Assembly (NCBI GenBank): GCA_016218685.1
Contig: JACRDD010000036.1
Coordinates: 1-64,000, forward strand
Length of the DNA: 64,000 nt
Origin: Desulfobacterales bacterium
GTDB lineage: Bacteria > Desulfobacterota > Desulfobacteria > Desulfobacterales > Desulfosarcinaceae
Direction: 5' to 3'
In this document: positions 1 through 64,000 of the stretch, one piece after another
Layout: each line of letters begins with the position of its first letter
Position numbering within the stretch: the first letter of the stretch is position 1
The notes under the pieces: model-generated
The model's input: only the letters and a program-made list of their open reading frames with translations
The model's database searches: none
Told to the model about the DNA's origin: nothing
Position numbers and translations under genes: made by a program

Positions 1-28
1 GCGGGTTCAAATCCCGTTTCCCGCTCCA
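1..28 (+). tRNA. 3' end of a tRNA, probably tRNA-Gly (GCC type), truncated by window start
   Basis: T-arm cgggttcaaatcccg followed by ttcccgc-t-cca; the 3' acceptor strand matches the tRNA-Gly GCGGGAA...TTCCCGCTCCA type. Confidence 0.75.
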
Positions 29-37
29 TTTTTTTTT

Positions 38-112
<75 letters not shown>

Positions 113-122
113 ACTAGATGCC

Positions 123-154
123 AAAGGCCTGCGCGATCGCGCGGGCCTTTTTTA
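123..154 (+). terminator. Rho-independent terminator of the tRNA unit
   Basis: aaaggcctgcgcgat/cgcgcgggcctttttt: long GC stem followed by a T-tract. Confidence 0.85.
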
Positions 155-221
155 TTTCGGGCATAAGGGTGAACCTGATCAAAGCAAAGCAAATGCTTCG
201 AGGCCGAAAGGAATAAAACCT

Positions 222-1481
222 ATGCAAGCGGAAATATTGGCTACCGGCGACGAAATTCGTACCGGCGCCCTGGTGGATAGTAATTCCGCCTCGATCGCCG
301 AACTGCTCGAGCAAAACGGTATCGAAGTCACCCGGCACCTGGCCGTGGGCGACGACTTGTCCATGCTGGTAGCGGTGCTCAAGGAAATCGGAGCTCGGGC
401 CGATGCGGCCGTGGTCACCGGCGGGCTGGGACCCACCCAGGATGACTTGAGTGCCGAGGCCGCGGCCCAGGCGGCCGGCGTTTCCCTGGTCGCCGACGCC
501 CGGGCCTTGGAAGAGATCGAAGCATTCTTCCGCAAGCGCGGGCGCCCCATGAGCGATTCCAACCGCAAGCAGGCTTTCTTCCCCCAAGGGGCGCGTTGCC
601 TCTACAATGCCCTGGGCACGGCCCCCGGATTTCAAATGCGCATCGATCGCTGCACCTTCTTCTTCCTGCCCGGCGTACCCCATGAGATGCGGGCCATGCT
701 TCACGAGCAGGTGCTGCCGGCCTTGCACGCCTTGCAGGGGACAGCGCCCCAGTTCCGCCTGACGCGGGTGGTCTCCACCTTCGGCCTGCCCGAGAGTATC
801 GTGGGCGAACGGGTGGCCGCCATCGCCGGGCTTTATCCCGACATCAAACTGGGGCTGCGTGCCAAGTTTCCCGAGATCCAGGTCAAACTTTACTTAAACA
901 GTGCCGATGCGGCCCAGGGAGAGGCGCGCTTGGCCGAGGCGGTGCAGTGGGCGCGGGAGCGGTTGACCCCCAATGTCTTTTCCGTGAACGAGCGCAGCAT
1001 GGCCGCCGAGGTGGGCGAATTGCTGCGCCAGCGCAGCGCAACCCTGGCCGTTGCCGAAAGCTGCACCGGCGGCCTGATCGCCAATTGGCTGACCAACACG
1101 CCGGGTTCGTCGGACTACTTTCTCTTATCGGCCGTGGTCTATGCCAATGACAGCAAAGTAAAAGTATTGGGCGTGTCCGAAGAGACGCTGGCCCGCAAAG
1201 GGGCCGTGGACGAAGAGACCGCCCGCCAGATGGCCGAAGGCGCGCGCCGCGCCGCCGGAGCCACCTACGGCCTTGCCACCACCGGCATTGCCGGGCCCGG
1301 CGGAGGCTCGGCGGAAAAGCCGGTGGGCACCATTTGCAGCGCTCTGGCCGGCCCCCAGGAGACCATCAGCCGGCGCTTGACGCTCTCTTTCGGGCAGCGC
1401 CAGATGAACAAGCAGATGTTTGCCATGTTGGCGCTGGATTTACTCCGGCGCTACCTGACGGGAGTGCTCAAACCGGCATGA
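222..1481 (+). CDS. cinA: CinA family protein (competence/damage-inducible; NMN deamidase-related)
   Basis: MQAEILATGDEIRTGALVDSNS N-terminus, GGLGPTQDD, and C-terminal AESCTGGLIANWLT / TTGIAGPGGGSAEKPVGT motifs. Confidence 0.95.
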   Translation: MQAEILATGDEIRTGALVDSNSASIAELLEQNGIEVTRHLAVGDDLSMLVAVLKEIGARADAAVVTGGLGPTQDDLSAEAAAQAAGVSLVADARALEEIEAFFRKRGRPMSDSNRKQAFFPQGARCLYNALGTAPGFQMRIDRCTFFFLPGVPHEMRAMLHEQVLPALHALQGTAPQFRLTRVVSTFGLPESIVGERVAAIAGLYPDIKLGLRAKFPEIQVKLYLNSADAAQGEARLAEAVQWARERLTPNVFSVNERSMAAEVGELLRQRSATLAVAESCTGGLIANWLTNTPGSSDYFLLSAVVYANDSKVKVLGVSEETLARKGAVDEETARQMAEGARRAAGATYGLATTGIAGPGGGSAEKPVGTICSALAGPQETISRRLTLSFGQRQMNKQMFAMLALDLLRRYLTGVLKPA

Positions 1482-1504
1482 TGCCAAGGGAGAGGAAGTT
1501 GGCG

Positions 1505-2695
1505 ATGACGACATCCCATCATGCTGAAAGCAAACGGGTACGCGCGGGCTGGCTCGTGGACGGCCGGGGCGGTCCAGCGCTCAAGGATGTCTGCCTTGTG
1601 TTGCGCGCCGGGCAGATCCTGGCGGTCGAGCCCTATCGCGATGACCACCGGCCGATCGTCGACCTCTCCCAGGCCACTGTGCTGCCGGCGCTCATGGATG
1701 CCCATGTGCACCTGGTATTTTCGGGAACGGAAGATGTTCAGGCCCGCAAGGCCCAACTGACTTTTGCACCGGAGCAGGTCCGCGCCGCAATTCGAACGCA
1801 CTTGCAGGCCCATTGGCAGTGCGGCGTCGCGGCGGTGCGGGATGGCGGGGATCGTCACGGTATCACGCTGGCGTTTCGTCAGGGAAATTCAGATACGGCA
1901 GCGGCGCTGACCGTGAAAGCCGCAGGGCCGGCGTGGCACCTCCAGGGGCGCTACGGCGCCATGATCGGCCGGGCGCTGCCGACGGACCGGCCGCCGGCCC
2001 AGGCCATAGCGTCCAGTCTGGCCGCCGGCGATCACCTCAAGCTGATCCAGTCCGGCCTCAACAGCATCGACCAATTCGGTCACCAGGGGCCGCCCCTGTT
2101 CTCCCAGGATCAGTTGCAGGCGATGGTCGCCGCCGCCCATGCGGCCGGACGACCGGTGATGGTCCATGCCAACGGCGAAAGCGCCGTTCGTATGGCCCTC
2201 GCGGCGGGCTGCGACTCCATCGAACACGGCTATTTCATGGGACCGGAAAACCTGCGGCGCATGGCCGAAATGGGTATCGTCTGGGTGCCGACCCTCATCC
2301 CCATGGCGGCCCTATCCCAGGCCGAGGGGTTGACGGTGGCCCAGCGAGATGTGGCCCGTCGCACCACCGAACACCAATTGGCGCAGGTGCGTCAGGCCCA
2401 GGCTTTAGGCGTCGTCATGGCCCTCGGCACCGACGCCGGCAGCCAGGGGGTGGACCATGGCGCGGCCGTGCGGCGGGAATTGCAATTGCTGGTGATGGCC
2501 GGGCTGCGCATGGAAGCGGCCATAGCATGCGCCACGGGCCATGCGGCCCGGTTGCTGGGCATGGTGGAGCGGGGCGAGTTGGTGACCGGCCGCCGTGCCG
2601 ATTTTATAGCCGTGAACGGCCCGCCGGAGAACCTTGTCGAGGCGCTGGGCACTATCGAGGCCATGTGCATCGCCGGCCGCTGGGTGCGGCCATGA
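1505..2695 (+). CDS. Amidohydrolase family protein (imidazolonepropionase-like)
   Basis: MDAHVHLVFSG metal motif, VMVHANGE, SIEHGYFMG, GTDAGSQGVDHG; start chosen at MTTSHHAESK, upstream ORF part overlaps cinA. Confidence 0.85.
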   Translation: MTTSHHAESKRVRAGWLVDGRGGPALKDVCLVLRAGQILAVEPYRDDHRPIVDLSQATVLPALMDAHVHLVFSGTEDVQARKAQLTFAPEQVRAAIRTHLQAHWQCGVAAVRDGGDRHGITLAFRQGNSDTAAALTVKAAGPAWHLQGRYGAMIGRALPTDRPPAQAIASSLAAGDHLKLIQSGLNSIDQFGHQGPPLFSQDQLQAMVAAAHAAGRPVMVHANGESAVRMALAAGCDSIEHGYFMGPENLRRMAEMGIVWVPTLIPMAALSQAEGLTVAQRDVARRTTEHQLAQVRQAQALGVVMALGTDAGSQGVDHGAAVRRELQLLVMAGLRMEAAIACATGHAARLLGMVERGELVTGRRADFIAVNGPPENLVEALGTIEAMCIAGRWVRP

Positions 2696-2739
2696 GCCCG
2701 CGAAGCCCACACGAACACCCCACGCGCTTTTCCCCTTTT

Positions 2740-4644
2740 CTACGGCGAGGCGCGACGCGTTGAGCGGCGGCGGGAAGCGGCACGGATGCGGCGCGAGGCA
2801 AGCTCCGGCGTCGTAGCCACCGCCAGGGAAAGGTAGTGCCTGTCTTCTTGGTATAAAACCTTTTCGGCCACCAATCTTTCGATGATGGGGTCAAGCTCGG
2901 TGGCAGCGGTGGCAAAGCGTTCAGATAGCTGGGCATGGCTGCGGATTTCCATGCAGAATAGGTAGACCGAACGCCAGGGCTCGGGTAAGGTCAACGTGCG
3001 GCAGCCGTGACGACGATCCACGATTTCCAGGAAGCTGCCGCCATCATGATAGTAAAGTGGATGGGTAAACGGGAAGCGCTCGTCTTTTCGCAAGCGTTCA
3101 TGAAGGTCATACCATTGATCGCACGCTTCGCGCACGGAGGTCCAGTCCACCGGTGCAGGAGCGTCCCAATTCCGATCGACAAGCTGCAACCGCGTCCAGG
3201 TCTTGTCGGGCATGCAGCAACGATACTCCTCGAAATTCCTGATATTGGCGATACCATACGCCTCGCGCAACCGATCCACCGTGCTTCCCACGCAAAGGCA
3301 GAACGCGCCAACCGTTGCGGACGGGTAGTACGCCAGCGCCACATTGCGAATCGTGCGGACGGTTTCCTCGACCTCCGCCGCAGTTGACCCGGGAAACTCG
3401 GTAATCAAATGGGTATTGTTCCAGATTCCGAGCTCATGACAGGTCTTCATCACCTGAAGGTTTTGAATGACGGTGGTGCCTTTATTGATGCGCTTCAGAT
3501 ACGAGCTGGAAAGACCTTCGATACCGCATTCACAGCGCCCCATGCCCGCTTCATGGAGACTGAGTATTTCACGTGGTGCGATATTGGCGCGAAGCGTAAC
3601 GAAGAAGAAAAGCTGTTCTTTCTTTTTCTTCAAGGCGTCAGCCAGTTGGGTCACTCCTTGGGGGCGCACGGCATTGTCACAGAAAGCAATCCGTACGTTC
3701 TGGTAGCGCGTGGCCAAGAAATCAACTTCCCGGGCTAACCTGGGCGCCTTTTTTTCGCGATAGGTGCCAATAGAATAATTGCAAAAGTAACAGCGATCAC
3801 GAGGATTTCCGGTTTTCGCAGACCGATCCCACCAGCAGCCGCGTGATCCTTCCACCGGGATGTTCCAGATAATGCTGTATTGATCGGCCCTGCGGGCATA
3901 TTCGTCGTAATCCGGCGGCGGCAATAGGTCCAGATCGGCTGCTTCCCAGCGACCTTCCAGCAGCGCGGGATGTTCCGCCGCCGCGCGCGTGATAAGTCCC
4001 GGCACGGCCGGATCGACCGCGCGGCCGTCGGCCAGATTCCGAAGCAGTGTCGCCAAAGGCATCTCGCCCTCTCCCTGGATGGCGTAATCCACGAAATCGA
4101 ATTCCTCTAAGAGCGAAAGACCGAGTTGGCCCTGCACGGACGCGCCCCCCAGAACAATGCACACGCTGGGGGCCAAGGTTTTGATCCGCCTGGCAAGCGC
4201 CAGACTGGGAAAGGTTTGAAGCAAGGAGGTGGTGAGACCGACGACGTCGGACGTGAGGGCCAGCGCGGACGCCACCTCATTCAGATGGTCGCTCAGTTGC
4301 CCGTGGAGGCGGTCAAAAAGAAGTTCCCAGGAGCCCTCGCCAATCGCCAGAGATTCGGGCGTGCCGTTGGTAAAAGAGGCGGCCAGGGGGCCGAAGGCCG
4401 CGCGCAAGGACGCACGGCTTTCGGGATAGAGGAGCGCAAGATACAGATAATCGGCGATCAGGCGTTTATCGTTTATCGTTCCATAGACCTTGCTCCCGAT
4501 GCGTTCTGAAACCGCCAGGTGCTCCGAGTGGCACGTGACTTGGAAATCGGGCTCATGGTGGTGCAAGTAAGCAGATAGGGCGCCCAAGGCCGCGGAGGGG
4601 GATCCGAAGTCCCCCCACGGCATGGCGACAAGATCGACGATCAT
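2740..4644 (-). CDS. B12-binding radical SAM protein, RiPP-maturation radical SAM C-methyltransferase-like
   Basis: VLGGASVQGQ B12-like domain, PPPDYDEY...EGSRGCWW...CYFCNYS, FCDNAV, CGIEGLS, cf. RiPP maturation radical SAM protein 1 family; Cys spacing is C-x14-C-x2-C. Confidence 0.7.
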   Translation of the reverse strand: MIVDLVAMPWGDFGSPSAALGALSAYLHHHEPDFQVTCHSEHLAVSERIGSKVYGTINDKRLIADYLYLALLYPESRASLRAAFGPLAASFTNGTPESLAIGEGSWELLFDRLHGQLSDHLNEVASALALTSDVVGLTTSLLQTFPSLALARRIKTLAPSVCIVLGGASVQGQLGLSLLEEFDFVDYAIQGEGEMPLATLLRNLADGRAVDPAVPGLITRAAAEHPALLEGRWEAADLDLLPPPDYDEYARRADQYSIIWNIPVEGSRGCWWDRSAKTGNPRDRCYFCNYSIGTYREKKAPRLAREVDFLATRYQNVRIAFCDNAVRPQGVTQLADALKKKKEQLFFFVTLRANIAPREILSLHEAGMGRCECGIEGLSSSYLKRINKGTTVIQNLQVMKTCHELGIWNNTHLITEFPGSTAAEVEETVRTIRNVALAYYPSATVGAFCLCVGSTVDRLREAYGIANIRNFEEYRCCMPDKTWTRLQLVDRNWDAPAPVDWTSVREACDQWYDLHERLRKDERFPFTHPLYYHDGGSFLEIVDRRHGCRTLTLPEPWRSVYLFCMEIRSHAQLSERFATAATELDPIIERLVAEKVLYQEDRHYLSLAVATTPELASRRIRAASRRRSTRRASP

Positions 4645-4742
4645 GAAAACCTCGGAAGCAACGGCGCTTGTATGTTAGCCTGTCTGAAGGCGAGGCACTG
4701 GCCCAACCGTTTCAGGATACCCATCCAGGCCTCTGCAGGGGC

Positions 4743-5090
4743 TTATCTCCGGGTCAAGTCATACGCTTTGCCGGAGGTGGCGTCATCCAAAACCTTTACC
4801 GGTTGTTGTGTCGTTGGCTTCACATCTTCGTTTATCTTCGTTTGATTTGAAGTCGTTTTGCCTAGATTGTTATCCATCAGCTTCTGACCGGGCTTGGCAT
4901 CTTCCTTGATCTTTATCGCCGAAGGCGGCGTCGCAGTAGGGATTTGCGTATTGGGGCTAGTGACCGTGATTTTCTGCTGGGGGGCAGGGGACCCAACCAC
5001 CACGGGGGTTGGCGGCCCCGCGGTCGCCGTTCCGATTGCCAAAGTCATTCCCGAAACCAGGCTCACAATACATTTCCGTTTCTTCCCCAT
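4743..5090 (-). CDS. Small secreted Pro/Thr/Lys-rich protein with three imperfect internal repeats
   Basis: Signal peptide MGKKRKCIVSLVSGMTLAIGTATAG; repeats KIKEDAKP / KINEDVKP / KVLDDATS; AAGGAGGT ribosome-binding site about 7 nt before ATG at 5090. Confidence 0.65.
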   Translation of the reverse strand: MGKKRKCIVSLVSGMTLAIGTATAGPPTPVVVGSPAPQQKITVTSPNTQIPTATPPSAIKIKEDAKPGQKLMDNNLGKTTSNQTKINEDVKPTTQQPVKVLDDATSGKAYDLTRR

Positions 5091-5183
5091 AACCACACCT
5101 CCTTTATCGGTCAGGTATCACTTCAGGTACTTGCGGTTGGATACTCTCACATAATCGGTGGGCGATTTCAAGCCGCAATCGGA

Positions 5184-6020
5184 TCATGCAAACATCTCTT
5201 CCGCCATTTTGCCTGCGGCCACCCGCGTCACCGATCCGGTCATGGTCGCCGCGAAATCGTCATCGAAACTCAATTCGATCCGCCCGCCGGGCATCTGGAC
5301 GCAAATCCGGTCGCCACATAATCCGAGACGCCTGGCCACCGCCGCCGCGGCCGTGCTGCTGCTGCCCGAAGCCAGTGTGTAGCCGGCGCCGCGCTCCCAG
5401 ATTTCGATTTGGATGTTTTTCCGGTCGATCACCCGCATGAATTGCACATTGGTGCGGTTGGGGAAGCGCGCATCGGTTTCGATCAAGGGGCCATACCGGC
5501 AGGCCTCTTCGGGCGAGGGGGCCGGGGAGAACACAATGCAATGGGGGTTGCCCACCGTGGCGGCGCAAAAGGTGAAGGTGCGGCCGGCGGCGACGATCTC
5601 TTCGTTGAGCACCTCCCGGTGGGGGCCGCCGACCGGGATGTCCGTGCTCTGAAAACTGACCCGCCCCATCGCCACGGTGACCGAACGGCCGCCCGGCGCC
5701 ACCGTGCAGGTCACCGCGCCGCCCAGGGTCTCAACCGTGAACGGCGATTGGGCGACCTGCTGCTGGTCCCACAAGGCCCGGGCAAAAATGCGCAAACCAT
5801 TGCCGCTCTTTTCGGCTTCGCTGCCGTCGGGGTTGAAGATGCGCAAGCCGAAATCACAGACCCGGCTCTCCAAGGGGCCGAGCAGGATGCCGTCGGAGCC
5901 GACCCCGTAGTTGCGGTGGCAGATCCGCCGAATCCGTTCCGGAGCGAGCCCCTCGGGGGCATCCTGCGGCGAAATCACCAAGTAGTCATTGCCCAGGGCA
6001 TGATATTTCAAAAAGTTCAT
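5184..6020 (-). CDS. dapF: Diaminopimelate epimerase family protein (both catalytic Cys positions are Ser)
   Basis: MNFLKYHALGNDYLVI, NPDGSEAEKSGNGLRIFARAL, GNPHCIVF, ERGAGYTLASGSSSTAAA. Confidence 0.85.
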   Translation of the reverse strand: MNFLKYHALGNDYLVISPQDAPEGLAPERIRRICHRNYGVGSDGILLGPLESRVCDFGLRIFNPDGSEAEKSGNGLRIFARALWDQQQVAQSPFTVETLGGAVTCTVAPGGRSVTVAMGRVSFQSTDIPVGGPHREVLNEEIVAAGRTFTFCAATVGNPHCIVFSPAPSPEEACRYGPLIETDARFPNRTNVQFMRVIDRKNIQIEIWERGAGYTLASGSSSTAAAAVARRLGLCGDRICVQMPGGRIELSFDDDFAATMTGSVTRVAAGKMAEEMFA

Positions 6021-6109
6021 GGCATTCCCTTTCCAAAGGCGCGGCTTTGTTGGAAACACCTTCTACTATGGCATGCCTCTGGACTCAACCGATTGTCGGT
6101 TGGGTAATG

Positions 6110-6144
6110 AAAAAAACCCTCGCCATGGCCTTCACGGCGAGGGT
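6110..6144 (-). terminator. Rho-independent terminator for the minus-strand 6175-9353 unit
   Basis: accctcgcc-atggccttcac-ggcgagggt with aaaaaa on the plus strand (T-tract on the minus strand). Confidence 0.85.
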
Positions 6145-6174
6145 ATCCATGGTTGAGGGGTTGCTGGTGCGCAG

Positions 6175-7287
6175 CTAAACGGGTTTCTTGGTGATTTTGA
6201 GAAAGTAGTTGATTCCCAGGGACTCCTTGACCACCGAGATTTCCTGAATGTCGCTTTCAGGAATCGACCGGGCGAACTCCAGCATGTCCTGCTCATCCCT
6301 GTAGAAGAGGAACCAGTGATAGACATACTCCATGACGAATTTGAGGTCCGGCGGGTTGCCGTGGGTGAAGTTGCCCACCACCAGGGTACCGCCGGGCTTG
6401 AGCAGATCGAAAAGGTTTTTGGTCAGCGCCACGGTGCCTTTGCTGTCGTCCAGGGGGAAGGTCTGGATATAGTCGTACAGGCCTGAACTGTAGACCAGGT
6501 CGAAGCTCTCCTTCTGCAAATAGTTCATCTCATATTTCAATGGGCTGAAGACAAATCGAAATCCCTGGAAATCCTTTCGGGGAGAGCAGAATTGCTCCAT
6601 GAGTTTCCTCGGCCGGGCGGTCAGATAGTTGCCCGAGATGATCTGGAAGGCATTGGCCAGGGCATACTTGAAGCGCGGTTCGCGGTCGGACACGTCATAG
6701 GCTTTCAACGTCTCCATGTCGTGGTCCAACGCCAGAAACTTGAAATGGTCGTCTTTGTAGGTATCCAGCAGCTCCGTGATCTCCTGGGCCGGACCGGCCG
6801 CCAGGCTCAGGATGTTGCCGCCGTTGACCTTGATGATCTGCTGGGTAAGAAAGAGTTTGCGGTTGCGCACCGCCTGACACGCTTTGGTGGAGACGGCGTG
6901 CTTATGCAGAAACATGCCGAAGGGCGTCTTGCCTTCGAATTGATTGCGGTAAATGAAGGTCATCATTTGGGCATCGCCGGCGTACCCGTTGGGCTTATTG
7001 ATGATACGCCAATAAAAAGGGGCTTCTTGAACAGCTTCGAAATACTTCGATTCCCGGATGTAGCGCCGGTGCGCCTCATCTTCGTTTTTCTGGAAGCGCG
7101 CGGTCATTCCTCCCAGCTTATCCATGAGCTTGAAGCGCCAGGGTTCGAAGATTTCAATTTCGCGGGTCAGTCGTTCTTCCAGGGCGCTGCCCTTGTCGGT
7201 CAGGCTATTGAGTTTTTTGCGCAGCTCCAGGTGACCGCTTTCCAGCTCTTTGAAGACCTCAACGAACTCTTTTTCTAACGTTGCCAT
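6175..7287 (-). CDS. PhcB-like SAM-dependent methyltransferase (3-hydroxypalmitate methyl ester biosynthesis-like family)
   Basis: FYWRIINKPNGYAGDAQMMTFIYRNQFEGKTPFG, ILSLAAGPAQEI, LDHD, LVYSSGLYDYI, LKPGGTLVVGNF; AAAGGAG before MATLEKEF. Confidence 0.7.
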   Translation of the reverse strand: MATLEKEFVEVFKELESGHLELRKKLNSLTDKGSALEERLTREIEIFEPWRFKLMDKLGGMTARFQKNEDEAHRRYIRESKYFEAVQEAPFYWRIINKPNGYAGDAQMMTFIYRNQFEGKTPFGMFLHKHAVSTKACQAVRNRKLFLTQQIIKVNGGNILSLAAGPAQEITELLDTYKDDHFKFLALDHDMETLKAYDVSDREPRFKYALANAFQIISGNYLTARPRKLMEQFCSPRKDFQGFRFVFSPLKYEMNYLQKESFDLVYSSGLYDYIQTFPLDDSKGTVALTKNLFDLLKPGGTLVVGNFTHGNPPDLKFVMEYVYHWFLFYRDEQDMLEFARSIPESDIQEISVVKESLGINYFLKITKKPV

Positions 7288-7358
7288 TTCAACTCCTTTG
7301 CCCCTCGCAAGCTCTTGGCCTGTGTCGAACCAGGAGCGGTTGGATAAGAATAGGTGCA

Positions 7359-9353
7359 TCACACTGCCAAAAGAGTGCTTGCATCGCGCTGGTCGCCCAC
7401 CACCGAGTTACCTCGGGCTTGATCGAGAACCTCACGGACTTTTTTGGACAGATCGTTGATATTGTAAGGCTTCTGGATAAAGCCGTTGCATCCGTTCTCC
7501 AAGATGATGCTGGCCTCTTCGGACAAGCTGTATCCGCTGGAGAGCAAGACCTTGATGTCCGGATTCATCTCTTTGAGCAAGCTGAAGGTTTTACCGCCGC
7601 TCATGCCCGGCATGATCAGATCGAGGATCACCAGATTGATCTTGGGTCCTTCCACGGCATAGATTTCGAGCGCTTCCTGGCCATCCATGGCCACCTTCAC
7701 TTTGTAGCCCAGGCTTTGCAGCATTTCCGTGGCCACGTCGGTGATCATGATTTCATCGTCCACCAATAAAATGGTTTCATGGCCGTGGAGAATCTTCCCC
7801 GGTTCGGGTTTTACATCCGGGACCACGGTTTCGTTGGTTGCCGGCAAGAAGAAGGCGACGGTGCTGCCCACGCCTACCTCGCTCTGAACTTCGAAGAATC
7901 CACCATGATTCTGAATGATGCCATAGGCCGAGGCCAGGCCCATGCCGGTGCCGCGGCCCATCTCCTTGGTAGTGAAGAAAGGATCGAAGATGCGCTGCAT
8001 GGTCTTGGCATCCATGCCGATGCCGGTATCGATTACACCGGTCTTGACATAGTTGCCGGGTTTGGCTTCGCGTCCCTGCACCCGGGACGGGTCCAGGGTG
8101 ACGTTTTCGGTCTTGATGCGCAGGCTGCCGCCGCCGGGCATGGCCTGCCAGGCGTTCATCAACAGATTGAGCAAGACCTGCTCGATCTGCCCGCGATCGA
8201 TGCTCACCACCGACAATTCCTTTTCGAGTTCGAGATGGATCGCCACTTCCTTGTTGGTGCGACCGAAGAGATTCGAAGATTCGGTAATCAGCGCATTGAG
8301 GTTGGTAGGATGGACCTGATACTTGCCGCGGCGGGCAAAACCGAGCAATTGCTTGGTCAACTCGGACCCGCGGATGACATACTGCTCGGTGTTTTTGAGC
8401 TTTTCGTAATGCGGGTGATCCGGTTTGGTTTTAAGGAGCATCAGGGAGGTGTTGCCTTGAATGCCCATCAATAGATTGTTGAAGTCATGGGCGATGCCGC
8501 CGGCCAGGCGGCCGATGGCCTCCAGCTTCTGGGCTTCCTGGAATTTGGATTCCAATTCGGCGCGGCGATGCTCGGCGCGTTTGCGTTCCTCGATCTCCTC
8601 GCTCAACTCCTTGTTCTTATCCAGCAACTGGGCGGTGCGTTTGGCCACGATCTTTTCCAGGCGGCGGTTGACGATCTTGACCTTCTCCTGCTCGTTTTCC
8701 AGTTGGAAGGCCAGGAAAAAGTCCCTGCGGGTATAGAGTTCGATGAAGTAGCAGGAGAACATCCCCACCAGATTGGCGCTGATGAAAAAGAAGTTGTTGC
8801 TGAGCAGAATCGAAAAAGTGCCTTGGATGATCTGGGTGGCCACCAGTTCGTAGAGCGCCACCAGGATCCAGCCGGCCGTGGAGGCGGCCACGAAACGCAC
8901 CCGGGTGAAGGTGTACCCCCAGATGAAAACTAGGATCAAACCGGCATAATACATCTGGTTGATGGGCGCCGGCAGGATGGCGATCATGTAGATGATGCCG
9001 CCGCCGGACGCGATCATGGTCAGCGCCATGGCTGGTTGGAAATAGCGCTTAAAAACGGGAAAATAGGAAAAAACGATCATCCCCATCATAAACGGGCACA
9101 CCACGGCGAACCGGATGATCCAGAGCTTGTTTTTGATTTCCGGAATCAGGATCGCGTCCAGGATTCCAAAAAGCCCATAAAGCACGATGCCCGCCAGAAG
9201 GGAGAGACGCACCATCCTCAGGGAATTGACGAAGTAATTTTCAAGGAAGTCCTTTTCCAGCGTGCCTTGAAAGGAGAGCGTGATGGGGTGCAGCTCAATC
9301 TTGTTCAGCCCCTCGTTTGAGGCGGGCATCAATGAGTCTTTATTGCTTTTCAT
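7359..9353 (-). CDS. Membrane-bound hybrid sensor histidine kinase with C-terminal receiver domain
   Basis: About 6 N-terminal hydrophobic segments, H-box [14 protein letters not shown], ATPase [17 protein letters not shown], receiver LLVDDE...[12 protein letters not shown]. Confidence 0.9.
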
Positions 9354-9611
9354 GAACCCTCCGCCAATTATACCTGCTGGCGTTTATCCCATGTAATGAA
9401 CGCACAATTTGTATTGTCCACAGAGCGCCACTCGGCAAATCGTGGTGCATGCTCTTTTATTTTCGGCACCTAATTAAAAAAGATTAGAATCAATGCGCCT
9501 GCCCTGAACCGGATCGCGCTCGGTGTTTGGTTAACTATATGATTTGTTATATTATTATTGCGTGGGGCGAGCGGGAATGTTTTGTGAAAAGCACGCGCGA
9601 ATGGCAGCCCC

Positions 9612-12600
9612 TTACTCTTTGGGCAGCGGGGGTCTGCGCGGTTTCAGGCGCTCCACCAGGCGCAGGAGGGGTTCGGTCCAACCGGCGACAGGACCGGGTT
9701 TGTAGCGATAGATCTCGGCCAGGGAAAGATGCGGATCGCGGGTGGGGCTGCGCAGGTAGTGGCGCAGGGCCTTGAGACGCTCGCGAATGCGATTTTCCAC
9801 TTCGGCGCGCAGAGCCTCCTTGATGGTCAGGATGCGTTCCTTGGTGCCGGGGGAAGGGGGCTCGTTCTTGTACTTGGCCAGTTTGTATTGGATGCGCAGG
9901 TGAATGAGCTCCCGCAACCGTTCTTCGTAGGCCGGGTCCAGGCAAACCACTTCGGGGATCAGGTCTCCGAAATGGGTCACCCCCAGGATATCCTTGTCCT
10001 GGGACCAGTACCCCATGAGGAAGTCCTGCTCCAAATCCATGTAATTCTTGAGCGGCATGTACATGCGGCGCAGGTAGGTCAGCACCTTTTCGGCCTTCTT
10101 CTTATGGCCGCCGATAATAACCGAGCCGCCCACCTCGCCGGGTTTGACCCCCTTGGTCCAGGGGGCGCCGGTGATGCCGAAATCGTTGAATACGGGGATC
10201 AGCATGAGGGCCGACAAGGTGTTGATGGCCAGGGCATAGCCGGCCGATGGGCCGCCCACGTTGTACGAGGCCGAAAGCAGTTGGTGGTGGATGGTATAAT
10301 CTTCCAGAAAATTGCCCAGCAGGCGGGCCGTGCTCACCTTGGGGTCCAACCCCTGCAAGTAGTTCTTGACCATGGTCAAGGCTTCCTGGGCCGATTGCTG
10401 GGTCATCTGCACAGCCATCTCCAGTTCGGCGGCGGCCGCTGCTGCTGACGAGACTGCGCCGGTGACCAGCACATTGCGGTCCGAGACCCGATAGGTGAGG
10501 CTGGTGGCGATGGGCAACAGCACGCCGGCGACATCGCTGGCGCCCACGCCGATGATGAAACCCACCTGGGGTTCCTGGCTCAGCTCGGCTTCCAGAAATT
10601 CGTCGAGCTGTACCTTGCCCTTTTTGGTGGGGCTTTGGGAAATCTCCAGCTTGGCCGACTGCAAATGGGTCCGGGTCAGGGGATACTGTTCGGGTGCCTG
10701 GATGCGCCGGCAGGCGGCGTTGATCGGGTCGAAATGATCGGCGATGGCCAGGGGAGCGGCTTTGATCTGGGCGCGCAGGGCAGGTGCCAGGTCGATGGCC
10801 TCCACAATGCCCATCAGGGTCTTGAGGTTGAATTTGATGAAGTTGAGCTTGTTCTCCCGGTCCGCGTTTTCCATTTGACGCAATCGCAGCAGCACTTCGT
10901 ATTCGGTGCTGCGCAGGGCCTTGGCTTTCTCCACGAAGGCGGCGTAATCGGCCGGCGTGTTGCAAAGTCCCTGGGCTGCCTCCAGAATCGATTGAATGGA
11001 GAGATGGGCAGCCAGGGGGATGCCTTCCAGGGAGATGGCCACGATGCTCTGAATATCGTCCTTGCTCATCATGCCGCTGATCTCCAGCACCTTGAGGCGC
11101 TTTGAACGGACCAGGGCCGGGTCGATGATGTCCAGCCGATTGGTGGTCAGCACGGTGAAGACGCGGTGCAGGGGAACCTCCCCGTCGATCAGGTTGAGGA
11201 AGCGGTTGGTCAGCTTGTCGGTGGGCGAGCCGCCCGAGGCGCTGCGCCGGGGGGCCAGGGCATCGCCCTCGTCGAAGAAGATCACGGTGGGGGCGATCAT
11301 CTTGGCGATGTCGAAGAGTTTTTCCATGTTCTCCACGGCCCCGTCGATGGGATTGGCCGGATCTTGCAGGGCCGTCGCGCTGGTGGCGATATCGTGGACA
11401 TCCTTGTTTTCGCTGAGCCAGGTGCGCACCAGGAAGGTTTTGCCGCCGCCCGGCGGTCCGTTGAGCACGACCCCTTTTTCTTCCTCGATATTGTAGTAAA
11501 GGCAGTTGTTGACCATCTCCGAGAAGATGTCCTTGATGCCGCCCACATACTCTTCCCAGCGCACATGGCGATCCATGCGGTCCACAATCTTCTTGTACAG
11601 GTCTCCGTAGGAGTTCTGGGCCACCAATTCGAATGCCCGGCGGACGAGCATGGGGTCCTGCAGGTAGGCTGTGTCGAAATCCTTTTTGATCTCGACGATG
11701 GAGTGGATCAATTTGCGCACATAGGAGGGGATCACCTTCAGGGTGCGCTCGTTGAAGACTTTGTAGATCCACTCCACGGTTTGCTCCAATGCTTCGGGCC
11801 GGATGCTGGCCGGACGGTCCTGACGGGGCGAGGTTTCCATCGGCCGCACGGCGATATCGTGGCGTTGCAGCTCCAGGCGCACCACCTCTTTGAGGTTGGC
11901 CGGATTCTTCCAGAAATCGGCGATGTTGACAATTTGGCCCTTTTCCACGAAGCGGCGGTAGATGGCGGCATCGAACCGTTCGGGCTGATCGGTGGTGGCG
12001 ATGAGCAGGCAGTCCCGTTTGCCGCTGATGATCTCGTCGATGACGATATTGGATGTGTCGATGAGGGTGCGCTGCTGGCGCTCGGCGCCTCCGGCGTGGC
12101 TCTCCACGCGGCCGAAGGCGCTGTGGGCCTCCTCCACGTGGCGGATGGAAGGCTTGCGCGCATCGCCCAAGGCACGCTTGAAGTAATTTCCCGGCTCGCC
12201 GGCCAAAGCGGTCTGGTAGTCGTTGGGCGTCACCATGGCGTAATCCACATGCAGACCTTGTTCTTCCAGCAGCGAGAGGTGGCGGCGGATGGAGTGGCTG
12301 AAGAGCCAGTTGATCACCGGCAGACCTGAAAGACGCTTGTAGAATTTGAGCCGCTTGAGGTGGGCAATCTCCATGGCCAGGGAGGGATCGATCTCCTCCA
12401 CGCTCTTCCAGAACGGCTCGTTGGCCAGCAGGGCCTCTTTCTTCTGCTCCAGGTCGATTTCCGGAAGCACCTGGTCGTTGAAGATCACGCGTTCGATGGC
12501 CTGGGTCACCGTGGAGGTTTTGCCGCTGCCCGATGGGCCGACGAAGAGAAGTAACGGCGCCTTGGGGATGGCGGGGTCGGCCATGTACTCCTTGCGGATA

Positions 12601-13025
12601 TGGGCGCGGTAAATCTTCTCGAACAACGTTTGCAGCTCCACCGGTACGTGCACGTCGCTCAGGCTTTGGTCCAGCAGGCTCAACAGGTAGAGATAGTCCC
12701 TGGCCGTGACCTCTTTTTCCAGAATGCGGTTCCAGGCATCCTGGGGGTTGGTTTGGCCCGACAAGGCGAAGCGATGCTGCCAATCGGTGAGGATGTTCGG
12801 GTCCCTGAGCACCTGGAAGCTTTTGTCCGGGGGTTCCATGAAGAAGGCGAGCAGCCATTCGATGGCGGCGTTGAGCCACCCGGCCGGCGGTTTGTACTGG
12901 TTGAGCCGCGCGCGCATGAAGGCCCGGGTTTCAAAGGACCACGATTCCACCAGCGCCTGGATTTCGTGAATACGCTGTTCGGGCAGGCGTACATAGGTCA
13001 CTTTGCGGGTCAGACGGCGGGCCAT
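9612..13025 (-). CDS. Tandem AAA ATPase with C-terminal Lon-type (S16) Ser/Lys protease domain
   Basis: Walker A GPSGSGKTS and GPPGGGKTF, Walker B TVIFFDEGDAL, Lon-like NVGGPSAGYALAI catalytic Ser and GGSVIIGGHKKKAEKV catalytic Lys. Confidence 0.85.
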   Translation of the reverse strand: MARRLTRKVTYVRLPEQRIHEIQALVESWSFETRAFMRARLNQYKPPAGWLNAAIEWLLAFFMEPPDKSFQVLRDPNILTDWQHRFALSGQTNPQDAWNRILEKEVTARDYLYLLSLLDQSLSDVHVPVELQTLFEKIYRAHIRKEYMADPAIPKAPLLLFVGPSGSGKTSTVTQAIERVIFNDQVLPEIDLEQKKEALLANEPFWKSVEEIDPSLAMEIAHLKRLKFYKRLSGLPVINWLFSHSIRRHLSLLEEQGLHVDYAMVTPNDYQTALAGEPGNYFKRALGDARKPSIRHVEEAHSAFGRVESHAGGAERQQRTLIDTSNIVIDEIISGKRDCLLIATTDQPERFDAAIYRRFVEKGQIVNIADFWKNPANLKEVVRLELQRHDIAVRPMETSPRQDRPASIRPEALEQTVEWIYKVFNERTLKVIPSYVRKLIHSIVEIKKDFDTAYLQDPMLVRRAFELVAQNSYGDLYKKIVDRMDRHVRWEEYVGGIKDIFSEMVNNCLYYNIEEEKGVVLNGPPGGGKTFLVRTWLSENKDVHDIATSATALQDPANPIDGAVENMEKLFDIAKMIAPTVIFFDEGDALAPRRSASGGSPTDKLTNRFLNLIDGEVPLHRVFTVLTTNRLDIIDPALVRSKRLKVLEISGMMSKDDIQSIVAISLEGIPLAAHLSIQSILEAAQGLCNTPADYAAFVEKAKALRSTEYEVLLRLRQMENADRENKLNFIKFNLKTLMGIVEAIDLAPALRAQIKAAPLAIADHFDPINAACRRIQAPEQYPLTRTHLQSAKLEISQSPTKKGKVQLDEFLEAELSQEPQVGFIIGVGASDVAGVLLPIATSLTYRVSDRNVLVTGAVSSAAAAAAELEMAVQMTQQSAQEALTMVKNYLQGLDPKVSTARLLGNFLEDYTIHHQLLSASYNVGGPSAGYALAINTLSALMLIPVFNDFGITGAPWTKGVKPGEVGGSVIIGGHKKKAEKVLTYLRRMYMPLKNYMDLEQDFLMGYWSQDKDILGVTHFGDLIPEVVCLDPAYEERLRELIHLRIQYKLAKYKNEPPSPGTKERILTIKEALRAEVENRIRERLKALRHYLRSPTRDPHLSLAEIYRYKPGPVAGWTEPLLRLVERLKPRRPPLPKE

Positions 13026-13065
13026 GGCGTATCTCCGCTTTTAAAAGGCAATATGCCTTAGCTTC

Positions 13066-14016
13066 CTACTTTTTGCTTTCCGCTTTTACCTCCGGCCGCG
13101 CCGGTGCCGGCAGGGTCAGGGCCGGCGACGATTCGGTATTCTGGATCACGATGGTGTTCTGACCCTCCTGGTCCTTCTCATAGGCCGTGGCCCATTTTTG
13201 CTGGGTCAAAAATTGCAGGATGGCATTATCCGTCGAGCCGTCCGGGCGGCCGATGCTCTTTTGCAGGGCCTGGATTCCGTCCACATAAGCGGCATAGAGT
13301 TTGCGGATGCGGCTGGCCTCTTGATCGGCCGCGTAATTTTCGGCCTCGGCGATCAGTTCGCGGCGCTTCTTCTCCTCGGTGGCCTCCACCAGCTTGTCGC
13401 CGAAGCGGGTCTCCTTGAGCACGAAGCTGACGATCTCGATGCCGTACTTGCCCTCCAGGGTGGGGCCGCCCTGGTTGATGGCTCGGGCTTTAAGGGCCGC
13501 GTAGATTTTGTCTTTCACCTGTTCGCGATCGGAGATCAGTTGGTCCACCGGTTCGGCTTGCAGCAGATCCTTGACGATGCCGTCGTAATCGCCTTGCAGC
13601 AGGTTCATGGGGTTCTGGTTTTCGATGGCCCAGACATTCAGATCGCGAATGCGGTAGGTCAGCACCGCCGAGGTCCACAGGGCCACGTTGCCTTTGGAGA
13701 TGATGCGCATCGGTTCTTCCTGGCCGCCCAACAGCAGTTGCTGGTTCATCAGGGTCACCTCCTGTTCGATGCGCGTGAAAAACGGCAGGCGCACGTGCCA
13801 GCCCACCGCGGTCACCGCTTCGCGCAGGCCGCCCAGCCGCTCCAAGACCACGGCATAGTTCATTTTGACCTTATAGATGGTCTTGGAGGCGTACACCAGG
13901 GCCACCAGGCCGTAGGCCAGGCACAACAGAACGATCAGGCCGATGATGCGGCGCAGGACCTTTTTAATAAAGGCCCGGCGCAGGAAGCGTTGCTGTTGCT
14001 GCTGAAGTTCCTCCAT
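13066..14016 (-). CDS. SPFH/band 7 (HflK/HflC/prohibitin-like) membrane protein
   Basis: N-terminal TM (RRIIGLIVLLCLAYGLVALVY), VVLERLGGLREAVTAVGWHVRLPFFTRIEQEV, TYRIRDL, EKKRRELIAEAENYAADQEASRIR. Confidence 0.85.
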   Translation of the reverse strand: MEELQQQQQRFLRRAFIKKVLRRIIGLIVLLCLAYGLVALVYASKTIYKVKMNYAVVLERLGGLREAVTAVGWHVRLPFFTRIEQEVTLMNQQLLLGGQEEPMRIISKGNVALWTSAVLTYRIRDLNVWAIENQNPMNLLQGDYDGIVKDLLQAEPVDQLISDREQVKDKIYAALKARAINQGGPTLEGKYGIEIVSFVLKETRFGDKLVEATEEKKRRELIAEAENYAADQEASRIRKLYAAYVDGIQALQKSIGRPDGSTDNAILQFLTQQKWATAYEKDQEGQNTIVIQNTESSPALTLPAPARPEVKAESKK

Positions 14017-14271
14017 ATCGTCTCCTTTGATAGCCGATGATCGATGGTGCCGGAAAGGTTGATGATAAGGATGGGACCGGTGGCGTCGGGAGTCATCGGG
14101 TTGAAATCCGTCCTGGATCCGACGCGCTGAATGCTACTGTTTAAATTAGAACACAAAACTATGGACCGTTCAAGGGTTGACTTGGCGCACGTCCCTTTCT
14201 ATGATGCTTGCCAACGCGTCTAAGATCCGTTGCCGTTCCGGCCAAATGCAACCTCGTCAAAGGAGAAACCC

Positions 14272-15339
14272 TTGAAAGTACTCGCCCTTAATTCGAGTCC
14301 GCGTGGTGAAGGACAGAGCAAGACCGAGCTTTTGCTTTCCCATCTCGTTCAAGGCATGCAGGCCGCCGGCGCGCACGTCGATGTGGTTCACCTTCGCCAG
14401 CAGAAGATCAAAAACTGTATCGGCTGCTTCACCTGCTGGACCAAAACGCCGGGCGTGTGCGTCCACAAGGACGACATGAGCGCCACGCTCTTGCCCAAGT
14501 TCCTGGCCGCCGACATCGTGGTGTGCGCCACACCGCTTTACCATTTCACGGTCAACGCCACCCTGAAGGCTTTCATCGAGCGCACCCTGCCCATACTCCA
14601 GCCCTTTTTGATGGAATATCAAGGTCGCACGGTGCATCCCCTGCGCCATCCGCATCCGGGCATGGTGATGTTGTCGGTGGCCGGTTTCCACGAACCGTCG
14701 GTGTTCGATCAACTCTCGTCCTGGGCACGATTCATCTTCGCCAAGAAGCTGCTGGCCGAACTCTATCGGCCCGGCGCCGAAGCCCTGACCACCGCTTACT
14801 ACGCCCCCAAGGCCCAGAGCATTCTGGCGGCGGCCCATCAGGCCGGTCGCGAGCTGGTGCAAAACCGTCAGGTCTCGGCCGAAACCCTGGCGCTGTTCGG
14901 GCAAAAAATCGAGGAAGACCCGATAGCGTGGCGCACCATGGGTAACCTGATGTGGAAGAGTTGCATCGCCGAAGGGTTGACCGTTAAGGAGTTTGCCGAG
15001 CGCGGCCGGCCGCCCCGTCCGGACTCTCTGGAAAGCTTCATGATGCTCATGTCCATGGGGTTTAACCCCCAAAAAGCGGGCGATACCCGGGCGTCGATTC
15101 AATTCGATTTCTCGGGCGAGGTGGAGGGCGCCTGCCATTTCAAAATCGCCGACGGCACCATTCAGGCGTTCGAAGGTGCGGCCGCCCAGCCCAGCCTGGT
15201 GGTCCGCTCGCCCTTCGGGGTGTGGATGGATATCCTCACCGGCAAGAGCGACGGCCAACAGTTGTTCTTATCCAAAGCCTATACGGTGGAGGGCGACCTG
15301 GCGCTGCTGATGCGCTTCGACCAGATCTTCGGCCGGTAG
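14272..15339 (+). CDS. NADPH-dependent FMN reductase/flavodoxin-fold protein fused to a C-terminal SCP2-like sterol-binding domain
   Basis: KVLALNSSPRGEGQSKTELLL, CIGCFTCW; C-terminal IQFDFSGEVEGACHFKIADGTIQAFEGAA...GKSDGQQLFLSKAYTVEGDLALLMRF; TTG start preceded by AAAGGAG. Confidence 0.75.
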   Translation: MKVLALNSSPRGEGQSKTELLLSHLVQGMQAAGAHVDVVHLRQQKIKNCIGCFTCWTKTPGVCVHKDDMSATLLPKFLAADIVVCATPLYHFTVNATLKAFIERTLPILQPFLMEYQGRTVHPLRHPHPGMVMLSVAGFHEPSVFDQLSSWARFIFAKKLLAELYRPGAEALTTAYYAPKAQSILAAAHQAGRELVQNRQVSAETLALFGQKIEEDPIAWRTMGNLMWKSCIAEGLTVKEFAERGRPPRPDSLESFMMLMSMGFNPQKAGDTRASIQFDFSGEVEGACHFKIADGTIQAFEGAAAQPSLVVRSPFGVWMDILTGKSDGQQLFLSKAYTVEGDLALLMRFDQIFGR

Positions 15340-15340
15340 T

Positions 15341-15799
15341 TTATCTTTCCACTTTGCGCTTTCGGCGCACATAGATCGTCTTGGTCACCAGGGCCACCAG
15401 CTCGCCGGTCTCGTCCGTGATCCGCACGGACAGTTCGGGCAAGTACTTGCGGCCCTCGGTGGTGTTCTCCGCGATGGCATCCAGCAACGCCTGCGTCACC
15501 TCGAACTCGGCTGTCACCGTGCCTTTGCCGGGCTTGATGAAGTCGATGCGGGCCGATTGATCCCACACCAGATACTCTTTGCTCAAGACCTGGAGCAGCA
15601 TCAGCATGTAAAAAGGATCGGTCATGGCGTAGAGCGATCCGCCGAAGTGGGTGCCCACGTAGTTGCGGTTGTACCAGTGCATCTTCATCCGGACGGTCAG
15701 GCGCCGGTAATCGGGCGAAACCGAACGAATCACGATGCCCGTGGCCCAATAGGGCGGGTAGCAGTTAAGCAACCATTTGAAGAGCCTGTGGTGCATCAT
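15341..15799 (-). CDS. DUF4442-type hotdog thioesterase-like protein
   Basis: YNRNYVGTHFGGSLYAMTDPFYMLML...DQSARIDFIKPGKGTVTAEFEVT. Confidence 0.8.
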   Translation of the reverse strand: MMHHRLFKWLLNCYPPYWATGIVIRSVSPDYRRLTVRMKMHWYNRNYVGTHFGGSLYAMTDPFYMLMLLQVLSKEYLVWDQSARIDFIKPGKGTVTAEFEVTQALLDAIAENTTEGRKYLPELSVRITDETGELVALVTKTIYVRRKRKVER

Positions 15800-15817
15800 G
15801 ATCTCCTGCGGTTGCGA

Positions 15818-17269
15818 TCAAAATCCCGGCGGCGGTGTAAAACCGCCGATTTCCCGAGCCAGGCGCTCGGCAAAATCGATGGTGGTGCGATCCTCCAGAT
15901 AAGGACCCACGATCTGGATGCCCACCGGCAGGTTGCCGGGGGTGCGCCCCACCGGCGCGCAGGTGACCGGAAGATAAACATAGGTGAAAATGCCGGCCCA
16001 GGCCATCAAAAGACCATAAGGTTGTGACACTCCATTGACCGAAATGCGCCGATCCATCTGGGTTTCGGTGGTGTTGTGTTCGATGGCCGGGACGCTGCCG
16101 GCCGGGCAGAGCAGGATATCGTATTTACCGAAGAAGTCGGCCCAGATGCGTCGATGGGAATGGCGCCTGGCATTGGCGCCGAGCCATTCGCGATGGTTCT
16201 GCAGGGCGTCCCTTGCAAAACGGGCCAGATCGCTCCCATCATCCGGGCTTTGAGTCATCTGCTTGAGAACCTCGATGACCTCTTTGGGAAAACCGGTTGC
16301 TATGATTGGGAACAGCAATTGCTGAAATGTGCGCATCGCCTCCGGAGTGGAAATCGCCGGCCGGGCGGTCTCATCCACCTGGACCCCGGCCCTGCGCAGG
16401 GCGGCTACCGTTTCGTTCAGTCCGTCGGCCACCTCGCGGTCCACAGGTATGGCCGCGTCCTCCAGCCAGGCGGCCACGCGGTAATCTTTCAGGCGTTTGG
16501 CCCGGGGTGGGGGCAGGGTCAGTTTCCAACCCACGGACTGCAAGCCCTCGGGGCCGGCCAGAATCTTGAGCGCCATTTTCAGGTCGCCGGCGCTGCGCCC
16601 CAAAGGCCCGGCCACCGACAGATCCGCTTCCGACAAGATGCCCGGCGGCGGCGGGATGTGGCCGCGGAAGGGCACGATGCCATAGGAAGGCTTGTGGCCG
16701 TAGACCCCGGCCCAGGCAGCCGGCAACCGGATCGATCCGGCGATGTCGCTGCCCAGTTCCAGGCCGGCCAACCCGGCGGCCAGGGCCGCCGCGGCGCCGC
16801 CCGACGAACCGCCGGGGGTGCGCTTCAGATCCCAGGGGTTATTGGTGGTACCGAAGAGGGCGTTGAAGCTTTGGGAGTCGGCACAGAACAAAGGCACATT
16901 GGTCTTGCCCATGATGACGGCCCCGGCGTCCACATAGCGCTGAACGGCCACGGCATTCTGCCGGGGGATATGGTCCTTATAGATGGGTGCGCCGGAGGTG
17001 GTTCGCAGGCCGGCGGTTTCGAAGCCATCCTTGATGGTGACCGGCACGCCGTGCAGCGGTCCCAGGGCTTCGCCCCGGGCCTGCATCTCGTCGGCGCGAA
17101 GGGCCTGGCGGCGGGCCGCCTCGGCATCCCGGGTGATTACCGCGTTGATCTGTGGGTCGAATTTTTCGATGCGCGATAGAAAGATTTCAAGTAGTTCACG
17201 GCTGGAGATGTGACGGTTGCGGATCAGGCGCGCCAGTTCCGTGGCCGGTCGAAAAGCGATGTTGTCCAT
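15818..17269 (-). CDS. Amidase (amidase signature family)
   Basis: GPLHGVPVTIKDGFETAGLRTTSG, TPGGSSGGAAAALAAGLAGLELGSDIAGSIRLPAAWAGVYG. Confidence 0.93.
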   Translation of the reverse strand: MDNIAFRPATELARLIRNRHISSRELLEIFLSRIEKFDPQINAVITRDAEAARRQALRADEMQARGEALGPLHGVPVTIKDGFETAGLRTTSGAPIYKDHIPRQNAVAVQRYVDAGAVIMGKTNVPLFCADSQSFNALFGTTNNPWDLKRTPGGSSGGAAAALAAGLAGLELGSDIAGSIRLPAAWAGVYGHKPSYGIVPFRGHIPPPPGILSEADLSVAGPLGRSAGDLKMALKILAGPEGLQSVGWKLTLPPPRAKRLKDYRVAAWLEDAAIPVDREVADGLNETVAALRRAGVQVDETARPAISTPEAMRTFQQLLFPIIATGFPKEVIEVLKQMTQSPDDGSDLARFARDALQNHREWLGANARRHSHRRIWADFFGKYDILLCPAGSVPAIEHNTTETQMDRRISVNGVSQPYGLLMAWAGIFTYVYLPVTCAPVGRTPGNLPVGIQIVGPYLEDRTTIDFAERLAREIGGFTPPPGF

Positions 17270-17484
17270 GGGGTCTCCGTTCTCGATCATGGTATTGGAA
17301 ACTATGCGCCAACTTCTTAGCAACCCTAAGTAAAAATTACAACAAAGCCGTCCTGGGAAGCGCATTTGTTCAGCATGGTCGAATATTTTCTCGTGCACGC
17401 AATGCTTTCATTCTCCAATCAAGAGGAGTATAAGGGCCTTTCAACCCAGAGCGATCAACCCCTACACACATCAAAGGAGCAGCA

Positions 17485-18396
17485 ATGGCAGACATCAGAT
17501 ATGACGGCAGAGTGGCGATCGTGACCGGCGCGGGGCAAGGCATTGGCCGCATGTATGCATTGGAACTGGCGGCCCGGGGCGCCAAGGTGGTGGTTAACGA
17601 TCTGGGGGGCGCCCGGGACGGTGCCGGTGCGGACCAATCCGCGGCCGACAAGGTGGTGGCTGAAATCAAGGCGGCCGGCGGCCAGGCGGTGGCCAACTAC
17701 GACTCCGTGGCCACCATGCAGGGCGGGGCCAACATCGTCCAGACCGCCGTGGATGCCTTCGGTAAGGTGGATATCCTGGTGAACAACGCCGGGATCTTGC
17801 GGGACAAGTCGTTTCTCAAGATGAGCGAGCAGGAGTGGGACCTGGTGATCGCGGTGCATTTGAAGGGCGCTTTTTGCGTCACCCAACCGGCCGTCAAGCT
17901 GATGAAAGCCGCCAACTACGGCCGCATCATCTTCACCAGCTCGACGTCGGGCATCTATGGCAATTTCGGGCAGTGCAATTACGGCGCGGCCAAAATGGGC
18001 CTGGTGGGTCTGATGAACTGCCTCAAGCTGGAGGTTGCCAACTACGACATCAAGGTCAACACGGTGGCACCGACCGCTTATTCGCGCATGACCAGCGATA
18101 TCTTCCCGGCCAACATGGAAGAGAAGCTCAAACCGCAATTCAACGCGCCCATGGTGCTCTATCTGGCCTCCGAGGAGAACAGCGTCAGCGGCATGACCTT
18201 CGTGATGGGTGCCGGCTGGTATGGCCGCACCGCAGTCGTATCGGGCAACGGTGTCTGCATCGGCGACGGCCATCGGACCATCACGCCGGAAGAGATCCGG
18301 GGACAGTTCGCCGAGATCTCGGCTCTGGATCAAGCCAAGCCCCATGCCAGCGGCACCGACATATTCGGTTACATGGCGCCGTTGCTGGGCAAATAG
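17485..18396 (+). CDS. SDR family oxidoreductase (multifunctional-enzyme-type 3-hydroxyacyl-CoA dehydrogenase-like)
   Basis: GRVAIVTGAGQGIGRMYALELAARGAKVVVNDLGG, NNAGILRD, S...YGAAK. Confidence 0.92.
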   Translation: MADIRYDGRVAIVTGAGQGIGRMYALELAARGAKVVVNDLGGARDGAGADQSAADKVVAEIKAAGGQAVANYDSVATMQGGANIVQTAVDAFGKVDILVNNAGILRDKSFLKMSEQEWDLVIAVHLKGAFCVTQPAVKLMKAANYGRIIFTSSTSGIYGNFGQCNYGAAKMGLVGLMNCLKLEVANYDIKVNTVAPTAYSRMTSDIFPANMEEKLKPQFNAPMVLYLASEENSVSGMTFVMGAGWYGRTAVVSGNGVCIGDGHRTITPEEIRGQFAEISALDQAKPHASGTDIFGYMAPLLGK

Positions 18397-18426
18397 CATG
18401 CGCGCGCTCCTCGGAAGGAGGAAAGG

Positions 18427-19236
18427 ATGGCAACCGCCCAGGATTGGACATTTTCAGGCGTAAGCGGTGGCGAGCGTCATGTCCGGGAATGGCCCAACCC
18501 CAAAGCCGCCTGGATCGCCCTGTTGTGCCACGGATACGGCGAGCATATCGGCCGCTACCAGCATGTGGCCGACGCCCTGCATACCGCGGGCGCCGCCGTA
18601 TTTGGGCCGGATCATGAGGGACATGGACGCTCCGCGGGCGAACGGGGTTTAATCGAGGATTTCGAGACGGTCGTGAACGACCTGCACGGGGTGGCCCTGC
18701 GCGCTGCCGAAAAGCACCCCCGGCGTCCCATGGTGCTCATCGGTCACTCCATGGGCGGGATGATCGCCGCCCGTTATGCCCAGCACCACGGCCGCAAGCT
18801 GTCGGCCTTGGTGCTCTCCGGCCCGATGTTCGGGGCTAAGGATGGTTTGAAGTTTCTGTTGGGTATGGACCCCATCCCCGAGATCCCTTTGGACCCTGGC
18901 GCTCTCTCCCGGGATCCGGCTGTCGGCCAAGCGTATGCCGCCGATCCGCTGGTTTGGCATGGCGGTTTCAAGCGTAAGATGCTCCAGGCCATGATTACCA
19001 CCCTGGAAGCCGTCCAGGCCGGTCCGGCCTTGGGAGATCTTCCCACCCTCTGGATTCACGGCGAGGCCGATCCGCTGGTGCCGCTGGAAGCCACCCGGCC
19101 CATGATGAACCTCTTGCGCGGTACGCGCTTCCAGGAGAAGATCTACGCAGGGGCCAAGCACGAAGTGTTCAACGAAATCAACCGGGATGAGGTGATCGCG
19201 GATGTGGCTGCCTTTATCGGCAGAACCATTGTTTAG
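18427..19236 (+). CDS. Alpha/beta hydrolase, monoacylglycerol lipase-like
   Basis: CHGYGEHIGRYQHVADAL, GPDHEGHGRSAGERG, LIGHSMGGMIAARYA nucleophile elbow. Confidence 0.9.
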   Translation: MATAQDWTFSGVSGGERHVREWPNPKAAWIALLCHGYGEHIGRYQHVADALHTAGAAVFGPDHEGHGRSAGERGLIEDFETVVNDLHGVALRAAEKHPRRPMVLIGHSMGGMIAARYAQHHGRKLSALVLSGPMFGAKDGLKFLLGMDPIPEIPLDPGALSRDPAVGQAYAADPLVWHGGFKRKMLQAMITTLEAVQAGPALGDLPTLWIHGEADPLVPLEATRPMMNLLRGTRFQEKIYAGAKHEVFNEINRDEVIADVAAFIGRTIV

Positions 19237-19270
19237 CCGGTCCATTCCATCCGACGAAAGGAGGGGGGCT

Positions 19271-19879
19271 ATGCTTGAATACAAACGGAACTCAATGGCG
19301 GCGACTCTTCTTTTGCTGCTTATTTTTACACCGCTGGGCGCCCATGGCGATATCTATTCCTGGGTGGATGCCAACGGCGTGCGCCATTTCAGTAACACCG
19401 ACACGGACGGCGCCGGCGATCGGGCGCAATCTTCTCCTGAATTCGATCGGTCCAACGAAGAGGAAGAACGCATCCAACGGGAGGGCGCCGAAAGGGATGC
19501 CGGCGGAACGAATCCAACTCGGAGTCCCGCGCGGAGCACGACTGAATCAGAGAAACATTCCGAAAAAGAAAGCGGGGATTCGAAAATGCAGCAAGGCAAG
19601 GAAGAGCCCCGGGCCATGGAAGAGTTGCAGGCGCGATGTAAAAAGGCCAAGGAGAGACTCTCCGACCTTCGTTTCACAAGCTTCCATAAATACGATAATC
19701 CCGAAGTGGAAAGATACGCCTTGGAGTGGACCAGTCGGAACCGTAACAGCGAACAGGCCGATGAAAAGAGTGATTGGAAAAAGGCGCGCGACGAGGACGT
19801 ACAGAAGTACAAGCGGTTCAAATATGAACAGGAGTTGAAACAGGCCGAAAAAGAAGTCGATGCGTACTGCAAGAACTGA
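19271..19879 (+). CDS. DUF4124 domain-containing secreted protein
   Basis: Signal peptide then DIYSWVDANGVRHFSNT. Confidence 0.85.
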   Translation: MLEYKRNSMAATLLLLLIFTPLGAHGDIYSWVDANGVRHFSNTDTDGAGDRAQSSPEFDRSNEEEERIQREGAERDAGGTNPTRSPARSTTESEKHSEKESGDSKMQQGKEEPRAMEELQARCKKAKERLSDLRFTSFHKYDNPEVERYALEWTSRNRNSEQADEKSDWKKARDEDVQKYKRFKYEQELKQAEKEVDAYCKN

Positions 19880-19892
19880 ACATCGATTTCTG

Positions 19893-20321
19893 TCAACTCA
19901 AACACTCATTCAATCCATCGAATAAAATCATCTGCGTGCAGCGGAAGTGGGCAATTGTTTTGCCGGTCTGCTCGTGGGTGACCTTGGCGTCCCACACCTG
20001 GGTCATGCGGCCGCTGTGGGCGGCGTTGGCGTGGCAAAGCAAGGTGCCTTCCCTGGCCGTGCCGGTGAAATTGCTTTTCAGTTCGATGGTGGTAAAGCCT
20101 TTGGCGCCCTTGGGCAGGCTGGCAATGGTGCCGTAGCCGGCGGCCGTGTCGGCCAGCCCGACGACCGAGGCGGCGTGCAGGAAACCGTTGGGCGCCAGCA
20201 GTTTGCGCGCCACCTGCATGCGCATCACCGCTGCCCCAGGGGTGACGGAAAGCACCTCGATGCCCAATAAGCCTGGAAGCAGCCCTTCGCCGATTCCGGT
20301 GAGTTTTTCATCTATTTCCAT
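19893..20321 (-). CDS. PaaI-family hotdog thioesterase
   Basis: LLAPNGFLHAASVVGLADTAAGYGTIASLPKGAKGFTTIELKSNFTGTAREGTL. Confidence 0.85.
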   Translation of the reverse strand: MEIDEKLTGIGEGLLPGLLGIEVLSVTPGAAVMRMQVARKLLAPNGFLHAASVVGLADTAAGYGTIASLPKGAKGFTTIELKSNFTGTAREGTLLCHANAAHSGRMTQVWDAKVTHEQTGKTIAHFRCTQMILFDGLNECLS

Positions 20322-20429
20322 AGCGAACCTTTCCTTCCTTCGCCGAATTCCGTCGCGATCATGGCGATGGATCAATAAGTAGGATCGCTTGCGGCAATGT
20401 CAAAGGTGCCTTGGCAGCGTGCGGTCGCG

Positions 20430-21623
20430 TTATATAAGGCCCAATTCTTTGCCGCTTTTCTGGAAGATCCCCAGGGCGATGTCCAGATCTTCCCGGGTGT
20501 GGCTGGCCATCACGCCCAGCCGGATGCGCGATTCGGCCGGCGCCACGGCGGGGTGCACCACGGGCGAGGCATACACGCCCCGTTCCAGAATGCTTTTGTT
20601 GAACAGCATGGCTTTTTCCGGATCGCGGATCATCAAGGGGATGACGGGGGTTTGGGAACGTCCGGTGTCGAATCCCAGGCTGGCCAGGCTGTCGAGCAGG
20701 TAGCGCACGTTTTCCCATAGTTGCCGGTGCCATTGGGGCTCCTCGTCCAACAACTGAAAGGCGGCGAGCACCGCGGCGCACTGTACCGGCGGCAGCGAGG
20801 CCGAAAAGATAAAGGCCGATGCCGTGTGGGTCAGGTGGGTGATGAAATCGGCCGGACCGGTGACGAATCCGCCCACGGCGCCGGCGAATTTGGAAAAGGT
20901 GCCGGCGATGATGTGGGCGCCCTCGGGCAGGGCGAAGTGCTCCAGGAGGCCCCGGCCCCGCGGGCCGATGACCCCCAGGCTGTGGGCTTCGTCCACCAGG
21001 ATCAAGGCTTCGTGGCGGTCGGCCAGGGCCTTGATGGCCGGCAGGTCGGCGATGTCGCCGTCCATGCTGTAGACCGAATCCACGGCGATGAGCCGGCGCT
21101 TGTATTTGCCGCCCGTGCGTGCCAGCAGGGCGCCCAAATCCTCCATGTCGTTGTGCAGCCACATGCGCTTGTCGCAGCCGCTGAGGATCACGCCATCCAC
21201 AATACTGCGATGCACCAACTGATCGATGAGCGCCAGATCGCCACGGCCCAGGGTGCCCTGGATGGCACCCAGCATGGCCTGGTATCCGCTGGCGAAGAGC
21301 ACGGCCGCCTCCTGTTGATATGCTTCCGCGATTTTTTCCTTGAGCCGGGTGTGCAACGTCGTGGTACCGCACATCAGCGGCGATCCACCCGTGCCCACCC
21401 CGTACCGTTGCAAGGCCATGCCGGCCGCTTCCACGACTCTGGGATGCGAAGAAAAGCCGAGGTAGTTGTTGGAGATGAAATTGATCCGTTCCACGCCGTT
21501 GACGCGGACGCGATGGTTACATGCCGAACTCACCTCCAGGCCATAGGTGTAAATGTCCCGCGCTCTGAGCAGCGCCACCGATTCGGCCATCTGGCGGACC
21601 TCGGCATTGATCAAAAGATGCAT
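20430..21623 (-). CDS. Alpha-oxoamine synthase, serine palmitoyltransferase/KBL-like PLP enzyme
   Basis: INFISNNYLGFSSHPRV, GVGTGGSPLMCGTTTLHTRLKEKIA, LVDEAHSLGVIGPRGRG, PLP-Lys motif GTFSKFAGAVGG. Confidence 0.85.
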   Translation of the reverse strand: MHLLINAEVRQMAESVALLRARDIYTYGLEVSSACNHRVRVNGVERINFISNNYLGFSSHPRVVEAAGMALQRYGVGTGGSPLMCGTTTLHTRLKEKIAEAYQQEAAVLFASGYQAMLGAIQGTLGRGDLALIDQLVHRSIVDGVILSGCDKRMWLHNDMEDLGALLARTGGKYKRRLIAVDSVYSMDGDIADLPAIKALADRHEALILVDEAHSLGVIGPRGRGLLEHFALPEGAHIIAGTFSKFAGAVGGFVTGPADFITHLTHTASAFIFSASLPPVQCAAVLAAFQLLDEEPQWHRQLWENVRYLLDSLASLGFDTGRSQTPVIPLMIRDPEKAMLFNKSILERGVYASPVVHPAVAPAESRIRLGVMASHTREDLDIALGIFQKSGKELGLI

Positions 21624-21645
21624 GCTGACTCCTCTCCCAAGGATA

Positions 21646-21939
21646 TCAAGACGGGTACCCTCTCAGGTAGTCGATGACCTCACCCACGGTTTGCCGTTCG
21701 AGCAGCGCGTCGATGTCGGGTTGCTTCTCGAGAAGGTCGGTGACGCGCGCCAGGCATTCCATGGTCTTCAAACTATCGAAGCCCAGGTCGCCGACAAAGC
21801 GATCGCTTAAGCGGATGCGCTCCGCGGAGGTACCGGCCAGCTTGGCCACGATGGCAATAAACGTTTGTTCCAGGGTATCGGTCGATACAGTGCCCATACA
21901 AAACCCCATGGTTTGCATATTCATTCTATTTGTCTGCAT
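21646..21939 (-). CDS. Acyl carrier protein
   Basis: LSDRFVGDLGFDSLKTMECLARVTDLLEKQ with phosphopantetheine Ser in DSL; exact start uncertain (ATG 21939, 21924 or later). Confidence 0.85.
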   Translation of the reverse strand: MQTNRMNMQTMGFCMGTVSTDTLEQTFIAIVAKLAGTSAERIRLSDRFVGDLGFDSLKTMECLARVTDLLEKQPDIDALLERQTVGEVIDYLRGYPS

Positions 21940-22063
21940 TGGGTGGCCGCGCGGTGCATGGCTTCGCGCGGCCGAAGAATCGAAGCCTAACGGTGCGCCT
22001 AACGTTACGGTAGATACTCCAATTCTGGGGTTTGATCCAGAACAAAATATGGGAGGTGGCTTC

Positions 22064-23815
22064 TCAGGCGGATTCGGCGAGCAGGTCGCGCAGTTCTCCC
22101 TGAAGGTACATTCGCTTGCAGAGCAGGCGCTGCAGCTTGCCGCTGGTGGTTTTGGGCACGTTGCCTTTGGCCACGATCCGCACCCGATCCGGTGCCAGGC
22201 CCAGGCGTTCCAGGCTGGCATTGGCGATCGCTTTGGGCAGTTGCGCCAGAAGGGCCGGATCTTTTGATGCCGCTTCGCACACCAGCACCAGATCCTCGGT
22301 GCCGCTCTGCTCGTTGGGCACCGCGAACGCCGCGCATCCGCCCAGCCGGACGCCCGGAACGGCGGCGGCCACGCGTTCCACATCGTAGGGATAGATGTTC
22401 TTGCCGCGCTTGATGATGATCTCCTTGATGCGTCCGGAGATGAAGAGCTGCCCGTCCAGGATGAACCCCAGATCGCCGGTATGCAGCCAGCCTTGCTGGA
22501 TGGTCTTCTGGGTGGCCTGGGGGTTTTTGTAATAGCCGCATGTCAGACTCGGGCTTTTTACCAAAATCTGCCCAACCTGGCGTTCCATCAAGGTGGCGCC
22601 GTTCTTTTCGGCGATGCGTACCTGCTGGCCGGGCACGGGGTAGCCCACCGACACCAGGTCGATGACCTGCCTGGGGTCATCGGATGTGGCATCCACGGCC
22701 AGATGCCGCTCTTCCAGCATGCGGCGGTCGAAGCGGCGCACCACCGTGGGCGCCGCCAGCGAGGGGAAGGTGGCGGCCAGGCTGTTTTCCGCCATGCCGT
22801 AGACCGGCAGAAAGATATCTTCGCGTAGACCGCAGCGCCGGAATTTTTCACGGAATTTTTGCAGGGTAAGGCGATCGATGGGCTCGGCGCCGTTGAGGGC
22901 CAGGCGCCAGGAACTCAAGTCGATGGAATCCAAGGCCTCGTCGCCGATGCGGGTGACGCAGTAGTGGTAGCCGAAATTGGGGGAAACACCCACGGTGACG
23001 CCGAAGCGGCCGATGTTGTGCAAATACCAGTGGGGGTTGAAGATGAAGGCTTCCGGCCGCATGAAGATCATGCGGCTCTGCCAGTAGATGGCCGTAAGGA
23101 GCCCACCGATCAAACCCATGTCGTGGTAGAGCGGCAGCCAACTGATGCCGAGGTCGTCGGGAACGACGGCGCTGGCCAGGCCAATGGCATGCAGGTTGTG
23201 CAAGATGTTGGCGTGGGAGAGCACGACCCCTTTGGGCAGGCCGGTGGTGCCCGAGGTGTATTGAATCAGCGCCGCGTCCTCGGCATTCAACTCAGGCAAA
23301 GGGATTCGATCGTCATCTGCCAGAAGTGGCGCCAGGAGCTCTCGGGGAAAGATCAGCCCGTCCCGCAAGTGATCAAGCCCGGCCCAGCCGTGGCCCAGAT
23401 CCGCTAGCTTGTCGTAGGCGATGAAGAATCTGGCTTCGCAATCCCGCAGGATGTGGGTCAGGCCCTCCAGGTATTTATCCAGATGGCTGGCATGCGCGGG
23501 CTGGCTGACCGGTACCGGCACGCCGCCGGCCATGAGGGTCCCGAAGAAGAGATAGACGAACTCCGGGCAGGTGGGCAGCATCAGCACCACCTTGTCGTCC
23601 TTGGCCAGGCCCCTGGCGATCAGGCGGCGGGCCACCTGTTGGCAGCGCGCCACCGTATCCGCCACGCCGATGGGGTGCGGATTGTTTTGCATGTCCATGA
23701 AGACGAGGAAATGATCTTCCTTGCGCGCGCGCAAGTGGAGCATTTCAACCAAGGTCCGGGCGCGAAGCGTATACGCCCGTGGATTCTTTCGATGCGCGGG
23801 TGTTTCCGATATCAT
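22064..23815 (-). CDS. Fatty acyl-AMP ligase / AMP-dependent synthetase
   Basis: LIQYTSGTTGLPKGVVLSHANILHN, SWLPLYHDMGLIGG, HTGDLGFILDGQLFISGRIKEIIIKRGKNIYPYD, TTSGKLQR. Confidence 0.92.
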   Translation of the reverse strand: MISETPAHRKNPRAYTLRARTLVEMLHLRARKEDHFLVFMDMQNNPHPIGVADTVARCQQVARRLIARGLAKDDKVVLMLPTCPEFVYLFFGTLMAGGVPVPVSQPAHASHLDKYLEGLTHILRDCEARFFIAYDKLADLGHGWAGLDHLRDGLIFPRELLAPLLADDDRIPLPELNAEDAALIQYTSGTTGLPKGVVLSHANILHNLHAIGLASAVVPDDLGISWLPLYHDMGLIGGLLTAIYWQSRMIFMRPEAFIFNPHWYLHNIGRFGVTVGVSPNFGYHYCVTRIGDEALDSIDLSSWRLALNGAEPIDRLTLQKFREKFRRCGLREDIFLPVYGMAENSLAATFPSLAAPTVVRRFDRRMLEERHLAVDATSDDPRQVIDLVSVGYPVPGQQVRIAEKNGATLMERQVGQILVKSPSLTCGYYKNPQATQKTIQQGWLHTGDLGFILDGQLFISGRIKEIIIKRGKNIYPYDVERVAAAVPGVRLGGCAAFAVPNEQSGTEDLVLVCEAASKDPALLAQLPKAIANASLERLGLAPDRVRIVAKGNVPKTTSGKLQRLLCKRMYLQGELRDLLAESA

Positions 23816-23907
23816 GGTTGATCTTATCCGAGGGGTGTTGAAGCGGTCTTCTATTACCCCGGCATCAACCCTAGATCAATAGCGGATTTTCCGGTTCCTC
23901 TTCTTCT

Positions 23908-25974
23908 TTATTTCAGCACCACATTGGCATCCACGGCCATGGGCAGGCCCGCGCGCACCACGAGAGGATTGATGTCGATCTGGGCGATCCGGGGATAGGC
24001 TATCCCCAGGCGGCCCAGGTCCACCAGCAGTTGGGCCATTACTTCCTGTTTCAGCGGCGTCATGCTGCGGAAGCCTTCGATCAAGCGTCTGTTCCGCAAG
24101 GCGCGCACTAGCCGCAGGGCCGCGGCCAGGTCCAGCGGCGCCAGGGCGAAGACCACATCCGGTTCCAGTTCGGCAAAGATACCGCCCAAACCGAACATGA
24201 CGCAGGCCCCGAATTGATCGTCGCGGACGAAACCCGCGATCAGTTCGTACTCGAAGGCCACCTGCTTTTGCACCAGGATGCGCCCCAAGCCATCCATTTG
24301 GCGCTGCAAGGCGGTGAACGTCTCCGCCAACTGACGCTCGTCACTGAGGCCCAGCTTGACCAGGCCGTGTTCGGTTTTATGGGCCTTGCCCGGTGCCAGG
24401 CCCTTGAGCACCACCGGCAACCCCACCTGTTGGGCAAAGGACCAGGCCTGGGCCGCGTCGGCGGCGATGCGCTCGTCCACCACCGGGATGCGCCAGTCGC
24501 GCAGCAGTTGCTTGCTGTCGAATTCGTCCCACAGCGGAGATGTGACGGACAAAGGCGCGGCGGCCGAGGAGGGAGGCGTTATGGCGTTGGGCGGTTCGGA
24601 TTCGGCGGCCGCCTTGCGGGCGTTAAAGCGCGCCGCCGTGGCCACGCACTCGGCCAGACGCGTGGCGTCGTCAAAAACGGCGATGCCGGCGTTCCGAGCG
24701 GTTTCACTCACCAATCGCTTGCCTTCGGCCAGGCCCATCAACCAGAACAACACGGTTTTTTGGTTTCGGTCAGCAAGGCTTTTCATGCCCTGGATATCGG
24801 GAACCCCGGCATCGATGCCGGCCACGTAATGGATGACGATCAAATCGATGTCCGGATCGGCCAAAATCGCCGCGAAGGCTTTTTCGAAGGCTACCACGCG
24901 TCCTCGCTGGGCCACGGCCGGGAAGAGATCGATGGGGTTGGCAGGCGGCATCCAGGCGGGAAAAACTTCCGCCAGGCGCTCGCGGGTCTGCTCGGCCAGG
25001 GGCGCGATGGTCAAGCCGCCACGCTCCAGGGCATCGCAGGCCAGGATGCCGGCGCCGCCGCTCAAGGTCATGATGGCCACTCGGCCCGCCGGGTTCAGTT
25101 GCGGAAGCATGGCCAGGGTGTGGGCCATGTCCATCATCTGGAAGATGCTATCGGCCATGGCCACGCCGGCTTGGGAGAGCACGCTTTTGAGCAAGCGGGA
25201 GTTGCCCGCAAGGCTGCTGGTGTGGCTCATGGCCGCCTTCGCGCCGGCCTGGCTCTGGCCGCCCTTGAGCAGCACGATGGGCTTTTTGGCCCCCTGGGCC
25301 AGTTCGGTAAAGCGCCGGCCGCGCAAGATCGATTCCAGGTAGAGGGCGATCACGTCCGTGTCGGGGTCCTGCTCCAGGTATTCGATCAGGTCGCACTCGT
25401 CCACGTCGGCCCGGTTGCCGATGGAGCAGGCCTTGGCCACGCCGATTCCCCGGCGGGCCAGCTCGGCCAGGAAGATGGCCGACATCATGCCGCTTTGAAC
25501 GATGAGCGAGATGCGGCCGGGCAGCAATCCTTCCCTGCGGATGTTGGGGTGCATGAAGGTGAAGAAGTGCTGTTGGCGCACATCCACCACGCCCATGCAG
25601 TTGGGGCCCCACAGGCGGATGCCGGCCGGCCGGGCGATCTGGTCGCAGCGCGCCTGGAGGGCGCGGCCCTCGGGGCCGGTCTCGGAAAAGCCGGCGCTCT
25701 CGATGATCACCCGGCGGGTGCCTTTGCGGGCGCAGGCCTCCAGCACCGTGGGAATCATCTGGGCCGGCACGATGACGATGGCCAGATCCAACTGACCGGG
25801 AATGGCATCGATCGAGGGATAGCAGGTCAGACCCTCGATCTGCGGGTAGTTGGGGTTGACCGGATAGATCGCGCCTTTAAACCCGGTCTTGAGGTTCAAC
25901 ACCACATGGTTGCCAAGGTTCTTGGCGCTGGCACCCACAACAGCCACCGAGCGTGGATTGAAAAAGGTTTGCAT
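23908..25974 (-). CDS. NDP-forming acyl-CoA synthetase family protein (acetate--CoA ligase, ADP-forming type)
   Basis: FFNPRSVAVVGASAKNLGNHV, LWGPNCMGVVD, IVQSGMMSA, ATP-grasp-like C-terminus VGLPVVLKGLAPGKAHKTEHGLVKLGL. Confidence 0.92.
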   Translation of the reverse strand: MQTFFNPRSVAVVGASAKNLGNHVVLNLKTGFKGAIYPVNPNYPQIEGLTCYPSIDAIPGQLDLAIVIVPAQMIPTVLEACARKGTRRVIIESAGFSETGPEGRALQARCDQIARPAGIRLWGPNCMGVVDVRQQHFFTFMHPNIRREGLLPGRISLIVQSGMMSAIFLAELARRGIGVAKACSIGNRADVDECDLIEYLEQDPDTDVIALYLESILRGRRFTELAQGAKKPIVLLKGGQSQAGAKAAMSHTSSLAGNSRLLKSVLSQAGVAMADSIFQMMDMAHTLAMLPQLNPAGRVAIMTLSGGAGILACDALERGGLTIAPLAEQTRERLAEVFPAWMPPANPIDLFPAVAQRGRVVAFEKAFAAILADPDIDLIVIHYVAGIDAGVPDIQGMKSLADRNQKTVLFWLMGLAEGKRLVSETARNAGIAVFDDATRLAECVATAARFNARKAAAESEPPNAITPPSSAAAPLSVTSPLWDEFDSKQLLRDWRIPVVDERIAADAAQAWSFAQQVGLPVVLKGLAPGKAHKTEHGLVKLGLSDERQLAETFTALQRQMDGLGRILVQKQVAFEYELIAGFVRDDQFGACVMFGLGGIFAELEPDVVFALAPLDLAAALRLVRALRNRRLIEGFRSMTPLKQEVMAQLLVDLGRLGIAYPRIAQIDINPLVVRAGLPMAVDANVVLK

Positions 25975-25980
25975 ATGTTT

Positions 25981-26814
25981 TCAGTCTTTCCCATTCTTTC
26001 CCCGGGCCTGGGCCCGGTCCACGGCATGGGCGATGGCCAGTTCGGTGGCCGCTTCCCGGCCCAGGGATTCGGCCGGCGCAAAGCGGCGCACGAAATCGAT
26101 CTCCGCATCGGTGGGGCGAGAGGTGACGGTGAGCTCGGGCGAGACCTTCAACTCCCAGGGGATCTGCTTGCGCACATCCTCCAAGCGGACGCCCGGATGG
26201 ATCTGGGCCAGATACATCTCCTTGGTCTGGTCATCGAAACGGAACACCCCCTTGGTGGTCAGCAGCATCGAAGGCCCGCTGCCTTGGGGGAAGAGCCCCG
26301 AGCGGTCGCGGCTGTCACCGCCGTCCAGGTAGCCCGGCGAGGTGAAGTAATCGAGCTTCTCCACGAATTGGCCGCCGCGCAAGGTCAACACGGTCTTCTT
26401 GGCGTAGGAGATGAAATCGGCGGCGCCGCCCGATCCCGGCAGGCGCAGTTGCGGGTGGTCGTAATCGCCGATGCAAGTGGTGTTCAGGTTGCCGAACTTG
26501 TCGATCTGACCCACCCCCAGGAAGCAGACATCCACGAAGCCGCGATAGGTCATGGTGAAGGCCGTGAACAGATCGGTGGCATAGGAGAAGCCCCGGCAGG
26601 AGTGGGCGTCGGCGATGTGGTGCAGGGGCACCAGGGGTTCGAAATCGATGATCCCCGATTCCATCATCAAAGTGGCGTGCGGCGCGAAGAGCGCCTTGGC
26701 CAGGGCCCCGGCCGTGGTGGGCAGCCCCACGCCGAGGATCACGTTCTGGTAGTCTTCGATCTCCTTGGCGCAGGTGATGATCAGCAGTTCGTTGAGCGTG
26801 TAGGGTTTACTCAT
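25981..26814 (-). CDS. CoA-transferase beta subunit (glutaconate CoA-transferase/IpdB-like)
   Basis: YQNVILGVGLPTTAGALAKALFAPHATLMMESGIIDF, FLGVGQIDKFGNLNTTCIGD. Confidence 0.85.
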   Translation of the reverse strand: MSKPYTLNELLIITCAKEIEDYQNVILGVGLPTTAGALAKALFAPHATLMMESGIIDFEPLVPLHHIADAHSCRGFSYATDLFTAFTMTYRGFVDVCFLGVGQIDKFGNLNTTCIGDYDHPQLRLPGSGGAADFISYAKKTVLTLRGGQFVEKLDYFTSPGYLDGGDSRDRSGLFPQGSGPSMLLTTKGVFRFDDQTKEMYLAQIHPGVRLEDVRKQIPWELKVSPELTVTSRPTDAEIDFVRRFAPAESLGREAATELAIAHAVDRAQARGKNGKD

Positions 26815-27856
26815 GGAGCAGCCCCCTTTCGGCCATCTTCTGTTCGATCTCTTCCAAGGTCAGGCCCAGGAGACGGTTGCGGCCGGTTTCGTCCCACACC
26901 GATGTAAAGGCCGCCCCATAGTTGGCCGGCGCCGAGTAGAAGGCCTTGGCGCGCAGTTTGTCCATCATGCCCGTGCCGAAGCGCGCTGCATAGCGGTCGC
27001 GGTAGGCCTCCCGGTCGGGGCAGCCATACACCCACTCGTCCATCCAGGCTTGGGCGCCGTCGGCCGTGGTGTTGGCTTGCCGGAACAACCCGTAGAAAAA
27101 GCTGTCCTGATTGTAATAGCCCAATACTTCCGTGGGGTGGGCGCCCCAGGGGATCTGCACCACGGCGTCGACCCGGAAGGCCGGGATGATCGTAAAATGA
27201 GGGCTCGACTGGATCACGTCGTGCTCCACGAGCTCTTCGCACGAGACGATGATGCGTTTGCTGCACAGCGCGGCGGCAGCCACGCTGCCCATGGCGCCCC
27301 AGTACTGAGCGTTGCCGTGGCGGTCGGCGCGCTGGACATGTACGATGCACACGTCGGGATTGGCTGCCGGTACGGTCAGGACCTGCTTGCCGGTGTAGGG
27401 GCAGGGGATGACGCGGTACTTGTCGTCGCCCATGAAGCCGCGCTTGCGGAAGAGATCGGTGGCCATGACCCCTTCCAGCACCGGCATGAAGGTGAAACCG
27501 TGCATGCCGGCCATCAAGCGGGCATTGTAGTTGAAGTTGGTGTAATCTTCCATCGCAAGGGTGCCGGCCTGCAGAGCGCGTTCGACCGCGCCGCCGCCTT
27601 TTTTGCCCCCCGAGCGCATCACGTAGGTGGTGACCAGCCGGTCCACGCAGCCGGCGTTGATCAGGACATCCACATCCAGGATGCCCGATTGGGAGTAGAG
27701 GGTAAAGTGCTTCCGGCCCTGGCGGCAGATTTCGAAGACCAGCTCCGCACAGGTGCCCACCGTGTAGTTGCCGATGATCAGGGCATCGCCGTCCTGCACG
27801 AAGCGGGCGACGGCCTCTTTCGCGCTCATGACCTTGTTGTCGTTGGGGTGCGCCAT
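26807..27856 (-). CDS. CoA-transferase alpha subunit
   Basis: KVMSAKEAVARFVQDGDALIIGNYTVGTCAELVFEI, PDVCIVHVQRADRHGNAQYWG; overlaps the beta subunit. Confidence 0.87.
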   Translation of the reverse strand: MAHPNDNKVMSAKEAVARFVQDGDALIIGNYTVGTCAELVFEICRQGRKHFTLYSQSGILDVDVLINAGCVDRLVTTYVMRSGGKKGGGAVERALQAGTLAMEDYTNFNYNARLMAGMHGFTFMPVLEGVMATDLFRKRGFMGDDKYRVIPCPYTGKQVLTVPAANPDVCIVHVQRADRHGNAQYWGAMGSVAAAALCSKRIIVSCEELVEHDVIQSSPHFTIIPAFRVDAVVQIPWGAHPTEVLGYYNQDSFFYGLFRQANTTADGAQAWMDEWVYGCPDREAYRDRYAARFGTGMMDKLRAKAFYSAPANYGAAFTSVWDETGRNRLLGLTLEEIEQKMAERGLLHE

Positions 27857-27868
27857 CCGATCTCCTTC

Positions 27869-29521
27869 TCAGTTGTACTGCTTGCGCAGCTCTTTTTTGT
27901 TGAGTTTGCCCACGCTGGTTTTGGCGATGGCGTCCACGATGAGGATGCGCTTGGGAATGCCGTACTTGGGGATTAGCCCCTCGTCCACGAAGCGTTTGAA
28001 GAAATCCTTGAGTTCCTCTTCGGTCACCTTGTCTTTGAACTCCGGCTTGGGCACCACCAGGGCCATCGCGCTCTCGCCCCATTTGTTGTCCGGCACGCCG
28101 ATGACCGCCGCTTCGCTCACCGCCGGATGGCGGCTGATGATGTCTTCCAGGGCCAGCGAAGAGATCCACTCGCCGCCGGTCTTGATCACATCCTTGAGGC
28201 GGTCGGTCACCTGCAGGTAGCCTTCCGCGTCGATTTGGCCGATATCGCCGGTGTGCAGCCAGCCATTGGCCCACAGTTCTTCGCTCTTCTCCGGGTCCTT
28301 GAGGTACCCCTGGGTGAGCCAGGGCGTGCGAACGACCACTTCGCCCGTGCTGGCGCCGTCGTGGGGCAGGGGCTTGCCGTTGGGGTCGACAACTTCCACA
28401 TAGGCGTTGGGCACCGCCAGGCCGGTGCGGCAACGTATTGGAAGCTGTTTTTCCATGCTCCAGGAGAGCATGTGCGGTTTGAGATTGGCCACGGTGAGTA
28501 CCGGGCAGGTTTCGGACATGCCGTAGCCGGCGAAGATATTGATGCCCATATCGATGGCCGCCTGGGCCAACCCCCGGGGCAGGGCCGCGCCCCCGATGAT
28601 CAGTTTCCAACCCTTAAGATTGGTGTTCTTGGCCGCCGGGCTGGTCAGCAGCATGTGCAGGATGGTGGGCACGCAATGGGAGAAGGTGACCCCCTCGGCG
28701 GCGATGAGCTTGAGGAGCAAATCGGGCTCGTAGCGGCCGGGGTAGACCTGCTTGGCGCCCAGCAGGGTCATCAGATAGGGCACGCCCCAGGCATGCACGT
28801 GAAACATGGGCGTGATGGGCATGTAGACATCGGAAGAGTCCAGGTTGGCCTGGGACTTGTAGGCGCTGTAGGTGGCCATGATGGTGTAGGTGTGCAGCAC
28901 GATCTGGCGATGACTGAAGAAGACCCCCTTGGGCAACCCCGTGGTGCCGGTGGTGTAAAAGGTAGTGGCGATGCTCTCTTCCTCAAAATCGGGAAAGTCG
29001 AAATGGTCGGCGCCGGCGGCCAACATGGCTTCGTACTCGCCGTCGAGCCTCAGGGATGTCTGGACCGGGGCGCTTTCGTCCGAAATCAGGACGATTCTCT
29101 TGACGGTCTCGAAGCGGTCCTTGACGGCTTCGAGCATGGGCAGAAACTCCCGGTTGACTAAAATCACGTCGTCTTCGGCATGGTTGATGGTGTAGATCAA
29201 CTGCTCGGGCGTCAACCGGATATTGATGGTGTGCAGCACCGCGCCCATCATGGGAATGGCGAAGAAGCACTCCAGGTAGCGGTGGCTGTCCCAGTCCATG
29301 ACGGCCACGGTGTTCCCCGGCTTCACTCCCATGGCGGTCAGGGCGTTGGCCAACCGGTTCACCCGGGCATTGAATTCGGTGTAAGTGTAGCGCACTTTGT
29401 CGCGGTAGACGATCTCCTGGCGGGGCGTATAGATCAGCGGCGTGCGCAGCAGATGTTTAATCAGCAGTTGATAGGCGTAAGCTGAAGCGGTCGATTTGAT
29501 CTTCTTGGTCGAGACTGCCAT
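27869..29521 (-). CDS. Long-chain fatty-acid--CoA ligase
   Basis: TTFYTTGTTGLPKGVFFSHRQIVLHT, GYGMSETCPVL, HTGDIGQIDAEGYLQVTDRLKDVIKTGGEWISS. Confidence 0.93.
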   Translation of the reverse strand: MAVSTKKIKSTASAYAYQLLIKHLLRTPLIYTPRQEIVYRDKVRYTYTEFNARVNRLANALTAMGVKPGNTVAVMDWDSHRYLECFFAIPMMGAVLHTINIRLTPEQLIYTINHAEDDVILVNREFLPMLEAVKDRFETVKRIVLISDESAPVQTSLRLDGEYEAMLAAGADHFDFPDFEEESIATTFYTTGTTGLPKGVFFSHRQIVLHTYTIMATYSAYKSQANLDSSDVYMPITPMFHVHAWGVPYLMTLLGAKQVYPGRYEPDLLLKLIAAEGVTFSHCVPTILHMLLTSPAAKNTNLKGWKLIIGGAALPRGLAQAAIDMGINIFAGYGMSETCPVLTVANLKPHMLSWSMEKQLPIRCRTGLAVPNAYVEVVDPNGKPLPHDGASTGEVVVRTPWLTQGYLKDPEKSEELWANGWLHTGDIGQIDAEGYLQVTDRLKDVIKTGGEWISSLALEDIISRHPAVSEAAVIGVPDNKWGESAMALVVPKPEFKDKVTEEELKDFFKRFVDEGLIPKYGIPKRILIVDAIAKTSVGKLNKKELRKQYN

Positions 29522-29732
29522 GGAGCCTCCCGATGTTAAGGGGTTGGGTCGGAGCGGAACGAACCGGACAAAGGGACCGGCGGATGTCTGGACACTTACA
29601 CCAACCCCGCCGGGAATTCAATATGTGGATGGGCGCGTCGGTGGGCCAGAAGAATGAAAAATAATAAAATAACAATTAGATAGAGAATAAATGAAAAGAA
29701 TGTCTGTTTGACATTATCGACCGACTGTTCGA

Positions 29733-30902
29733 TTACCACACATACTTGCCCACCAGCGCCTTGATCCGTTCACCGAAGCTGAGCGCAAACGGCTCGGTCA
29801 CCAGTCGGCTGGCAGCGATGTCCGCGGCGAGCTGATCGCGCAGCTTGCGGATGAAGGCATCCTCCGGGCGACCGTGGGCGAACAGCACGATCTCCTTGCT
29901 GCTCCACATGCTGCGGGGGGTGAGGTTGGCCGAGCCCACGGCCGCAATGACGCCGTCGGCCAGGGCCACTTTGGCATGCGACATGCCGGGATAAAAAAAG
30001 AGGCGCAGCTTGGAGCCCGAGGCAGAGGCCAACAGGCGGTTGATGGTCACCTGGTTGGCGGGGCCGTGGGTGTCCGGCTCCGATGGCAGGACGATGTCCA
30101 CCTGCACACCCCGTCGGGCGGCCTGCTGGACGGCGCCGATGATGGCATCCGCCGAAAAATAGGCATGCTCGATAATGAGGGTTTCAGCCGCGTGGTCGAT
30201 CATTTCAATCAGCGCGGTTTGGATCTCGGTGGCCTTGCGGTCGTTGACCGTGACGACGAAAGGCGCTTCATCGGGCCACGTCCCGCCGTTCAACACCCGT
30301 TCTTCGAAGGCGCGGGTCCAGGCCTCGCTTGCAATGCAACCCATATAGTCATGCCACTGGGTGTGATATTCGTCGGCGATGTTCATGCCGCCCAGGATCA
30401 CCAGGCCGCGATCCACGATAAAGTACTTGCTGTGGTCGGTGTCGCCGAAGGGGTCCAGTTGCACATCGATGCGCGGAAAATGCTTCAACCCTGCCTTGGT
30501 AAAGACCGGGCTCGGCTTGCCGGCCAGAAGATCTCCCAATTCGAAAACCGTGCCCACCATGTCTTTGCGCACGGTGACGGCCGCGCCCCGTTCGGCCGCT
30601 GCTTTCAGGCTGGAAACCACCTGGCGCCCGATGCGGTCGTCCTTCCAGATGAAGGTCTGGACATGGATGGCTTGGGCCGCTGCGTCGATGGCGGAAAGGC
30701 TCTTTTCGAAGGCTTGCCGGCCATCCACCAGCAGCGTTAACGAACTGAGATCCTCCGCCGGACGGGCCAGGAACTCCCGGGACAGGACCATGGACGGTAC
30801 CGGCCCCAATCCCAGGGGATTGAAGAAAAATTGCAGCCCCGCGCCCAGGAGCAGCACGACCAGGGCGGCGAGAATGACCGGCAGGGGTTTACGCTTTCGC
30901 AT
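29733..30902 (-). CDS. Phospholipase D / cardiolipin synthase-like protein
   Basis: Two HKD motifs: DHSKYFIVDRGLVILGGMNIADEY and MSHAKVALADGVIAAVGSANLTPRS. Confidence 0.88.
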   Translation of the reverse strand: MRKRKPLPVILAALVVLLLGAGLQFFFNPLGLGPVPSMVLSREFLARPAEDLSSLTLLVDGRQAFEKSLSAIDAAAQAIHVQTFIWKDDRIGRQVVSSLKAAAERGAAVTVRKDMVGTVFELGDLLAGKPSPVFTKAGLKHFPRIDVQLDPFGDTDHSKYFIVDRGLVILGGMNIADEYHTQWHDYMGCIASEAWTRAFEERVLNGGTWPDEAPFVVTVNDRKATEIQTALIEMIDHAAETLIIEHAYFSADAIIGAVQQAARRGVQVDIVLPSEPDTHGPANQVTINRLLASASGSKLRLFFYPGMSHAKVALADGVIAAVGSANLTPRSMWSSKEIVLFAHGRPEDAFIRKLRDQLAADIAASRLVTEPFALSFGERIKALVGKYVW

Positions 30903-30929
30903 GACAAAGGCCTCTGTGCAGGGATGGGG

Positions 30930-32159
30930 TTATAGGTTCTTGGCATGGGAGAGCAGATTCTTGCTGACGGCCAGGTTCATGCCGGTGTGGATCAACTCAT
31001 GGGGACCCTCTTCGAAAGGCAGGTAGACCAGTAGAAAACGACGGAGGGTGACGCGTAGATTGCCGATCACCGCTTCCATGCGCGGCCGCGGCTTCACGCT
31101 GAATGCCAGGATCAGGCCCAAACTTTCCAATGCCTCCTCGACCGGCATGTTGATACCGTGCGCAGTACCCTGGGGCAGCCCGGCCGCGATCTCTTCCCGG
31201 GGCTGGCAGGTGGTGACCTGTGTCGCGATGGAGAGAAATCGTTGGGGTTGGGCCTTGAAGGCCGGCGTCCAGAAGTAAAAAGGCAAATCTTCCCAGCCCG
31301 GCTGGACCACCCGGGGAAGGTTGGCCACCCGCACCAGGTCGGCATAGCTGTTGAGCGTCAAGCCGCCGATATCGGCTTCGATGCGCCAGAAAGGCAGGAA
31401 TACCGTGCCCGGACGCCAACCGGGCTGATGCACGACCTGCAGCCGTTCCAGACGGCGGCCCTTGGCCATCCATACGGAGGCACAATTGGGGCAGGTCAAG
31501 GCCAGCGCGTCATTTTCGCCCTCCAGATCCCATCCGCATTGGGGGCAGAGGGTGGGAATGAAGGTGATCGGCCAGCTCGGGTCGCGCGCCTGGCTCAGCA
31601 ATGGCTCGATCTGCTCGGCTGTCCCGCTTTGCGTGGGTTCGTTCAAGACGGCGTCCATCAGCCGGTTTTCCAGGTAGAACGGCGCATAGAGCAAGCTATA
31701 GGTTTCGCCGATCTGGGCATTGAGCAGGATCGGTTGGGGCAGTCTGACGCTCAAATTGGCGTTGAGGCGCTCCAGCAGATCCGCTTTGCCGGCGCGCGGC
31801 TCTAAAAAAAGGCCCTGGCAGTCGCCGCCGGCCAAGCGCAATTTTTGGGTCTGACTGCGAAACCCCAAGGAAAAAGGAAAATGGGGCGAGGCGATGGCCT
31901 GCTGGCTGACATCCACGAAGTTGTTTTTGATCTGTCCGGGCACGCAGAAGAAGAGCATCCCCTTGAAACGCCAATAAGGGAAGTAAATTAACTCTTTGCC
32001 GGACGGAGCCTTGTTCGGCAGCACATAGCGGAAGTAATCGGGCACGCTCAAACAGGAGCCGGCCCGGCAATAACCGCAACGAAACAAGCGGTCACTTTCT
32101 TGCAGTTCGGCCGGACCGCCGCAGCGCGGGCATTGGTGTTCGACGATGAAAGAGGTCAA
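30930..32159 (-). CDS. Dual C4 zinc-ribbon protein of unknown function
   Basis: HQCPRCGGPAEL...RCGYCR and LCPQCGWDLE...LTCPNCASVW. Confidence 0.75.
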   Translation of the reverse strand: MTSFIVEHQCPRCGGPAELQESDRLFRCGYCRAGSCLSVPDYFRYVLPNKAPSGKELIYFPYWRFKGMLFFCVPGQIKNNFVDVSQQAIASPHFPFSLGFRSQTQKLRLAGGDCQGLFLEPRAGKADLLERLNANLSVRLPQPILLNAQIGETYSLLYAPFYLENRLMDAVLNEPTQSGTAEQIEPLLSQARDPSWPITFIPTLCPQCGWDLEGENDALALTCPNCASVWMAKGRRLERLQVVHQPGWRPGTVFLPFWRIEADIGGLTLNSYADLVRVANLPRVVQPGWEDLPFYFWTPAFKAQPQRFLSIATQVTTCQPREEIAAGLPQGTAHGINMPVEEALESLGLILAFSVKPRPRMEAVIGNLRVTLRRFLLVYLPFEEGPHELIHTGMNLAVSKNLLSHAKNL

Positions 32160-32162
32160 TGA

Positions 32163-33305
32163 TCAATACCTTTCCCCACACTGCGCGCAAAATGTCGCGT
32201 CGGCAAGATTTTCGACGCCGCACCGGACGCAATTTTTAGGCTGGGGTTTTTGCGCCACCGGATGACCGCAGCGCGAACAGAACTTGGCGCCGGCCGTCAG
32301 GTTCTTGCCGCACTGGGTGCATTGGGTGATGACCAACTGCTGATGGCCGCAACTGGGGCAGAATTTTGCTTCCACCGGAATGGGCTGATGGCACTCGCGG
32401 CAACGGAAGTCTCCCTGCGCCGCTTGTTGGCTGCCGGGCCCTGGCTGTCCCTGGGCCAGCGGGTGGGCGAAGTATTGGGCCAGCATCGCCGGCATCATCA
32501 GCCCCAGGCCGGCGCCCATGCCTTCGCCACCGGCGCCGCTGTCCGCGGCCTTCTCCATGGCCATGGCGGTTTTCATCTGCATCAGTTTGTTCATGTCTTT
32601 GAAAACGCCCATGCGGCTGCGGTCATCGATGGCCTGCTGCACTTCGGGCGGCGGCGTCACCGAATTGATGTACAGATGGGAGAGTCCCAGGCCGAAATGG
32701 GAGAAATCCTCCTGCAACCGCTTGGCCAGGCCCTGGGAAAGCTCGTCATACTTGGCGGGCAGCATGAGAAGCGAGTCGATGACTTCCCCCATGAAGTCGT
32801 TGAAGCGCGAAACGATCACGCGGTTCAAATACTCTTCGATGGCTTCGGTGGTGAATATGCCCTGGGTGCCCACCATGCGGTTGATGAAGAGCACGGGCTG
32901 TACTACTTGCATGTTGAAGACCCCGAAGGCGCGCAGCCGGACCAATCCCAGCTCGCTGTCCTTGAAGGCCACCGGGTCCCGAGTGCCCCATTTGAGATTG
33001 GTAAAGGTCTTCATGTTGACGAAGTACATTTCGGCGCGCAGCGGGCTGCTCATGCCCCAGGGGATACTGGCGATCTTGGTGAGGATGGGGATGTTGCCGG
33101 TGGTCAGGGTGTGCCGGCCGGGACCGAAGGCTTCCACGGCTTTGCCTTTGTAATAGAAGACACCCACCTGGCTTTCGCGCACGGTGAGCTGGGCACCCCA
33201 TTTGATCTCTCCGGAACCCCCTTCAGGCAAGCGATGGACCAGTTCTTGGCCGGATTCATCGAACCATTCCAGGTTTTCCAAAAAAACAAGGTTGTTGTTT
33301 GCCAT
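32163..33305 (-). CDS. SPFH domain/zinc-ribbon protein (YdjI/YdjL, virion-core-like family)
   Basis: N-terminal SPFH-like region (GEIKWGAQLTVRESQVGVFYYKGKAVEAFGPGRHTLTTGNIP) and C-terminal tandem CxxC ribbons (CRECHQPIPVEAKFCPSCGHQ, CTQCGKNLTAGAKFCSRCG, CVRCGVENLADATFCAQCG). Confidence 0.85.
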   Translation of the reverse strand: MANNNLVFLENLEWFDESGQELVHRLPEGGSGEIKWGAQLTVRESQVGVFYYKGKAVEAFGPGRHTLTTGNIPILTKIASIPWGMSSPLRAEMYFVNMKTFTNLKWGTRDPVAFKDSELGLVRLRAFGVFNMQVVQPVLFINRMVGTQGIFTTEAIEEYLNRVIVSRFNDFMGEVIDSLLMLPAKYDELSQGLAKRLQEDFSHFGLGLSHLYINSVTPPPEVQQAIDDRSRMGVFKDMNKLMQMKTAMAMEKAADSGAGGEGMGAGLGLMMPAMLAQYFAHPLAQGQPGPGSQQAAQGDFRCRECHQPIPVEAKFCPSCGHQQLVITQCTQCGKNLTAGAKFCSRCGHPVAQKPQPKNCVRCGVENLADATFCAQCGERY

Positions 33306-33785
33306 AAGGATTCTCCTTTGAGCGATGATGTGCAGAGCAGCTTTCGGCCACATACCACGTCATCTATATCGGCATGCACAATTCCTTTCTTAATCCAAAA
33401 GGGGAAAGGGGATCAACAAACAAAACAACTGCTTCCGTGGCATAACAAGCGCTTGAACAGGCGACGCGGCATTCCTCTCCAATTAGGCCGGTTCCCAGAA
33501 ATGACTTGAATTCAATTTTTAACTGGGTTAATAATTACGCCATCTCAAGCGGATTAGGACTCGCGGGTAAACCCAAGCTGGCCGAACAAAAGATTGTTGG
33601 TGAGAGCACATCCCGGATCGTCTATGCGTAAAGACTCTTATCCATCCAATTATACAATCCCCGGAAAAGTTAGTGAACAGTGTGAATTTTCATGAACCGG
33701 TTTTCAGGCGCGGCACCATGCTGTTGCCGCTTGAAAATGCCGTAGCATAAGCTATCGGCACAATTCATTCTTTTGGGAGGAAAGT

Positions 33786-34160
33786 ATGAAGAAAGCTGTG
33801 AGTTTGTTGGCATTGGTCGTTTTAACGGTTGGACTGGTTATGGGCGCTTCGTTGGCTCAAGCGGCCGACAAGGCTGTTGACATTACCGGCGTCTGGGATT
33901 TGGCGGTCGAGACCCCCAGCGGCACCGGCAACCCGGTTCTCGAAATCAAGCAGGAAGGCGCCGACCTGTCTGGCACCTATACCGGCGCTTTTGGCACCGC
34001 TCCCTTGAAGGGCAAAATCAAAGGCGAGAAGTTTGAAATCAAATTCAATTCCGGCGGCATCGACATGGTGTACAAAGGCAAATCCGACGGCACCACCATG
34101 AAGGGCAGCGTGGACCTGGGTTCTTACGGCATGGGCAGCTTCGACGGCAAAAAGAAATAA
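33786..34160 (+). CDS. Small secreted beta-rich protein of unknown function
   Basis: Signal peptide ending SLAQA-AD; GVWDLAVETPSGTGNPVLEIKQEGADLSGTYTG; ribosome-binding site tgggaggaaagt. Confidence 0.75.
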   Translation: MKKAVSLLALVVLTVGLVMGASLAQAADKAVDITGVWDLAVETPSGTGNPVLEIKQEGADLSGTYTGAFGTAPLKGKIKGEKFEIKFNSGGIDMVYKGKSDGTTMKGSVDLGSYGMGSFDGKKK

Positions 34161-34185
34161 TCCTGATCGGATAACCAATATTCAT

Positions 34186-34232
34186 GGGCCGGCGTGGGCC
34201 GCGACCTCGTCGCGGGCTTGCCCGGCCCGTTT
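34186..34232 (+). terminator. Candidate terminator after the small secreted protein gene
   Basis: gggccgg...cgcga-cctcg-tcgcg...ccggcccgttt nested stem; weak T-tract. Confidence 0.5.
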
Positions 34233-34347
34233 CATTTCAAACGATGCCTCACCTGTTTTCCTTGGCGCCTTTCCCGTCCTCGTGTTATTTGCCTTTCATA
34301 TTTTTACAAACGATTTAAATGCAAAGCACCAATGAAGGATTGGATCT

Positions 34348-35496
34348 ATGTCCCGACTTTCCCTGAAATGGGCCTTTGCCGTGGTGGCGGTGGTTGCTTT
34401 GGTGCTGTTGGTCTGGCGGGGCACCCGGCCTGATCCGGTGGGGGTTACGCTTCAAACGGTCACCCGCGGCACGGTGGAACGGACCGTGGCTAACACCCGG
34501 GCCGGCACGGTCAAGGCGTGCCGTCGGGCCAAGCTCTCGCCCAGCATCGGCGGCCAGATTGCCGCGTTGCCGATCAAAAAGGGGGATCAGGTCAAGGCCG
34601 GACAGTTGCTGCTCGAACTGTGGAACGTCGATTTGAAAGCCCAGGCCTTGCTGGCCGAACGGGAGGTGGAGGCCGCCAAGAGCCGCGCCCATGCCGCCTG
34701 CCTCAAAGCCGAGGTAGCCCAGCGCAGCGCCCAGCGACTGGTCCAATTGCGCCAAAAGGATGTCGTTACCGAGGATCGCACCGAAAACGCCGTGGCCGAA
34801 GCCACCGCCCTGGGGGCAGAGTGCCAGGCCCGGCGCACCGAGATCGGCGTGATCGAGGCCAAGGTGGCCGTCAGCCGTGCTAACATCGCCCGTACGCAAT
34901 TGCTGGCACCTTTTGATGGCGTGATCGCCGAAATTACCGGCGAGTTGTTCGAGTTCGTCACCCCTTCGCCTATCGGCATTCCCACGCCGCCGGCCGTGGA
35001 TATCATCGACAATGCCTGTTTCTATGTGGCCGCACCCATCGACGAGGTTGACGCCGCCGGCATTCGCGTCGACATGCCGGCGCGCATCACCATGGATGCC
35101 TTCAGGGACTACCACTTCCAGGGACGCGTGCGTCGCATCGCCGATTATGTGCTGGATCTCGAAAAACAGGCGCGTACCGTGGAGGTCGAGGTGGCTTTCG
35201 AGAATATCACCGATAAGGATGCCCTGCTGGCGGGATACAGTGCGGATATCGAAGTGATTCTCGACACTCGCGCCGGTGTGGTGCGCGTGCCCACCGAAGC
35301 CATTACCGAAGGCCGCACGGTTTATGTTCTTGAGGACGGCCGCCTGACGGCCCGCACCGTCAAGGCCGGCCTCTCCAATTGGCAGTGGACCGAAGTGATC
35401 GAAGGGCTCGCCGCCGAAGAACAGGTAGTGCTCAACGTGGACGCTCCGGGGCTGAGGGACGGCGTTCGCGCCGTGCGCCTGGAGGAGACGCCGTGA
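34348..35496 (+). CDS. Efflux periplasmic adaptor (HlyD/MacA-like)
   Basis: Single N-terminal TM, RRAKLSPSIGGQIAALPIKKGDQVKAGQLLLELWN, TQLLAPFDGVIAEI, TEAITEGRTVYVLEDG. Confidence 0.88.
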   Translation: MSRLSLKWAFAVVAVVALVLLVWRGTRPDPVGVTLQTVTRGTVERTVANTRAGTVKACRRAKLSPSIGGQIAALPIKKGDQVKAGQLLLELWNVDLKAQALLAEREVEAAKSRAHAACLKAEVAQRSAQRLVQLRQKDVVTEDRTENAVAEATALGAECQARRTEIGVIEAKVAVSRANIARTQLLAPFDGVIAEITGELFEFVTPSPIGIPTPPAVDIIDNACFYVAAPIDEVDAAGIRVDMPARITMDAFRDYHFQGRVRRIADYVLDLEKQARTVEVEVAFENITDKDALLAGYSADIEVILDTRAGVVRVPTEAITEGRTVYVLEDGRLTARTVKAGLSNWQWTEVIEGLAAEEQVVLNVDAPGLRDGVRAVRLEETP

Positions 35497-36179
35497 TCCG
35501 CCTAGAGAACATCGAACGCATTTTCGAGGTGGGTGACGAGCGGGTCTACGCCCTGCGCCAGGTGGACCTGGCAGTGCGGCCCGGCGAGTATCTCTCCATC
35601 ATGGGGCCTTCGGGATCGGGCAAATCCACCATGCTCAATATCCTGGGGTTGCTGGATCGCCCCGACCAAGGCGTTTATCGATTGGACGGCCGCGATGCCA
35701 CCCATCTCAGCGACCGCCAGCAGGCCGAGTTGCGGCGCCACAAGATTGGCTTCATCTTTCAATTCTTCCACTTGATTCCTCGTTTGACCGCCGCTGAGAA
35801 CGTCGAACTGCCGCTGACCCTGGCCGGCGTCGAGCCATCCGAACGCAAGGAGCGCGTGGCTGCGGCCCTGGCACGGCTCGGGTTGGCTGAGCGATCCAAA
35901 CACCGGCCCGACCAGCTTTCCGGCGGTCAGCGCCAGCGGGTGGCCATCGCCCGGGCCACCATCCTGCGGCCGGCCCTGGTGTTGGCCGACGAACCCACCG
36001 GCAACCTGGACCGCACTTCGGGCAGCGAGGTGATCCAGACCATCGAAACCCTCAATGCCGAGGGGATGACCGTGGTCATGGTGACCCACGATCCGGAGCT
36101 GGGCCGACGCACGCGCCGCCAGGTGCGCATGTCGGACGGACGGATCGTTTCCGACAGTGGAGCGGCGCATGAAAGCTGA
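35493..36179 (+). CDS. ABC transporter ATP-binding protein (MacB/LolD-type)
   Basis: GPSGSGKSTMLNILGLLDRP, LSGGQRQRVAIARA, LVLADEPTGNLD; GTG start overlapping the upstream stop. Confidence 0.93.
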   Translation: MIRLENIERIFEVGDERVYALRQVDLAVRPGEYLSIMGPSGSGKSTMLNILGLLDRPDQGVYRLDGRDATHLSDRQQAELRRHKIGFIFQFFHLIPRLTAAENVELPLTLAGVEPSERKERVAAALARLGLAERSKHRPDQLSGGQRQRVAIARATILRPALVLADEPTGNLDRTSGSEVIQTIETLNAEGMTVVMVTHDPELGRRTRRQVRMSDGRIVSDSGAAHES

Positions 36180-37374
36180 GGACGTGGTTCGCTTCTGCGC
36201 CCGCTCGCTATCGGGCTATCCGTTGCGCACCGGATTGATGCTGCTGGCCATGGCCATCGGCGTGGCGGCGGTGGTGCTGCTGACCTCTTTGGGTGAAGGC
36301 GCCCGGCGCTACGTGGCCGGAAAATTCACCGCCCTGGGGACCCACCTGTTGATCGTGCTGCCAGGCCGCTCGGAGACCGTGGGCGGTCCGCCGCCCCTGT
36401 TGGGCCAGACGCCGCGGGATCTGACTGTGGACGATGCCCAGGCCTTGACCCGTAGCAGCGCCGTGCGCCGCGTGGCGCCGCTCATGCTCGGAGCGGCGCC
36501 CGTCTCCCTCGACAGCCGCAGTCGCGAAGCGGTGATCATGGGCACCACCGCCGACATGTATGCGGTGCGCAACCTGGAGATGGCCCAGGGCCGCTTCCTG
36601 CCGCCGGGCGAGGTCGGCCGCGCCGAAGCGGTTTGCGTGCTGGGCCTTAAATTGAAAAACGAGCTCTACGGCAACACTTCGCCCCTGGGCTCCTTCGTGC
36701 GCATCGGCCCGCGCCGCTTCCGGGTGATCGGGGTGCTGACCAAGAAGGGTGAGTCCCTGGGCACCGACCTGGGGGAGGTCGCCTTCATTCCCGTGGCTTC
36801 CGCCGCTGCGCTGTTCAACCGGGCATCCTTGTTCCGCATTCTGGTCCAGGCCCAGAGCCGGGAAGCGATCCAGCGGGCCAAACAGGCCGTCTTGGAGATC
36901 ATCCGGGAGCGGCACGAGGGGGAGGAAGATGTGACCGTGATCACCCAGGATGCCCTGCTGGCTACTTTCGACCGTATTTTTAAGGCGTTGACCCTGGCCG
37001 TGGGCGGCATCGCGGCCATCAGCCTGGCGGTGGCCGGCATTCTGATCATGAACGTCATGCTCATCGCCGTTTCCCAACGCACGGCCGAGATCGGCCTGCT
37101 CAAGGCCATCGGGGCGCCGGGCAAGCAGATCCAGCGCTTGTTTCTCGCCGAGGCGGCCATGCTCTCGCTGGTGGGGGCCGCCGCGGGCCTGCTGCTGGCC
37201 CTGGCCGGCCACTGGGTCCTGGGCCGAATTTTTCCCGAATTTCCCTTGAGCGTGCCGGTCTGGTCCCCGGTCACCGCCGTCAGCGTGGCCCTGGCCACCG
37301 GCCTGATCTTCGGGGTTCTGCCGGCCCGGCGGGCCAGCCGGATGGATCCGGTGGTGGCCCTGTCGCGGCGCTGA
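36169..37374 (+). CDS. MacB-type ABC transporter permease
   Basis: MLLAMAIGVAAVVLLTSLGEGARRYV, RTAEIGLLKAIGAPGKQIQRLFLAEA, FGVLPARRASRMDPVVAL. Confidence 0.9.
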   Translation: MKAEDVVRFCARSLSGYPLRTGLMLLAMAIGVAAVVLLTSLGEGARRYVAGKFTALGTHLLIVLPGRSETVGGPPPLLGQTPRDLTVDDAQALTRSSAVRRVAPLMLGAAPVSLDSRSREAVIMGTTADMYAVRNLEMAQGRFLPPGEVGRAEAVCVLGLKLKNELYGNTSPLGSFVRIGPRRFRVIGVLTKKGESLGTDLGEVAFIPVASAAALFNRASLFRILVQAQSREAIQRAKQAVLEIIRERHEGEEDVTVITQDALLATFDRIFKALTLAVGGIAAISLAVAGILIMNVMLIAVSQRTAEIGLLKAIGAPGKQIQRLFLAEAAMLSLVGAAAGLLLALAGHWVLGRIFPEFPLSVPVWSPVTAVSVALATGLIFGVLPARRASRMDPVVALSRR

Positions 37375-37431
37375 TGGTGTGGTCTGGATGAATGGGCGAA
37401 CCGAAGAAAAGACGAACAGAAGAAAGATAGA

Positions 37432-38631
37432 ATGTTTCTGCGAGACACCATATCGCTTTCTTTAAATGCCGTGGTGAGCCATCGCCTGCGCAGCTTCCTC
37501 ACGGCCTTGGGCATTGCCGTGGGCATCGCCGCGGTGGTGTTGCTCACCTCGCTGGGAGAGGGCATCCATCGTTATGTGCTGGCCGAATTCACCCAGTTCG
37601 GCACGAATCTGATCGGCATCACTCCCGGCAAAACCAACACCACCGGGTTATCCGGTGGGGTGATCAGCAATGTGCGGCCCCTGAGTCTGGCCGATGCCCT
37701 GGCCCTTGAGCGGCTGCCGCGGGTGATCGCCACCGTGCCGGTGATCCAGGGCAATGCCGCTGTGGAGTTCGAGCAGCGCAGCCGCCGGACCTACGTCTTC
37801 GGCGTGGGGGCCGCCGCGCCCCAGGTGTGGCAGATCCGGGTGGCCCAAGGTCGATTTCTACCGCCGGACGATCCGCGCAGCGCGCGGGCCTTCGTGGTTC
37901 TGGGCAGCACGGTCAAAAAGGAGCTCTTCGACGACCAAAACCCTTTGGGACAGCGGCTGCGCATCGGCAGCGAGCAGTACCGCATCATGGGCGTGATGGA
38001 GTCCAAGGGCCAGATGCTGGGGTTCGATCTGGATGATGCCGTCTACATCCCGGCCGGTCGGGCCATGGCCCTATTCAACCGCAACAGCCTGATGGAGATC
38101 GACCTGCTCTATACGGCCGGCAGCCGTTCGGAGGATGTGGCGCGGCGCGCCAAGGAGTTGCTTATCACTTTGCACGGGGACGAGGATTTCACCATCATCA
38201 CCCAGGACCAGATGCTGGACGTCCTGGGATCGGTGCTCGATATCCTCACCCTGGCCGTGGGCGCCCTGGGGGGTATTTCGTTGCTGGTGGGCGGTGTGGG
38301 CATCCTCACCATCATGACCATCGCCGTGCACGAACGCACCGCCGAGATCGGTTTGCTGCGGGCCCTGGGCGCCGGCCGCGGCCAGGTGCTGGCGCTTTTT
38401 ATCGGCGAGGCCATCGTGCTGTCCGGCCTGGGGGGCGTGGCCGGGTTGACGATCGGCGCCGGCGGCGCCTGGTTGCTGGGGCATGTCGTGCCGGCCCTGC
38501 CCACCCATACGCCTTGGCGCTATGTGCTCTTTGCCGAACTGCTGGCCGTTTTTATCGGGCTGCTGGCCGGCGTCTGGCCAGCCCGGCGCGCCGCGCGCCT
38601 GGACCCGATCGAGGCGTTGCGGGCCGAATAG
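37432..38631 (+). CDS. MacB-type ABC transporter permease (paralog of the preceding gene)
   Basis: LTALGIAVGIAAVVLLTSLGEGIHRYV, ERTAEIGLLRALGAGRGQVLALFIGEA, PARRAARLDPIEALRAE. Confidence 0.9.
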   Translation: MFLRDTISLSLNAVVSHRLRSFLTALGIAVGIAAVVLLTSLGEGIHRYVLAEFTQFGTNLIGITPGKTNTTGLSGGVISNVRPLSLADALALERLPRVIATVPVIQGNAAVEFEQRSRRTYVFGVGAAAPQVWQIRVAQGRFLPPDDPRSARAFVVLGSTVKKELFDDQNPLGQRLRIGSEQYRIMGVMESKGQMLGFDLDDAVYIPAGRAMALFNRNSLMEIDLLYTAGSRSEDVARRAKELLITLHGDEDFTIITQDQMLDVLGSVLDILTLAVGALGGISLLVGGVGILTIMTIAVHERTAEIGLLRALGAGRGQVLALFIGEAIVLSGLGGVAGLTIGAGGAWLLGHVVPALPTHTPWRYVLFAELLAVFIGLLAGVWPARRAARLDPIEALRAE

Positions 38632-38745
38632 ACGCGCTTGCGGGGTTTCAAGAATCGGGTTGTCAACAGTCACCGGGCTCATTATAAAAAGTCAGTGCAC
38701 TCTTTCAGCTCCGGCATTGCCGGCACAGGATATAGAAGCAACCCT

Positions 38746-39720
38746 ATGATCCAGAAACCGCCACCATCCCTTTGCCCCGGCTGTCACGAGCCGGTTCAGC
38801 CCGCCTGGCGCATCTGTCCCATGTGCGAAACCCGCTTGCAGGCATTGGTTTGCCCTGCCTGCACCGAGCCGGTCAAGGAGGCCTGGAAGCGCTGTCCCCA
38901 GTGCGAGGCCCTGCTGCTCTGCCCGCGCTGTCAACGGCGGCTGGCCAAAGGGCAGGTAGCCTGTCCCCACTGCGGCCCCGAGGAACGACCGCCTGCACCG
39001 GCGCCACTTCCGGCGCTTTTCACCGACGCCATCTGCGGCCTGGAAATGGTGCGGATTATCGGCGGCTCCTTTCAGATGGGCGACACCTTCGGCCAGGGCA
39101 TGCCGACGGAACTGCCGGTGCACGAGGTGAGCCTCGACGATTATTACCTGGGCCGCTTCGTCGTGACCCAGGAGCAGTGGCTGCGCCTGATGGCGGACAA
39201 TCCCTCCAAGCACGAAGGACCGGACCTGCCGGTGGAGCAGGTGGAATGGGAACAGGCCGTGGCCTTCGCCCGCCTGCTGACCGAAAGGCACCAGGGCCGC
39301 TACCTTTTCGATCTGCCCAGCGAGGCCCAATGGGAGTATGCGGCCCGCAGCGGTGGAAAACCCGAGCTCTATGCCGGCGGCGACCGCATCGACGCCCTGG
39401 CCTGGTACGAAGCCAACAGCCAGGGCCGCACCCAGCCCGTGGGCACGAAAGCACCCAATGGCCTGGGACTTTACGACATGAGCGGCAACGTGTGGGAGTG
39501 GTGCCGGGACCATTTCGCCGAAGATGCTTATCACCGACCCGTTGGAAGAAATCCCGTGATCGCGGCCAAGACCGACGACCGCGTGATCCGCGGCGGCAGT
39601 TGGCACCTGGATGCCTGGAGCGCCCGCTGCGCCCGGCGTTTCAGTTGCGCCCGGGATTTCTTCGGGCCGGCGCTGGGATTTCGTCTGATAATGACGCCAT
39701 CGCCGCCGTCCGGCGGATAG
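38746..39720 (+). CDS. SUMF1/formylglycine-generating-enzyme-like domain protein with N-terminal zinc ribbons
   Basis: LCPGCHEP...CPMC, CPACTEP...CPQC, CPRC...CPHC then MVRIIGGSFQMGD, MSGNVWEW, RVIRGGSW, LGFRL. Confidence 0.87.
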   Translation: MIQKPPPSLCPGCHEPVQPAWRICPMCETRLQALVCPACTEPVKEAWKRCPQCEALLLCPRCQRRLAKGQVACPHCGPEERPPAPAPLPALFTDAICGLEMVRIIGGSFQMGDTFGQGMPTELPVHEVSLDDYYLGRFVVTQEQWLRLMADNPSKHEGPDLPVEQVEWEQAVAFARLLTERHQGRYLFDLPSEAQWEYAARSGGKPELYAGGDRIDALAWYEANSQGRTQPVGTKAPNGLGLYDMSGNVWEWCRDHFAEDAYHRPVGRNPVIAAKTDDRVIRGGSWHLDAWSARCARRFSCARDFFGPALGFRLIMTPSPPSGG

Positions 39721-39759
39721 GTCCGCCGCAACGGCCGATGGCCCTAAGGAGGAGTAGTA

Positions 39760-41634
39760 ATGGGCGAGACATTTACCATCAGGAACCTGTCCGACATCGA
39801 AGCCATCGAAAAAGTGCCCCTTTCCCAGAGAATCAAAGCCCAGAGCACCTATGAACTGATCGGCGCCGGGGCGGCCATCAACCCCGGGGCCGTCGCCATG
39901 AGCTTCATCGCCGACGGCGACCGCTATCAAACTCCCCAGCGGGTAACCTACGGCCAGTTCATGACCAAGATCCGCCAGACGGCCAATATGCTGGCCGATC
40001 TTGGGGTCGGCCCCACCGACGTGGTCACCTATTTGCTGCCCAACCTGCCCCAGACCCACTTCGTCCTGTGGGGCGCCGAAACGGCCGGCATCGCCAACCC
40101 CATCAACCCCATGCTCGAAGCCTCCGTGATCAAAGAGATTTGCCAGGCGGCCGGCACCAAGGTGCTGGTGGCCTTGGGGGATATGCCGGGCAGCGACATT
40201 TGGCCCAAGGTGGAAGCCATCCGCAAGACGATCCCCAGCCTCAAGGCCGTCATCCGGGTGATGGGGCCTTCGGAGGTGGCCGAAGGCATCTACGGCTACG
40301 AGGAGACGGTGGAACGCTATGCCGGCGATCGTCTGACCTTTGCCCGCACCATCGCCCCCGACGACATCGCCTCGCTCTACCACACCGGCGGCACCACCGG
40401 CCGGCCCAAGCTGGCCAAGCGCAGCCACTTCAACGAGGTGGCCCTGAGCTGGGATTTGATGGCGGCCACCTCGATGCAGCCGGGTGACGCTGTGATGGTG
40501 GGCCTGCCACTGTTCCACTGCAATGGCACCTGCGTCACCGGGCTGTTGCCCTTCTCTTTGAGCGGCGAGGTGGTAATTCTCTCCGCCGCCGGCTACCGCA
40601 ACCCGTCGATCATGAAGAACTTCTATAAGATCGTCGAACACTTCAAGCCGGTCTTCTTCTCGTGCGTACCCACCGTGCTTTCGGTGCTGCTGGACATCCC
40701 GGTGGCCGGCGCTGACATCTCCTCGCTGCGCTACCTGATCTGCGGGGCCGCCCCTTTGAGCGTCGAACTCTTCCGGCGGTTCGAAGCCCACTCGGGCATG
40801 AAGGTGCTCGAAGGCTACGGCCTGACCGAATCCACCTGCGCCTCGTGCGTCAATCCCAAGGACGGCGAGCGCAAGATCGGCAGCATCGGCCTGCGCCTGC
40901 CCTACCAGCAGGTCAAGGTTATGATTCTGGACGGCCAGGGCCGCTATGCCCGGGATGCGGCCGTGGACGAGATCGGCGTGGTGTGCATCAGCGGCCCCAC
41001 GGCCTTCAAGGGCTATGTGGAAGAGCAGCATAACAAGGGGCTGTGGGTCAAGCCGGGCTGGTTCAGTACCGGCGACATGGGCCGCATGGACAAAGACGGC
41101 TTCTTCTGGCTCACCGGCCGCATGAAAGAGTTGATCATCCGCGGCGGCCACAACATCGATCCGGCCACCATCGAAGAGCCGCTCTACAAAATGGCCGGCA
41201 TCAAGATGGCCGCGGCCGTGGGCCGTCCGGACGCCCATGCCGGCGAAGTGCCGGTGGCCTATGTGGAGCTGGCCGAGGGCGCTCAGGTGAGCGAAGCCGA
41301 GATCGTCCAGTGGGCCGGCACCCACATCGGCGAGCGCGCCGCCGTGCCCAAAGAGATCTACATCATCGACCACATTCCGCTCACCGCCGTGGGCAAGATC
41401 TTCAAGCCCGCCCTGCGCTGGGACGCCATCCAGCGCACCTATGCCAAGGAGCTGGCCGCCCTGGGACCGCTGGCACAATCGGTGGCTATTACGGTGAGTG
41501 AAGACAAAGTCCACGGCACCGTCGCCGCCATCCGCATCCAGGCCGCCGCCGGCGCCGACTCTGAGCAGATCCGTAAACGGGTCGGCGAACTGTTGGCGCG
41601 ATTCACAGTGCACTACGAACTGACGATATCCTGA
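39760..41634 (+). CDS. Acyl-CoA synthetase (AMP-forming)
   Basis: SLYHTGGTTGRPKLAKRSHFNEV, EGYGLTESTCASCVNP, STGDMGRMDKDGFFWLTGRMKELIIRGGHNIDP, AVGKIFKPALR. Confidence 0.93.
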   Translation: MGETFTIRNLSDIEAIEKVPLSQRIKAQSTYELIGAGAAINPGAVAMSFIADGDRYQTPQRVTYGQFMTKIRQTANMLADLGVGPTDVVTYLLPNLPQTHFVLWGAETAGIANPINPMLEASVIKEICQAAGTKVLVALGDMPGSDIWPKVEAIRKTIPSLKAVIRVMGPSEVAEGIYGYEETVERYAGDRLTFARTIAPDDIASLYHTGGTTGRPKLAKRSHFNEVALSWDLMAATSMQPGDAVMVGLPLFHCNGTCVTGLLPFSLSGEVVILSAAGYRNPSIMKNFYKIVEHFKPVFFSCVPTVLSVLLDIPVAGADISSLRYLICGAAPLSVELFRRFEAHSGMKVLEGYGLTESTCASCVNPKDGERKIGSIGLRLPYQQVKVMILDGQGRYARDAAVDEIGVVCISGPTAFKGYVEEQHNKGLWVKPGWFSTGDMGRMDKDGFFWLTGRMKELIIRGGHNIDPATIEEPLYKMAGIKMAAAVGRPDAHAGEVPVAYVELAEGAQVSEAEIVQWAGTHIGERAAVPKEIYIIDHIPLTAVGKIFKPALRWDAIQRTYAKELAALGPLAQSVAITVSEDKVHGTVAAIRIQAAAGADSEQIRKRVGELLARFTVHYELTIS

Positions 41635-41643
41635 TCCGCTGCG

Positions 41644-41675
41644 AGCCTCCCCCCGCATTGGCGGTGGGAGGCTTT
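41644..41675 (+). terminator. Terminator-like hairpin downstream of the acyl-CoA synthetase gene
   Basis: agcctccc-c-ccgc-attg-gcgg-t-gggaggct followed by tt; weak T-tract. Confidence 0.55.
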
Positions 41676-41790
41676 GCCCTGGTTTTGCAGATGCAATCGG
41701 TAACGAGATAGTATATATGACAGCGATTCCGCCCCACCGAGTCCGTTTATAGCGTCATCGAGCAGATACTGAAGGGAAAAGGAGGAGATT

Positions 41791-42750
41791 ATGAAATTGT
41801 TGCGTTCTTTTTTGGGATTGAGCTTCGTTCTGATGCTGGCGTTGGGCGTGCTGCCCGCCCAGGCCTACGACCTGCCGGCCGTGAACCTCGGGTTCACCAG
41901 CTTTCTGGACGGCGGCCCGCCGGCCGGACCGGGCTTTTACTTTACCCAGTACATCCAGCAGTGGACGTCCGACAACTTCACGGATGAAAATGGCGACCGA
42001 CTTTTCCCGGATGCCGCCAACGAGGATCTGGAGGCCTGGATCAGCTTGACCCAGTTCATTTACCAGTCCGACAAGGAGTTGTTTGCGGGCGGCAAAATGG
42101 GGTTGGATGTCATCGTGCCGGTGGTCAGCCTGGATCTTTCCTATGATTTCAATCCCGGCTTTCCCGAAGACAACGGCACCGGTCTGGGCGACATCCTGAT
42201 CGGACCTTACCTGCAGTGGGACCCCATCATGGGCCCCAAGGGCCCGCGCTTCATGCACCGGGTGGAGTTCCAGTTTATCCTGCCCACGGGAAAATATGAC
42301 GAAGACAAGGAGCTGAATCCTGGCAGCAATTTCTACTCCTTCAACCCCTACTGGGCCGGCACCCTGTTCATCACCCCGCGCTGGACAGCATCCACCCGCA
42401 TCCACTATTTGTGGAATGACAAAAACGATGATCCTAACCGCTACTCGGGGGCTACCGAGGATACCCAGGCCGGCCAAGCCTATCATCTGAACTTCGCTAC
42501 CGATTACGAGGTCATTCCCCAGAAGCTGCGTTTGGGCATCAACGGTTACTACCTAAAGCAAATCACCGATTTCGAGGTGGACGGCGAAGGCCAGGACGGC
42601 TCTCGCGAGCAGGTCTTCGGCATCGGCCCCGGCCTGCTCTGGCACATCAACAAGGACGCCCACCTGTTCTTCAACACCTACTTCGAGTCCATGGCCGAAA
42701 ACCGGCCCGAAGGCACCCGGCTCAACCTGCGTTTCGTTTACCACTTCTAG
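41791..42750 (+). CDS. Outer-membrane transporter, phenol-degradation MetA-pathway-like family
   Basis: Signal peptide ...[39 protein letters not shown]-terminal strand ending RFVYHF. Confidence 0.8.
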
Positions 42751-42769
42751 GCGGGGCGCTGAATCAAAA

Positions 42770-42807
42770 AGAAAAGGGGCGGAGATTTCCGCCCCTGCTT
42801 TTTGCTT
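42770..42807. terminator. Bidirectional rho-independent terminator between convergent genes
   Basis: aaaaagaaaa-ggggcgga-gatt-tccgcccc-tgctttttgcttt. Confidence 0.85.
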
Positions 42808-42833
42808 TATCGGTCAGCCCGGGAATTCCTGCC

Positions 42834-44915
42834 CTATCCCGCCGGTTTCAAGTCCCGCAGACCGGGAGCGACGCTGCGAATGTGCACGTCCCTCTGGGGA
42901 AAAGGGATTTCGATACCTGCCTTTCCCAGTTCCTCGAAGATGGCGAAGTAAAGGGCGCTGCGCACCAGCCGTTCGGGCGTGGTCTTGACGTTGATCCAGA
43001 CCAACAGGTTGAAGTTGATGGAGTTGTCGGCCAGGGCATCGAAGCGCACCACCGGTGGTTTTTCTTTGGAGACCGTGGGTTCGGCCTTGGCCACGGCCAG
43101 CAGGATCGATTCCACCTGGCGCGGATTGGCGCTGTAGGTGACCCCCACCGGAATGGCGATGCTGATCAGGGGCGAGCCCAGGGAGTAGTTGACCAGGGTG
43201 CCGTTGACCAGTTCGGTGTTGGGGATCAGATACTCGATGCCGCTGCGGTCGCGCACCTGGGTGGCCCTCAGAAAGATATCGGTCACCACACCCGTGGTGC
43301 CGGCCACCTGGATCCAATCCCCCTTGCGCAGCTTGCCGCCGAAGATCAGGGTGAACCCGCTGATTAGGTTGGCGGCAAAGGTCTGCAGGCCCATGCCGAT
43401 GCCGATGCCGATGGCCCCGGCGAAGACCAGCAGGAAGCGCAGGTCCAGGCCCACCACGTTGAGGGCCACCAAAAAGCCGATGGCCAGCAGCAGGTACTTG
43501 AGAAATGTGTTCAGGGCGTAGCCTAATCCCGGCTCGATGCCCACGGCCGGATAGATCCGGTAGTCGAGATAGGCCTGGGAGAAACGCGAGAGGAACACGA
43601 AAAAGACCACGATCAGGGCCGCCTTGACGAACACCCACATGGTCACGGCGCTCTTGCCCAGCTCGAAGACCGGAAAGGACATGATCTGTTCCAGGGGACC
43701 CAGCAGCCCCAGCAGGTTGAGCACGATCATGAAGGTGGCCAGAGTGGTTCCATACACCAAGAGATTCTTGACCGACCCGAACACCAGTTGGGCGGCCTCG
43801 TCCTCCGCATCCGTGCGACGGTGCCAGCGCTCCAGGGAGTTGACCAACAGATGGTAGGCCACCATGATGGCCAGATAAGCGCCCACCGAGGACCATATTT
43901 TGGCCAGCAACACCTGCCCCAGGGTACGATAGCCCAAACTCCACAGCAGGGCCAGTCCCAGGGACAAGGCGATCAAGGGAAAGTAAAAGCGCCGAAAGAT
44001 CTGCACGAATTTTTGATAACTGCGCTGGGGCAGGTCGGGCAGCAGGGAGAGCAGCGCTTTTTTCTTGAGGGCCAGGAAGAACAATACCAGCACGATGGAA
44101 AGCGAGATGGCAAAGCGCAGCAGGGCCAGCACATCCTTGGGCAGTTTGTAGGCCTCGGCGGCCCAGAACAGGCCGATGCCAAAGATGATATACAGAACAG
44201 CCAAGTGGGCAAACCGGAAGATCGATTTGCCATACTGCGCCGCGCCTTTGACCAGGTCGCGGGTCAATAGTTCCCGCAGCGATCCGATGATCAGGTCGGC
44301 GATGACCCACAACTTGAGCAACCGGCCGGTGAGTTCGAACCAGGGGGCATCGTGATGCACCAGGGAATAGATCAACGTGAAGATCGCCAACAAAACGATG
44401 GGCAGCAAGGCATTTACCACCACCTGGATGGCCGGCAGAATATAAGGATAGATGCTCTTGGGTATTTTGTTCTGGATGGGGATGATTTTCTGCTGGATGC
44501 GCGCCATCAAGCGCTTTTTGCCGATCAGGCTGGCGATCAGCACCGCTAAAAAGCTGAGCACCAGCAGTGAGCCGACAATGCCCAGTAGTCGGCCTTGCTC
44601 CGCGACCTTGTCCATCCACTCCGGGAAACGCAGGGGGAGTTTCAATAGCCACATGTTCAAGAAGGTGACGGTATCCCAGGAAAATCCCAGCTTTTCACGT
44701 TTGAAAAGCGACCGGGCCTGTTTTGTGATCTGCTTTTTAACTACTCCGGCCTGACGCGACATGGCGTCGCCCATTTCTTCGGATAAACCGATTTTCGGTG
44801 CATCCTCTTCCTTTTCGGCGGCGGCCGCGGGGGTAAGAAGCGGGGAAGGGGGGACCGAAAGCGTCAGCCCAACGGCCCAGGTGAGGATAAACAGCCAAGC
44901 GATCGTTTTTTTCAT
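42834..44915 (-). CDS. Large MscS-family mechanosensitive ion channel
   Basis: Multiple TM segments; LRFLLVFAGAIGIGIGMGLQTFAANLISGFTLIFGGKLRKGDWIQVAGTTGVVTDIFLRATQVRDRSGIEYLIPN. Confidence 0.93.
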   Translation of the reverse strand: MKKTIAWLFILTWAVGLTLSVPPSPLLTPAAAAEKEEDAPKIGLSEEMGDAMSRQAGVVKKQITKQARSLFKREKLGFSWDTVTFLNMWLLKLPLRFPEWMDKVAEQGRLLGIVGSLLVLSFLAVLIASLIGKKRLMARIQQKIIPIQNKIPKSIYPYILPAIQVVVNALLPIVLLAIFTLIYSLVHHDAPWFELTGRLLKLWVIADLIIGSLRELLTRDLVKGAAQYGKSIFRFAHLAVLYIIFGIGLFWAAEAYKLPKDVLALLRFAISLSIVLVLFFLALKKKALLSLLPDLPQRSYQKFVQIFRRFYFPLIALSLGLALLWSLGYRTLGQVLLAKIWSSVGAYLAIMVAYHLLVNSLERWHRRTDAEDEAAQLVFGSVKNLLVYGTTLATFMIVLNLLGLLGPLEQIMSFPVFELGKSAVTMWVFVKAALIVVFFVFLSRFSQAYLDYRIYPAVGIEPGLGYALNTFLKYLLLAIGFLVALNVVGLDLRFLLVFAGAIGIGIGMGLQTFAANLISGFTLIFGGKLRKGDWIQVAGTTGVVTDIFLRATQVRDRSGIEYLIPNTELVNGTLVNYSLGSPLISIAIPVGVTYSANPRQVESILLAVAKAEPTVSKEKPPVVRFDALADNSINFNLLVWINVKTTPERLVRSALYFAIFEELGKAGIEIPFPQRDVHIRSVAPGLRDLKPAG

Positions 44916-45112
44916 TCTTTGTCACCGTAGAGAAAGATTCGTTTCCGCCTGGGCGGCCTTCGGTATCGAAGTCCTTCCAGTCCGTGCATGTGGCCGCATA
45001 TTATTAAATTTCTTCCAAAATCGTCAACAACAGAGTGTGGTCCGAAACGCGGCACGGCGGTCCGGACCCGGCAGCGGAAGGGTGGTGGCCATACCGCCCG
45101 GATGGACCCTGG

Positions 45113-45598
45113 TTACGCTTTTTGCAAGTCATTTATCTTTGTAAAGAGATGATGATAGATGTCTGAAATATAGACGATACCGATCGGCTTTTGGTTTTCA
45201 AGCACCGGCAGGCGGCGGTATCTGTTCTTGACCATCCGGTCCAAAAGCACCATTAGATGCTCGTCGGCTGAAGCCCAGACGACTTGGGTGCTCATGATCT
45301 CTTTCACTTTCTTGGCTTTGAGTTCCTTGACGAGAGTGAGCATTTGGCCATGCCAGTCTATATCTTCGCCGCTGATGCCGCGGTTCAGGAACGAGGGGCG
45401 CAGATGGTAGAGGATGTCGAACATCGTCACCACGCCGGCCATCTCCCTGGCCCCATCCACAACGACGAGGCTGATCGTCTTGTGCCCGGTGGCCCGGACT
45501 TTACCGTTCAGAATCATTTCAACGGCTTCACTCGCCGGTGCACCGGAGTGAATTTTGTCAAAATCCTTTACCATGATGTCGCGCGCCAATAGGGTCAT
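45113..45598 (-). CDS. CBS-domain pair protein
   Basis: ARDIMVKDFDKIHSGAPASEAVEMIL and VKEIMSTQVVWASADEHLMVLLDRMVKNRYRRLPVLENQKPIGIVYISDI. Confidence 0.88.
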   Translation of the reverse strand: MTLLARDIMVKDFDKIHSGAPASEAVEMILNGKVRATGHKTISLVVVDGAREMAGVVTMFDILYHLRPSFLNRGISGEDIDWHGQMLTLVKELKAKKVKEIMSTQVVWASADEHLMVLLDRMVKNRYRRLPVLENQKPIGIVYISDIYHHLFTKINDLQKA

Positions 45599-45637
45599 AT
45601 CCTGCTTCTCCTTTTATGAATGGGTTCAACCCAAGAC

Positions 45638-46426
45638 TTAAAATTGCTGTCCAAGGACCATTTGCTCATCCGCATCCATCCACACGGGAAACTCTTTTCG
45701 ATAGTTTTCCAGCAGGCCGCGGTCCAGCGATAGGGTGCACATCCGCTCGTTTATAATTTCTTCCAAAAGAACTTCGCCCGTGGGGGCGATCACTGCCGAG
45801 CAGCCGTCATATGCCAATCCCTTGCCGTCCGTGCCCACGCGATTGACGCCGATTACATAAGCTTGATTTTCGATGGCCCGCGCCCGCAGCAAGGCTTGCC
45901 AATGGGCCGAGCGCCGGGCCGGCCAGTTGGCCACGAAGAGCGCCAGGTCGTAGGCCTGGCTCAGGTTGCGCGTCCAGACCGGAAAACGCAAATCGTAGCA
46001 GATGAACGGCCGGATGTGCCACCCTTTAAGCGTCCAGGTCACGGCGCGTGTTCCGGCGGTGAAGACTTGCTCTTCGCCGGCGTAGCGAAAGAGATGCTTT
46101 TTGTCATAATGCTCGATGGCGCCATCGGGCCGTGCCCAGACCAGGCGGTTGTAGTAACGGCCGTTTTCCTGGATCATCAGGCTGCCGGTGACGGTGGCCC
46201 CGCCGGCCGCGGCCATGCGGCGCATCCAGGCCACGGCCCTTCCAGCCATGGGTTCGGCCAGGCGCCGGGCATTCATGCTGAAGCCGGTGGAGAACATTTC
46301 GGGCAGCACGACGAGATCGGTGGGCGCTGCGATGCTTTCGATCTTGGCCGTCAGCATGGCCAGGTTGGCGTCGATATCTTCCCAGACCAGGTCGGTCTGG
46401 ATCAGGGTAAGGTTCAGATCCGGCAT
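45638..46426 (-). CDS. Nitrilase-superfamily omega-amidase (YafV/Nit2-like)
   Basis: VVLPEMFSTGFSMN (Glu), YDKKHLF (Lys), RPFICYDLRFPVWTRN (Cys). Confidence 0.87.
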   Translation of the reverse strand: MPDLNLTLIQTDLVWEDIDANLAMLTAKIESIAAPTDLVVLPEMFSTGFSMNARRLAEPMAGRAVAWMRRMAAAGGATVTGSLMIQENGRYYNRLVWARPDGAIEHYDKKHLFRYAGEEQVFTAGTRAVTWTLKGWHIRPFICYDLRFPVWTRNLSQAYDLALFVANWPARRSAHWQALLRARAIENQAYVIGVNRVGTDGKGLAYDGCSAVIAPTGEVLLEEIINERMCTLSLDRGLLENYRKEFPVWMDADEQMVLGQQF

Positions 46427-47556
46427 AAACGCTCCGCGGCTTGGATGAGGGTCTGGTCCTGCTTGGCAAAGCAGAAGCGCAGCACCCGTTGGTCCCGGCG
46501 GTCGTGGTGAAAGACCGAAGGTGGAATGGCGGCCACGCCATACTGGGTGGTCAGGCGCCGGGCAAAGGTTTCGTCCGGTTCGTCGGTAATGGCCGCATAG
46601 TCCATCATCTGGAAATAGGTGCCGGCGCAGGGCAGCGGTTTGAAGCGGGAGTCTTTCATCAGGTCCAGAAAAAGATCGCGCTTGCGCTGGTAGAAGCCGG
46701 CCAGCTCCTGGTAATGGCCGGTGTGTGCCATGAAGTCGGCCAGCGCCATCTGGATGGGCGTATTGGAAGTAAAGGTCAGGAACTGATGAATCTTACGGAA
46801 CTCCAGACTCAACTCCGGCGGCGCCACGCAATAGCCGATCTTCCAGCCGGTGGCGTGGTAGGTCTTGCCGAACGAGCTGACCACGAAGCTCTTGCGGGCC
46901 AGGTCCGGATAGCGCAGCAGGATCTGGTGCTCCCGGCCGTCGAAGAGAATGTGCTCGTAGACCTCGTCGCTGAGGATGAACAGGTCGCGCCCGGCCGTGA
47001 TCTCCCGCAGGGCGGCCAGGTCGTCGGCTGCCAGCACCGTGCCGGTGGGGTTGTGGGGCGAGTTGAGGATAATAAGGCGCGTGCGCTCGTTCAGATGGTC
47101 TTTCAGACGATCCCAATCCAGGCCGTAGCCCGGAAAGCGCAGGGGGATGAAGACCGGGACGCCGCCGTTGAGCTGGATGGCCGGCACGTAGGAGTCATAG
47201 GCCGGCTCGACCACGATCACCTCGTCACCGGGTCTAACGACGGCGCTGATGGCGGCATAGAGCGCCTCGGTGGCGCCGGAGGTGACGGTGATGTCGCTTT
47301 CGGGGTCGATCCTGGCGCCGTAAAGCAGCGCTACTTTTTCGGCGATGCGCCGGCGCAGCAGCGGCACGCCCTGCATGGGGGCGTACTGGTTGTGCCCCTG
47401 GCGCATATAGTGGCTCACCTGCTCGATCAACTCGGCCGGTGCTTCGAAATCGGGAAATCCCTGGGAGAGGTTGATGGCACCGTGATCTGCGGCCAGCTTG
47501 GACATGACGGTGAAGATCGTGATGCCGACATCGGGCAGTTTGGAAAATAGAGGCAT
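46414..47556 (-). CDS. Methionine/aromatic aminotransferase (YbdL-like, PLP class I)
   Basis: INLSQGFPDFEAP, NSPHNPTGTVL, SDEVYEHI, VVSSFGKTYHATGWKIGY. Confidence 0.9.
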   Translation of the reverse strand: MPLFSKLPDVGITIFTVMSKLAADHGAINLSQGFPDFEAPAELIEQVSHYMRQGHNQYAPMQGVPLLRRRIAEKVALLYGARIDPESDITVTSGATEALYAAISAVVRPGDEVIVVEPAYDSYVPAIQLNGGVPVFIPLRFPGYGLDWDRLKDHLNERTRLIILNSPHNPTGTVLAADDLAALREITAGRDLFILSDEVYEHILFDGREHQILLRYPDLARKSFVVSSFGKTYHATGWKIGYCVAPPELSLEFRKIHQFLTFTSNTPIQMALADFMAHTGHYQELAGFYQRKRDLFLDLMKDSRFKPLPCAGTYFQMMDYAAITDEPDETFARRLTTQYGVAAIPPSVFHHDRRDQRVLRFCFAKQDQTLIQAAERLCRI

Positions 47557-47615
47557 GGAAATCTACCTTTTTGTTTTAGTGGGGCTTTGGCGGCTGAACC
47601 GGCCCTCTGCGCCAA

Positions 47616-48617
47616 TCAATCAAACTGGGCGATACTTTTCGTATCATAATTTTCCGCCATCTCCCGAACTTCTTCCGTCACCGCAACGCGCAGCGCCTCC
47701 GGTTCCAGCACCGTGGCCCCCGCTCCCCACTTGAGGGTCCAATATTTGATTTCTTCCAATCCGGCCACCTGGGCGCTGAAGATCAGACCGCCGTCGCTTT
47801 GGGGTTCCAGGATCTGGGTAGGGTGCCACGTCCGTTCCTCGATGTACCCGGCGACGGCGGGCGTAAAATGAATGCGCACCCGAACCGTTTCTCCCTGGAA
47901 CACACCGAAACTGGCTTGCATGAATTCGTTGGCGTCGAATCCTTCGGGCGGTTCGAAGCGAGAATCCAAGACTTCCAGCCGTTCGATGCGGTCCACGGCA
48001 AAGAGCCGGATCTCCCGGCGCAGCTCGCAGAAGCCGATCACATAAAAGGTTTCATTGGCGAACCACACCTTATACGGTGCCACCCGCCGGTGGGTCAGGG
48101 CGCCGCGGCGCATGCTGAAGTAATCCATCTCGATATGGCGCTGCTCCTGGGTGGCCTGGTTGACCCGGTCCAGCGTCTCTTGAAAGCGCTGGTAGGGTTT
48201 GTGCGCTTTGACCCCCACCGCCAGACTCTGGGAGAGCTTTTCCAGGTAACCGGCATACTCGGGCGGCAGCGTGGCCTTGACCTTGTCGAACAGGGACGAA
48301 AGGGAGTCGAAGATGGCCGTGCCTTCCAATACCTTGAGCATTTTGCGACTGAAATAGAGGGCCATCAATTCTGTAAGGCTCAAGGGCAAGGGCATGGTGC
48401 GGCGCCCGGTGTCCAGCACGCTCCATAAGGTCTTGGCGCCCGTCTGCTCGCTAAAAAGCGGAAAGCCGGCCATCTGCAGGGCTTCCAAGTCACGGTACAC
48501 GGTGCGCGAATGGCACTCCAGCTCGGCGGCCAGATCGCTGGCAGATTTGCCGCGGACGGAGGCCATCAGGCTGTGGATGATTTTCCATTGGCGACTGAGT
48601 TGATCGCCCCTTGCCAT
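47616..48617 (-). CDS. WYL-domain transcriptional regulator (HTH_11 + WYL)
   Basis: N-terminal HTH (LAAELECHSRTVYRDLEALQMAGFPLFSE) and C-terminal YKVWFANETFYVIGFCELRREIRLFAVDRIERLEVLD. Confidence 0.9.
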   Translation of the reverse strand: MARGDQLSRQWKIIHSLMASVRGKSASDLAAELECHSRTVYRDLEALQMAGFPLFSEQTGAKTLWSVLDTGRRTMPLPLSLTELMALYFSRKMLKVLEGTAIFDSLSSLFDKVKATLPPEYAGYLEKLSQSLAVGVKAHKPYQRFQETLDRVNQATQEQRHIEMDYFSMRRGALTHRRVAPYKVWFANETFYVIGFCELRREIRLFAVDRIERLEVLDSRFEPPEGFDANEFMQASFGVFQGETVRVRIHFTPAVAGYIEERTWHPTQILEPQSDGGLIFSAQVAGLEEIKYWTLKWGAGATVLEPEALRVAVTEEVREMAENYDTKSIAQFD

Positions 48618-48626
48618 GCAGCCTCT

Positions 48627-49295
48627 TTACGGTGATACGGGTTTGGGTGCCATCTCGAATAGCAAGATGGTCCTGGTTTCATTCTCGCTACGCAGATTGG
48701 TTTTGCGCACGCGAATGTTAAAGTTGGCGGCCATGCGCTCCCAGAAGCGCACACCTGTGGCCCGCACCCCCTCGGCCAGCACGATCCTGCCCTGGGGACG
48801 GAGGTATTTTTGGAATACGGCAGCCAGCATATCAATGATCTGATCGCTGTAGACGATTTCCGATCCGATGATCAGGTCGAATTGGCCCTCCAGTTCGCGC
48901 CGGCCCCAATCCAGGGGGCAGACGACGGCCTCGGGGCAATTGTTGAGCAACACATTGGCTTTTATAAACTCCAGGGCACGGGGATCGTATTCGGTGATGG
49001 TCACCCGATGGCCAAAAGCCGCGGCGGTAATGCCGGCCACGCCCAATCCGGCGCCCAATTCCAGGATCTGCAAGGGGGGCTCGGTCGGCAGTTGGGCCAT
49101 GTGCTCCGCCAGTACCGCGGAGGCTTCCCAGATCTTGGCCCACAGGGGAAAGGCTTTGAGTGGATCATCTGGATCGATGAAGCTTGCGAGCTCCCTGGGC
49201 TTGATGAATTGCAGCCACCTGCCATGGATGGTGACGGGGATGGTTTCGGTGGCGTATTTGTCGCAAATGGCCGGCAAGGCAGCAATAGCGTTCAT
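48627..49295 (-). CDS. Protein lysine methyltransferase-like (METTL/FAM86 family) SAM methyltransferase
   Basis: FPLWAKIWEASAVLAEHM, LQILELGAGLGVAGITAAAFGHRVTITEYDP, IIGSEIVY. Confidence 0.85.
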   Translation of the reverse strand: MNAIAALPAICDKYATETIPVTIHGRWLQFIKPRELASFIDPDDPLKAFPLWAKIWEASAVLAEHMAQLPTEPPLQILELGAGLGVAGITAAAFGHRVTITEYDPRALEFIKANVLLNNCPEAVVCPLDWGRRELEGQFDLIIGSEIVYSDQIIDMLAAVFQKYLRPQGRIVLAEGVRATGVRFWERMAANFNIRVRKTNLRSENETRTILLFEMAPKPVSP

Positions 49296-49550
49296 GAAAT
49301 TTCTCCGTGGGTATGGAACTGCCGGCCGTGCGAAGGGTTTCGGCCAAGCAGGCGATTTATAGCCGCTGACTAATGGTTTGTCAAAAAAAGACAACGCTCC
49401 CACTGTAGAAGGTAAAAGGCGAAGGCGAGGGCAGAGTTGACATGCCCGCCGGTGGGATTGCAATATAGCTGGAGCATTGAGTCCCTGTAACGAAACGCCT
49501 GCCCCGGCTTGCCGGGATTAAGGACGGACCTCAACGAGCGGAGTCTCCCC

Positions 49551-50354
49551 ATGGCCTCTGTTGGCTTTCTTTCGAAAACCGAGTTTAGCGCCCGGGCGTT
49601 GCTGCTGGGCGAACGCATCGATCTGCGCGCCCTGGAAACCACCGAACGGCTGGCGACCAATCCCTTGACGCTGGCCGTGCAGGGCGGCGGCATGGCGGTG
49701 TTGTTCCGTTATGGCGTGGTGGTGTTATTCGACGTGGCACCCTTGGAGGAGGCGGCTTTTCTGGCCCACTTGGGGACCTACGTGCTCAACGCCTTTCCCA
49801 AGCCGGAGACCGAGATCGTCAAGCTGAGGATCGATTCGGAAATGCGCGATACCATGCAGGGCGACACGGTATTTATCGACTCCGCGGCCACCGAGCGACT
49901 GCAGATCATTGCCGATATCCTGGCCAAGAGCGTGATCCTCTCTTTGTATGAATCCAGAATCTCCCAGAACTTCGACCGCGTGGAGCCGCTTTCTTTTTCT
50001 TTGGCCCAGGCCGGACGCTCCGGACGTCCGGCCAAAGAGCTGTTGCAGCACATCGGTAATGCCTTGCTCAGCGAGCACATGATGGTGGGCCGCGTGGAGG
50101 TGGGTGAAAAGCCGGAGATCCTTTGGGAGTTCCCGGAACTGGAAAAGCTCTACCTGCGTCTGGAATCCGAATTCGAGCTGCGCGAACGCCACCTGGCCCT
50201 GGAGCGCAAGCTCAACCTCATCTCCCGGACCGCCGAAACCCTTCTCAAGCTCCTGCACAACAACCGCTCCCTGAGGGTGGAGTGGTACATCGTGATCCTC
50301 ATTGTGGCGGAGATCATGCTGACGCTTTATGAGATGTTCATGCGCACGCAGTGA
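49551..50354 (+). CDS. RMD1/DUF155 (YagE) family protein
   Basis: VLFRYGVVVLFDVAPLEEAAFL, AKSVILSLYESRISQNFDRVEPL, C-terminal TM EWYIVILIVAEIMLTLYEMF. Confidence 0.85.
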   Translation: MASVGFLSKTEFSARALLLGERIDLRALETTERLATNPLTLAVQGGGMAVLFRYGVVVLFDVAPLEEAAFLAHLGTYVLNAFPKPETEIVKLRIDSEMRDTMQGDTVFIDSAATERLQIIADILAKSVILSLYESRISQNFDRVEPLSFSLAQAGRSGRPAKELLQHIGNALLSEHMMVGRVEVGEKPEILWEFPELEKLYLRLESEFELRERHLALERKLNLISRTAETLLKLLHNNRSLRVEWYIVILIVAEIMLTLYEMFMRTQ

Positions 50355-50357
50355 GGA

Positions 50358-51491
50358 TCAGCGCTTTGGTTCGGCATCCGCGGCCGTCAGCGGATAGTCC
50401 AAAAAAAAGGGGTCGGACAGGGACTCCCGGAAGACGGCCAGGGCCTCGGGTGAGGAGTTGACCCGCAGGTTGCTGTAGGTTTCGTCTTTGTTCTCCCAGC
50501 GTTCATGCCAGAAAACAACGGCCTTTAAGCGCGGATAGTTTGTCTTGAAACCCTTGAAGGCATCGCGAATGAATTCGGCCTTGTTGCCCGTATCCGGGAA
50601 CTCCCCCACGCCCCATTCGGCCATGATTACCGGCTTGGCGGGGTCCAACAGGCACAACTGTCGATAGGGTTCGTCCATGACTTGCGCGAAGCGCCTCCAG
50701 GGGTCGCCCGGGAAAAGTTTTCCATAGGCGCTGAGGCCCAGCCAATCGACATAATCCGCTCCGGGAAAGTAGCGGCTCATCTGGTTCCAGGGCTCATCCG
50801 GGAAGGAGTAGTTATTGGCGTGAAAGACCCACTGGATCTTGCGCGCGCCGCGTGCCCGCACCCGATCGACGACATAGCGATAGGTCCGCTGGTACAGTTC
50901 CGGTCCCGGGTGATCCGGCGGATGCTTGTCGGCCGGGTGGGGCTTGGCGTTGTAAAAACATCCGGACCAGGGAAACCAACTGCCGTTCATCTCCAGGCCC
51001 CAGGAGACCAGCAGCGGCCGGTCATAGGCCCGGGCGCCGTCGGCCCACATATCGATATAGGCATCCCAGCGGCCGTCCAGGATGTTTTCCAGGCGGGCCT
51101 CGTCCGGACCGCGGTCTTCTTCGTAGGGGCTTGTCCAGGGCGACCAAAAGATCAAGGGTAACGCTTTGTGGCGCGCCATGAGTTCCAGGTTGCCCGTGGG
51201 AAAGCTTTTTTCGCCCCAGTAGGAGGAGGAGGCGATAATGGCCTGGTGTTTGCCGACCATGGCCTCGAAGTGATCGATCCCTTCCAGGGTGACTTGATCT
51301 TCCTTGTCGCCGAATTCGACGTAAGCACCGGTATAGATGCCTTGGGACGGCAGCCTCAGAACGGCCCCCCGGGGAATCTCCCTGGGCACTGAAGGCTGCG
51401 CGGGCGCCGAATCGCCGCAGGCCGTCAGGCCCAAAAAAAGCATGGCCCCCAGCAGCCGTATAAGCCGGTTGATCGGTCTTGAGCATTTCAT
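50358..51491 (-). CDS. Glycoside hydrolase family 26-like lipoprotein
   Basis: Lipobox FLGLTAC; acid/base LLVSWGLEMNGSWFPWSG; nucleophile PVIMAEWGVGEFPDTG; start overlaps the upstream stop. Confidence 0.82.
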   Translation of the reverse strand: MKCSRPINRLIRLLGAMLFLGLTACGDSAPAQPSVPREIPRGAVLRLPSQGIYTGAYVEFGDKEDQVTLEGIDHFEAMVGKHQAIIASSSYWGEKSFPTGNLELMARHKALPLIFWSPWTSPYEEDRGPDEARLENILDGRWDAYIDMWADGARAYDRPLLVSWGLEMNGSWFPWSGCFYNAKPHPADKHPPDHPGPELYQRTYRYVVDRVRARGARKIQWVFHANNYSFPDEPWNQMSRYFPGADYVDWLGLSAYGKLFPGDPWRRFAQVMDEPYRQLCLLDPAKPVIMAEWGVGEFPDTGNKAEFIRDAFKGFKTNYPRLKAVVFWHERWENKDETYSNLRVNSSPEALAVFRESLSDPFFLDYPLTAADAEPKR

Positions 51492-54400
51492 GGACGTTGA
51501 ACTCCGGACATGGGCACCGAGGCGGTGCGCTCCAGTTTGCCCCATCCCACCCAGGCCCCCTTGAGGGCTTTGAAAATCGACTTCCAGACCACCCAGCCCA
51601 GCAAGGGGCGATAGAGCAGGCGCATGGGCAGGCAGATCCAGGCCCGGCGCAGGCGGACCCCCTCCAGGGCGCAGGCCAGCACCGCCAGACCTAAATCCAT
51701 CAGCAGGAAAACGGCAAAGAAGATGCATACGGCACCGCCGCCCCCGAAAAGCAAGGAGAGAATCAGCATAACATCCACTATCGGGACGATGGCCACCAGC
51801 AAAATCTGGAAGAACCAGACGCCGGGCAGGCTGAAAAGGGCCAGCGCGCCATAACGCGCCTGAAAGAGCAGATCGCGGTGCTTCCATAGACATTGCAGCG
51901 TGCCGAAAGCCCAGCGAAAGCGCTGCCGAACCAGCGTGGGGATCGTCTCGGGTGCTTCGGTCCAGGCCTGGGCGCGCGGTTCGTAGGTCACGCGCCAGCC
52001 AGCGCGATGGAAACTCAAGGTCAAGTCGGTGTCTTCAGCCAAGGTATCGCCGCTGATGCCGCCCGCGGCCAGAACGGCTTGCCGTCGCCAGGCGCTGACC
52101 GCCCCCGGCACGACCGTGATACAGTTGAGTTGGTGATAGGCCCGGCGCTCCAAATTGAAGCCGCAGATATACTCCAGTTCCTGGCAGCGGGCGATGAAGG
52201 TGCGTAAATTGCCCACCCGGACATGGCCCGATACCGCCGCCACCCGGCTGTTCTGGAAGTGGGCCGCCAACTGGCCGATGGTGTCCGGCGCGAATTGGGT
52301 ATCGGCATCCAGGGTGATGACGATGTCGTGCCGCGCCGCCAGCATGCCATTTTGAAGGGCAGCCGCTTTGCCCTGGTTCGGCTGGCGGATCAGTCGCAAA
52401 CGAGGATCGCTTGCGGCGACCTCTTCCACCAGGGCGGCCGTATGGTCCGAGGAGCCGTCATCCACCACCACGATTTCGACGGGCCCGGGGTAATCGGTGG
52501 CCAGCAGGGTGGCTAAGGTTCGGCCAATGACTTTGGCTTCGTTGAATGCCGGTATCAAGACGCTCACCGGCGGTTGAAAGTCGGCTGTAGCGGTTACCAT
52601 CCCCCGTGGCCGGCGCCGGTGTCCCGCGGCCAAGGCCGCGACCACCAACGAGCGCAGCACCACCATCAAGGTGGCCACGATCATGAAGGCCCAGATCATC
52701 TCCTCGGCCGCATGCAGCATGCTAAACCCACTGTCGGCCACCATACGCGCCATCTGTTGGCCCTGGGGCGGCGTCGCCGGCATGAGCTGCTCGGGCGGCA
52801 GATGGAGCAACTCGCTCAAGGGCAAGACCCGGTCGCCGCGCTCATAAAGGTAATCGAGGATCAAGGGCAGGGCTTGAACCGTCTGGCGCCGATCCCCGCC
52901 GGCATCGTGCAGCAAGACGATGTTGCCATCCAGGCGCGCGGCCCGCACGTTGCGGACGATCTCTTGCGTGCCGGGGCGCAGGTAGTCCTGGGCGTCGATG
53001 GTGTTGGTGACGGTCAAGTAGCCCAACTCCTGGGCGATCTTGATGGGAAGAATATCCTCCGGACGGGTCATGTGGTTGTCCGCTTTGTAGGGCGGGCGGA
53101 AAAGCACGGTGGAATGGCCGGTCAATTTTTCTATGAGCCGCTGGGTGGCGTTCAGCTCCAGGCGCACACGTTCGTCGGAAATCTGCGACAGGTCGGTATG
53201 GGTATAGGTGTGGACGCCGATTTCATGGCCCTCGGCGTAGATGCGGCGCACCAGCTCGGGGTGCTCCTCCATTTTGCTGCCCACCATGAAAAAGGCGGCT
53301 TTGACCTCCCTGGCCTTCAGAATATCCAGGATGCGCGGCGTCCACCGGGGATCCGGACCATCGTCGAAGGTGAGCGCCACCATGTCGCTGGAACCCTGCC
53401 CCTGGTGCCAGACGGTGAGGTAGGTGGGGAAGCTCTCATATCGCATCGTTACCAGGCCGTTCGCCTGTTTTTCCACCCGGCGGCGTCCGTGGGCGTGGTC
53501 GTCCGCGACGGTCAGAAACTCACCTTGGCCGATGTGGGTGGCGATTTCAGCGGTGGGAATTACACCCAGGGCGCTCAGGTCGGTGGCGTCCAGCAGAGCT
53601 TTTTGCGCCAGACGCAGGGCATCCCACAGACCGGGATCCTCGGTTCCCAGCCGTGATATGGCAAAGCCGCCGATTTCCTTGCGCTGGGCGGCGCGCAGTT
53701 GATTTAGAAACGTAGCCGCATCCAGAAACCAGACATCATGAGCGCGGCCGGACTCTTCATAAGCATAATGTGGATTGGCGATCTCGGACTGAAAATCACA
53801 AAACGGCAGCCCCGACCGGCTGGCCCGGCTCATGGCATCGGCGAAGCCGATGGTTTCGGCCCGCGCTTCGCCCTTGGACCAGTCGTAGCCATAGGCGCCG
53901 ATGGCCACCACCCATTGGAAGGGCCGGCCATAGGCCGTCACGGTATCCAGCCAGCCCTCGAACCATGGCTGGGACGCCAGAGGCCCGGGGCTATCCTCTT
54001 CGCCGGTCTCGTCATGCAACATGGCTATGAACCGATCCACGAATGGGGAAAGCGCTTCCAACTCGAACACTTTTAACTCCAACCCCATTGGAATGCAGAG
54101 CCACAACTGCAAGCCCTTGGCATGCAGGGATTCGGCCATAAATCGAAGCAAAGCGGTGACCTTGGGGGCGTAAGATGGATCCAGGTGGCCCCATTCGATG
54201 GCCACGCCGCCGGCCCCCATCGCCTGCAGCGGTTCGATGAGGTTTTGGGCAAAGCGTGCCCTGCGTTCCAAGGGGCCGTTGGCCAGGGATTCCACGGCCT
54301 CGGGCTGCCAGGTGTCGTCCGTCAGGTTGCGCAGCAAGGGCAATAGCGTGATGCCGCGCCTGGCGGCGGATTTCTGAATGGCCGGGTCCGGATCGACGTG

Positions 54401-54817
54401 CAAAGTGCCCAGGCCATCCACCAGGCTGAACCATTCCGGGCAGACATGGGTGAATTGGTCGGCATGGCGTTCAAAAGAGGCCAGGCTGCTGGGGTCCCAA
54501 CTAACGGTAAAGGCCAGCCGGATCTGGGTGTCATTGTGGAGCGCAGGGCTTCGGGGCGGTTGCGGCGTCGAACGCGCAAAGCGCATCCAAAGCGGTTTGG
54601 TCACCCATGGTATCAGGGAGTTTTGTTTATCCGACACCTTGAGGCGCGATTGAAAGGCGGGCGGGGTCAGCCGCGGCATGACAAACAAGGCGCGCACGAA
54701 GAGCGTGGCGCCGACGAAGATGACGACCATGAGCACGAGCACCATCAGGCGCGTTCTCGTCCAGCGCTTGCCGACGGGGTCTAGAAAAACGAATCGGTTT
54801 TTATTTTCGTTATTCAT
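51488..54817 (-). CDS. Trimodular GH18-like / polysaccharide deacetylase (CE4) / family 2 glycosyltransferase
   Basis: GH18-like N-terminus; VALTFDDGPDPRWTPRILDIL...EIGVHTYTHTDL; VSVLIPAFNEAKVIGRTL...VVVDDGSSD...LDADT...EDTDL...QRFRW. Confidence 0.9.
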   Translation of the reverse strand: MNNENKNRFVFLDPVGKRWTRTRLMVLVLMVVIFVGATLFVRALFVMPRLTPPAFQSRLKVSDKQNSLIPWVTKPLWMRFARSTPQPPRSPALHNDTQIRLAFTVSWDPSSLASFERHADQFTHVCPEWFSLVDGLGTLHVDPDPAIQKSAARRGITLLPLLRNLTDDTWQPEAVESLANGPLERRARFAQNLIEPLQAMGAGGVAIEWGHLDPSYAPKVTALLRFMAESLHAKGLQLWLCIPMGLELKVFELEALSPFVDRFIAMLHDETGEEDSPGPLASQPWFEGWLDTVTAYGRPFQWVVAIGAYGYDWSKGEARAETIGFADAMSRASRSGLPFCDFQSEIANPHYAYEESGRAHDVWFLDAATFLNQLRAAQRKEIGGFAISRLGTEDPGLWDALRLAQKALLDATDLSALGVIPTAEIATHIGQGEFLTVADDHAHGRRRVEKQANGLVTMRYESFPTYLTVWHQGQGSSDMVALTFDDGPDPRWTPRILDILKAREVKAAFFMVGSKMEEHPELVRRIYAEGHEIGVHTYTHTDLSQISDERVRLELNATQRLIEKLTGHSTVLFRPPYKADNHMTRPEDILPIKIAQELGYLTVTNTIDAQDYLRPGTQEIVRNVRAARLDGNIVLLHDAGGDRRQTVQALPLILDYLYERGDRVLPLSELLHLPPEQLMPATPPQGQQMARMVADSGFSMLHAAEEMIWAFMIVATLMVVLRSLVVAALAAGHRRRPRGMVTATADFQPPVSVLIPAFNEAKVIGRTLATLLATDYPGPVEIVVVDDGSSDHTAALVEEVAASDPRLRLIRQPNQGKAAALQNGMLAARHDIVITLDADTQFAPDTIGQLAAHFQNSRVAAVSGHVRVGNLRTFIARCQELEYICGFNLERRAYHQLNCITVVPGAVSAWRRQAVLAAGGISGDTLAEDTDLTLSFHRAGWRVTYEPRAQAWTEAPETIPTLVRQRFRWAFGTLQCLWKHRDLLFQARYGALALFSLPGVWFFQILLVAIVPIVDVMLILSLLFGGGGAVCIFFAVFLLMDLGLAVLACALEGVRLRRAWICLPMRLLYRPLLGWVVWKSIFKALKGAWVGWGKLERTASVPMSGVQRP

Positions 54818-54994
54818 GCCGTCTTTCTTTTTTCTCCACAAGTTGTATCGGCTTTAATAGGCCACGCAAAATAGCTCTTTTTTTTAAAAGGAGCCAATTT
54901 TTTTTGTAAGGTGTGACCGTATCTGTCACACCACCTTGTTAGGGTGCCTCCCAGGATTGGATATTTTTAACCGCTTCATCCTAAGGAGGAGACC

Positions 54995-55174
54995 ATGACC
55001 CGCTATTATCAAAATGCAGACGGCCAGGAGCTGTTCGAGTATCACGGCAATACCGCCATCGAGCGCATCCGCAAGCACCGGGGCCGGGTTCGAAGGGATT
55101 GGCTTTTTTTCGACTCCGCCGAAGAGGCCGAGGCCTTTTTCAACGATCAGTGCGCCTGTGGGGAGGCGGCCTGA
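54995..55174 (+). CDS. 59-aa small protein of unknown function
   Basis: ATG preceded by aaggaggagacc; MTRYYQNADGQELFEYHGNTAIERIRKHRGRVRRDWLFFDSAEEAEAFFNDQCACGEAA; not in the supplied ORF track in this frame as a proper start. Confidence 0.65.
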   Translation: MTRYYQNADGQELFEYHGNTAIERIRKHRGRVRRDWLFFDSAEEAEAFFNDQCACGEAA

Positions 55175-55284
55175 TGGAACGGCCCCTGATGTGGCGTCCG
55201 TGGCTCAGCGGTGTCATCGACTGCCTGGTGATGGGCCTGTTTTTGGCCATGAGCGCCGGGCTTACGCTGATCCTCTGGCATTAA
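55174..55284 (+). CDS. 36-aa single-TM micro-protein, translationally coupled (ATGA) to the preceding ORF
   Basis: MERPLMWRPWLSGVIDCLVMGLFLAMSAGLTLILWH; ATG overlaps the upstream TGA; hydrophobic C-terminal helix. Confidence 0.5.
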   Translation: MERPLMWRPWLSGVIDCLVMGLFLAMSAGLTLILWH

Positions 55285-57169
55285 ACGGCAGGCTCACGGT
55301 GATGGTGCAGCCGGACCCGGCGTTGTTGGCGGCAGCCACGCGACCGCCCATGGCCTGGGTGAGCTTGCGCACCAGGGCCAGGCCGATGCCGGTGCCGCTG
55401 GTCGTTCGGGTCAGGGCATTGTCGGCGCGGTAAAAATCGTCGAACACCTTTTTAAGGGCTCCCTTGGCGATGCCCGGCCCGGTGTCGGCCACGGCGATTC
55501 GTGCCTCCTCCCCCTCGATCCGGGCGCTGATGGTGATGCGCCGCTGGGATGCCGTGCGGCCGAACTTGATGCTGTTTTCCACCAGATTGATCAGGATCTG
55601 GAGCAGGGCTTCGCGGTCGAAGGCGAACTCCAGCAGGCTGTCGGCCTGGACGATCAGCTCGAACCCCTCTTGCGCCAGCTTGGGCGCCATGACCGCGCGC
55701 ACCTCGGCCAGCACCTCTTCCAGACGTCCGGGCTGCATGTTCACCTGGCGCTGCTTTTTCTCCAGACGGGAGAGTTCCAGCACGTTGTTGATCAGCCGGG
55801 AGAGCCGGGCGCTTTCCGAACCGATGATCCCCAGGTAGGTCTGCTCGCGCTCGGGCGTGGCGGCGATCCCCTGTTCGAGCATCTCCACATACATGCGGAT
55901 GTTGGTCAGGGGGGTCTTCAATTCATGGGTCACGGCCGAGACGAATTGGGAGCGCCGTTCGGAGAGGTCCACCACGGTCTGCACGCTCTGGTAGATGGCC
56001 AAAAGGCCGAGAATCATGATGGCCACCAGGGCGATGAGGGCCGCATTCAGCAGCCGCCGCGCCGGCGAGGGCGGGGCGCCGCTGCCTGAAACCGCCGCAT
56101 GCATGAAATTGAAGGGCGCCGGAAAAGTCCGCGCCGCCACTACGGGACCTGCTTCGGGCGCCGGATCCTCAAATTGGCTCGGGCGCGAAACCGACAGATG
56201 CAAGCGCGTAAAATTGGCCATGGGGTGCGGGTCGAAGTGGGTCCGGGCCAGGTGTTCCAGGAACGGGACCAACTGAAGAACGAAGCCCTGGCGGAGAATT
56301 CGATCGTTGATGACCACTCTGCGGAAGATGAAAACGCGTTGGTCGTCGATGAACACCGACTGGAGCGGAGCGATCTCCACCTGGAAGCGCGACTGCGCCT
56401 CGGTCACCGGCAATTGCACGGCGGGGGCGGCGCCGGCCGCCATGGCCGGGGGCGCCGGAGCCGGGGCCTGCTCCTGGCGGGTTCGGGCGCTTTCTTCCCT
56501 TTCCCCCATGGAGGATGCCATGCGCGCCGCATCGGCGCTTTCTGTGGACCGCCACCCCTCGTCCTTGGCGATGTTGGCCGCCTGGCCCGGGGTGAGTTCT
56601 TCCACCCGGACGCTTTTCTGCCCCAGGGATTCTTTGGCCAGCTTGCCGGGGGAAGTCGCCAGGTAGCGGTCGGCAAACCCTTTCTGGCGAGGCGCCTCCT
56701 TTTTCTCCAGGACCGGGGCCGGCTTTTCCGGCTCGGCGCCGGACAGCAGGGCATACTTCTTCTGATTGAAGATGCGGTTGGCTTCCTGGAGTCGATCCAC
56801 GAGCGCCCGGCGGGACGCGGGCACCTGCCGCAAATCGGCCACCAGGGGCGTTTGCAGCGAGCCGTCGGGATTGTTCTGCAGGTAGCCCAGAATGAACGTT
56901 TCCCGGGGTGGGTCGGCCAGGGGAGAGGGCTGAGCGCCCTGGTCCACCGGGGCCAGGCTGTGGCCGTACTCCTCCACGGAGCGGCCCTCCTCGCGCCGCA
57001 CCAGTTCGGCCAGCTCCTGCTCCATTTCATCCAGCCGCGTCTCGGCAAAGAAGCGCAACTGTCCCAGCTCTTCCTGGGCCACGCCGGCATACGTCCGCCA
57101 GATCACGAACGACAGCGGCAGGCACAGCGCCAGGCAGAAGAAAAGCAAATAGAGTTTAAGTCGTTTCAT
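55262..57169 (-). CDS. Membrane sensor histidine kinase with large periplasmic domain
   Basis: Two TMs, H-box FVSAVTHELKTPLTNIRMYVEML, NSIKFGR, DTGPGIAKG, GTGIGLALVRKL. Confidence 0.93.
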   Translation of the reverse strand: MKRLKLYLLFFCLALCLPLSFVIWRTYAGVAQEELGQLRFFAETRLDEMEQELAELVRREEGRSVEEYGHSLAPVDQGAQPSPLADPPRETFILGYLQNNPDGSLQTPLVADLRQVPASRRALVDRLQEANRIFNQKKYALLSGAEPEKPAPVLEKKEAPRQKGFADRYLATSPGKLAKESLGQKSVRVEELTPGQAANIAKDEGWRSTESADAARMASSMGEREESARTRQEQAPAPAPPAMAAGAAPAVQLPVTEAQSRFQVEIAPLQSVFIDDQRVFIFRRVVINDRILRQGFVLQLVPFLEHLARTHFDPHPMANFTRLHLSVSRPSQFEDPAPEAGPVVAARTFPAPFNFMHAAVSGSGAPPSPARRLLNAALIALVAIMILGLLAIYQSVQTVVDLSERRSQFVSAVTHELKTPLTNIRMYVEMLEQGIAATPEREQTYLGIIGSESARLSRLINNVLELSRLEKKQRQVNMQPGRLEEVLAEVRAVMAPKLAQEGFELIVQADSLLEFAFDREALLQILINLVENSIKFGRTASQRRITISARIEGEEARIAVADTGPGIAKGALKKVFDDFYRADNALTRTTSGTGIGLALVRKLTQAMGGRVAAANNAGSGCTITVSLPFNARGSA

Positions 57170-57205
57170 TGGCTACCTTGCATGGCCCTGGCGTGAAGTA
57201 TACTT

Positions 57206-57901
57206 CTACTCCGCTTTCCAGCGATACCCTTCGCCCCGCACCGTTTCGATCAAGCCATGGTCGGGGTCCAGCAGGTTGAGCTTCTTGCGCAGCTTGAGCA
57301 GGTGGATATCCACGGTGCGGGTTTCAATGGTGGCATCCGCATAGTGCCACACCTGGGTGAGCAGTTCGCTTTTGGGCACGATGCGCTCCTGGTGGCGGTG
57401 CAGGTAAACCAGGATATCCATCTCCCGGCGGGTCAGCTCCTGAACCTGATTGCCGCGACTGGCGCGCAGATTGCGGCCGTCGAACAGCATCTGCTTGTAT
57501 CGGATGCATTCGTCGCCCAGAGGCTTGCCGCTGCGCCGCAGCACGGCCTCCACCCGCACCATCAATTCCCTCAGGGAAAAGGGTTTACTCACATAGTCGT
57601 CGGCGCCGGCCTTGAAGCCGGCGACCACATCCTCTTCCGCGCCCTTGGCCGTGAGCATGATGATGGCCTGGGCCGGTCTTTCGCGGCGCAACCGGTTGCA
57701 GATGGAAAAGCCGTCCAGGGTGGGCAGCATCACATCCAGCAACACCAGATCGTACCCCCCGGATTGGGCGGCGGCCAGTCCCTGGCCGCCGTCGGACGCC
57801 CCGTCGGCGGCGTAACCGTTGAACACCAGCAGATCCTGCAATCCATGGAGAATGGCCGGATCGTCTTCCACCACCAGGATACGGGCTTTCGGGTTTTTCA
57901 A
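57206..57901 (-). CDS. OmpR-family response regulator
   Basis: ILVVEDDPAILHGL, VLLDVMLPTLDGF, KPFSLRELMVRVEAVLRR, winged helix ...LTRREMDILVYLHRH...ETRTVDIHLLKLRKKL; TTG start with AAGGAG. Confidence 0.93.
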   Translation of the reverse strand: MKNPKARILVVEDDPAILHGLQDLLVFNGYAADGASDGGQGLAAAQSGGYDLVLLDVMLPTLDGFSICNRLRRERPAQAIIMLTAKGAEEDVVAGFKAGADDYVSKPFSLRELMVRVEAVLRRSGKPLGDECIRYKQMLFDGRNLRASRGNQVQELTRREMDILVYLHRHQERIVPKSELLTQVWHYADATIETRTVDIHLLKLRKKLNLLDPDHGLIETVRGEGYRWKAE

Positions 57902-58000
57902 GCGTGGCTCCTTGCGCCTCGGGTTTGCTTTCAGTGGCCCCAGCGTACACCAAGGCGCCCCCGGCGGCAAAGTAAAAGTTGTGTAAAAAATTGCGTCTAA

Positions 58001-58047
58001 CCTTTTGCAATCCTTTGAATTGTCTTTTCGGGCGGCTCCCGTAGAAT
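58001..58047 (+). promoter_or_regulatory. Candidate promoter with three 11-bp-phased direct repeats upstream of the VWA gene
   Basis: CCTTTTGCAAT-CCTTTGAATTG-TCTTTTCGGGC at 58001/58012/58023; -35-like TTGTCT (58020) and -10-like TAGAAT (58042), 16-nt spacer. Confidence 0.4.
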
Positions 58048-58095
58048 CGGCACCAGCAAGTCGGAAGAAAACTTTTTAACTGAAAGGAGCAAGAG

Positions 58096-59520
58096 ATGCG
58101 TACATACAAAAAAGGATTGTTGGCCATCGTGGCGTTGATCGCGGTCACCAGCGCGGCCCTGGCGATCATCGGGACCGAGCCGACGGTGGTGGGGGGCGCG
58201 GCCCAGGCCAGGGGGCAGGCGGCGGATAAGCGCATCACGGTGAACACCAGCCTGGCCCAGGACAAGGTCCTCAAGGGCTCGGACGGCCGCGTGGCCCTGG
58301 CCCTTACCCTGACGGCCGCGACCCTGCCCGAAATCCGGGAAAAAACGATCCAGCCCGTGGATCTGGCCATCGTGCTGGACCGCAGCGGTTCCATGGACGG
58401 CGCCAAGATCGAGGCGGCCCGCCTGGCCGTGCTGCGGCTGATGGAAAAGCTCACGCCCAAGGACCGGCTGGCCCTGGTCACTTACTCCAACGGCGTGCAA
58501 CTGGTGGCGCCGCTGACAGTCATGGATGAAGGCAGCCGCCAGCGCCTGATGGCGACGGTCAACCAGATCTTCGCCGACGGCAACACCAACCTGGGCGGAG
58601 GGTTGCGCCAGGGCATCGATCTCTTCATGGGCGCGCCGGATACGGTACGCCAGCGCAAGGTGATCCTGATCTCCGATGGCTTGGCCAACGAAGGCATCAC
58701 CGATCCCGTGGCCCTGGGACAAATGGCCGCCGCGGCCACCGACCACCACTTCGCGGTGAGCACCGTGGGCGTGGGCCTCGATTTCAACGAACTGCTCATG
58801 ACCACCATCGCCGATCACGGCACGGGCCGCTACTACTTTCTGGAAGATCCGCTGGTCTTCGCCCAGGTGTTCGAAAAGGAGTTCCAGCAGGCGCGCCAGG
58901 TGGCGGCCTCGGCGGTGGTGCTGCGCATCCCGCTTGAAAAGGGCGTCTGCCTGACCAGCGCCGGCGGATATCCCATCCGCGTGGAAGGGGACCAGGCCGT
59001 GATTGCCCTGGGCGACCTGGTCTCCGGCGAAGCGCGCAAACTCTTCCTGAACTTCCAGTTGCCCACCGATCGGGAGCGGACCTTTGCCTTGGGCAAGGTG
59101 CGGTTGGACTATGCCCACGACGGCCAGGACAAAATGCTGGAGGGCTTGCCTGCCCTGAGCGTGGCCTGCGTGAACGATCCCAAAGCGGTGCTGGCCAGTG
59201 TGGATAAGGATACCTGGGGCGAGCAGGTGGTGCGCGACGAGTACAGCCAGCTCAAGGAAGAGGTAGCCGAGGCCGTGCGCAATGGCGATGCCCAGGCCGC
59301 GGAGCAGCGCATCGAGAGCTACGAAGCCCGCAACCGCGGCATGAATGCCCAGGTAGGGTCGGCGGCCGTGAGCGATCATCTGGAAAAAGAGGTCAAGGGC
59401 TTGCGCCAAAGCGTCAGCGAGACCTTTGCCGGACCGCCGGCCGCCGTGGCTGCCAAGCAGAAGAAGACTTCCAAGGCGTTGCAGTACGACAGTTATCAGC
59501 AGCGCCGGGATAAGAAGTAG
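58096..59520 (+). CDS. VWA domain-containing secreted protein
   Basis: VDLAIVLDRSGSMDGAKIEAARLAVLRLMEKL (MIDAS DxSGS), TVGVGLDFNE. Confidence 0.9.
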   Translation: MRTYKKGLLAIVALIAVTSAALAIIGTEPTVVGGAAQARGQAADKRITVNTSLAQDKVLKGSDGRVALALTLTAATLPEIREKTIQPVDLAIVLDRSGSMDGAKIEAARLAVLRLMEKLTPKDRLALVTYSNGVQLVAPLTVMDEGSRQRLMATVNQIFADGNTNLGGGLRQGIDLFMGAPDTVRQRKVILISDGLANEGITDPVALGQMAAAATDHHFAVSTVGVGLDFNELLMTTIADHGTGRYYFLEDPLVFAQVFEKEFQQARQVAASAVVLRIPLEKGVCLTSAGGYPIRVEGDQAVIALGDLVSGEARKLFLNFQLPTDRERTFALGKVRLDYAHDGQDKMLEGLPALSVACVNDPKAVLASVDKDTWGEQVVRDEYSQLKEEVAEAVRNGDAQAAEQRIESYEARNRGMNAQVGSAAVSDHLEKEVKGLRQSVSETFAGPPAAVAAKQKKTSKALQYDSYQQRRDKK

Positions 59521-59557
59521 GTCGAAGGCCGAAGGCAGAAAGAGAAAGGAGTCAAAC

Positions 59558-60118
59558 ATGGCGATCATGACACGCTTGTTGCGGTTATGGAAAGCGGATA
59601 TGCACGGGGTGATGGATCAACTCGAAGACAAGGCGTTGCTGCTCAAGCAGTGCCTGCGGGAAATGGAGAGCAGTTTGCGGCAGAAGCAGGCGCGTCTGGA
59701 GCAACTGCGCAGGAACCTCGAACAGCTCGCCAACGACCAGGGGCTGCGTCTCCAGGAACAGGAGAAGTTGGAAGCCGATATTGCCCTGGCCGTGCGCAAG
59801 CAGAAGGACGACATCGCCCGCATGCTGATCCGCAAACGGATGCTGCTGGAAGATACCCACGCGCGCCTGGAAGGCCGGCGGCGCCAGTTGGAAGAAGAGG
59901 CCCTGCGCCTGGCCCAGACCATCGCCGGGCAGCAGGGGCAGTACGAACAGCTCAAGGCCAAGGCCGCGGCCTATTGCCAGCAGTCCGAACAGCGTGCGGC
60001 GGACGATGCCGCCTCCCTCTGGAACGAACCGACCGGCCCGGTGCCGGTCACCGAAGAGGAGGTGGAACTGGAGCTGATGCGCCGCAAGGAGAGCTTGAGC
60101 CAGGGAGGTGCCTCATGA
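59558..60118 (+). CDS. PspA/IM30 family protein
   Basis: MTRLLRLWKADMHGVMDQLEDKALLLKQCLREMESSLRQKQARLEQL, coiled coil throughout. Confidence 0.8.
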   Translation: MAIMTRLLRLWKADMHGVMDQLEDKALLLKQCLREMESSLRQKQARLEQLRRNLEQLANDQGLRLQEQEKLEADIALAVRKQKDDIARMLIRKRMLLEDTHARLEGRRRQLEEEALRLAQTIAGQQGQYEQLKAKAAAYCQQSEQRAADDAASLWNEPTGPVPVTEEEVELELMRRKESLSQGGAS

Positions 60119-60651
60119 ACCGGCCTATTCGCACCACGGTCGTTTTTGGTCTGCTCAGTGCTTTGCTGATCTTTCCCGTGGCCGGTCTGCTGGCCGACCG
60201 CTGGGGCGGGGGGCTTGGATTCAAGCTGGCCTTGTGGCTCGACCTGGCGCTTTACAGTGTGCTGCTGGTGCGCTGGAGCAAGGCCCGCCTGCTGCCGGCC
60301 CTTTTTCCCTTGGGGCTGCTGTTGGCGGCGGCCCTGTGGCCCTGGAGCCGCGCGGGCTTTTTCCTGCTCGGGCTGGGGGTCTTGAGCTGGGTGCGCAGCG
60401 GCATCTGCTTCCAGGCGCCGCCCTTGCGCCTGCTGACGGCCGAAACCATCGCCATGGCTGGCGGTGCCGGCCTGGTGGCCCTGCTGGCGCCGGGGTCGGC
60501 CCTGACCTGGGCCCTGGCCATCTGGCTCTTTTTCCTGATCCAGACCTTTTACTTTTATATCATGCCCGGCCTGGCGGAAGGCCCCGCTGCAAGCCCGGCT
60601 CAAGACCCCTTCGAGGCCGCCCGAAAGGAGGCTGAAAAGACGCTCGGTTGA
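60115..60651 (+). CDS. Integral membrane protein of unknown function
   Basis: ATGA overlap with the PspA gene; about 6 hydrophobic segments. Confidence 0.8.
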   Translation: MNRPIRTTVVFGLLSALLIFPVAGLLADRWGGGLGFKLALWLDLALYSVLLVRWSKARLLPALFPLGLLLAAALWPWSRAGFFLLGLGVLSWVRSGICFQAPPLRLLTAETIAMAGGAGLVALLAPGSALTWALAIWLFFLIQTFYFYIMPGLAEGPAASPAQDPFEAARKEAEKTLG

Positions 60652-60883
60652 AGGCGGGCTCCGGCCGTTGACAAGGCGCCAGGGTTCTGACATCCTGGCG
60701 CTAAAGTCGATTCACCTTGACTTATGCCCGCGAACCGGTGCCGGCCATCGTCCCACCCGGGCCTGCATCCGGCAATGATCACTCCAATATTCGGCTCCTA
60801 TTCGGATTCGCTTCTTCTTTCGCGAAAAGGTGATTCGGATCTAAAGAATCCCAGCATCGATTCAATCAAAAAAAGGAGGCGTA

Positions 60884-61342
60884 ATGAAAAAAGTGCTTAG
60901 ATGGGGCGTGTGCGGTTTGTTCGTCATGGGCGTATTTGGCATGGCCTATGCCCAGTTCGCCAAGCCAGAAGATGCCATCGGATACCGCAAGGGCGCGATG
61001 ACCCTGATCGGCCATCATTTCAGCCGCATCGGCGCGGTGGTCCAAGGCAAGGCACCTTTCGACAAAGGGGCCGTGGCCAAGGACGCGGAACTGGTGGCCA
61101 CATTATCCACCTTACCTTGGGATGCCTTCATGGCCCCGGGGGCCGAAAAAGGCCAAACCCACCTCAAGGCCGAAGCCCTGAAGGATAAAGAGGGCTTCAG
61201 GGCGGCGGCCGACGCCACCGTGGCCGAAACGGCCAGACTGTCCCAGGTGGCCGCCACCGGCGACCTGGACGTCATCAAGACCCAATTCGGCGCCGCGGGC
61301 AAGAGTTGCAAGGGGTGCCACGAGAAGTATCGGACACATTAG
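60884..61342 (+). CDS. Cytochrome c' -like class II c-type cytochrome
   Basis: Signal peptide, AIGYRKGAMTLIGHHF, C-terminal heme motif CKGCHEKYR. Confidence 0.88.
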   Translation: MKKVLRWGVCGLFVMGVFGMAYAQFAKPEDAIGYRKGAMTLIGHHFSRIGAVVQGKAPFDKGAVAKDAELVATLSTLPWDAFMAPGAEKGQTHLKAEALKDKEGFRAAADATVAETARLSQVAATGDLDVIKTQFGAAGKSCKGCHEKYRTH

Positions 61343-61374
61343 CCGCCTGTTGGAGGATGCGGCTGCCGGATCGC

Positions 61375-62043
61375 TTACCGGACCAGCAGGTAAACGGCCA
61401 CCGCCGAAAGTGCCGCGATCAAAAGCGCCACCCAAAAGGGTGGCGTTTGTATTTGGGACGCCGTGGGGTCTTGCCACGGCTTGCGGCCGGTGATCATGGG
61501 GGTCACCAGGTTTTCTTTTTTGACCATCAGATAGAAAAGAACGGCCGAGATGTGCAGTGCTACCAATGCGATGATCATACCGGCATTGAACTCGTGGAGG
61601 TCGGTCAGGCGGTCGGCGACGCTTTCGCTGACCCAAACGTTTAGCGGGCCCTGGGTGGCGATGTCGTCGGTGGCGAAGAGGCCGGTGATCGCCTGCAGCG
61701 CCAGAGCCAGCAGCATGGCTGCGATGGACCAACCCCCCAAAGGATTGTGGCCCAGGTGGCGCTCCGGCTCCGGCCCCAGCAGGCTCCGGGCGTAGCGCCA
61801 GGCTGCCGCGGGGCCGCGCACGAAATGGACGAAGCGGGCGGTGCGGCTGCCGACGAAACCCCAGATCAGACGGAAGAGCAGCAGGGCCAGGATCGCCGTC
61901 CCGCTCCACACATGGTACTGCATGGCGTTTCCGCCGATCTTGCCGGTGATGAAGGAGGTAGCTACCAGGACGACCAGCACCCAGTGAAATAGGCGCGTGG
62001 GCAGGTCCCACACATAGGCGGTTGCTTTGTGATCCGAAGGCAT
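61375..62043 (-). CDS. Cytochrome b561/b6-type membrane protein
   Basis: VWDLPTRLFHWVLVVLVATSFITG, YHVWSGTAILALLLFRLIWGFVG, DLHEFNAGMIIALVALHISAV. Confidence 0.9.
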   Translation of the reverse strand: MPSDHKATAYVWDLPTRLFHWVLVVLVATSFITGKIGGNAMQYHVWSGTAILALLLFRLIWGFVGSRTARFVHFVRGPAAAWRYARSLLGPEPERHLGHNPLGGWSIAAMLLALALQAITGLFATDDIATQGPLNVWVSESVADRLTDLHEFNAGMIIALVALHISAVLFYLMVKKENLVTPMITGRKPWQDPTASQIQTPPFWVALLIAALSAVAVYLLVR

Positions 62044-62049
62044 GGCCTT

Positions 62050-62583
62050 TTACTCCTCTTTGGATTTCTCCACGAGGGCCGACACCAACTCGCGGCAAAA
62101 AGCCGGAATGTCGGCCACCACCCGGCCCCACACCAGGTTGGCGTCACGCAGGGCGGGCGTATCCACCCAGGTGGCACCGGCGTTGACCAGGTCATCCCGG
62201 ATGCCCAGGGAACCCGTGGCCCGCCGGCCGCGCACGATGCCTGCCGAGATGGCCACCAACCCGCCATGGCAAATGATGCCGATGACTTTGCCGTCGCGGT
62301 GCAGGGCACTCACCAGGTGCGTCACCTCTTCGTAACGCCGCAGTTTGTCAGGGGCCCATCCGCCCGGAATCACCAAACCGTGCAGTTCCCGGGGGGCCAG
62401 GGATGCAATGGTGACCTTGGGGATCACCTCCAGACCGCCCTTGCCGCGCACCGGCTTGAGCGTCAGGCCCGCTGCGATGACTTCGGCCCCTTCCTCTTCA
62501 AGGCGCATGAAGGGCACATGGAATTCCAGGTCCTCAACCCCTTCGGCGCACAATATGGCGATTCGTTTTTTTCTCAATCGCAT
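62050..62583 (-). CDS. DJ-1/PfpI family protein
   Basis: IAILCAEGVEDLEFHVPFMRLEEEGAEV, VIPGGWAPDKLR, GIICHGGLVAISAGI nucleophile Cys. Confidence 0.88.
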   Translation of the reverse strand: MRLRKKRIAILCAEGVEDLEFHVPFMRLEEEGAEVIAAGLTLKPVRGKGGLEVIPKVTIASLAPRELHGLVIPGGWAPDKLRRYEEVTHLVSALHRDGKVIGIICHGGLVAISAGIVRGRRATGSLGIRDDLVNAGATWVDTPALRDANLVWGRVVADIPAFCRELVSALVEKSKEE

Positions 62584-62746
62584 GATAGCCTCCCTTCATT
62601 GCTTGTAACACCCACCCATTGCTCCCCGCGGCCAAGGAATCAAAGATAGGGTGACCTACTATAAGCGGCTTCACAAACAAATCAAAGAGAGGGGCAAGAA
62701 AAGGAGGGGAAGCGGCGCTACGACTGTTGCATCCAGCCATGCATGG

Positions 62747-63751
62747 TCACTCGATCCATGTGACGGGAGGCGTGTCTCTGGCTACGATGCCATCGATCTT
62801 GCCTTTGGGATGGCCGATGGCAATGCTGGTGACCGCCTCGAAAGGATGCTTGATCCCGATTTTCTTTCTGAACCCAGCCATGATCGGGTAAGACAGGGGC
62901 ACCATGGGCAGCGAAACAATGCAGGTTCCCAGACCCATCGCATGGGCGGCGAGCACCATGTTCTGGGTGCAGATCCCGGCATCGAGATCCGGATTGCTGA
63001 TGCCGTGTTTTTGTTTAAGAATCAGGATGACGCACGGTGCGTTGAAAAAGATGCGACCCATGTTCCGGTCGGCTTTTTCCATGGCCGTCATGGGCCGCGG
63101 GTCGAACTTGTTGACCATGAGATAGCTGGAAGCGCTGAAGAATGCGGATTTCCATAATTTTTTCCGGCCGTTGCGGTTGAGGTAGGTGTTCTTCAAGAGT
63201 TTCAACACGGTCATGGAGCGGGATTCCAATTCATTGATCACGGCCTGGCGGGTGATCACGATGAATTGGTAGGGCTGGCCGTTGCCGGCGGATGGCGCGA
63301 ACCGGCCTGCTTCAAGGACGCGGTGGATCATATCCTTGGATACTGCTTTGTCTTTGAACAAACGATTGGACCGGCGCGTGAAGATCATGCGCTCCACTTC
63401 CGTCAGCTCTTTTTCGATGACGGCGTAATCCGGATGCTCCTGATTGAACGGATTGGGCGGTTGCATATGGCCGCTTAGATAAGTTTTGTACCGTCCCTTA
63501 TGGATCGTAAGGCTCCCGGAAAGGGCGATGGCGCCAGAGGGACAGACCGCCATGCAGTTTTCACAATTGATGCAAGCCTGCTTGAAGCCGCCGAAACCTA
63601 TGGGCACGGGGACTTCGCCCTTGGTCCAGGAAAATCCACCGGCCGGGCAGGTCTCATAGCACCTGCCGCAGCGGGAGCATTTATCCGTGTCGATGGTTCG
63701 ATCCGGAAAAGTCGTTTCAGGCATGTACGCTTGTTTAAAGGAATCCAGCAT
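62747..63751 (-). CDS. Nitroreductase family protein with N-terminal 2[4Fe-4S] ferredoxin domain
   Basis: CSRCGRCYETCP, CINCENCMAVCP; RRSNRLFKDKAVSKDMIHRVLEAGRFAPSAGNGQPYQFIVI. Confidence 0.92.
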   Translation of the reverse strand: MLDSFKQAYMPETTFPDRTIDTDKCSRCGRCYETCPAGGFSWTKGEVPVPIGFGGFKQACINCENCMAVCPSGAIALSGSLTIHKGRYKTYLSGHMQPPNPFNQEHPDYAVIEKELTEVERMIFTRRSNRLFKDKAVSKDMIHRVLEAGRFAPSAGNGQPYQFIVITRQAVINELESRSMTVLKLLKNTYLNRNGRKKLWKSAFFSASSYLMVNKFDPRPMTAMEKADRNMGRIFFNAPCVILILKQKHGISNPDLDAGICTQNMVLAAHAMGLGTCIVSLPMVPLSYPIMAGFRKKIGIKHPFEAVTSIAIGHPKGKIDGIVARDTPPVTWIE

Positions 63752-63761
63752 CGGGGCCTCC

Positions 63762-64000
63762 TTAAAATTTGATGACGTTTTCGGCATCTGTTCGGAAACG
63801 CTCCTGGAGGAGCCTCGCCAATGGTTTCTCGGAGATGGTATGGGGTATTTCATCGACGATCTGTAGATAGCCGGGCACGGCATTCCTTTCGAGTTCGTTC
63901 AGGCACGTGGTTTTCAAGCGGGCCACATCGATGGTTTTTCCCTCGAAGGGCGCCACGGCGGCCACGATATCGCTCTCGCCCGGGGCACCGGAAGCCGCCG
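63762..64000 (-). CDS. Acyl-CoA synthetase (AMP-forming), C-terminal fragment running off the window
   Basis: ESDIVAAVAPFEGKTIDVARLKTTCLNELERNAVPGYLQIVDEIPHTISEKPLARLLQERF. Confidence 0.75.
   Translation of the reverse strand, partial: AASGAPGESDIVAAVAPFEGKTIDVARLKTTCLNELERNAVPGYLQIVDEIPHTISEKPLARLLQERFRTDAENVIKF

Follow-up and report, generated by a model that had tools for sequence, protein, structure and literature searches.

SPFH rings recur beside AAA machines, as in HflKC-FtsH, prohibitin-m-AAA, and Erlin-p97, and how such a ring helps its AAA motor is debated. The locus described here raises the question of whether an SPFH protein and a double-AAA/Lon-type protease, encoded side by side, form an alternative to HflKC-FtsH. 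In the window (the whole stretch of 64,000 nucleotides that was analyzed), both reading frames lie where they had been predicted, on a common strand and 40 bp apart, with the following features.

13066..14016, minus strand: SPFH gene, 316 aa, one transmembrane (TM) segment, just upstream of the protease gene
9612..13025, minus strand: tandem-AAA Lon-type protease gene, 1137 aa, no TM segment
12621..13025, minus strand: N-terminal domain, residues 1-135, a beta hairpin plus helices
11826..12638, minus strand: AAA1, about residues 130-400, Walker A at 163-170 and a Walker B-like site at 294-304
10866..11573, minus strand: AAA2, about residues 485-720, Walker A at 523-530 and Walker B at 581-586
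9921..10658, minus strand: predicted S16 (Lon-type) protease domain, about residues 790-1035, Ser927 in GGPSAG and Lys977 in IGGHKKK
9615..9920, minus strand: C-terminal helical extension, residues 1036-1137, beyond the protease domain

Linkage of the SPFH and protease genes

The SPFH gene and the double-AAA/Lon-type protease gene are a strictly linked pair, with co-loss. Our homologue set comprised 39 full-length protease sequences that are 49-99% identical (minimum pairwise 48.8%), all from Desulfobacterota, the phylum that made up the search sample; a contig scan with exact 8-residue patterns has a reach of close relatives only. The original prediction would have been refuted by homologues mostly lacking an adjacent SPFH gene; it withstood this check. 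The SPFH gene was directly 5' of the protease gene in every one of the 39 loci with both full genes, with intergenic gaps of -71 to +202 bp and many overlaps. An order survey of 291 genomes found the SPFH gene in 54, where 54 of 55 copies adjoin a protease gene and the remaining copy sits at a contig end. Across the phylum, genomes searched with both queries carried both genes or neither in every case, and no SPFH match fell between an E value of 1e-152 and the limit of 1e-20. In the order survey, six relatives gave no SPFH match; the protease was also absent from five of these, and the sixth carried part of it on a contig of 4.3 kb.

Further constant operon partners were rejected, as the near-universal genes were the SPFH and protease genes only. 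In the upstream regions of the SPFH gene (29 loci), AGGAG-type ribosome sites precede most starts, and none of the 29 contained sigma32, CIRCE, sigma54, sigma70-like, or sigmaE-like patterns, so a shared stress promoter for the pair was rejected. A YdjI/YdjG-like gene pair lies directly 5' on the same strand in ten Desulfosarcina-type loci; this neighborhood belongs to one clade, and the majority of loci whose upstream sequence is long enough lack it. In Bacillus subtilis, YdjI tethers PspA to the membrane (PMC8581546). Viral or plasmid copies of the pair were also rejected, because the protease matches covered AAA regions only and the SPFH protein had no plasmid match.

Architecture of the protease

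The N-terminal domain is unique to this protease family within the phylum sample, and the first 480 residues were found in no other architecture among 297 phylum genomes. The protease has no TM segment (top 19-residue hydropathy 1.95), and the best Foldseek matches of the full model were Cdc48/p97, over about 740 columns. A weak PDB match of residues 211-271 to the proteasome chaperone p27 (E 0.0045) was judged probable chance. Both P-loops read from the original sequence were found, with Gly163/Gly166/Gly168/Lys169 and Gly523/Gly526/Gly528/Lys529 conserved in 39/39. Because the dyad, the P-loops, and the Walker B of AAA2 are invariant across 39 homologues of at least 48.8% identity, chance is excluded.

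Pfam AAA matches AAA2 at residues 519-646 (E 1.8e-28), with two stretches passing. Its Walker B is as clear as first described, with Asp585/Glu586 in all 39 homologues, and its second region of homology (SRH), TTNRLDIIDPALVRSKRL at residues 627-644, is invariant. Walker A, Walker B, and SRH together assign AAA2 to the classical AAA proteins (Cdc48/FtsH clade). It matches Cdc48 in the PDB with an E value of 3e-38, shares 32% identity with a Cdc48-like protein of the phylum across 240 aa, and has the P-loop region only in common with the LonA of its own genome. Judged by these motifs and matches, AAA2 belongs to the Cdc48/FtsH-type classical AAA and not to the Lon AAA; a Lon protease with a duplicated Lon AAA was rejected because AAA2 is Cdc48-like. 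The full-length CDC48 family model scored 88.1 bits, below its cut-off of 802.65, in the AAA2 region only, which places the protein outside Cdc48/p97 itself. The AAA2 pore loop reads NPIDG, whereas Cdc48-like proteins have M-W-x-G or K-Y-V-G.

AAA1 had been suspected of degeneracy because no clean Walker B could be identified in it. A Walker B-like site is in fact present. Residues 294-304 carry the unusual motif IRH[VLI]EEAH[SA]AF, in which Arg295, His296, Glu298, and Glu299 are invariant in the 39 homologues, and an SRH-like stretch, ATTDQPERFDAAIYRRF (residues 343-359), lies C-terminal to it. Given the invariant site and the SRH-like stretch, AAA1 looks like a module that selection has altered rather than one that has decayed. 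It contains a helical insert of about 75 aa and weakly resembles spastin/Vps4. Its pore loop is mostly ALAGE, without the canonical aromatic residue; as this residue is absent from both AAA1 and AAA2, threading may be weak or unusual.

At the C terminus, Pfam Lon_C matches residues 809-999 with 24.5 bits against a cut-off of 21.1. Ser927 and Lys977 are conserved in 39/39 and align with the LonA dyad, and GGPSAG is identical in all 39. The Lon_C match and the Ser-Lys dyad place the domain, at the level of sequence, among S16 Lon peptidases, in line with the Lon-like domain first proposed from its motifs. The Ser-Lys offset is 50 (49 residues between) in 39/39; in LonA and LonB, 42 residues separate the two, an offset of 43 (PMC9569914), so the spacing is not that of LonA/LonB. 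TIGR00763 (endopeptidase La) matches the protease part only (E 4.6e-11; 41.9 bits, cut-off 608). In the AF2 model, built from 37 sequences, pLDDT is below 50 at residues 798-875 and low over most of 798-975, so that no S16 core was modeled with confidence.

The protease resembles LonA, LonB, LonBA, and LonC in joining an AAA motor and an S16 domain in one chain, where the serine has the A-type GPSAG context and the lysine lies in a GGxxxK motif. However, it differs from these types in its two AAA modules, Cdc48-type AAA2, different N-domain, Ser-Lys offset of 50 rather than 43, long C-terminal helical extension, and linked SPFH gene. The combination that marks LonA, a LON N-terminal domain with a single Lon-type AAA and a whole-length TIGR00763 match, does not describe it. 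LonC is without canonical AAA motifs and ATPase activity (PMC3391209), whereas the invariant Walker A, Walker B, and SRH of AAA2 would set this protease apart from it. Tandem AAA modules and the best PDB sequence and Foldseek matches liken it to Cdc48/p97/VAT, but it has a fused protease domain and lacks aromatic pore-loop residues, AAA1 carries a long insert unlike Cdc48 D1, and no Cdc48 N-domain match was found in it. The S16 proteases of a 2008 survey are built on other ATPase domains (PMC2605481), and no description of the pair or its architecture was found in the literature searched.

The SPFH protein and its coexistence with HflKC-FtsH

The SPFH protein consists of a Lys/Arg-rich N tail (residues 1-23), a TM segment (about 24-43), a Band_7 domain (49-234), a helical region (214-276), and a disordered C tail. 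The Band_7 match (E 1e-17; 65.2 bits against a cut-off of 23.6) places it in the SPFH/Band_7 superfamily and, with the single TM segment, agrees with the one-TM SPFH protein originally described. Its AF2 model has a pLDDT of 73.8, with HflK/C, stomatin, prohibitin, and QmcA as best Foldseek matches; no NCBIfam HflK or HflC equivalog was listed for it at E up to 1. The SPFH alignment has 38 members. The mean distance was 0.30 for the SPFH protein, versus 0.37 for the protease. The Lys/Arg count flanking the TM segment is at least as high on the N side as on the C side in all members and higher in most, implying an N-in orientation with the SPFH domain predicted to be periplasmic. Contact with the protease could then be made directly through the short N tail only, or else by way of an adaptor.

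FtsH was present in 10/10 carrier genomes tested, and HflC scored above its curated cut-off in 15/17. Of the two carriers in which HflC did not pass the cut-off, one is the window's own assembly, which is 64.6% complete; an SPFH pair on another of its contigs (C29) was rejected as HflKC, being below both cut-offs. These counts led us to reject the pair as a replacement for HflKC-FtsH. The proposed alternative stands as a strict pairing of an SPFH protein with a double-AAA/Lon-type protease, but not as a substitution. As in HflK/HflC-FtsH, a one-TM SPFH protein is tied to a classical-AAA protease. Unlike FtsH, the protease carries a predicted Ser-Lys S16 domain instead of a zinc metalloprotease, has two AAA modules, and has no TM segment; M41 was not among its Pfam matches listed, and no M41 match of its own genome falls here, which sets it outside FtsH. 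Unlike HflK/HflC, the pair has a single SPFH gene and coexists with FtsH and HflC.

SPFH genes are also known from fixed operons in which the partner is, in some cases, an NfeD that bears a serine protease (PMC2636767). The present pair shares this arrangement with QmcA-YbbJ and with stomatin plus ClpP-type NfeD1b, but its partner is a predicted ATP-dependent-type S16 protease and not an NfeD/ClpP-fold membrane protein.

Candidate functions of the pair

In some sulfate-reducing bacteria, the pair looks like an undescribed membrane-linked degradation machine, additional to FtsH. We consider it probable that the two genes form a module in which an SPFH ring recruits or gates a Cdc48-like double-AAA Lon-type protease at the inner membrane, beside HflKC-FtsH. 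The genes are probably translationally coupled. The SPFH protein would assemble into a membrane-anchored ring or cage, and the protease into a cytoplasmic oligomer, probably a hexamer, with a Cdc48-like double AAA motor atop a Lon-type Ser-Lys protease chamber in the same chain. Recruited or gated by the ring, this motor-protease would pull on membrane-proximal proteins, whether damaged or regulatory, and degrade them, adding a second line to HflKC-FtsH. The linkage, the invariant motor and dyad residues, the Cdc48 matches of AAA2 and of the full model, the SPFH Foldseek matches, and the YdjI/YdjG-like neighbors speak for this reading. The missing aromatic residues in both pore loops, the TM-less protease, the predicted periplasmic SPFH domain, the low-confidence S16 core, and the Ser-Lys offset of 50 count against it. 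The sequences show the two gene products, their strict linkage with co-loss, the invariant catalytic residues, and the coexistence with FtsH; we infer the oligomers, their physical contact, ATP-driven threading, proteolysis, and the substrates. Among working systems, the nearest parallels are HflKC-FtsH and Erlin1/2 with p97 in ERAD, a soluble tandem-AAA motor with an SPFH cage; the Erlin complex, itself of SPFH type, is reported to act with p97-dependent ERAD (PMC12624060). Unlike Erlin1/2-p97, the pair has the protease built into its motor chain.

The weak likeness of AAA1 to spastin/Vps4, the lack of an aromatic pore-loop residue in either ring, and the YdjI/YdjG-like genes directly 5' in ten loci would also fit membrane remodeling. 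In that reading, a Cdc48/Vps4-like AAA takes apart or reshapes assemblies of SPFH or PspA type at the membrane, and cleavage by the Lon domain is limited and regulatory, with the SPFH protein or the domain's own chain as possible targets. PspA/Band-7 contexts do include classical AAA proteins, among them a double-AAA protein with an inactive N-terminal copy (PMC11237479). However, the S16 domain is invariant as a whole, dyad included, and the YdjI/YdjG neighborhood is confined to one clade and absent from most loci that extend far enough 5', so we regard remodeling as unlikely. A regulator-enzyme pair would be expected to show strict linkage and co-loss just as well, and HflK/C controls FtsH proteolysis (PMC12048511). 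The SPFH protein might thus inhibit or sequester the protease, or be its substrate, in a regulated-proteolysis switch released by membrane stress. The whole SPFH fold is as conserved as the enzyme (0.30 versus 0.37), beyond a short degron or inhibitory tail, making this decidedly improbable.

It is very improbable that the Lon-type domain has a structural role only, its S16 fold being devoid of peptidase activity like those of RadA and ComM and the protein serving solely as an ATPase or assembly factor. Such a fold would agree with the low Lon_C score (24.5 bits), the core not modeled by AF2, and the unusual Ser-Lys spacing. Yet non-peptidase S16 folds need not retain the dyad, whereas here GGPSAG is identical in 39/39 and Lys977 is invariant, in a motif aligned with the LonA dyad.

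Returning to the recruited motor-protease, we suggest tentatively, at slightly less than even confidence, that it may represent a class of ATP-dependent protease not described before: a Cdc48-like double-AAA unfoldase joined to S16 in one chain, with a dedicated SPFH ring as obligate partner, as a self-contained bacterial counterpart to membrane extraction and degradation in the style of Erlin-p97-proteasome, beside FtsH-HflKC. The pair would be an independent, simpler system, with a single SPFH gene, a single soluble serine protease of tandem-AAA type, and a gene order fixed across 39 loci, and would offer a two-component setting, free of paralogues and NfeD partners, for working out what the SPFH ring does. 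If the reading is true, S16 protease architectures would extend beyond those in the 2008 survey (PMC2605481), and SPFH coupling to ATP-dependent proteolysis would have arisen with a second, unrelated protease chemistry.

Linkage and distribution of the gene pair

Both genes were confirmed in the window sequence at the positions of the original prediction:

13066-14016, minus strand: SPFH protein gene, 316 aa (Pfam Band_7)
9612-13025, minus strand: large protein gene, 1137 aa (Pfam AAA in two stretches, best 519-646, and Lon_C at 809-999)

The spacing between them is 40 bp, and codon-position G+C is strong and alike in both ORFs (about 0.62/0.37/0.82). PADLOC returned only generic AAA matches for the pair and indicated no known defence system. 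Divergent from the SPFH gene, at 14230-15339 on the plus strand, an NADPH-dependent FMN reductase/flavodoxin-like domain is fused to an SCP2 sterol-carrier domain.

The strict SPFH–protease pairing held across homologues: in 39/39 loci with both genes complete, the SPFH gene lies immediately 5′ on the same strand. The gaps are small (−71 to +202 bp) and overlaps are frequent, which suggests translational coupling. Where loci are truncated, the sequence begins partway through the protease gene, close to or at the end of a contig. The SPFH gene was detected in 54 of the 291 genomes sampled in the order, with all matches at E < 1e-148 and none between this value and the 1e-30 limit. Comparing SPFH and protease matches place by place, with the window copy added from the phylum-level protease search, we found the protease gene in all 54 carriers and adjoining 54 of the 55 SPFH copies. 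Five of six same-family relatives without an SPFH match also lacked the protease, and the sixth (G553) had only a fragment, locus L038. On this 4.3 kb contig (DAOWNV010000249.1, G553:C129), the protease from residue 571 follows YdjI/YdjG-like genes and the SPFH gene is absent, an arrangement that either a misjoin or a deletion would explain. In the draft genome of Desulfosarcina cetonica JCM 12296 (locus L034, 8001-11379), the protease gene is broken across at least two frames, which reflects either a sequencing error or a true frameshift.

The genome surveys covered the order and its phylum, and the members found are all Desulfobacterota. The wider phylum gave the same linkage picture (SPFH gene in 12/395 genomes, full protease in 11/297), and the N-terminal 480 aa of the protease occurred in no other architecture among the 297 phylum genomes. 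Named carriers include Desulfosarcina, Desulfatitalea, Desulfofustis, Desulfopila, Desulfosediminicola, and Desulforhopalus, and presence is patchy within families, even inside the window's genus. SPFH and protease distances correlate (r = 0.90), as expected for co-inheritance, a value that species phylogeny alone could also give.

Gene-neighbourhood comparison revealed no third gene common to all loci. YdjI-like and/or YdjG-like orthologues lie directly upstream in nine Desulfosarcina-type loci with an intact SPFH gene, as well as beside the L038 fragment. The window carries such genes about 17 kb from the SPFH–Lon pair:

30930-33353, minus strand: YdjG-like (409 aa, zinc-ribbon) and YdjI-like (396 aa, SPFH and zinc ribbons) pair

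Its YdjI-like protein is 73-76% identical to the upstream orthologues in Desulfosarcina-type genomes. These neighbours hint at envelope stress, because in B. subtilis PspA is recruited to the membrane by YdjI and YdjG/H (PMC8581546).

Domains of the large protein

Aligning 39 full-length homologues (lowest pairwise identity 48.8%), we found that AAA2 combines a textbook second region of homology with invariant Walker A and Walker B (DE585-586) motifs. By sequence it is related to Cdc48/VCP, and its alignment with the genome's LonA is limited to the P-loop region. The P-loop core of AAA1 is likewise invariant. Where the original prediction had found no clear Walker B in AAA1, a Walker B-like strand is present at 294-304 (I-R-H-[VLI]-E-E-A-H-[SA]-A-F), with one Arg, one His, and two Glu fixed in 39/39, followed by an SRH-like segment with an invariant YRRF at its end. 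From these motifs, we infer that AAA1 is a nucleotide-binding module with altered hydrolysis. Pore loop 1 reads N-P-I-D-G in AAA2, compared with M-W-L-G or K-Y-V-G in Cdc48-like proteins of the phylum, and mostly A-L-A-G in AAA1, with tryptophan replacing leucine in just 3 of 39. The missing Cdc48-like pore-loop motifs matter as negative features, as does the absence of a transmembrane segment from the 1137-aa protein. The AF2 model (37 sequences, mean pLDDT 72.8) is reasonable for AAA1 and most of AAA2. Against the PDB it matches Cdc48/p97 chains best, over some 650-770 alignment columns, a modelled similarity that supports a tandem AAA arrangement. Differences in the protease part and in domain orientation keep the TM-scores low.

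In the protease domain, Ser927 (GGPSAG) and Lys977 (third lysine of GGHKKK) are invariant and align with the dyad of the genome's own LonA in a statistically weak profile match (162 columns, 27% identity, E 0.0034); the TIGR00763 Lon model also matches (E 4.6e-11). The Ser–Lys offset is 50 in 39/39, whereas exactly 42 residues separate the two in LonA and LonB (PMC9569914). Because AF2 modelled the Lon core poorly, with most of 798-975 low, assignment to S16 is based on sequence rather than predicted fold. Contigs C3, C6, and C34 of the window's genome hold three further strong full Lon_C matches in long LonA-like ORFs.

An SPFH-linked AAA protease is a kind already known. We regard the protease architecture as new. 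The architectures given in an S16 survey (PMC2605481) are LON-AAA-Lon_C, Sigma54_activat-AAA-Lon_C, Mg_chelatase-Lon_C, and a DnaB_C fusion, and our literature search found no description of this SPFH–protease pair. The accessible text of an SPFH survey describes NfeD partners and no Lon-type partner (PMC2636767).

Predicted membrane topology and proposed role

For the SPFH protein model (pLDDT 73.8), the top structural matches are HflK/C, stomatin, prohibitin, and QmcA. A K/R-rich tail precedes one predicted transmembrane segment. No member has fewer positive charges on the N-flank of this segment than on its C-flank, and most have more. By the positive-inside rule, the SPFH domain would lie in the periplasm, like that of HflK/C, and the short cytoplasmic tail alone could then meet the soluble protease. 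Such limited contact would not be fatal to the pairing, because Erlin1/2, prohibitins, and HflK/C also assemble on the membrane face opposite their motor. Moreover, Erlin is reported to act with the soluble motor p97 via ERAD factors (PMC12624060). Unlike the predicted orientation here, QmcA-type proteins face the cytoplasm (PMC2636767). Elsewhere in the window's genome (G000:C29:50936-52515), two adjacent SPFH genes both fall under the HflK and HflC cut-offs, and one has a lipoprotein-like signal (LSGC) at its start.

FtsH was present in 10/10 carriers tested and HflC was above cut-off in 15/17; the exceptions were G285 and the window's own assembly (64.6% complete), in which FtsH was also not found. 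The pair thus adds to FtsH–HflKC and does not substitute for it, whereas the original prediction called it a possible alternative. In one carrier (G126:C97:32229-38765), a divergent HflK/HflC pair adjoins the SPFH–Lon pair.

The main uncertainty about the pair is biochemical. Three less probable alternatives are an S16 fold that lacks peptidase activity, a remodelling role in which proteolysis is limited, and an SPFH protein that acts as inhibitor or substrate of the protease. We consider it reasonably probable that the pair serves membrane-proximal quality control: the SPFH protein would form a ring at the membrane, this ring would recruit or gate the Cdc48-like motor, and the motor's built-in Lon protease would act in quality control near the membrane.
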